A DNA stretch of 25,453 nucleotides from a virus, in the IMG/VR virus record IMGVR_UViG_3300042935_001042, positions 1 to 25,453 of that record. One strand, 5' to 3'. The notes below the pieces were generated by a model that was not told where the DNA came from, ran no database searches, and saw only the letters and a list, made by a program, of their open reading frames with translations. The position numbers were made by a program, and so were the translations under genes. How positions within the stretch are numbered: the stretch's first letter is position 1; each line of letters begins with the position of its first letter. This document shows positions 1-25,453 of the stretch, piece after piece.

Positions 1-2
1 GT

Positions 3-1124
3 ACATGGACATTCTCTGACACAATGATGATAACTAACTCATTTGGTGAGAAGAAATTACAATTTGCTAATGCAATGAGTTTTAATGACAACTCAATGGT
101 TGTAAATGGAAAGATTGTAAACATTAGACAATTTATAAAAGCTCAAGATAGAGCAGCTAAATATGATCTTTCTGAATCAGCAAGAAAGGAACTTGAAAAA
201 ACATTTGAAGAAAGAGTTCAAGAACTTAAAGAATCTTCTTCTTTAGCTAAGGTTGCTAAGATTGAAAATGATAAACTTGTTATTCCTGGAGTTACTGATG
301 AAGAATTAGCTAAGTATAGAACTACAGTTATTGAGTATGGTAGAAAGCTTAATGGTCAAATGAATGAAGACAACAAAGCTGGCTACAGAAGAGATACAAT
401 CATTTCATCATTTATGATGTTTAAGACATGGATTCCTAAATTAGTTTCTGAACGTGGAATGGACATTACTAAAAATGTTGAACTTGATGAATGGGAATAT
501 GGTAGAGTTAGACTTTTCTTTAAAACTTGGAATCAATTAGGAACAAGAAATCTTTTGAAGATGCGTGAGATCATCAATGGTACTGATGAAGGTTTACGAA
601 TCTTAGATGAAATGCTTGAAGCAAAAAAAGATGATTACTATAAAAAAACTGGCCAGGTTCTTGAGATAACCACTGAGGAGTTTTATGATCTTGTAAGAAA
701 AGAATTAACTAATGAAATGAAAGAGTTAAAACTTTTATTAATTGTTGCTGCAATGATGTTTGCAGCTGCTGCTGCTGAACCACCTGAAGATGCTGATGAT
801 CAAACAAAAAATTTATATAAATTAGCTGCTAGAGGATTGCATAAAATTTCTGATGAGATTACATTCTATTATAACCCTGTATCTTTTGAAGGTATGACTA
901 AAGGTTCTGTACTTCCATCATTGAATATAATTACAAAAGCAATGAGAATCTTTAATGCAATAGGTAAAGAGATGGAAGATCCTGACAAAGCATATCCAAT
1001 GAAGTATTTCTTTGCAATGATTCCTGGAATTTCTCAATTTCAAACTGAGATACTTCCTTACCTTTATCCTGAACTTGCTAAAGAAATGGGCATCAGAGTG
1101 AGTGCAGAATCAAGAAGACAGTAA
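3..1124 (+). CDS. Large phage protein, C-terminal part (5' end outside window)
   Basis: The frame is open from base 3, with no stop before the first ATG at 24. The residues before that ATG (TWTFSDT) read like protein, so this is most likely the 3' end of a longer gene cut by the window edge; 24 is only a fallback start. Numbered from that ATG, the protein is mostly charged and helical. Residues about 125-175 are rich in aromatic and basic residues (FMMFKTWIPKLVSERG). A hydrophobic stretch at about 235-251 (LLLIVAAMMFAAAAA) is followed by an acidic patch. There is no catalytic motif that I recognise. It lies directly upstream of the lysis genes. Large, late, partly membrane-active proteins in this position of phage genomes are often internal virion or injection proteins, but that role is an inference. 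Stop codon TAA. Confidence 0.6.
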   Translation, partial: TWTFSDTMMITNSFGEKKLQFANAMSFNDNSMVVNGKIVNIRQFIKAQDRAAKYDLSESARKELEKTFEERVQELKESSSLAKVAKIENDKLVIPGVTDEELAKYRTTVIEYGRKLNGQMNEDNKAGYRRDTIISSFMMFKTWIPKLVSERGMDITKNVELDEWEYGRVRLFFKTWNQLGTRNLLKMREIINGTDEGLRILDEMLEAKKDDYYKKTGQVLEITTEEFYDLVRKELTNEMKELKLLLIVAAMMFAAAAAEPPEDADDQTKNLYKLAARGLHKISDEITFYYNPVSFEGMTKGSVLPSLNIITKAMRIFNAIGKEMEDPDKAYPMKYFFAMIPGISQFQTEILPYLYPELAKEMGIRVSAESRRQ

Positions 1125-1133
1125 TAGCTATAT

Positions 1134-1164
1134 TATGGCATTTATTTACATCTTAGATGCCATA
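1134..1164. terminator. Hairpin after the large phage protein
   Basis: TATGGCAT (1134-1141) and ATGCCATA (1157-1164) are a perfect 8-bp inverted repeat with a 15-nt loop. It starts ten bases after the stop codon of the upstream gene. No clear T-run follows, so it could be a weak terminator or an RNA-processing or stability hairpin. Confidence 0.35.
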
Positions 1165-1181
1165 TAATATATATAAATTGT

Positions 1182-1189
1182 TACATTTG
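1182..1189 (+). promoter_or_regulatory. Candidate Bacteroidota -7 box upstream of lysis cassette
   Basis: TACATTTG matches the Bacteroidota -7 consensus TAnnTTTG exactly. It lies in a 138-bp gap, about 75 bp upstream of the first lysis-cassette start. I see no TTTG at the expected -33 spacing, so this is a half-match. Its position after a hairpin and before a functional cassette supports it. The rest of the gap (1190-1262) is AT-rich with no recognisable gene. Confidence 0.35.
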
Positions 1190-1262
1190 CTTACTACAAA
1201 TTAATCGTTTTTATCAAGGGAGAGAGTGGAAAACTAGTTACAAACTATAACATCATTCTTAA

Positions 1263-1706
1263 ATGAGAACATTTCTTTTACAATTACTAGCAGCCTTACT
1301 CTTATTCTTTGCGCCAATTCAACAGTTAGTTATGGTCGTAGGTATAGCAATCATGCTAGACACATTCACAGGTATTTATAAATCAGTTAAATTGAATGGA
1401 TGGAGATCCATTCGTAGTAGAAAGTTGTCAAATATAATAAGCAAACTGGTTCTTTATGAGGTGTCAATCATTCTCCTCTATCCAATTGATAAATTTTTAT
1501 TGAACGAACTGTTGCTGAACATTGTTTCAGTTCAATTCTTTTCTACAAAAGTTGCATGTGTTCTTCTTATTCTAGTAGAGCTTACATCAATTAAAGAGAA
1601 TGTAGAAGCTGCTCTTAAGATTAATATCTGGCAGATTTTAAAAAGAACAATCAACAGAGCAAAAGAAATCTCCCATGATGTAGATGACATAGCCAATCCT
1701 AAATAA
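1263..1706 (+). CDS. Holin-like membrane protein (phage holin 4 type)
   Basis: A 147-residue protein with several hydrophobic segments: about 3-32, 60-77 and 88-106. The sequence after the first hydrophobic region (MLDTFTGIYKSVKLNGWRS) fits the 'D-T-x-T-G-x-x-K-x-x-K' signature of the toxin-secretion/phage-lysis holin family (Pfam Phage_holin_4). In that family it follows paired N-terminal membrane helices. The C-terminus is basic and amphipathic. Holins form the inner-membrane lesion that times lysis. The gene leads a run that continues through other membrane proteins to the endolysin, as expected for a lysis cassette. The start ATG has an A/T-rich leader without a Shine-Dalgarno site. Family assignment is by pattern only. 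Confidence 0.7.
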   Translation: MRTFLLQLLAALLLFFAPIQQLVMVVGIAIMLDTFTGIYKSVKLNGWRSIRSRKLSNIISKLVLYEVSIILLYPIDKFLLNELLLNIVSVQFFSTKVACVLLILVELTSIKENVEAALKINIWQILKRTINRAKEISHDVDDIANPK

Positions 1707-1712
1707 TATATT

Positions 1713-2087
1713 ATGGATAGTCTAGAAGGATTTATTCCAAAATTTTTAAAAGGAGGATGGATTGTTACGTTAATTGGTGCTGCAGGAATGATAGCAAGAC
1801 TGGCTGTATCTGAAGAAGAGAATGCCATGAATACAATAATCAAGAACATATCTGCTGCAATGATTGCATCTAGCATCTCTTGGTTCATATTAGAACAGTT
1901 CGAAATTAATTCAATGATTAAAGCAGTGACATATGGACTTGTTGGATTAAACTCACCAGAACTATTAAAAGGTATAACAAAAATATCTGGTGCGTTCTCT
2001 GAAGATCCTGCAAAGTTTATAGCCAATGCTAAGAAAGGTAAAGTTACATCAACTAAAAAACCTGTAAGAAAAAAACCTATAAAGTAA
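1713..2087 (+). CDS. Small membrane protein, LydA-type holin candidate
   Basis: A 124-residue protein with hydrophobic segments at about 14-33 (GGWIVTLIGAAGMIARLAV) and 46-62, then a shorter apolar stretch near 70-80. The 'GGW..TL.GA.G...R' start resembles LydA-like phage holins (Phage_holin_3 group). The tail is strongly basic and Lys/Pro-rich (KKPVRKKPIK). The next gene product ends in the same kind of tail. The gene begins 6 bp after the upstream holin-like gene, and its stop codon overlaps the next start (TAATG), so translation is probably coupled. It may be a second holin, an antiholin, or another membrane component of the lysis cassette. Confidence 0.55.
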   Translation: MDSLEGFIPKFLKGGWIVTLIGAAGMIARLAVSEEENAMNTIIKNISAAMIASSISWFILEQFEINSMIKAVTYGLVGLNSPELLKGITKISGAFSEDPAKFIANAKKGKVTSTKKPVRKKPIK

Positions 2088-2779
2088 TGAATAAGAATAC
2101 TTCATTAATAGCACTAACTCTAATTATGTTATCAGTTGCAATCTATGGTAAATGGATTGAAGTGAAGATATCAGAAAACGCACGAGCTATCATAGAAGAT
2201 AGATTAAAACCTCAACCATGGCTATCAAGAGCTTTTGATTACTATGGTACACCTATAGAAGCAAACTTTGTAAATAAAGAATTTTCAGTTGACAAGTTAA
2301 AAGAAAATCTTGATTATATAAAAGATTGGAAAAAATCAAGAGACAGTGTGTGGTCAGCATACATTGCTACTGAAATGGTTCCTGAAGAACAGAAAATTAT
2401 TGATAAAGTAAACGAGGATACAAAAGAAGTTGATGCTATTATAGAAGACATTATAGAAGATGTTGAGAACAATAGGAACTTAGAAGAAGTAGACTCTATA
2501 ATTAAATCAGGTGTTATAGAAAAGAAGATAACACCAATCATGGATAACATTAACCTACTAATTGATTTACAATCTACAGAAGGAGAAAAGTTAGCAGATG
2601 ATATGAAGGTTACAATGTATACATTTTCAAACTTCATGATAGGAGTGTTATCGTTATCTTTTATCTTATTAGGTACATTGATATATGATTTTATAAAAAC
2701 AAAAAGAGAAGCAGCTAAACCTGTAAGAAAACCAAGAACAAAGAAACCAGTTAAACGTACAACCACTAAAAAGAAATAG
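2087..2779 (+). CDS. Two-TM protein with helical periplasmic domain and Lys-rich tail
   Basis: A 230-residue protein with one membrane segment at the N-terminus (about 6-22) and one near the C-terminus (about 183-204). The roughly 160 residues between them are charged and helix-forming (repeated EDIIEDVE-like stretches). The layout is like the four-helix-bundle sensor region of chemoreceptors (TM-helical bundle-TM). The C-terminal tail beyond the second TM is Lys/Arg/Pro/Thr-rich (KPVRKPRTKKPVKR) and echoes the tail of the preceding protein. Its place between holin candidates and the endolysin suggests a lysis regulator or antiholin that senses the periplasm, but no family could be named. The start overlaps the upstream stop codon. 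Confidence 0.6.
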   Translation: MNKNTSLIALTLIMLSVAIYGKWIEVKISENARAIIEDRLKPQPWLSRAFDYYGTPIEANFVNKEFSVDKLKENLDYIKDWKKSRDSVWSAYIATEMVPEEQKIIDKVNEDTKEVDAIIEDIIEDVENNRNLEEVDSIIKSGVIEKKITPIMDNINLLIDLQSTEGEKLADDMKVTMYTFSNFMIGVLSLSFILLGTLIYDFIKTKREAAKPVRKPRTKKPVKRTTTKKK

Positions 2780-2783
2780 GTAA

Positions 2784-3041
2784 ATGGGATTTTTTAAAGA
2801 ATTAGTAAGTGATGACAATTCAATAGATGAGAAAGCATTTGTTGGTGTCATTTCATTTTTTGCAATGGTATTTACATTGTTAGTAGATGTAGTTACAGGG
2901 ATATGGGGCAAAGAGTTAATCATCAAACAATTTATCTTTGATGGATTTATGACTCTTACAATGATCTGTTTTGGTATAGCCACAGCAGGTAAAGTATTTA
3001 GTATGAACAAACAAAAGAAAGAACAAGATGCAACTGAGTAA
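2784..3041 (+). CDS. Small two-TM membrane protein, holin candidate
   Basis: An 85-residue protein with two hydrophobic helices, about 18-42 (AFVGVISFFAMVFTLLVDVV) and 50-70, joined by a short loop, with a charged N-terminus and a basic C-terminus. Small size, two TM segments and a position directly before, and 14 bp overlapping, the endolysin gene are typical of class II holins. With the two genes at 1263 and 1713 there are several holin-like candidates here. Which one is the lesion-forming holin cannot be told from sequence. Confidence 0.6.
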   Translation: MGFFKELVSDDNSIDEKAFVGVISFFAMVFTLLVDVVTGIWGKELIIKQFIFDGFMTLTMICFGIATAGKVFSMNKQKKEQDATE

Positions 3042-3495
3042 ACACTTATCATTAGCTGAAGTTACAAGAAGTGATTCAGCAAAAAGAAATGGAATAAGCA
3101 ATGAGCCTACTCCAGCACACTTAGAAAACTTTAAGTTATTAGCTGAAAAAGTATTTGAACCTATTAGAGAACACTTCAAAGTTCCTATTCATATATCTAG
3201 TGGATATAGAAGTGCTGCATTAAACAAAAAGATAGGTGGATCACTTACATCACAACATTGTTCTGGTGAAGCAATTGATATCGACATGGATGGTAGTGCA
3301 AGTGGTGTTACCAATAAGCAAGTTTTTGATTTCATTAAGCAACATCTAAACTTTGATCAAATGATTTGGGAATTTGGTACAGATTCTAACCCTGACTGGG
3401 TACACGTATCATACGAATCAACTGGTAAACAACGTAAGCAAGTTTTGAAAGCTGTTAAACAAGGTGGAAAAACAAGTTATGTACCATATAAGTAA
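3028..3495 (+). CDS. Endolysin, M15 family zinc peptidase
   Basis: A 155-residue single-domain protein of the M15 peptidase type (D-Ala-D-Ala carboxypeptidase / L-alanyl-D-glutamate endopeptidase; Pfam Peptidase_M15_3). These cut the peptide stems of peptidoglycan. The motif SQHCSGEAIDID supplies the metal ligands His77 and Asp84. DWVHVSY supplies His126, with Asp123 near the usual catalytic acid position. The substrate-site motif SSGYRSAALNKKIGGS (about 57-72) is also typical. There is no signal peptide, so it needs a holin to reach the wall. It overlaps the upstream holin candidate by 14 bp and is followed by the spanin-like pair. Confidence 0.9.
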   Translation: MQLSKHLSLAEVTRSDSAKRNGISNEPTPAHLENFKLLAEKVFEPIREHFKVPIHISSGYRSAALNKKIGGSLTSQHCSGEAIDIDMDGSASGVTNKQVFDFIKQHLNFDQMIWEFGTDSNPDWVHVSYESTGKQRKQVLKAVKQGGKTSYVPYK

Positions 3496-3814
3496 GTTCA
3501 TAAAACAACAATGGTTAGGAACCATCCTAATTATATTATTCATTCTGTTCTTGGTTTATGGAATAGGAAAGAATAGTGAGTTACAAAAAGAAAAACAACG
3601 TCTTGAAAAAGAGATTGAAGTGCTTGAGCAAAAGGAAGAACTACACTGGAATAAACTTGACAGTTTAAAAGTTAGTGAGAGCACTATAATTAAGAAAGAA
3701 AAAATATTAATACAGATACAACATGACACAATTAAGATTATTGATACTATGTCTGTTAGTGAGCTTCAAAAGTATTTCACAAACAGATACAATAAAAAAG
3801 ATAGTATTAGATGA
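3479..3814 (+). CDS. Inner-membrane spanin-like protein (Rz-like)
   Basis: A small protein with one N-terminal membrane helix (TILIILFILFLVYGIG) and a long charged coiled-coil-like periplasmic region rich in Lys, Glu and Leu. That is the architecture of an i-spanin. A GTG at 3464 would add five residues (VEKQV) and is an alternative start. The ATG at 3479 was preferred; AAGGTGG lies about 11-17 bases upstream. Either way the gene starts inside the endolysin gene, and it overlaps the next gene by 92 bp in another frame, as in Rz/Rz1 pairs. Stop codon TGA. The product would reach across the periplasm to its outer-membrane partner. The function is inferred from architecture and position. Confidence 0.65.
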   Translation: MYHISKFIKQQWLGTILIILFILFLVYGIGKNSELQKEKQRLEKEIEVLEQKEELHWNKLDSLKVSESTIIKKEKILIQIQHDTIKIIDTMSVSELQKYFTNRYNKKDSIR

Positions 3815-4190
3815 GAGAGTTGGTAGAGAAGTTGTTAAAGACCTTGTAAGAGGAGATATCTGTAGACAGCTCTTATCACTTGCTCAAGAGAAGAATGATG
3901 TTCTTAAAAAACAAACTATTGAACTATATTCAATCATTGCAATTAAAGATAGCATCATCTCTAAAAAAGATGAAATAATCACTATACAAGACAAAGCTAT
4001 TGGCTGGTGGAAGAAACCTGAACTTCATGGATACTTAGGAGTTCAAAGTGTAAATGCCACTATAGTTAATCCATATTTATATGGAACATTATTACTTGAA
4101 TTTCCTAAATTTAGTTTAGGAGCACAATACTTTGTACAACCAAACAATCCATCAGGATATGGATTTATTGTAGAATATAACTTATTTTAA
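3723..4190 (+). CDS. Outer-membrane spanin candidate with beta-strand C-terminus
   Basis: A 155-residue protein. Residues 1-20 form a signal peptide (LRLLILCLLVSFKSISQ) without a convincing lipobox. A charged coiled-coil-like region follows (about 21-95). A C-terminal third then has alternating polar and apolar strands with aromatic girdles (HGYLGVQSV, YLYGTLLLEF, FSLGAQYFV, YGFIVEYNLF). It ends in Phe, as BAM-recognised outer-membrane beta-proteins do. The start lies inside the i-spanin-like gene in another frame, the classic Rz/Rz1 overlap. I infer an o-spanin partner anchored by membrane beta-strands instead of lipids. A plain outer-membrane or secreted accessory protein is the alternative. 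Confidence 0.6.
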   Translation: MTQLRLLILCLLVSFKSISQTDTIKKIVLDERVGREVVKDLVRGDICRQLLSLAQEKNDVLKKQTIELYSIIAIKDSIISKKDEIITIQDKAIGWWKKPELHGYLGVQSVNATIVNPYLYGTLLLEFPKFSLGAQYFVQPNNPSGYGFIVEYNLF

Positions 4191-4195
4191 AACCA

Positions 4196-4330
4196 ATGGC
4201 AAAACAAACCAACACAGCAGAAAAGATTTTAAAACCTACGATCAGTCGTCCTGGTGTACACGCAAAAGCAAAGACATCAAAGTTGAAATCTAGCAAACTA
4301 TACAAGAAATTAAATAAAGGACAGGGATAA
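4196..4330 (+). CDS. Small basic phage protein, 44 aa
   Basis: An ATG at 4196, five bases after the spanin stop, opens a 44-codon frame rich in Lys and Ser (KPTISRPGVHAKAKTSKLKS, ending NKGQG). The SRPGVHAK...SSK.YKK pattern resembles a very short protein I associate with other Bacteroidota phages, but I cannot name a family. The stop overlaps the next start as TAATG, which argues that both are translated. It is strongly basic; a virion or nucleic-acid-binding role is possible but unproven. Confidence 0.6.
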   Translation: MAKQTNTAEKILKPTISRPGVHAKAKTSKLKSSKLYKKLNKGQG

Positions 4331-4476
4331 TGGATTGGCAATTAGAAATATCATTTCATTGGCCACACGATAGACTAGCAATAGGATGGGAAGTCCTACA
4401 CCCTGATGAGAAATTTGATTATACATCATATGTTCTCTTTCTTGGTTTCATAACAATAACATTAGATATAAATTAA
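4330..4476 (+). CDS. Small protein with C-terminal hydrophobic segment, 48 aa
   Basis: A frame of 48 codons whose ATG overlaps the previous stop (TAATG). The first part is aromatic and charged (MDWQLEISFHWPHDR, LAIGWEVLHPDEKFDY). It is followed by a hydrophobic stretch (YVLFLGFITITLDI), so the product is probably membrane-associated. The 'ISFHWPH.R.AIGW' opening looks like a conserved phage small protein. Function unknown. Confidence 0.55.
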   Translation: MDWQLEISFHWPHDRLAIGWEVLHPDEKFDYTSYVLFLGFITITLDIN

Positions 4477-4484
4477 TATCTTTG
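4477..4484 (+). promoter_or_regulatory. Candidate -7 box before the adhesin block
   Basis: TATCTTTG matches TAnnTTTG and begins directly after the stop codon of the 48-aa gene, 23 bp before the GIY-YIG gene start. No matching -33 element is visible at normal spacing. If real, it would drive the endonuclease and the large adhesin gene behind it. Confidence 0.3.
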
Positions 4485-4506
4485 ATAACTAATAAATTAT
4501 AAAGAA

Positions 4507-5115
4507 ATGGGAATACCAAATAGACAAATAGGAATTTATAAAATTACTAGCCCTAGTGGTAAAGTCTACATTGGTCAAAGTTGGGACATTAAAAAAAGAT
4601 TTTCTAAATATAGAAGTTTACAAAGTGTTTATAAACAAAGAGTTTTATTTAATTCATTTAAGAAACATACGTGGCAAAACCATAAATTTGAAATAATTAA
4701 AGAATGTCAGTCTGATAATGTTACACAATTTGATTTGGATGAATTAGAAATTTACTATATTAATTTTTATAAGGATCTTGGATGCAATCTTTTAAACATA
4801 AAAGAAGGTGGTCGAGGTGGAAAATTACCTAAAGAATCTATTGATAAAATGTTACAAACTAGAGGAAAATGGAATCATTCTATAGAGAGTAAAAAGAAGA
4901 TAAGCGATTCTCATAAAGGAATAAAACATTCTCTATCTACAAGAATGAAAATGAAGAATATGAAAAATAGTATGAAAATTATTTTACATAAAGAAACAGG
5001 AACATTTTACTTTGGAATAAAAGAAGCTGCTTTGATTTTTAACTTAAATTATAATACCTTGTGTAAAATTTTACAAGGCAAAATTAAAAACAATACTAAT
5101 TTAATATACATATAA
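4507..5115 (+). CDS. GIY-YIG homing endonuclease
   Basis: A 202-residue free-standing homing endonuclease. GIY (9-11) and YIG (21-23) bracket the catalytic core, with Arg31 in SWDIKKRF. The DELEIYYINFY helix carries the conserved acidic residue, and LLNIKEGGRGG closes the domain. C-terminal to it are repeated NUMOD3-like segments (ESIDKMLQ, SKKKISDSHKGIKHS) and a NUMOD1-like helix-turn-helix (KEAALIFNLNYNTLCKI) for DNA recognition. Such enzymes cut one strand or both in alleles lacking the gene and spread by gene conversion. The first nine residues, MGIPNRQIG, nearly copy the first nine of the next gene product (MGIPSRQIG), which GIY-YIG proteins do not normally carry. Confidence 0.9.
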   Translation: MGIPNRQIGIYKITSPSGKVYIGQSWDIKKRFSKYRSLQSVYKQRVLFNSFKKHTWQNHKFEIIKECQSDNVTQFDLDELEIYYINFYKDLGCNLLNIKEGGRGGKLPKESIDKMLQTRGKWNHSIESKKKISDSHKGIKHSLSTRMKMKNMKNSMKIILHKETGTFYFGIKEAALIFNLNYNTLCKILQGKIKNNTNLIYI

Positions 5116-5117
5116 AT

Positions 5118-8100
5118 ATGGGTATTCCATCAAGACAGATAGGTTGGGACCAACAGTCAAACTTATTATGGCAACTTCAAGCACAGCTTAATAAATTAGG
5201 CAAAACAATGAGTCAATGTTGTGGATCTTCTACAGCAAATTGTATCAGTTTCACTGATATAACTTGGGAAGCATTCATTGCTGCTGTTGATGCAGGAACT
5301 ATTGCTGATTGTTACTATAACATTATTGACAGACCAAACTCAGGTGATGATCCTTTATACGTTCTTGTTGAAAAGGGACTTCCTAATTTTGACAATGAGG
5401 TGAGAAGAGAAGAACAAGCATCAAGTGCTTTGTGTATTACAAGTGATCAAGGAGTGGGATGTTTCAATGTATATGCTGAATCAGAAACTATTTCTTTTGA
5501 TTATATTGAAGGTGCTACAGTCTATCCTGTTCGATTAAGAGACTGTTCTATTTTTGCTGAAGGAGATGTGGTAACATTTACAAGTTATGAAGCTCCTTTT
5601 CCTACATATACAGGAGTTATACATTATGGTTATAATGGTGGGATGGATCAATGTCAAGTATTCTTTCAAATAACAGGAGGAACAGGTGTTATACCACCAA
5701 GTCCTGGTAATCCTGAAGGAACATTTAGTAATGGTGTAGATAGTACAGATGGAAGAATTGATACAGATGGAAAATGTATTCCTTTTCCAACACTATCTGT
5801 AGGAGATGTAATTAATGGATGGTTATCTCCAGAAGAAGGCGTTGCAAGTGCAACAATAACTTCTATAACAGGAACAACAGTTACAATAGCTCCTACATCA
5901 GGAGATTGGACTGGTGTTTCTGTATTTTTTATAGAGAATAATAAATCTTGTTTATTTGTAACAACAGCTCCTATTACAACAGTTAGTATACTCCTTACAC
6001 CAGATCCTATATGTTTTGATTTTGATAGTCTTCTTGGATTTGGTGTATATTTAAATACATTAATGCAAGCTACAGATGGTTTGATTTATGGAACGTTACA
6101 ATCACACAAGGAGTATGATGGGCAATTGTTTTCTATGGACCCTGTTACAGAGCAAGTGACGATATTGTTTACTTTTGATGATACTGCTACGTATGGTAGT
6201 AATCCTAGTTCAGGACTTGTTGAAATAGCAGGAGAATTATATGGTACATGTAATGCTGGTGGTAATGATGGTGTTGGAACTATATGGAAATGGAATATAG
6301 CAACAAATACATTCACTGTATTACATTCTATAGATAATGATAATGATGAAGGAGCATATCCTTATGGAACATTATTATATACAGGAGGACTTTTATATGG
6401 AACTTGTAATGGTGGTGGAGCTAATGATTTTGGAACATTATTTGAATTTGATCCAATAGCTGTAACATATACAGTGTTATTGCAAATGGGTGATAATGAA
6501 GATATTCAATATCCACAAGGACCATTAGTAGAAGTTATTCCTGGAGAATTGTGGGGAACTTCTACTAATGGTGGAACTAATGATAGTGGTACAGTGTTCA
6601 AATATATACTTAGTTCAGGAATTGATGAGATAGTTGTAAACCTTGACGATGTTTCTGTATCAGGAGAATACATAGGTGCTAGTGGAGGAGTGATGTTAGC
6701 CAGTGATGGTAATGTGTATTTTAATACAATTAATGGTGGTGATGATAAAAATGGAACATTGTGTCAAATTACAGATATTTCTACTATCCCAGTATTAAGT
6801 ATTGTTCATAGCTTTGATATTAATTATGGATATGGAAAAGCTGTATGCCCTATAGAAATTGCTGGTAATTTGTATGGATGTACAAATAATTCAAATGAGG
6901 AGCCTACAGGTTGTACTTCTCCAGTTGGAAGTATTTACAAATATGATCTTAGTGTAGGTATATTTACAACATTGCACGCATTTGATGCTCCAACTGATGG
7001 GGGTTCTCCTACTTTAGGACAACTTCTTCCTATTGTAGATGTATTGTATGGAATGACAAATCTACCAAAACTACCAGACTGTCCTACAGATCAATATGGA
7101 CAAATATTCAAATACAACATCACAACAGATGTATATACAAATGTTCAAGCTTTAGGAGTTCCTGTTTCTTCTCCTGCTGAGGTGGCAACATCTATTTGTG
7201 AAAGTATTGTAGATCCTGGATATACATGTACTACAGTGGGTGGATGTCTTTTTGTTTCAGGAACACAGTTTGGAAACGAAGCAGGTCAAACATTAGTGAT
7301 TAGAACTATTGTTACGTTTGAAGGTAATTTAAATGCATGTACACCACCTGTTCCTGGAGATATTATATATGATGATGCTACAGGCAATTTAATAGGAACT
7401 GTTCTTAGCTTTAGTGGGGTTAATCCATATATAATGGAAGTGGAATTAGATGACAATGCTAATCCTGGATATGATCCTAATAGTGCTGGTTTTAATATTT
7501 ATGTACAAGGGGATGGATGTGGTATTAAAGTTGAGCAAATAATAGGAACAATCATTGACTACACTGTTCAACCTTTTTCAGGAGGAAAAGAACCTGTTAA
7601 CAGACCTTGTTATTACAATGCTACATATGATGTAATCACAGACTATCCTCTTTCACAACCACACACAAAAGCAGAAATAGACTATCTTGTAACTAACAAC
7701 TTGTTAGTGCCAGGTGCATTCTATCACATCATGGATGTGGATTTATTCTTATATGGAGGAACAGAGATTGTTATACAAGCAAACAGTCATCATTCATTTA
7801 ATGATACAGCAATGGGCTTGTTCTACAATCCTAGATATGATCAAGATGTATTAGGATATGGAATATATGATGCTTCTACAAGTTATTCACGAGGAGACAC
7901 TGCTATATGGGGAGGACTTGTTATAACATTGGTTGGTGGTTCTGGTATGGGAAATACATCTGCATACAATTTAGAATATAACATATGGACATTCCCTGGT
8001 AAATTCAAAGTGTTTGTAAGTGATACATCATCTTTTGCTGGAGGAGATATTGTTTATGATCCTAATAATTCAAATAATTCAATGCTTATTACAGAAGTGG

Positions 8101-8972
8101 GAGCTGATTACATTATTGTATCATGCCCTCCTTTGTTCTTAGCATTTGCTCTACAACTTGATAATGGCACTGGTGCAGTTGATATCACATCTATAGAACT
8201 ACACGAATCATTCTACAGCGATTTTATTTACAATGCTGTATGGGATGAAATCACATATGATTATGCACATGATTTCATTAGTTCTAGAAAAGACAATGTT
8301 GGAAATGCTGTAGAGCAATCTTGGAGCAGTTATGAACTTTATTATAATAATCCTATATACAGAGCTATTGCAGGATTCCAATGGGGTAATGAATATGCAA
8401 ATAATATACCTGTTGAGGATTATGTTGGAATGTTTGCAAATAAAATAACTGATAGTTATGTAGAAGTTATTAATTTTAGAGGAAGATATTTTATTCAAAA
8501 TGTATTTGATAGTTCTTTGTTTGTTGCTAATAATCTTAATGGACGTATAATTTTTCAAAGCAATGTTTTTATAAACAATTGTGAGATGAGAAATTGTAAC
8601 TTTGTAGAAGCAACTAACTGTAGTTTTACTAATAATTATTTTAATAGTTCACTTTTACATACTTCAGAATTTGATGGTGGATCTTTTTATAACAATACAT
8701 TAAACAACAGTATAGTTAATCAAGCAATTTTTAACTCTATTGATTTTATTAATAATGCTTTGAAAAGTTCAGAATTAGATCTATCAACACAAGTGGGAAG
8801 TATAGAACGTGTAAACTTTGATTATGTCACCTTAAATGATGACATATCTTTAGCTACAAGAATATATGAAAATACTTATAGCAAAGATGTTGTACAAGGT
8901 AGAGGTTTAGACAACTATATTAAATATGTAAGTAATACAGGTACATACGCAGTTGTTCTTGTAACAACATAA
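5118..8972 (+). CDS. Large modular virion adhesin: docking module, 7-blade propeller, beta-helix
   Basis: A 1284-residue protein without signal peptide, enzyme motif or TM helix. Residues 1-36 are a short docking module (SRQIGW..Q.N...NK...CC) shared with the gene at 8990. Residues of about 310-675 hold seven repeats of the 'LYGT..GG....G.(I/L)F..D....(Y/F)T.LH.F' type (TIGR03803/GloVer-like), enough for one seven-bladed beta-propeller. A carbohydrate-binding-like stretch (SYSRGDTAIWGGLVI) lies near 920-938. Residues of about 1125-1237 are Asn/Ser-rich short repeats (NNCEMRNCNF, TNCSFTNNYF) typical of a right-handed beta-helix. This is best read as a tail-fiber or baseplate adhesin that binds host surface glycans. 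It starts 2 bp after the GIY-YIG stop. Confidence 0.75.
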   Translation: MGIPSRQIGWDQQSNLLWQLQAQLNKLGKTMSQCCGSSTANCISFTDITWEAFIAAVDAGTIADCYYNIIDRPNSGDDPLYVLVEKGLPNFDNEVRREEQASSALCITSDQGVGCFNVYAESETISFDYIEGATVYPVRLRDCSIFAEGDVVTFTSYEAPFPTYTGVIHYGYNGGMDQCQVFFQITGGTGVIPPSPGNPEGTFSNGVDSTDGRIDTDGKCIPFPTLSVGDVINGWLSPEEGVASATITSITGTTVTIAPTSGDWTGVSVFFIENNKSCLFVTTAPITTVSILLTPDPICFDFDSLLGFGVYLNTLMQATDGLIYGTLQSHKEYDGQLFSMDPVTEQVTILFTFDDTATYGSNPSSGLVEIAGELYGTCNAGGNDGVGTIWKWNIATNTFTVLHSIDNDNDEGAYPYGTLLYTGGLLYGTCNGGGANDFGTLFEFDPIAVTYTVLLQMGDNEDIQYPQGPLVEVIPGELWGTSTNGGTNDSGTVFKYILSSGIDEIVVNLDDVSVSGEYIGASGGVMLASDGNVYFNTINGGDDKNGTLCQITDISTIPVLSIVHSFDINYGYGKAVCPIEIAGNLYGCTNNSNEEPTGCTSPVGSIYKYDLSVGIFTTLHAFDAPTDGGSPTLGQLLPIVDVLYGMTNLPKLPDCPTDQYGQIFKYNITTDVYTNVQALGVPVSSPAEVATSICESIVDPGYTCTTVGGCLFVSGTQFGNEAGQTLVIRTIVTFEGNLNACTPPVPGDIIYDDATGNLIGTVLSFSGVNPYIMEVELDDNANPGYDPNSAGFNIYVQGDGCGIKVEQIIGTIIDYTVQPFSGGKEPVNRPCYYNATYDVITDYPLSQPHTKAEIDYLVTNNLLVPGAFYHIMDVDLFLYGGTEIVIQANSHHSFNDTAMGLFYNPRYDQDVLGYGIYDASTSYSRGDTAIWGGLVITLVGGSGMGNTSAYNLEYNIWTFPGKFKVFVSDTSSFAGGDIVYDPNNSNNSMLITEVGADYIIVSCPPLFLAFALQLDNGTGAVDITSIELHESFYSDFIYNAVWDEITYDYAHDFISSRKDNVGNAVEQSWSSYELYYNNPIYRAIAGFQWGNEYANNIPVEDYVGMFANKITDSYVEVINFRGRYFIQNVFDSSLFVANNLNGRIIFQSNVFINNCEMRNCNFVEATNCSFTNNYFNSSLLHTSEFDGGSFYNNTLNNSIVNQAIFNSIDFINNALKSSELDLSTQVGSIERVNFDYVTLNDDISLATRIYENTYSKDVVQGRGLDNYIKYVSNTGTYAVVLVTT

Positions 8973-8989
8973 TATTAAAAAATCGAATT

Positions 8990-9178
8990 ATGATAAGTCG
9001 TGAAATAGGTTGGAGTAACCAAAACAATCTTACGTTTGGTATCATCAAACAAGTAAACAAAATACAGAAAGATGTGTGTTGTAATTGTAATATTACAACC
9101 ACCACTACTAGTAGTACAAGTACAACAACTAGCACTAGTTCTAGTACCACAACAACTACTACAACATCTCCAGCTTAG
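8990..9178 (+). CDS. Short docking-module protein with Thr/Ser tail
   Basis: A 62-residue protein in two halves. Residues 1-33 align with the start of the large adhesin (SREIGW, N..NL, VNKIQKD, CC); residues 36-62 are almost only Thr and Ser, ending TTTTTTTSPA. The Thr codons are a mixture of ACA, ACT and ACC, so the tract appears kept for its amino acids and not as a simple DNA repeat. It may be a virion protein displaying a flexible, possibly glycosylated mucin-like tail; a glycosyltransferase gene follows at 9865. Stop codon TAG. Confidence 0.65.
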   Translation: MISREIGWSNQNNLTFGIIKQVNKIQKDVCCNCNITTTTTSSTSTTTSTSSSTTTTTTTSPA

Positions 9179-9197
9179 ATTATTGTTTCTAAAGCTG
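9171..9197. terminator. Imperfect hairpin across the stop codon of the Thr-tail gene
   Basis: CAGCTTAGA (9171-9179) can pair with TCTAAAGCTG (9188-9197), with one bulged A and an 8-nt loop. It spans the TAG stop at 9176-9178. No T-run follows. It could be a weak terminator or mark the left edge of the endonuclease insertion. The remaining bases to 9268 are AT-rich and hold no recognisable gene. Confidence 0.25.
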
Positions 9198-9268
9198 TAA
9201 TATGATTATAGTATAACACCAAAACATAATAAACACACAACAATAAATTATAATAAACCAACTACATT

Positions 9269-9877
9269 ATGAAAGATTTGAAATTTATCTGTGAAAAATG
9301 GCGAGATATAAAACAATTCGAAGGATATGAAGTTAGTAATTTAGGTATAGTTAGAGGAAAAGATAGACTTGTAAAAAGAAAAACTGGATCTTGTTTCATT
9401 AAAGGAAGAGAGTTAAAACAAATATTTAATAAAAAAGGATATCCTGAAGTTAGATTTCGTAAAAAAGGTTCTCATACTAGATTAGTTCATAGATTAGTTG
9501 CTGATGCATTTATATTAAATTGTAATAATAAATTACAAGTTAATCATATTGATGGTAACAAGCTAAATAATAAAGTAGATAATCTTGAATGGGTTAGCAA
9601 TTCAGAAAATCAATTACATGCTTATAGATTAGGATTGCAACCTAGTAGAGCTGGTGAAAAAAATAATAAAGCTAAAATTACAGATTCACAAGTTACACAA
9701 ATTAAACTTTCTTATAACCTAGGAAAAAGTATCTTTGAAGTTTCAAAAGAAACAGGGATATCTTTAGGAATTATTAGAGATATAATTTATCTGAGAACTT
9801 GGAAGTCAAATAAAACCTCTATTTTAAAGAGGGATGATAGAAGTAAAACCAAAAAACCAATATTATGCGAGAATTAA
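9269..9877 (+). CDS. NUMOD4-HNH homing endonuclease
   Basis: A 202-residue free-standing homing endonuclease. Residues of about 10-35 form a NUMOD4 DNA-binding motif (KWRDIKQFEGYEVSNLGIV). The HNH nuclease follows: HRLVADAF (74-81), then QVNHIDGNKLNNKVDNLEWV (90-109) with the His/Asn residues of an HNH_3 site. The C-terminal part has a helix-turn-helix-like segment (ITDSQVTQIKLSYNLG...VSKETGIS). The start MKDLKFIC resembles the start of the next gene product (MRELKFLSC). The last codons overlap that gene by 13 bp, so the ORF runs into the start of the neighbour. Confidence 0.9.
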   Translation: MKDLKFICEKWRDIKQFEGYEVSNLGIVRGKDRLVKRKTGSCFIKGRELKQIFNKKGYPEVRFRKKGSHTRLVHRLVADAFILNCNNKLQVNHIDGNKLNNKVDNLEWVSNSENQLHAYRLGLQPSRAGEKNNKAKITDSQVTQIKLSYNLGKSIFEVSKETGISLGIIRDIIYLRTWKSNKTSILKRDDRSKTKKPILCEN

Positions 9878-10881
9878 AATTTTTATCCTGTCAGCCAGAT
9901 GACACTTATTACACATGGCAAGTACACCTTTGGTTAGAAAGCTTAAGAGAAATAGGACATTCAGATAAAGCCATCGTGCTTATTTTTATTCCTAGTTACA
10001 GAGAACAAAATAAGAAGTGGGACCAAATTATAAGTCTATATCCAGAAGCTGAATTCAACTTCTATAAAGATGTAGACAACGTAAGTCAATTATTAGGAAT
10101 ATACATTCCTGTTCTTCGTCCTTACGTTCTTTGGAAATACTTTAAAGAGCATCCTGAAATGAGCGATAAAGCAGTATTTTATTGTGATTCTGATATTCTC
10201 TTTACACAGGAATTTAGTCTTGATAAGTTCTTAGAAGATGATGTATGTTATCTTTCAGATACAAACAGTTACATTAGTGCTAAGTATTTTGACAGTAAGA
10301 TTAATCAGGTGTTACCTGAGAAACTAGAAGAATACAAAACAAGAGATATTCTTGGTGAGATGGCAAGTGTTATTGGTATATCAAGAGAAATTGCAGAAGC
10401 AAACAATGATCATTCAGGAGGAGCACAATACTTCTTGAAAAACGTAGATGGAGACTTCTGGAGTAAAGTGATGAATGATTGTATTCTTATAAGAACCTAT
10501 TTACAAAAAGTGAATAGAGAATTCTTTAAAGATGAGAATGCAGGGTATCAAAGTTGGTGCGCAGACATGTGGGCTGTTCTTTGGAACCTGTGGTTTAGAG
10601 AACAAGAAACTAAAGTGGTTCCAGAACTAGCATTTGCTTGGGCATCTGATCCACTTATAAAATTAGAATCACATTCGATTCTACATAATGCAGGAATAAC
10701 AGGAACAGTGATGGGAGACCATCCATGTTTCTATAAAGGGAAATATCATACAGGACAAGATCCTATGTTAGATCCACATTTAGATGTAGTGTTGAATGAT
10801 GAGAAATCAAAAACAAGATGCACATGGTATTATGCCAGCAAACTAAATTTATTAAAACATAAATATAAACTTAATTACTAA
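9865..10881 (+). CDS. GT-A fold glycosyltransferase
   Basis: A 338-residue protein. The sequence AVFYCDSDILFTQEF carries a DxD motif (Asp108-Ser-Asp110) after a beta-strand, the metal/nucleotide-sugar site of GT-A glycosyltransferases. A later ILHNAGITG segment near residue 270 could hold the conserved His that also binds metal. The protein is soluble, with no TM helix or signal peptide. The overall pattern faintly recalls transferases acting on hydroxyproline or serine of proteins (HPAT/SERGT), but I cannot confirm that. It lies between two genes for virion-type proteins, one with a Thr/Ser tail, so a virion protein could be the acceptor. The HNH endonuclease ORF overlaps its first codons. 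Confidence 0.75.
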   Translation: MRELKFLSCQPDDTYYTWQVHLWLESLREIGHSDKAIVLIFIPSYREQNKKWDQIISLYPEAEFNFYKDVDNVSQLLGIYIPVLRPYVLWKYFKEHPEMSDKAVFYCDSDILFTQEFSLDKFLEDDVCYLSDTNSYISAKYFDSKINQVLPEKLEEYKTRDILGEMASVIGISREIAEANNDHSGGAQYFLKNVDGDFWSKVMNDCILIRTYLQKVNREFFKDENAGYQSWCADMWAVLWNLWFREQETKVVPELAFAWASDPLIKLESHSILHNAGITGTVMGDHPCFYKGKYHTGQDPMLDPHLDVVLNDEKSKTRCTWYYASKLNLLKHKYKLNY

Positions 10882-10886
10882 AAATT

Positions 10887-11810
10887 ATGACACCAAACAA
10901 ACGTGACTTAAAAGCGTATTCTCGCTTTGATGGAACTGGACGCATTGTCCCAGGAAGCACTGTGCTTAGACGTAACAAGCCTAAAGTAGGAACTTGGATA
11001 GAAACTCAAGCATATGAATGCTGTGTACCTCCAACATGCCCTGAACCTCTTATTATGGAGATTCTTCCTTCTGAAGGATTCTTTGAATTTGGAATGAGAT
11101 CTTCTTCTACTAATACAGTGAGAGGTACAATTGACTGGGGTGATGGAACCACAGAATCATTTAACTTTACAGGTGTATCTTCTACATCTTATATATCACA
11201 TAATTATTCATCTCCTGATTATATTCCTCAAACTGTAAGAGTAACCTTTACTAGTGTATCAGGATTCAGAAGACTTGAAATTGGAGATGGTAATATTGTA
11301 GGAACATTGTTATCTGTAACCAACTTACCTACAGTTTTTGCAGGAAGTTCTATTGAACAAGTAGATGCTGATGGTACAAACATTCAATCTTTAGATGTAT
11401 CTAATCTACCTATCATAGAATTATATGCTCTTGAATGTTCTAATCTTACTTACTTGAATGTACAAGGATGTACAAGTTTAGATAACACTGAATTATATAG
11501 TGATAACTTTACTGCTCTAGATTTCTCAGGATGTGCGTCTTTAGTAACTGCCACTGTTTATGAAAATTATAATTTATCTACACTTATTATTGATGATTGT
11601 GATTCTTTAAATTATCTTGAAGCAACTGATTGTGATTTAAATGCTTCAGCAGTTAATTACATCTTAGTAACATTAGATAACTTAGGTAATTTAAATGGAG
11701 ATGTGTTTTTAAACAATAACCTTTCAGGAACTAATGCTGCTCCAACAGGAGCTGGTATTACAGCAAAAAATAATCTTATTGCTAAAGGTTGGCAAGTAAT
11801 AACAGAATAA
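10887..11810 (+). CDS. Virion-type protein: docking module B, PKD-like domain, LRR-like repeats
   Basis: A 307-residue protein with no signal peptide. Residues 8-46 are docking module B (LKAYSRFDGTGRIVPGS...KPKVG.W.E..AYECC), shared with the genes at 11989 and 12414. Residues of about 80-125 include TIDWGDGTTESF, the WGDGT signature of PKD-like beta-sandwiches. From about 130 on there are irregular leucine-rich repeats (LPIIELYALECSNLTYLNV, LNYLEATDCDL) of the BspA/LRR_5 sort that often bind surface ligands. It fits a virion surface or receptor-contact protein. It starts 5 bp after the glycosyltransferase stop. Confidence 0.65.
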   Translation: MTPNKRDLKAYSRFDGTGRIVPGSTVLRRNKPKVGTWIETQAYECCVPPTCPEPLIMEILPSEGFFEFGMRSSSTNTVRGTIDWGDGTTESFNFTGVSSTSYISHNYSSPDYIPQTVRVTFTSVSGFRRLEIGDGNIVGTLLSVTNLPTVFAGSSIEQVDADGTNIQSLDVSNLPIIELYALECSNLTYLNVQGCTSLDNTELYSDNFTALDFSGCASLVTATVYENYNLSTLIIDDCDSLNYLEATDCDLNASAVNYILVTLDNLGNLNGDVFLNNNLSGTNAAPTGAGITAKNNLIAKGWQVITE

Positions 11811-11833
11811 TTAATATTTAAAAAATAGAAATC

Positions 11834-11980
11834 ATGGCAATACGTATATTGAGTGAAAAAGAACAAGAAGCTAAAGATCTTAGAGAAAAAACCATCTATG
11901 ACTATGTCAAAGAAGGAAAGACTCGTGAAGAAGCAAAAGCAATTATAGAAGCTATTAAAAATCCTTCTAAAAAGAAATAA
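11834..11980 (+). CDS. Small charged helical protein, 48 aa
   Basis: An ATG at 11834 opens 48 codons: ILSEKEQEAKDLREKTIYD, then YVKEGKTREEAKAIIEAI and a KNPSKKK tail. It is highly charged and predicted helical. It fills the gap between two docking-module-B genes and has an A-rich leader (aaaaaatagaaatc) like its neighbours. The product has no family I recognise. Confidence 0.6.
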   Translation: MAIRILSEKEQEAKDLREKTIYDYVKEGKTREEAKAIIEAIKNPSKKK

Positions 11981-11988
11981 ATTAGACC

Positions 11989-12411
11989 ATGGCAACAAAC
12001 AATAGACCTCTAAAAGCATATGTAAGATTTGATGGATCTGGCAGAATAGTTGCTGGAAGCTTAATTCTTAGAAAGCAAAAACCTAAAGTGGGTAAATGGC
12101 AGGAGATTCCTGCTTATGAGTGCTGTAATCCAACTAGTAGTACTAATTACAATGTAGCAGGATGTGAAAGAATGGAATACCATGTAATAACATATACTGG
12201 TGTAGGCATATTGCCTGAAGGTACTATTGTTAATAATGCTACTCCTGAATGTTGGTATATAGTTGATCAAACAACAGCCCCAGCAGATGTTGGAACTATT
12301 ACATATGTATGGCCTACTCTTGGTGAATGTTCATTTTGTATAGATTCTCATACAACCACTACAACCACTACAGCTGCACCAACAACAACTACCACAACTA
12401 CAGCACTTTAA
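11989..12411 (+). CDS. Docking module B protein with Thr-rich tail
   Basis: A 140-residue protein. Residues 8-46 are docking module B (LKAYVRFDGSGRIVAGS...KPKVGKW.E.PAYECC). A middle domain follows with Cys and aromatic residues (CERMEYHVITYTGVG, ECWYIVD). The protein ends in two Thr blocks separated by AAP (TTTTTTTAAPTTTTTTTAL). Thr codons are mixed, arguing for selection on the peptide. It may form a flexible, O-glycosylated stalk on the virion. ATGGC start with an AT-rich leader; 2 bp separate it from the next module B gene. Confidence 0.65.
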   Translation: MATNNRPLKAYVRFDGSGRIVAGSLILRKQKPKVGKWQEIPAYECCNPTSSTNYNVAGCERMEYHVITYTGVGILPEGTIVNNATPECWYIVDQTTAPADVGTITYVWPTLGECSFCIDSHTTTTTTTAAPTTTTTTTAL

Positions 12412-12413
12412 TC

Positions 12414-12635
12414 ATGGCAAGAAATAACAATAACAAGCTAAAAGCTTTTGTACGTTTTGATGGTTCAGGACGTATTGTACCAAGTAGTTTAATTGTACAA
12501 GCATTTAAACCTGCTGTGGGTAATTATGTAGAGATAGATGCTAAGGAATGTTGTAACTATGTAGCACCAGATATTCTTCTTTTAGAAGATGGAGGATCAT
12601 TGCTACAGGAAGACAATGGAGAAATTTTACTTTAA
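12414..12635 (+). CDS. Docking module B protein, short form
   Basis: The 73-residue frame from ATG 12414 was chosen because it starts 2 bp after the previous stop and begins the conserved module. An earlier in-frame ATG at 12327 would give a Tyr/Asn-rich extension inside the upstream gene and looks spurious. Residues 9-47 are docking module B (LKAFVRFDGSGRIVPSS...KPAVGNY.E...KECC). The remainder is a short acidic Leu-rich tail (DILLLEDGGSLLQEDNGEIL), as in other Bacteroidota phage fiber-like proteins. It is probably the minimal form of the module. Confidence 0.6.
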   Translation: MARNNNNKLKAFVRFDGSGRIVPSSLIVQAFKPAVGNYVEIDAKECCNYVAPDILLLEDGGSLLQEDNGEILL

Positions 12636-12655
12636 CAATTTTAAAAATAACAAAA

Positions 12656-13336
12656 ATGGCAAATAAAAAAATTAGTCAGCTCACAGCAGCTGCAGCTTTA
12701 ACAGGAACAGAATTATTACCAATTGTACAAGGTGGGGTAACAGTACAAACAACAGCACAAGATGTTGCTGATTTAGGTGGTGGTGCACTTCCAGTATTAA
12801 TAACTTATCCTGTTACCACTCCTGGTTCTGCAGGTACACGTTTTTGGTATCAAGGAAACGAGTGGCATTATATGACCCAAGATGAAATTGATTCAACAGG
12901 ATGGACAGGATTAGTAAACGTAGGGTTTCCTGCACCTGTAAATAAAGTTAATGATGTAAGTTTGTTGCATGGATACAATGCTAAACAGAGATATGCTAAT
13001 GTTGGTTTTCAAGGTTTGACGATTGTGGGGAATAGTGATTTAAATTTTTTAGGTTATGGAGCACCTCATTTGTTAATGAGTTATTTTGATAATAATCAAG
13101 TCTATAATATACAATCAATTAGAAATGCTAATTTATTAATTTCTTTAGAAAATATAGGAACATCGACAGCACTAGTTCTTCGTAGTAAGAACTTAACAGA
13201 TATTGTTATAAATGATTTATTTACCCAATTACCATTAACAACAAAAATAGCAACTATTGATGTATCAACTAACCCAGGTTCTGCAACTTGTGATCCAACA
13301 ATAGCAACTGCAAAAGGATACATTGTAGTAGTATAA
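12656..13336 (+). CDS. Tail fiber-like protein
   Basis: A 226-residue protein. The N-terminus KKISQLTAAAALTGTELLPI followed by VQGGVTVQTTAQDVADLGGG is a widespread phage tail-fiber or tail-needle attachment signature. The rest is beta-rich with Asn, Gly and aromatic residues (TRFWYQGNEWHYMTQDEI) and short repeat-like strands. There is no signal peptide or catalytic motif. It follows the docking-module genes and precedes a second glycosyltransferase. The call rests on the N-terminal signature. Confidence 0.7.
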   Translation: MANKKISQLTAAAALTGTELLPIVQGGVTVQTTAQDVADLGGGALPVLITYPVTTPGSAGTRFWYQGNEWHYMTQDEIDSTGWTGLVNVGFPAPVNKVNDVSLLHGYNAKQRYANVGFQGLTIVGNSDLNFLGYGAPHLLMSYFDNNQVYNIQSIRNANLLISLENIGTSTALVLRSKNLTDIVINDLFTQLPLTTKIATIDVSTNPGSATCDPTIATAKGYIVVV

Positions 13337-13337
13337 T

Positions 13338-13994
13338 ATGAAACTATTTTCAGTAGCAATAGGAGAAAAATATGAGAAAGAAGCAGTGCGTTTACAGCGC
13401 ACTGTTAACCTTCCTATAGAAGTATTTATTAAATCTAATGATAAGTATATTGAAATAAACAAAGATCCACTAATTAATGGTCTTTGGCATAAATGTAATT
13501 TTGCTAATTATATTAATGAAGCAGATGGGTCTGTTATTTTTATGGATGCTGATATGTTCACACTAACTAAAGATTGTTTTAAAGATTTCAATGTAAAAGA
13601 AGATACTGATTTTGCTTATGTTCCTTATCAAGGTAAATGGCATTTTCCAGATATAATTCGTCAAGAAGCATTTAATCATCATGGACATAAAATCAATAGT
13701 GGTTTTATGTATTTTAGAAATTTAGAAATTGCTAAAGCTATTTGTACTAATTGGGCAGAAGAGTTTTTAAAAAGACCTTTACATTGGATTAAAAATGAAT
13801 ATGATGAATACGCTTTGATGATAGCTCTTATGAATATGAATTATAAAGTAGAGCTACTTGATAGTAAATGGAATGATTGGGAATTGGGTTTAACTTCGTT
13901 TGAAGAAAAATCACCTGACTCAATTTTAAATTCTACTTCAATATTTTTCCAATCACATGATTTTTTACATATAGACATAAAAATAGATAAATGA
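13338..13994 (+). CDS. GT-A fold glycosyltransferase
   Basis: A 218-residue soluble protein. SVIFMDADMFTL contains the DxD motif (Asp70-Ala-Asp72) of GT-A enzymes. HKINSGFMYFRN, with the 'NSGFM' signature, is typical of GT8-like and related nucleotide-diphospho-sugar transferases (PF03407 type). QSHDF near the C-terminus could supply the last metal ligand. The start lies 1 bp after the fiber gene and the stop overlaps the next start by 4 bp (ATGA), so it is co-transcribed with virion genes. The likely acceptor is a virion protein, but this is inferred from context. Confidence 0.8.
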   Translation: MKLFSVAIGEKYEKEAVRLQRTVNLPIEVFIKSNDKYIEINKDPLINGLWHKCNFANYINEADGSVIFMDADMFTLTKDCFKDFNVKEDTDFAYVPYQGKWHFPDIIRQEAFNHHGHKINSGFMYFRNLEIAKAICTNWAEEFLKRPLHWIKNEYDEYALMIALMNMNYKVELLDSKWNDWELGLTSFEEKSPDSILNSTSIFFQSHDFLHIDIKIDK

Positions 13995-14215
13995 AACTCC
14001 CAATAATACCCTTAGATAAGGCAAACCATATTATATATGGACTTGTAATATACATCATAGCCAATTTGTTTGTTGAAAACATCTTGGCTTTTGGTGTAGT
14101 TGTACTATTTGGTGCAGGAAAAGAGTTGTACGATTACAAAAGTTATGGTAAATTTGATGTGTTAGATTTACTAGCAACTGTTTCTGCAGCATTACTATTA
14201 ACAATTTTATATTAA
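13991..14215 (+). CDS. Small two-TM membrane protein
   Basis: A 74-residue protein. LDKANHIIYGLVIYIIANLF begins the first membrane helix; a second hydrophobic region covers about 29-43, and a third helix spans 60-73. The conserved-looking polar motifs DKANH..YG and GKELYDY...G.FD..D are like those of small phage and bacterial membrane proteins (YfiM/DUF2279-like), whose function is unknown. It overlaps the glycosyltransferase gene by 4 bp. Confidence 0.6.
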   Translation: MKLPIIPLDKANHIIYGLVIYIIANLFVENILAFGVVVLFGAGKELYDYKSYGKFDVLDLLATVSAALLLTILY

Positions 14216-14225
14216 AACAAACACA

Positions 14226-14639
14226 ATGGCATTAAAATCTTTATTTCCTGAAGACATGATGAAATCATCAGGAGCAGAAATGACACTAGAAAGTGTAGCT
14301 GCAAAACTTACATATTTCCATGAGCAATTACATTTGTTGCATTGGCAAACTAAAAGTTATGCAGAACATCAAGCTCTTGGATCATTGTACGATTATGTAC
14401 ATGATTTTAAAGATGGTGTAATTGAAAAACTCATGGGCTATACAGGTAAGAGACCTTCTATATATAAGATTGAACCTCTTACAAATTGTACAGGTGCACA
14501 ATGTGTATCAGACTTAATGAACTTTGCATCAGAACTAAAAATGTATGGAGAGAAAAACTCATTCCACGACATTTGCAATCTTGCAGATTCATTATCAGGA
14601 GAAGCAGCAAAAACAAAATATCTACTAACATTGTCATAG
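14226..14639 (+). CDS. Ferritin/Dps-like four-helix protein
   Basis: A 137-residue, mostly helical protein. The first helix has FHEQLHLLHWQTKSYAEHQA (31-50), in which HWQT...EH resembles the metal-binding helix of Dps proteins. DYVHDFKDGVIEKLMGY (57-72) supplies further Asp and Glu positions for a di-iron site. I associate the pattern with a phage ferritin-like family (DUF5856-like). The role may be iron or peroxide handling, or structural. It sits in the virion block, which leaves open a packaged role. The stop codon TAG directly abuts the next ATG. Confidence 0.65.
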   Translation: MALKSLFPEDMMKSSGAEMTLESVAAKLTYFHEQLHLLHWQTKSYAEHQALGSLYDYVHDFKDGVIEKLMGYTGKRPSIYKIEPLTNCTGAQCVSDLMNFASELKMYGEKNSFHDICNLADSLSGEAAKTKYLLTLS

Positions 14640-14930
14640 ATGCAAGTGAATAAAAGATTCTTTCCAAAGGTGATGCAGGACAACGACACGTTGTATCTTG
14701 CACATCTTGAGGGAATCATAAACTCTGTAGATGAACTATCAAGTCTCGAAATAACAAAGAACACAAACTCTTACAGGTTTCGATTAGCACCAAGTCTCCC
14801 AAAGTATATTCCTATGCTTCTTGAGGAGATTTTAAAGTTCCACAACATGTTTAGAATAAAGCTTGATCTTTCTAAATCAATAAAAAGTTCTGGTACAATA
14901 GTATTTGAAATAACATTAAACGAAGAATAA
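14640..14930 (+). CDS. Unknown 96-aa phage protein
   Basis: A protein of 96 residues that starts directly after the TAG of the ferritin-like gene. It is mixed alpha/beta (KVMQDNDTLYLAHLEGIIN, RLAPSLPKYIPMLLEEIL) with no TM segment, signal peptide or motif that I recognise. Tight spacing on both sides supports it as a real gene in the same operon. Confidence 0.6.
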   Translation: MQVNKRFFPKVMQDNDTLYLAHLEGIINSVDELSSLEITKNTNSYRFRLAPSLPKYIPMLLEEILKFHNMFRIKLDLSKSIKSSGTIVFEITLNEE

Positions 14931-14932
14931 CA

Positions 14933-15382
14933 ATGGCAACATTTATTAAAGCAGGTTTCTGGGAACAATTATGTAAACCTTGTAGAGGATATAAGGGATG
15001 GTTAAATTTAGATCAATTAATAACAAGTTTACTTCCTGCTCCTGCATATAGAGTTTATACAGCTCTTCTTACACAGAGTGGTACAAATGATCCAGTGCCC
15101 ACTGTTGTTGACAATACGTTAGGTGGAGTACCAGTATGGACAAGAGCTGGAACAGCAGGAGCTTATGACATTACTTTAAATGGTGCGTTTCCAGTTAATA
15201 AGACATTAATCTTTTTAACTTTATATGGAACAGATGCTGATGGTCGTTATGTTTCTCAAGTAAACTATGCTGGATCTGCAAATAATAATGAGAGACGTAT
15301 TGTAATTAAAAATGCAACAACAAATGCATTTGCTGATGGCATAGGTGCTCTTTCAACAATTGAAATCAGAGTATACAACTAA
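14933..15382 (+). CDS. Docking module C protein with beta-sandwich-like domain
   Basis: A 149-residue protein. Residues 1-30 (FIKAGFWEQLCKPCRGYKGW then LNLDQLI) are nearly the same as the first 30 of the next gene product, 25 of 30 residues matching. They include a CxxC pair at 14-17. The rest (YRVYTALLTQSGTNDP, VWTRAGTAGAYDITLNGAF, LYGTDADGRYVSQVN, IEIRVYN) is beta-rich and resembles a structural domain I associate with Bacteroidota phages. It is probably a virion surface protein. It starts 2 bp after the previous stop. Confidence 0.65.
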   Translation: MATFIKAGFWEQLCKPCRGYKGWLNLDQLITSLLPAPAYRVYTALLTQSGTNDPVPTVVDNTLGGVPVWTRAGTAGAYDITLNGAFPVNKTLIFLTLYGTDADGRYVSQVNYAGSANNNERRIVIKNATTNAFADGIGALSTIEIRVYN

Positions 15383-15394
15383 TAAATAAAAGAC

Positions 15395-16330
15395 ATGCCT
15401 ACATTTATAAAAACAGGATTTTGGGAACAACTTTGTGTTCCATGTAAAGGATACAAAGGTTGGCTTAATCTTGATGAACTCATTAAGAAGTTAGCTAGTA
15501 CAGTGGTTGGTCCACAAGGTCCTCAAGGAATTCAAGGAGTTCAAGGCCCACAGGGTGTTGAAGGTCCACAAGGTATTCAGGGAGAAACAGGAGAACAAGG
15601 AACAGCAGGTAATTCTGTTACACTTCTTGGTTCATATGCAGACTTAGCAGCATTTAATGCTGGTGCAGGCTCTTTACCTGGAGCTAATATAGGTGATGCA
15701 TGGATTCTTTTATCTGATGGTTCTCTAATGACATGGAATGGTACAGCATGGTTTGATGCTGGAGATATAAAAGGTCCTCAAGGTGATCAGGGAATACAAG
15801 GAATACAGGGACCACAGGGTGAACAAGGTATTCAAGGGGTGCAGGGAATTCAGGGTGTTGCAGGTGGATTTGGTTATTTAGGATCTTTCTATGATACAAC
15901 AAACCAAACAGGAAATGCAGGAGATGTTCTTACAATGAACATTGGTAATTCAAATGTATGGAACAGTGGAGTGTCTATCACTTCTGGAAATAGAGTAACT
16001 ATAGCTAATCCTGGTGTATATAATATACAATTTAGTGCACAGATGGTAAAAAATGCTGGTAACACTGCCACACATGCACACATTTGGTTATCACAAAATG
16101 GTCTTGATGTACCTATTAGTGCATCACAATTAGGTTTTCCTTCTAACTCTGTATATGTTGTAGCAGCATGGAACTTTTTCTTTAAAACTACAGTGGCTAA
16201 TGAATATGTACAACTTAAATGGGAAATAAATAGTAATGTAAACAACGCAATATCAATAACATCAGCTGCAGCTTCAGGAACTGTTCCTGCTATTCCTGGT
16301 CTTATTGTAACAGTGAACCAAGTTGGCTAA
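15395..16330 (+). CDS. Collagen-like virion protein with docking module C and C1q-like head
   Basis: A 311-residue protein. Residues 1-30 are docking module C with CxxC at 14-17. Residues of about 39-72 and 127-158 are collagen-like Gly-X-Y repeats rich in GPQGIQGVQG. They are split by a compact 'DAWILLSDGSLMTWNGTAWF' domain (about 76-125). The C-terminal part, about 160-311, is beta-rich (VTIANPGVYNIQFSAQMV, VQLKWEINSN) and fits a C1q/TNF-like trimeric head. The protein probably forms a trimeric stalk ending in a binding head, as in phage fibers. Prolyl hydroxylation is not implied. Confidence 0.75.
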   Translation: MPTFIKTGFWEQLCVPCKGYKGWLNLDELIKKLASTVVGPQGPQGIQGVQGPQGVEGPQGIQGETGEQGTAGNSVTLLGSYADLAAFNAGAGSLPGANIGDAWILLSDGSLMTWNGTAWFDAGDIKGPQGDQGIQGIQGPQGEQGIQGVQGIQGVAGGFGYLGSFYDTTNQTGNAGDVLTMNIGNSNVWNSGVSITSGNRVTIANPGVYNIQFSAQMVKNAGNTATHAHIWLSQNGLDVPISASQLGFPSNSVYVVAAWNFFFKTTVANEYVQLKWEINSNVNNAISITSAAASGTVPAIPGLIVTVNQVG

Positions 16331-16333
16331 AAA

Positions 16334-16341
16334 TAAATTTG
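16334..16341 (+). promoter_or_regulatory. Candidate -7 box TAAATTTG
   Basis: TAAATTTG, followed by TATAA, matches the -7 consensus and repeats the box before recA on the other strand (TAAATTTG, then TATAA). It lies in the 65-bp gap before the 81-aa gene. No -33 TTTG is visible at standard spacing. Confidence 0.4.
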
Positions 16342-16361
16342 TATAAGTAGAAATACTTATA
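16342..16361 (+). promoter_or_regulatory. 8-bp hairpin with GAAA loop after the -7 box
   Basis: TATAAGTA (16342-16349), GAAA, TACTTATA (16354-16361) is a perfect 8-bp stem with a GNRA-type loop. It begins one base after the candidate -7 box, so it would lie around the transcript's 5' end. It could stabilise the mRNA or, if no promoter is used here, act as part of a terminator. The leader then reads on to AAACCAACACATT before the next ATG. Confidence 0.4.
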
Positions 16362-16395
16362 TACATTTACTGATCATTTTAAAAACCAACACATT

Positions 16396-16641
16396 ATGGC
16401 ACAGTACGATCCAAACAAGAGATACTCTTGGGGACCTGAAGACAAATTTGAGTTAACTGGAGCTCAATTTGGTCTAGTATTAAACACATTGCGAAGCATT
16501 CTGAACACAGAAGAGGCTGCAAAAATTATTTTAGCACAACAAGCTAACGCTGCAATTGAAGCTGTAATGGCTGCTGCTGTAGAAGCTGACGTTGTTAAGG
16601 AAGCTCCAGCTGTTGACGCTCCTCCAATGGAGAAGTTGTAA
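16396..16641 (+). CDS. Small acidic helical phage protein, 81 aa
   Basis: An 81-residue protein. The start MAQYDPNKRYSWGPEDKFEL is followed by Ala-rich helical sequence (QANAAIEAVMAAAVEAD) and an acidic, Pro-rich tail. I associate the pattern with small conserved proteins in Bacteroidota phage structural regions, but cannot name a family. It is the first gene after the -7 box and hairpin. A short inverted repeat follows its stop. Confidence 0.55.
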   Translation: MAQYDPNKRYSWGPEDKFELTGAQFGLVLNTLRSILNTEEAAKIILAQQANAAIEAVMAAAVEADVVKEAPAVDAPPMEKL

Positions 16642-16647
16642 AACACA

Positions 16648-16678
16648 ATGTGTGGTTGGGTGATTAAGAACCACATAT
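16648..16678. terminator. Hairpin after the 81-aa gene
   Basis: ATGTGTGGTT (16648-16657) and AACCACATAT (16669-16678) form a 10-bp stem with one G-T pair and an 11-nt loop. No T-run follows. It could be a terminator, attenuator or processing site between the 81-aa gene and the lysine-rich block. Confidence 0.3.
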
Positions 16679-16699
16679 AGATAATCAAAGCACTTCTCT

Positions 16700-16918
16700 A
16701 TGAGAATATACGAGCCAAAGAATAGAATAGATGTTATAACACCCAAGGGAGATGGGATAATACTTTTTGTGACTGATTATGGTCATGAGACAGATACCAT
16801 CTATACAATTATACTAAACACTACAGGTGAGATGTGGCAATACACTCACAAAGATATAATCGTTAAACCTAATATAACATTTAAACGCTATGGCAACAAT
16901 GAAAAAAGCAGCTCCTAA
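16700..16918 (+). CDS. Unknown 72-aa phage protein
   Basis: A 72-residue protein, beta-rich (NRIDVITPKGDGIILFVTDY, YTIILNTTGEMWQY) with a Gly-Asp-Gly turn and a basic end. I associate 'R..VITP.GDG...F..DYG' with a small phage family but have no function for it. The last 29 bp overlap the start of the next gene in another frame. Confidence 0.5.
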   Translation: MRIYEPKNRIDVITPKGDGIILFVTDYGHETDTIYTIILNTTGEMWQYTHKDIIVKPNITFKRYGNNEKSSS

Positions 16919-17531
16919 AGCTCAAAAAGGGAAATCAGTAATGAAAGCTTATGTAGATAAGTATAAAAACGAAGGTGGCATCTCTAACATGGATATAGCT
17001 AGAGATACATTAGGTGGAAGCAGCCCAAGAAATAATCAGTATAATGGAGGATTTGGTGGTGGACGTATGAGCCAAATGAAAGATTTACAAGCTGCTCATG
17101 ATAAGAAGTTTGGAAAAAAATCAACCATTGATGAAAGAAAAACTGGTGGCCCTGTAAAAAAAGCACAAAATGGAATAGCAAAGTATTCTGATCCAAAACC
17201 TTTATTTGATAAAATAGAAAAAACAAAAGATTCTATTAGTACTGCTAGAAAAAAACTTGATGCAACAAAAGCAATTAAAAATAAAACTTTAAATAAAGCT
17301 TTAAAATCTAATATGAATAAAATAAAAACGATGAAGATGAAAAATGGTGGTTCTTTATCTGCACTTAGTGCATCTAACAAAAGAGATAAAGGCATCGATC
17401 CTAAAGGAGCATTTACAAAAGTTCAAAAGAAAACCTTAGCAGGTGCTAAAGGAAAAGCTACTCTTACTAAAGACAAACAACTTGGTGCTACAAAGATGGC
17501 TAAAAGAGGAATGTCTATTAAAAAGAAGTAA
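16890..17531 (+). CDS. Lys-rich protein with KxGG/KAQxG motifs
   Basis: A 213-residue, strongly basic protein without TM helices. It has the repeat motif KTGGPVKKAQNG at 84-95, a partial KNGGSL at 151-156, and a related PKAQKG near the N-terminus (9-14). Residues of about 100-150 look helical and Lys-rich. The same motif occurs in the products at 18220 and 19196. Such proteins could be packaged with DNA, or the motif could be a processing site. It overlaps the previous gene by 29 bp, with 2 bp to the next. Confidence 0.65.
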   Translation: MATMKKAAPKAQKGKSVMKAYVDKYKNEGGISNMDIARDTLGGSSPRNNQYNGGFGGGRMSQMKDLQAAHDKKFGKKSTIDERKTGGPVKKAQNGIAKYSDPKPLFDKIEKTKDSISTARKKLDATKAIKNKTLNKALKSNMNKIKTMKMKNGGSLSALSASNKRDKGIDPKGAFTKVQKKTLAGAKGKATLTKDKQLGATKMAKRGMSIKKK

Positions 17532-17533
17532 TA

Positions 17534-17695
17534 ATGGCCACTGATAAAAAATGGATGCAGAAAGCTGCAGCTTCTATCAAGAAGCGTGGCACTGCTGGTA
17601 AATGTACACCAATCACTAAACCTGGTTGTACTGGTAGAGCTCGCACCCTTGCAAAAACTTTTAAAGCAATAGCTAAGAAAAAGAAAAACAAATAA
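17534..17695 (+). CDS. Small basic protein, 53 aa
   Basis: An ATG at 17534, 2 bp after the previous stop, opens 53 codons: DKKWMQKAAASIKKRGTAG, then KCTPITKPGCTGRARTLAKT and a Lys-only end. The KCTP.TKPGCTGRA..LAKTF stretch looks like a conserved phage motif with two Cys. The stop overlaps the next ATG (TAATG). It is probably a virion-associated basic protein. Confidence 0.65.
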   Translation: MATDKKWMQKAAASIKKRGTAGKCTPITKPGCTGRARTLAKTFKAIAKKKKNK

Positions 17696-18201
17696 TGAAG
17701 AGTTCTAATATTAGAAATGTTAGTAGAAGAGCTAAGCTTAGAGGAATTACAGTATCTGAACTTATTCTTATTGAACAAGAAAAACAGATAAAAATAGATC
17801 AAGGATTTAAATGGTGTAATTCATGTAAAGATTGGTTATTAAATTCAGAGTTTGGAAAAGCTCATTCATATTGTAAACAATGTTATAGAGATAGAAGTAA
17901 CTCTAGATATGATTTAGATAAACAAAGATCCCATTTATTAAAAAAGAAGTATGGAATTACTTCTGATAGATATAATCAAATGTTATCTGAACAAAATCAC
18001 AAATGTTACATTTGTCATATACATGAAGATAAACTAGATCGATCATTAGCTGTTGATCATTGTCATAAAACTGGAGAAGTAAGAGGACTATTATGTGGAA
18101 ACTGTAATAGATTTCTTGGACAAATTGACGATAACATCAATACAGCAGAAAGATTACTAGAATATCTTAATAAATATAAAAACATTCAAGAAGATTGCTA
18201 A
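17695..18201 (+). CDS. Endonuclease VII-type HNH endonuclease
   Basis: A 168-residue protein. A first zinc finger uses CNSC (41-44) and CKQC (60-63). The recombination endonuclease VII core follows: HKCYICHIHED (102-112) with Cys104/Cys107, AVDHCHKTGEVRGLLCGNC (119-137) with Asp121, His122, His124, Cys134 and Cys137, and NRFLGQIDD. Free-standing endoVII-type enzymes are either junction resolvases or homing-type nucleases. Its place between the lysine-rich small genes suggests a mobile one. It is preceded by a TAATG overlap and followed by 18 bp. Its start does not copy that of the next gene. Confidence 0.85.
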   Translation: MKSSNIRNVSRRAKLRGITVSELILIEQEKQIKIDQGFKWCNSCKDWLLNSEFGKAHSYCKQCYRDRSNSRYDLDKQRSHLLKKKYGITSDRYNQMLSEQNHKCYICHIHEDKLDRSLAVDHCHKTGEVRGLLCGNCNRFLGQIDDNINTAERLLEYLNKYKNIQEDC

Positions 18202-18219
18202 ATCTAATAAAAGGAAATA

Positions 18220-18906
18220 ATGTCTAAGATGAATCCTCAGAAAGCTACAGCATATGTAGGCCCTGGTGTACTACGCAAAGGTGGTAAGATTACTCCTGTT
18301 CCTAATGGTCCTCTTGTAAAAAAGAAAGGTCCATTCAAAGGAAGTACATTGAAGACTGGTGGTAGAGTGATTAAAAAAGCTCAGGAAGGAACTACACTAG
18401 ATAAGATAAAGGAACAAACCAGACTTAGACAAAATCTTACAGATTTTAGAAAGAAAGTTGGTAGTACACCACTCACTCCTCAATTACGTAGAGAAAAAGA
18501 TTCTCTTACAGGTTTATTGAAAAACTTTTCTACAAATCAAAGAGTACAAGCTACAGGACTCACTCCTGCACAATTAGCTGCTAATGATGCTCAAGCACAA
18601 AAAGAAGCTGCAAGAAAACCTGATGTAGTAGATGAGAGCTGTCAAAAAAGAGGTCTTCCTACTAGTGGTGGAGGATGTTCTGGATCAGCAAGAAAAAATG
18701 CAAAAAGATTGAAAGACGAAAGAAATAGAAAAAATGGTGGAACTATTGCAAAAGCTAAGTCTGGTGCAATGATTAAACGTGCTGATGGTTCTTATTCTAA
18801 ACGTGGATTGTGGGATAATATAAGAGCTAACAAAGGATCTGGTAAGAAACCTACAAAACAAATGTTAGTTCAAGAGAAAAAGATTAAAGCTAAATCTAAG
18901 AAATAA
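18220..18906 (+). CDS. Lys-rich protein with KxGG/KAQxG motifs
   Basis: A 228-residue, strongly basic protein. Motif copies are KTGGRVIKKAQEG (45-57) and KNGGTIAKAKSG (171-182), with a related RKGGKITPVPNG at 19-30. A stretch with QKRGLPTSGGGCSGSARKNA, near 142-161, holds two Cys. The C-terminal 30 residues are almost all Lys, Gly and Gln. The function is unknown; motif sharing with the genes at 16890 and 19196 suggests one family. The stop overlaps the next start (TAATG). Confidence 0.65.
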   Translation: MSKMNPQKATAYVGPGVLRKGGKITPVPNGPLVKKKGPFKGSTLKTGGRVIKKAQEGTTLDKIKEQTRLRQNLTDFRKKVGSTPLTPQLRREKDSLTGLLKNFSTNQRVQATGLTPAQLAANDAQAQKEAARKPDVVDESCQKRGLPTSGGGCSGSARKNAKRLKDERNRKNGGTIAKAKSGAMIKRADGSYSKRGLWDNIRANKGSGKKPTKQMLVQEKKIKAKSKK

Positions 18907-19175
18907 TGGCAAGTGCAGCATGGCAAAAGAAAGAAGGAAAAAATCCTTCTGGTGGTCTAAACGCTAAAGGTGTAGCTTCTTATAGAAAGCAGAATCCTGG
19001 TAGCAAACTTAAAATGGCTGTAACAACAAAACCTTCTAAGCTTAAAGCTGGAAGTAAAGATGCAAAAAGACGTAAATCTTTCTGTGCAAGAATGTCAGGA
19101 GTAAAAGGTCCTGCTAAAAAACCTAATGGCAAGCCTACAAGAAAAACTCTTGCTCTTAGAAAATGGAATTGTTAA
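18906..19175 (+). CDS. Small basic phage protein (DUF6321-like)
   Basis: An 89-residue protein. The start AWQKKEGKNPSGGLNAKGVA and the end KRRKSFCARMSGVKGP...RPTRK.LALRKWNC (here KPTRKTLALRKWNC) match a pattern I associate with a widespread phage family of unknown function (DUF6321). It is strongly basic with two Cys. It begins on the previous gene's TAATG and is followed 20 bp later by the next lysine-rich gene. Confidence 0.75.
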   Translation: MASAAWQKKEGKNPSGGLNAKGVASYRKQNPGSKLKMAVTTKPSKLKAGSKDAKRRKSFCARMSGVKGPAKKPNGKPTRKTLALRKWNC

Positions 19176-19195
19176 TCACATAAAAAATATATATC

Positions 19196-19915
19196 ATGGC
19201 AACAATAAAAAGACCTATTAAAAAAGCCCAAAGTGGCACAAAAGAAGTAAATTCTTTTGCGACAGCAAAAGGATTACCAATACCACGTCACGATCTAAGT
19301 GGCAGAGATGGAGTATATGCAACAGGTGTACAAATTTCTAAGAAAGATGTAAAGAAAAATCCTAAAGATTTTGAATATTTGAATCCTAAAAAACCAAAAC
19401 CTATGAAAAAACTAAATCCAAAAAAACCATTAATGAAAAGAACACCAATGAAAAAAGGTGGAACTATTAGTAAAGCTAAAACAGGTAAAACTGTTAATAA
19501 AGCATTTTTAGGTAGTCTACTAGGAGGTGCTGGAGGTGGTGGTATGCTTGGTGGATTGCTTGGTGGTGGTGGAGGAGGAGGTATGCTTGGAGGATTACTA
19601 GGAGGTGGTGGTGGAAAAGGTGGAGCTGAAGGAGGTGGAATGGGTAAAATTTCAAAAATGTTTAGTGGTTCTATGAAAAAAGGTGGTAAAGTGGTAGCTA
19701 AGAAAAAAGCTGGTATGCATAGAATGCCTAATGGAACAATGATGAAAAACTCAATGATGAAGAAAGCTAAAACAGGAACTTCATTAGGAATGAAATCTGT
19801 TAAAGCTGGATTTGATAAAAATCCTGGAGTAACAAGAGCTGATATTATTACAGCTGCTACAAAGAAAGCTAAGAGTGGTGCTTCGATGAAAAAATGCAAA
19901 TATGGCTGCAAATAA
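19196..19915 (+). CDS. Lys-rich protein with KGG/KAKxG motifs and Gly-rich core
   Basis: A 239-residue protein. Motif copies are KKAQSG (9-14), KKGGTISKAKTG (86-97), KKGGKVVAKKKAG (161-173), KKAKTG (189-194) and KKAKSG (223-228), the highest count of the family. Residues of about 104-149 are a Gly-rich hydrophobic core (LLGGGGGGGMLGGLLGGGGG) that could insert into or perturb membranes. The end carries CKYGCK. A long frame on the opposite strand is a shadow of this biased sequence. The gene is next to last in the late block. Confidence 0.65.
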   Translation: MATIKRPIKKAQSGTKEVNSFATAKGLPIPRHDLSGRDGVYATGVQISKKDVKKNPKDFEYLNPKKPKPMKKLNPKKPLMKRTPMKKGGTISKAKTGKTVNKAFLGSLLGGAGGGGMLGGLLGGGGGGGMLGGLLGGGGGKGGAEGGGMGKISKMFSGSMKKGGKVVAKKKAGMHRMPNGTMMKNSMMKKAKTGTSLGMKSVKAGFDKNPGVTRADIITAATKKAKSGASMKKCKYGCK

Positions 19916-20078
19916 TATGACATCAGGCAAAGCTAAAAAGTCAGGTGCACCAAGAAAAGCACCAAAGGTTGCAATTCCTAAGAAGGATAAACCATTCTCT
20001 CAGAATAAAGCTATGGATGATAAGATACGAAGAACCTCAGCTCAACAACCAATGAAAAAGAAAAGTTTATCAAAATAA
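19902..20078 (+). CDS. Small basic protein at the end of the late block
   Basis: The frame from ATG 19902 gives 58 residues (MAANNMTSGKAKKSGAPRKA...). An internal ATG at 19917 would give 53 and start just after the upstream stop. Both remain possible; 19902 was chosen because most starts in this block are ATGGC. The protein is Lys/Pro-rich (PKVAIPKKDKPF) and ends KKKSLSK. It lies directly upstream of the terminator and probably belongs with the other small basic proteins here. Confidence 0.6.
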   Translation: MAANNMTSGKAKKSGAPRKAPKVAIPKKDKPFSQNKAMDDKIRRTSAQQPMKKKSLSK

Positions 20079-20079
20079 T

Positions 20080-20106
20080 AAAGCCTCCTTGATTGGAGGC
20101 TTTTTT
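20080..20106. terminator. Bidirectional rho-independent terminator between convergent blocks
   Basis: AAAGCCTCC (20080-20088), a 6-nt loop (TTGATT), and GGAGGCTTT (20095-20103) form a strong GC-containing stem, followed by a run of T to 20106. Read on the minus strand, the stem is followed by TTTATTATTTT. It lies between the last plus-strand gene and the last minus-strand gene, so it can stop both transcripts. Confidence 0.85.
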
Positions 20107-20112
20107 GTTTCT

Positions 20113-20652
20113 TTATTTAAGAGTGTTGTACACTGACAACACCTTATTGATATATGACTTATTCTTTGCTTTCTGATAGCACTCATATGCAAACACTCCA
20201 TCAGCATCATATCTATTTAACACCCATCGTGTATCTCCTACACATTCTACAGATGTAACGAAGTTGTGACTGTCTATAGTTCCTACAGATATATTAACTG
20301 CTTCTAATCTAATACTACCATCTTTGTTAGTTTGTTTAAAAGAAATAAAGTCTTCATCATCTTCGTCTTTTATATTCTCCCATAGATCAGGATGCATTAT
20401 TGTATCATCATCATTGAAATATATATGTCCATGTGTAACAAGATTAAGAGCAAAGTTTCTCTGAGCATTACCAGACATACTATTACCATCTTTAATAGCA
20501 TACCATTCACAGTTGTCAGGAATGTTAGCTGGTGCTTCTAATAGATCGAATACCACTATCCATCTATATTGATCTTTAGGAATATTTATACTATTAGAGA
20601 TAATTTCTAAATTTTGTGGTCTTGAGCAAGGAGTAATGATATTTAAGAACAT
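20113..20652 (-). CDS. Small GT-A glycosyltransferase
   Basis: A 179-residue protein. The N-terminus LNIITPCSRPQNLEIISNSI is the first strand and helix of a GT2-like fold. HIYFNDDDTIMHPDLW contains the DxD metal site (DDD). GDTRWVLNRYDADG fits the acceptor-side region. It is shorter than usual, with a minimal core. It overlaps the methyltransferase gene upstream by 10 bp and is the last gene of the minus-strand block. The acceptor is unknown: a glycan precursor, DNA or a virion protein. Confidence 0.75.
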   Translation of the reverse strand: MFLNIITPCSRPQNLEIISNSINIPKDQYRWIVVFDLLEAPANIPDNCEWYAIKDGNSMSGNAQRNFALNLVTHGHIYFNDDDTIMHPDLWENIKDEDDEDFISFKQTNKDGSIRLEAVNISVGTIDSHNFVTSVECVGDTRWVLNRYDADGVFAYECYQKAKNKSYINKVLSVYNTLK

Positions 20653-21299
20653 GGTTTATTATTTCTATGTAATACAAGAAGTTTATCGTTATTCCATCCA
20701 GGAGAATATTTTAAATCATGATTAGCAAATATGAATGTAGCAGAAGAGAAATAATCTGATAGATGACTTAATTGTTTAGAATAATCTTCTTCATTAGCAT
20801 TAATGAATATATCTTCTACAATTAGAAATCCTCCAGGCTTCAAATGTTTATACGCTACATTGATAAACTTAATCTGGTCTTCAAATACATGTGTAGAATC
20901 ATCCATTAGTATATCAAAATCACTTCCTGCATTTGATAGTCCTTGTTCAATAGATTTAGAATCAGTGACATTCATTTTAGTGTAAGTACAATTTGGAATA
21001 CCATCACCAATTGCTTTATCCAATCTACTATCAAACCATTCAAATCCATATAGCTTAGCATTAGGAAAGAACTCTCTCCAAGAAAGCATAGAATGATTTT
21101 CTAATATACCTAACTCTCCTATACGTAAATCATTATATCTAATGTTAGAGAATAATAGATTGTAAATAGATGTGTAGGCATGTTTATGTAAATTCTGATC
21201 AGTGTTGTATGGAGATTTATCTGTTGGATATTTCACTCCAAGAAGACATAATTCTGTAATAGAATTAGTTGAATCAATTGATATACTATTTATTTGCAT
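20643..21299 (-). CDS. Class I SAM-dependent methyltransferase
   Basis: A 218-residue protein. RIGELGILENHSMLSWREFF holds the glycine-containing SAM-binding motif I region, and KLYGFEWFD the acidic motif II. FDILMDDSTHVFEDQIKFIN resembles the DDGSH.. motif of MycE/CmcI-type sugar O-methyltransferases. LKPGGFLIVEDI is the post-core strand. The early TDKSPYN..... HAYTSIY segment also fits that group. The gene lies between two glycosyltransferases with overlaps at both ends, which supports methylation of a sugar or glycan. Confidence 0.75.
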   Translation of the reverse strand: MQINSISIDSTNSITELCLLGVKYPTDKSPYNTDQNLHKHAYTSIYNLLFSNIRYNDLRIGELGILENHSMLSWREFFPNAKLYGFEWFDSRLDKAIGDGIPNCTYTKMNVTDSKSIEQGLSNAGSDFDILMDDSTHVFEDQIKFINVAYKHLKPGGFLIVEDIFINANEEDYSKQLSHLSDYFSSATFIFANHDLKYSPGWNNDKLLVLHRNNKPCS

Positions 21300-22044
21300 T
21301 GATATAGTCTTTTAGCATTTGTGAGTAGTCTTTCTTCCAATTAGGATTTAGATTAACTTCTCCTGTAGGAATCTTCTTTTGTTTTCTTAAGTTCTCTATA
21401 TGAATACTATGTCTTTCTATTACGTTAGGTTTACCAGCCACATCGTGACCTTGTCCACTCATGTGGTAACCACGTCCTCCCCACATATAGAACCAACTAG
21501 CATCTTCTTTAGGCATCTCAACAAAGAGTTTTCCTCCATATTTATGTAATCTTTCAATGAATGTCATGTCATATCCTGCATTCTCTATTGGATGTCCTCC
21601 AATAGCTTTCCATGCAGACTTTCTAAAAACAATTCCTGAATTCCCAATCCAAGTGACAGCTGTAATATTTGGTTCATTATAAAGAACACCAGTCTTCCAG
21701 TGTAGAATATTTACATCATCTGTGAAGTGCTTATATATATTATCTAAATGATTGGGTAGTGCAATATCATCATCGTCCCATTGACAGATGATTTCTCCTT
21801 TACATAAGTTTGTAGCGTAATTCTCTTTATCACCAATTATAGGGAAGGTTTTGTCAAGATTTACAATTGTAACTTCTGGATGATCAAAGACTAACTTCTG
21901 AAGAGGGTAGTCATTAACTATAATAAGTTCCTTTGGACCTTTGTAGTCTTGATGGAGGAAACTATATAAAGATTCCTCCAACATATCTACCCTTCCATAG
22001 GTGATCATCTTACATGATATTAATGGAAGCTCTGTCATTACCAT
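21286..22044 (-). CDS. GT2 family glycosyltransferase
   Basis: A 252-residue protein. PLISCKMITYGRVDMLEESL starts the Rossmann-like nucleotide-sugar domain. GEIICQWDDDDIALPNHLDN carries the DxD metal site. NSGIVFRKSAWKAIGGHPI followed by AGYDMTFIERLHKYGG fits the GT2 acceptor region with the ED/TD-type base. No TM segment, so it is cytosolic. The first ATG and one two codons later are both possible starts. It overlaps the GroES-like gene by 7 bp upstream and the methyltransferase by 14 bp downstream. Confidence 0.85.
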   Translation of the reverse strand: MVMTELPLISCKMITYGRVDMLEESLYSFLHQDYKGPKELIIVNDYPLQKLVFDHPEVTIVNLDKTFPIIGDKENYATNLCKGEIICQWDDDDIALPNHLDNIYKHFTDDVNILHWKTGVLYNEPNITAVTWIGNSGIVFRKSAWKAIGGHPIENAGYDMTFIERLHKYGGKLFVEMPKEDASWFYMWGGRGYHMSGQGHDVAGKPNVIERHSIHIENLRKQKKIPTGEVNLNPNWKKDYSQMLKDYINANK

Positions 22045-22319
22045 TTCATGATTACATCAAAAGGAGACACTAACATTACTGTTTCTTCTTCTGATAATGG
22101 GATTAATGGAGCTTTCTGCAATGCATTTGGATCAACTAATAAAACATCACCTTTCTGGATGTTTTGGATAAGATCACCTACACTGTGTACAACTAACTTT
22201 GACAACTTCTTAAGCATCTCTTTGTTCAATGCTTCTTTTGTATTCTCGTCAACAATTAATTTTGTTTCTTCTTGTTTGGGCATCTCTAAAAAGATGCGAT
22301 TTCCTAATAATGTTGGCAT
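22038..22319 (-). CDS. GroES-like co-chaperonin
   Basis: A 93-residue protein. GNRIFLEMPKQEE is a start like the 'DRV.V' strand of cpn10. HSVGDLIQNIQKGDVLLVDP resembles the 'VG......VGD.V' part. EETVMLVSPFDVIMKW resembles the closing strand with the C-terminal 'dIlai' of GroES. The mid loop (KEALNKEMLKKLSKL) is longer and different, as in phage Gp31-type co-chaperonins. It may help host GroEL fold phage proteins. The call rests on pattern only. Confidence 0.5.
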   Translation of the reverse strand: MPTLLGNRIFLEMPKQEETKLIVDENTKEALNKEMLKKLSKLVVHSVGDLIQNIQKGDVLLVDPNALQKAPLIPLSEEETVMLVSPFDVIMKW

Positions 22320-22320
22320 A

Positions 22321-22596
22321 TTATTCTATATTTAAGAGTTTATAAAATCTTGCTCCATCTTCAGGAGTTAATGTAATTTCTGATTGAACAGTCTCACGAA
22401 CACTTTTGAATCCTTTCATCTTATTAGTCTTAATATCGATGTCTGGTTGTTGTGTAACTCTCTCATTGAAATCATCTAGGATTACAATTACATTACCTTC
22501 ATCCTCTGTTAAGGATCTAATCACCTTTTCAATATTGAAAGATGCTTTGTACTCTTTGTCGCCAATCTTGGCTGTGTAAACAAATTGGTTTTTCAT
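22321..22596 (-). CDS. Unknown 91-aa phage protein
   Basis: A protein of 91 residues with beta-rich start (FVYTAKIGDKEYKASFN), charged middle (NVIVILDDFNERV) and a helical end (EDGARFYKLLNIE). It has no TM segment or catalytic motif I recognise. Upstream lies a 41-bp AT-rich gap after the PhoH-like gene, without a matching -7 box. It sits between PhoH-like and GroES-like genes of the same operon. Confidence 0.55.
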   Translation of the reverse strand: MKNQFVYTAKIGDKEYKASFNIEKVIRSLTEDEGNVIVILDDFNERVTQQPDIDIKTNKMKGFKSVRETVQSEITLTPEDGARFYKLLNIE

Positions 22597-22637
22597 TTTT
22601 ATTAATTTTAATTGTTATACTCATTTAACTTTTTATA

Positions 22638-23309
22638 TTATTCACCACCATATTCATAAGATAAAATTTTTCCAACCAAATCACTTCTGTGATTCTCTTT
22701 TAATTTAACCCACTCTATACCTTCAATCTTTTTAGCGACATCAATTGCATAGGAGAGCCCTGTGTAACTTTCTCTAGTGTCTTTCTGTTCATTATCACCA
22801 TTGATGATAATCTTACCAGTCTTACCTAGTCTAGTTAGAATTGCAAGCATTTCTCCTTTAGTTAAGTTCTGTGCTTCTTCTACAACAAGAACATCATCAA
22901 TTGTTTTTCCTCTGATAAATTGTACAGGATAGGCAACAATCTTTTTGTCTTTGACAAGCTCTTGTATTTTTACTCTATCATAACACTTCTCAAGGTTCTC
23001 CTGAAATGCTTCTAGATAAGGATCAAACTTATCATCTAAACTTCCTGGTAAGAATCCTAAAGAGTTTCCCACTTCAATTGTAGCTCTTGTAACAAAGATG
23101 TGATTACATTGCTTTGTCATCAAGAAATCTAAAGCTGTCTGTGCACATATTAAAGACTTACCACTTCCTGCTCTACCAGTTACAATTACAATCTGATTAT
23201 CAATAATCAACTGCTTTGCAGCTTTCTGTTCCTCGTTAAGGGTGACGTTATATTTTACATCACTCTTTCTAACTCTGTTTGGTTCCTTCATCTTTTGTTT
23301 CTTTAGCAT
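22638..23309 (-). CDS. PhoH-like ATPase
   Basis: A 223-residue protein. The Walker A motif GRAGSGKS lies at 45-52 and the Walker B-like VLVVEEAQN at about 140-148. The PhoH-specific segments are FVTRATIEVGNSLGFLPGSL and NGDNEQKDT. The end has the LKENHRSDLVGKIL motif of this P-loop family. Phage PhoH proteins are widespread in marine and other environmental phages; their substrate is uncertain, with RNA helicase or nuclease roles proposed. The start overlaps the thioredoxin gene by 41 bp. Confidence 0.9.
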   Translation of the reverse strand: MLKKQKMKEPNRVRKSDVKYNVTLNEEQKAAKQLIIDNQIVIVTGRAGSGKSLICAQTALDFLMTKQCNHIFVTRATIEVGNSLGFLPGSLDDKFDPYLEAFQENLEKCYDRVKIQELVKDKKIVAYPVQFIRGKTIDDVLVVEEAQNLTKGEMLAILTRLGKTGKIIINGDNEQKDTRESYTGLSYAIDVAKKIEGIEWVKLKENHRSDLVGKILSYEYGGE

Positions 23310-23547
23310 TATTTATTTCCAACAATAGAGCATCAAATTTATCTTTAGATATAAGACCTGTAGTTCTGTGAACTTCATGTCCATCTTTAAAGAATATGAG
23401 TGTTGGAACTTTTCTAACACCAAACTTCTGGAATGTAGCTGAATCTGTTTCTGCTTTAATTTCCTTCATTGGAACACCTCTTAGCATTGAGGAGAGAGCC
23501 TTACATGGACCACACGTAGCCATTGTAAATTTGTAAACGTCAATCAT
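23269..23547 (-). CDS. Thioredoxin
   Basis: A 92-residue protein. The active site CGPC is at 12-15, after MIDVYKFTMAT. VRKVPTLIFFKDG carries the conserved cis-Pro, and HRTTGLISKDKFDALL closes the fold. It is slightly short but complete. In phages it may keep ribonucleotide reductase reduced or serve as a polymerase processivity factor; neither partner gene lies in this window. It overlaps both neighbours, with a 4-bp overlap upstream. Confidence 0.9.
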   Translation of the reverse strand: MIDVYKFTMATCGPCKALSSMLRGVPMKEIKAETDSATFQKFGVRKVPTLIFFKDGHEVHRTTGLISKDKFDALLLEINNAKETKDEGTKQS

Positions 23548-23951
23548 GATAAATTATATTTTTGTTTTAATTGTTCACGTCTTCTGTTGACTTCTTCATA
23601 CTTATATATGTCACTCTCCACATTTGTATGTTCGTCGAGTGTCAAAAGTATGATATTTTCTTCATCCAAACTAGCTTCAGGGTACTTTTCCTTTGGAAGG
23701 ATGTGATGGAAGTATGTGCTCATAGCTTCACTGCCAAGATATACACCACTTATTTCACTATAATGAGGCTTCTTCTTCCAGATAGATAAGAAAAACTCTC
23801 TCATCTGTTTTGACCTGTCAAGTTTTCCTTGATAGCTCGTTTTGTCAAGTGAATTGCGTGGTTTACTTGACGTTTTTGATAGAGGCTTTCTGGGTTTATG
23901 GCGAAAGCAATATTCACTCTCGCCATTGTTCCCACATACTTTACACTTCAT
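23544..23951 (-). CDS. HNH-type nuclease-like protein
   Basis: The frame from the ATG at 23951 gives 135 residues and puts the first Cys pair at the start (MKCKVCG). An earlier ATG at 23978 would add nine residues and overlap the MazG-like gene more. CKVCG...YCFRH may be a small zinc finger. TYFHHILPKEKYPE followed by ENIILLTLDEHTNVE fits the HNH core (H-H-x-x-P...N...H). The middle is basic. It could be a recombination or DNA-processing nuclease like those in phage replication blocks; a mobile endonuclease is less likely given tight overlap with both neighbours. Confidence 0.7.
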   Translation of the reverse strand: MKCKVCGNNGESEYCFRHKPRKPLSKTSSKPRNSLDKTSYQGKLDRSKQMREFFLSIWKKKPHYSEISGVYLGSEAMSTYFHHILPKEKYPEASLDEENIILLTLDEHTNVESDIYKYEEVNRRREQLKQKYNLS

Positions 23952-24360
23952 TAGTAGTGCTTCTATTCTTTGGATCAAACAAAGATTTCACATGAGGATT
24001 AAGTTTAATGCCCTCTAAGATTCGTCTTTCAAAATTAAGGTCTCTGTTAATTGCACTTTCTTCTGTGAACTTGTCTGGATAACGTGCTGCAAGTTTAGCA
24101 ATGTTGGTTTCCATGATGTCTCTTAGGTCCCATCCATTCATGTTACACAAGTTTGCAACATACCACATAAGATCTCCAACTTCTTCTTTGATGTTTACAA
24201 AGTCTAGTGGTTTCTTGTATGCAATACATTTCTTGTATACATCAGCAATCTCTGCTGCTTCTGTTTGCATACCTAGGACCATGTGGAGATCATCCATGAT
24301 GGCTCCATCAATTTTAGCACATGTACGTGCTGCTTCTGTCTGATAAGTGTTAATGTCCAT
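23941..24360 (-). CDS. MazG-like nucleotide pyrophosphohydrolase
   Basis: A 139-residue, all-helical protein. TEAAEIAD (33-40) and NIKEEVGDLMWYVANL (57-72) make up the ExxE...ExxD metal site (Glu34, Glu37, Glu60, Asp63) of the MazG/all-alpha NTP-PPase group. It would hydrolyse NTPs or dNTPs to monophosphates, and in phages may affect ppGpp or nucleotide pools. It starts 2 bp after recA ends and overlaps the HNH-type gene by 11 bp, in one operon. Confidence 0.8.
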   Translation of the reverse strand: MDINTYQTEAARTCAKIDGAIMDDLHMVLGMQTEAAEIADVYKKCIAYKKPLDFVNIKEEVGDLMWYVANLCNMNGWDLRDIMETNIAKLAARYPDKFTEESAINRDLNFERRILEGIKLNPHVKSLFDPKNRSTTNEV

Positions 24361-24362
24361 TT

Positions 24363-25406
24363 TTATAAATTAAGGGTTTCTTCTTCCTCTTCGATGTGTT
24401 CTTCTATAGGAAGATCAACCTCGTTGATTCTATCAACAATCTTTTGTTTCAATTCCTCATAGAATTCAGGGTTGTCTACAATAAGCTTCTTGAATTCATC
24501 AAGATCGTATTTAATATTATCAATTGTGAAGGTCTTACCATACTTACGTCCTATCTCAAACTCATTAAGAAGTTCCATCATCTCTGTAAGCTTGTCAATA
24601 CCTACACCATAAACAATTTCAAACTGTGAGAGTCTATATGGAGGAGACATCTTATTTTTGATACCTCTAAGCTTAGTGATATTACCATAAGTTACATCAC
24701 CATCTTTGGCCAAGGTTCTGCTCACTTCTATCCTTGCATCGCTGTAGAATTTAAGTGCATGTCCACCCTGAGTTGTGGTAGGATTACCAAACATAACACC
24801 AATCTTCTCTCTATATTGGGATATTACGATAACACAAACATTATGTTCTGATAGAGCAGACTTTAGTTTTGGATAGGCATTACTGTTTAGTAAAGCTTTC
24901 TTACCAATAGAGCTATCTCCCACTTCACCATCTAACACCTTCTTAGGAATCAATGATGAATCACTATCGATGATGACAAGATCAATGTCTCCAGTTTTAA
25001 TCATTTCCATTGCAATGTTGAATCCTTCTTCGCCACATGATGGTTGAGCAATCAACATCTTAGTTGTATCCACTCCTAATGCTTGGAAGTATTTCTTGTC
25101 AACAGCATGCTCACCATCTATATATAGAACAGTGCCACCTTTCTTTTGACATTCTGCAGTTACATGACCACAGATTGTAGATTTACCTGTACCCTCCCAT
25201 CCCATGAGCTCGTACATCTTACCTTTTACAAATCCTCCTACACCTAAAGTGATATGATCAAATCCAATACTCCCTGTACTGATTACATCATAGTTTCCCC
25301 CTGATTTAGAGTCTAATGCTAATATGGTTCCTACACCATATTGTTTGTTTAATTTGTCAAGAGCTTCTTGAATGCCCCCTTTTTCTTCAGCTTTTTTCTT
25401 TGCCAT
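24363..25406 (-). CDS. recA: RecA recombinase
   Basis: A 347-residue RecA homolog of nearly full bacterial length. The Walker A motif is GWEGTGKS (69-76), a variant of GPESSGKT. LYIDGEHAVDKKYFQALGVD matches RecA's conserved segment. LVIIDSDSSL is Walker B. The region with VGDSSIGKKALLNSNAYPKL, and MFGNPTTTQGGHALKFYSDA, matches the DNA-binding loops. The end is acidic (EEHIEEEEETLNL) as in many RecA proteins. It would catalyse strand exchange in phage replication and recombination. It is the first gene of the minus-strand block. Confidence 0.95.
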   Translation of the reverse strand: MAKKKAEEKGGIQEALDKLNKQYGVGTILALDSKSGGNYDVISTGSIGFDHITLGVGGFVKGKMYELMGWEGTGKSTICGHVTAECQKKGGTVLYIDGEHAVDKKYFQALGVDTTKMLIAQPSCGEEGFNIAMEMIKTGDIDLVIIDSDSSLIPKKVLDGEVGDSSIGKKALLNSNAYPKLKSALSEHNVCVIVISQYREKIGVMFGNPTTTQGGHALKFYSDARIEVSRTLAKDGDVTYGNITKLRGIKNKMSPPYRLSQFEIVYGVGIDKLTEMMELLNEFEIGRKYGKTFTIDNIKYDLDEFKKLIVDNPEFYEELKQKIVDRINEVDLPIEEHIEEEEETLNL

Positions 25407-25426
25407 TTTGATTGATTTTTGTTATA

Positions 25427-25434
25427 CAAATTTA
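25427..25434 (-). promoter_or_regulatory. Candidate -7 box of recA operon
   Basis: On the minus strand TAAATTTG, followed by TATAA, matches TAnnTTTG about 20 bp before the recA ATG. It copies the box at 16334 on the plus strand. The -33 region would lie beyond the window edge, so it cannot be checked. The 5' UTR would be very short. Confidence 0.5.
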
Positions 25435-25453
25435 ATAATAATTCTTGTTATTT

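Follow-up and report, generated by a model that had tools for sequence, protein, structure and literature searches.

A putative GIY-YIG homing endonuclease that appears to have taken over the start of a phage tail gene

Introduction

Most descriptions of free-standing homing genes place them between genes, as passengers. The locus described here raises the question of why such a nuclease should begin like the gene that follows it. In the window, i.e., the whole stretch of 25,453 nucleotides that was analyzed (IMG/VR virus record IMGVR_UViG_3300042935_001042), a GIY-YIG homing-type endonuclease gene (4507–5115, plus strand) ends 2 bases before a large tail/fibre-like gene (5118–8972, plus strand), and the first residues of the two open reading frames, MGIPNRQIGIYK and MGIPSRQIGWDQ, are nearly the same. 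The initial annotation regarded the first seven nuclease residues as borrowed and proposed an insertion just inside the downstream gene, by which the original start was passed on to the nuclease and a second start came to serve the tail gene.

Results

The near-identity of both starts was confirmed at the DNA level, with 20 of 27 positions being the same between the nuclease start (4507–4533) and the recoded restart of the tail gene (5118–5144, plus strand). The codon changes (nuclease/tail gene) are also those listed in the initial annotation, namely four silent ones (GGA/GGT, ATA/ATT, CAA/CAG, and GGA/GGT) and AAT/TCA, which replaces N by S. The nuclease belongs to the homing endonucleases of PHROG 314 (E = 3e-30, PHROGs) and has a PF01541 domain (28.8 bits at a cut-off of 22.6, Pfam) that begins only at residue 8; a NUMOD3 match was weak and stayed under its cut-off (13.7 versus 20.4 bits, Pfam). 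The tail gene has an N-terminal RQIGW module and gave neither a Pfam match above cut-off nor a PHROGs match at E ≤ 0.01; its earlier name, adhesin, is a label of the initial annotation. The RQIGW module recurs at the starts of many tail genes.

Residues 1 to 7 are indeed extra to the nuclease. In an alignment of the window protein with those of L222, L168, and FL-1, conservation sets in at residues 8–9, and residues 1–7 are present only in the window and L222. The FL-1 nuclease starts with MIGIYKITSPSGK; like those of L168, L167, and L173, it has none of the extra residues and starts at the GIY strand. Relatives with an MGIPxRQ start and no adjoining gene of this kind had been named as evidence that would speak against borrowing. 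The single diverged relative with such a start, L222, which a pattern scan found in a 114-kb record, is 54% identical to the window nuclease, starts with MGIPNRQIGIYK, and directly precedes a small gene, MIPSRQIGWSQEANL, which lies 2 bases past the nuclease stop codon and starts MIPSRQIGW. Moreover, the first 27 bases of the L222 nuclease equal the native start of one L219 gene. Since the L222 nuclease resides at a different gene, the element tracks the RQIGW module and not one orthologous gene.

For a wider comparison, fifty records out of approximately 94 were surveyed for three nuclease families, with longer records favored and known HNH carriers included. The matches comprised 40 GIY-YIG, 21 HNH_3, and 16 endonuclease VII genes, and in this set of 77 the three nucleases of the window replace their G002 copies. 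The N-terminal score of the window nuclease and its tail gene was 43, which not one of 5636 cross-record pairings attained. However, similar N-termini of neighboring genes are common in these phages because tandem tail genes have modules in common, e.g., MAIPSRQIGW, and the N-terminal match is weaker evidence than its appearance suggests. With ordinary genes from the same loci as a control, a score of at least 35 was found for 47 of 537 ordinary gene pairs, as compared with 4 of the 77 nucleases (Fisher p = 0.38, a rough value given that the genes are related to each other), and 39 of the 537 ordinary pairs scored at least 40. N-terminal similarity alone was therefore rejected as proof, as it does not set the nucleases apart, and the case rests on alleles without the nuclease.

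When residues 1–334 of the tail gene product served as a query, eight loci were returned, four of which represent the window's own allele (100%). In three of the four others (L009, L010, and L011), which are all closely related in this region, the nuclease is absent at the tail-gene start; in L012, the match begins only at residue 19 and the context is different. The site is thus polymorphic for presence and absence of the GIY-YIG gene. In each of the three empty alleles, the 60-base stretch ahead of the tail gene is fully identical to the one ahead of the window nuclease (60/60), and this leader joins the large tail gene directly. The first 27 tail-gene bases agree with the window nuclease start at 25 (L009), 23 (L010), and 26 positions (L011), compared with 22, 24, and 21 positions for the window restart. 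In L011, the agreement is an uninterrupted run of 26 bases, which corresponds to window positions 4507–4532 (plus strand) and marks this segment as the native tail-gene start, now the start of the nuclease. The 73 bases after the start are identical to the window tail gene in all three alleles (73/73). L009, L010, and L011 have one RQIG-type start each at this site, the window has two, and over 2500 upstream bases none of the three showed a second one. The uninterrupted gene that the initial annotation had predicted for nuclease-free relatives hence exists, and all three empty alleles agree with its proposal of an insertion just inside the tail gene. The simplest reading is that the native start was taken by the nuclease and that a reworded second copy acts as the restart of the gene.

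Some codon differences call for a more careful reading. The TCA codon of the restart also occurs in the empty allele L010 (L010 6001–6027), and therefore this difference is not cassette-specific. Natural variation may account for the L010 allele, as may an earlier loss of the nuclease through recombination of the two copies. The GGT codon of the restart was absent from the other MGIP genes found. As a side observation on the tail gene, its first 100 bases or so (window 5118–5220) are nearly the same in the window and the three empty alleles and its distal part is diverged between phages; L009 and L011 depart from the window sequence past approximately base 100.

A comparable arrangement was found further downstream in the window, where a NUMOD4-HNH_3 homing-type endonuclease gene (9269–9877, plus strand; assigned by Pfam and PHROGs) precedes gene 9865 (9865–10881, plus strand; PHROG 4417, function unknown). 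Both HNH_3 (40.3 bits) and NUMOD4 (43.7 bits) are above their Pfam cut-offs, and the HNH family is not related to GIY-YIG. A glycosyltransferase label for gene 9865 was dropped for want of support. The N-termini read MKDLKFIC for the nuclease and MRELKFLS for gene 9865. Among the best 80 of 271 loci, the usual start of the 9865 homologue is MKDLKF or MKELKF behind the leader AAACCAACTACAT. Removing 7 HNH carriers and 12 others (near-duplicates, loci with a short upstream stretch, or those with a match only from residue 2) left 61 empty loci. Over 39 bases, the 5' end of the window HNH gene has a single mismatch to the empty start of L017, and the restart has 11 to its nearest. For the 13 HNH-bearing loci, the nuclease 5' ends showed 0–6 mismatches to the nearest of the 61 empty starts and the restarts 10–22, the larger of the latter values being inflated because MSK, MRK, and MGK starts carry a 3-base insertion and the comparison was ungapped. 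No second start of the 9865 type and no close HNH relative was found in any of the 61 empty loci within 1500 upstream bases or the available length (shortest stretch 1304 bases); L061 has a distant relative (35%). From these comparisons, HNH 9269 is a second start capture in the window, with the native start of gene 9865 now opening the nuclease (9269–9293, plus strand) and gene 9865 restarted by a recoded leader and first codons (9851–9889, plus strand), which overlap the nuclease 3' end. Start capture thereby recurs in two nuclease families.

The HNH query returned 44 loci, of which nine close ones with a visible downstream gene and 11 more distant ones were examined; L103 and L104 (both cut off) as well as L095 are close loci outside this count. 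The 9865 homologue comes next in all nine close loci (L094, L096–L102, and L133), whereas MKDLKF is the start of none of the 11 distant nucleases, nine of which begin with ATG. One of the 13 HNH-bearing loci, L067 (4177–4995), has a broken nuclease and a retained recoded restart, likely a decay stage of the cassette. In a separate observation, the HNH genes of L156 (G046), L184 (G047), L208 (G049), and L212 (G050) take their last residues, KPTT, from the following gene's recoded leader, AAACCAACAACT, so that coding sequence and leader overlap there.

The history of HNH 9269 is discordant with that of its neighboring gene. In L096 and L101, the 9865 homologues are 98% identical and the nuclease bodies only about 62–63%, and the respective values for L098 and L102 are 89% versus 68%. 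Conversely, L034 and L064 share 100% identical nuclease bodies at 91% identity of the gene, and the nucleases of L096, L098, and L099 are 89–94% alike at 75–79% for the gene. At the right-hand side, L034 and L064 are 100% identical up to restart base 30 and mostly 82–95% beyond, whereas L096 and L101 show the converse, with 60% for bases 15–30 and 96–100% beyond. These changes in identity place the right cassette border near codon 10 of the restarted gene. Mantel tests did not separate the parts of the cassette; both the restart (rho 0.72) and the borrowed 5' end (0.62) correlate with the nuclease body, as well as with each other (0.79), and the tests gave no sign that the restart accompanies the nuclease body more than the 5' end does.

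A mirror image of this arrangement was observed at a 3' end. A small gene (17534–17695, plus strand) carries a recoded copy of its end (17654–17695, KTFKAIAKKKKNK). An endonuclease VII-type nuclease (17695–18201, plus strand; Pfam) follows, and behind it the displaced native end of gene 17534 was located at 18179–18220 (plus strand; KTFKKIAKSNKRK), which resembles the native end in relatives such as L040 (KTFKKIAKSNKKK). The last nuclease residues, KNIQEDC, are an out-of-frame reading of this displaced end. In L032, a reworded copy KTFKAIAKKKKKK like that of the window is present, and the displaced copy behind the nuclease equals the native end KTFKKIAAKRKGK of L143. Taken together, the 3' ends of L032 and the window point to one side being recipient-specific and the other cassette-specific.

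A cultured 3' case was found in Flavobacterium phage elemoA_7-9A (L233, 1274–2700), where an HNH gene is accompanied by a duplicated phosphoesterase 3' end. It was the only duplication among 11 nucleases of named phages, which were chosen from the best matches; this count includes BcoS-136 and MaeS, for which no neighboring end was compared, and Slash, for which the comparison was confined to the upstream end. All 68 records matching the elemoA_7-9A region are on Flavobacterium sp. BAL314, and a near-identity search found the HNH gene only in both records of this isolate. Compared with one sibling, elemoA_13-1A, which has no HNH gene, elemoA_7-9A shows 724 identical bases, then a diverged phosphoesterase C-terminus, and then the HNH gene, behind which AAATTAAGTAGTAACGGAAATATATTTGAAATATGA, equal to the sibling's native gene end, leads into the common flank with ten differences.

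By inspection, start capture was assigned to 10 of the 77 surveyed nuclease genes (two GIY and eight HNH, the latter of one cassette family) and end capture to nine (two GIY, one HNH, and six endonuclease VII), and 58 lacked a clear duplication. In the start case G015:86477, the native start forms a short orphan frame and the nuclease has its own start. Two GIY genes, G004:2074 and G005:72152 (MSLGQIYEG / MKINQVIEG), were left out of the capture counts. In L159 and L160, GIY nucleases starting MSLGQIYEG or MSLSQIYEG precede a gene starting MKINQVIEG or MKINQIIEG, a possible further start capture. A 3' score of at least 37 was obtained for 9 of 77 nucleases versus 13 of 537 ordinary genes (Fisher p = 6e-4), or for 8 of 76 (p = 0.002) if G015:86477, a 5' case by inspection, is omitted, and both p values are rough since the genes are related to each other.

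Alternative explanations

Related phages often have tandem genes with an RQIGW module (e.g., L020, L036, and L053), and the nuclease might have landed in a separate gene of this type, the remains of which now form the nuclease start, with the large gene keeping a start of its own. This we regard as improbable, as the same leader enters the same tail gene directly in three of three empty alleles, which have no other RQIG-type start over the 2500 bases upstream, and as gene 9865 repeats the pattern with not one second start within up to 1500 upstream bases of its 61 empty loci. Far less credit still is due to a self-splicing intron whose nuclease frame continues that of the first exon and whose splicing restores the tail-gene message. 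Intron-borne nucleases are frequently in frame with the upstream exon; however, Rfam gave no match in the window at the gathering score and none of relevance at E ≤ 1 in 4300–10100, the nuclease fills the insert up to 2 bases before the restart, and an intron would make a second start needless. A group I intron was rejected specifically, as no catalytic intron RNA was found by Rfam. We find it just as hard to believe that the shared start is a translational or regulatory element that evolved twice with no duplication at all. Leaders such as AAACCAACTACAT are conserved upstream of gene 9865, but the DNA identity of the window to the empty allele spans the leader plus 26 coding bases, and the residues in question are missing from most nuclease relatives.

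An insertion into the tail gene may also be correct and the reworded copy differ only through drift or its origin in a diverged donor, without helping the cassette to escape cutting. We rate this as rather unlikely, yet as much the most serious of the alternatives. The restarts vary freely between cassettes, and for two of the fungal cases discussed below, the authors preferred to explain the inserted C-terminus by horizontal transfer (PMC3630166). Against it stands the consideration that, should the nuclease recognize a sequence across the junction, an exact copy next to the right half-site would restore its target. With regard to the silent differences, for which the initial annotation had offered both protection of the site and acquisition from a diverged relative, the two origins fit equally well, and both can hold.

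Discussion

We are confident, if short of certain, that a homing endonuclease cassette consisting of the nuclease body and reworded first codons was inserted at approximately codon 9 of the tail gene. In this event, the host leader, the start codon, and the first eight or nine codons would have remained left of the insert and been turned into the nuclease 5' end, and the reworded copy with its new start codon would have given the host gene an intact N-terminus again. The sequence comparisons establish the insertion point within a coding end, tell native from added parts, locate the borrowed end and its reworded replacement, and reveal an exchange of nucleases at one site. As for the driving process, we infer that the nuclease would cut the uninterrupted gene start or end in a co-infecting phage genome and that repair from the nuclease-bearing genome would copy the cassette in. 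By logic, the reworded copy may be retained because it avoids the cut site that an identical copy would bring back.

The nucleases described here lie at coding ends, where the start or stop region of the host gene is taken over and the gene is restored by a recoded copy. Such an arrangement would explain the expression, the tolerance, and a possible self-immunity of a homing gene without an intron. Gene finders assign the borrowed codons to the nuclease, and the event is missed. As elemoA_7-9A and a sibling lacking the nuclease share Flavobacterium sp. BAL314 as host, homing and recoding are open to a bench test. We lean, by a modest degree, towards a general class of phage homing elements that insert at coding ends and carry a recoded copy of the displaced end, in a 5' start-capturing and a 3' stop-capturing form, which would have emerged in three or more nuclease families (GIY-YIG, HNH, and endonuclease VII type). 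Such a class would be nature's parallel to engineered homing with a recoded rescue, and the recoded copy would act as self-immunity.

Start capture by phage nucleases was not recognized in any report in a literature search by title and abstract opening, with subscription journals mostly outside its range, nor in the excerpted text of PMC10448857 and PMC12724721. The 3' form is already known from fungal mitochondria, where mORFs with duplicated gene C-termini are described for Allomyces atp6, Rhizopus atp9, Mortierella cox2, and Glomus atp6/atp9/cox2/nad3 (PMC3630166). Like the phage 3' type, these combine an endonuclease gene in a coding sequence with a diverged end copy that replaces the displaced native end, and the inserted and native atp6 ends share 63.5% identity in DNA and 91% in protein (PMC3630166). 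They are mitochondrial, whereas the present elements reside in phage, and they replace the C-terminus, whereas the phage GIY and HNH cases capture the N-terminus and start codon with the nuclease fused to them (PMC3630166). In the window, the GIY-YIG and HNH elements are thus of the 5' kind, and the 3' kind is represented by the endonuclease VII element alone.

The free-standing T4 nucleases (seg, mob) resemble those of the window in being GIY-YIG and HNH enzymes outside introns that move between related phages (PMC2988022). They are intergenic with cut sites at distances of hundreds or thousands of bases, or gene-splitting (mobE, mobA, and seg43), and the string "duplicat" is absent from the main text of the T4 homing endonuclease review (PMC2988022; term search). 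The insertions presented here differ from the intergenic type with a distant cut site, as they fall within about codons 8–10 of the host gene. In Phialocephala mitochondria, the first 14 bases of ORF_01 are common with a duplicated atp9; however, this case involves duplication of a whole region with a 488-base insert, and ORF_01 is not named an endonuclease in the text concerned (PMC3434094). Finally, engineered home-and-rescue drives home into an essential gene and encode its rescue, and as these drives are engineered and Cas9-based, the likeness is one of logic only (PMC7968924).
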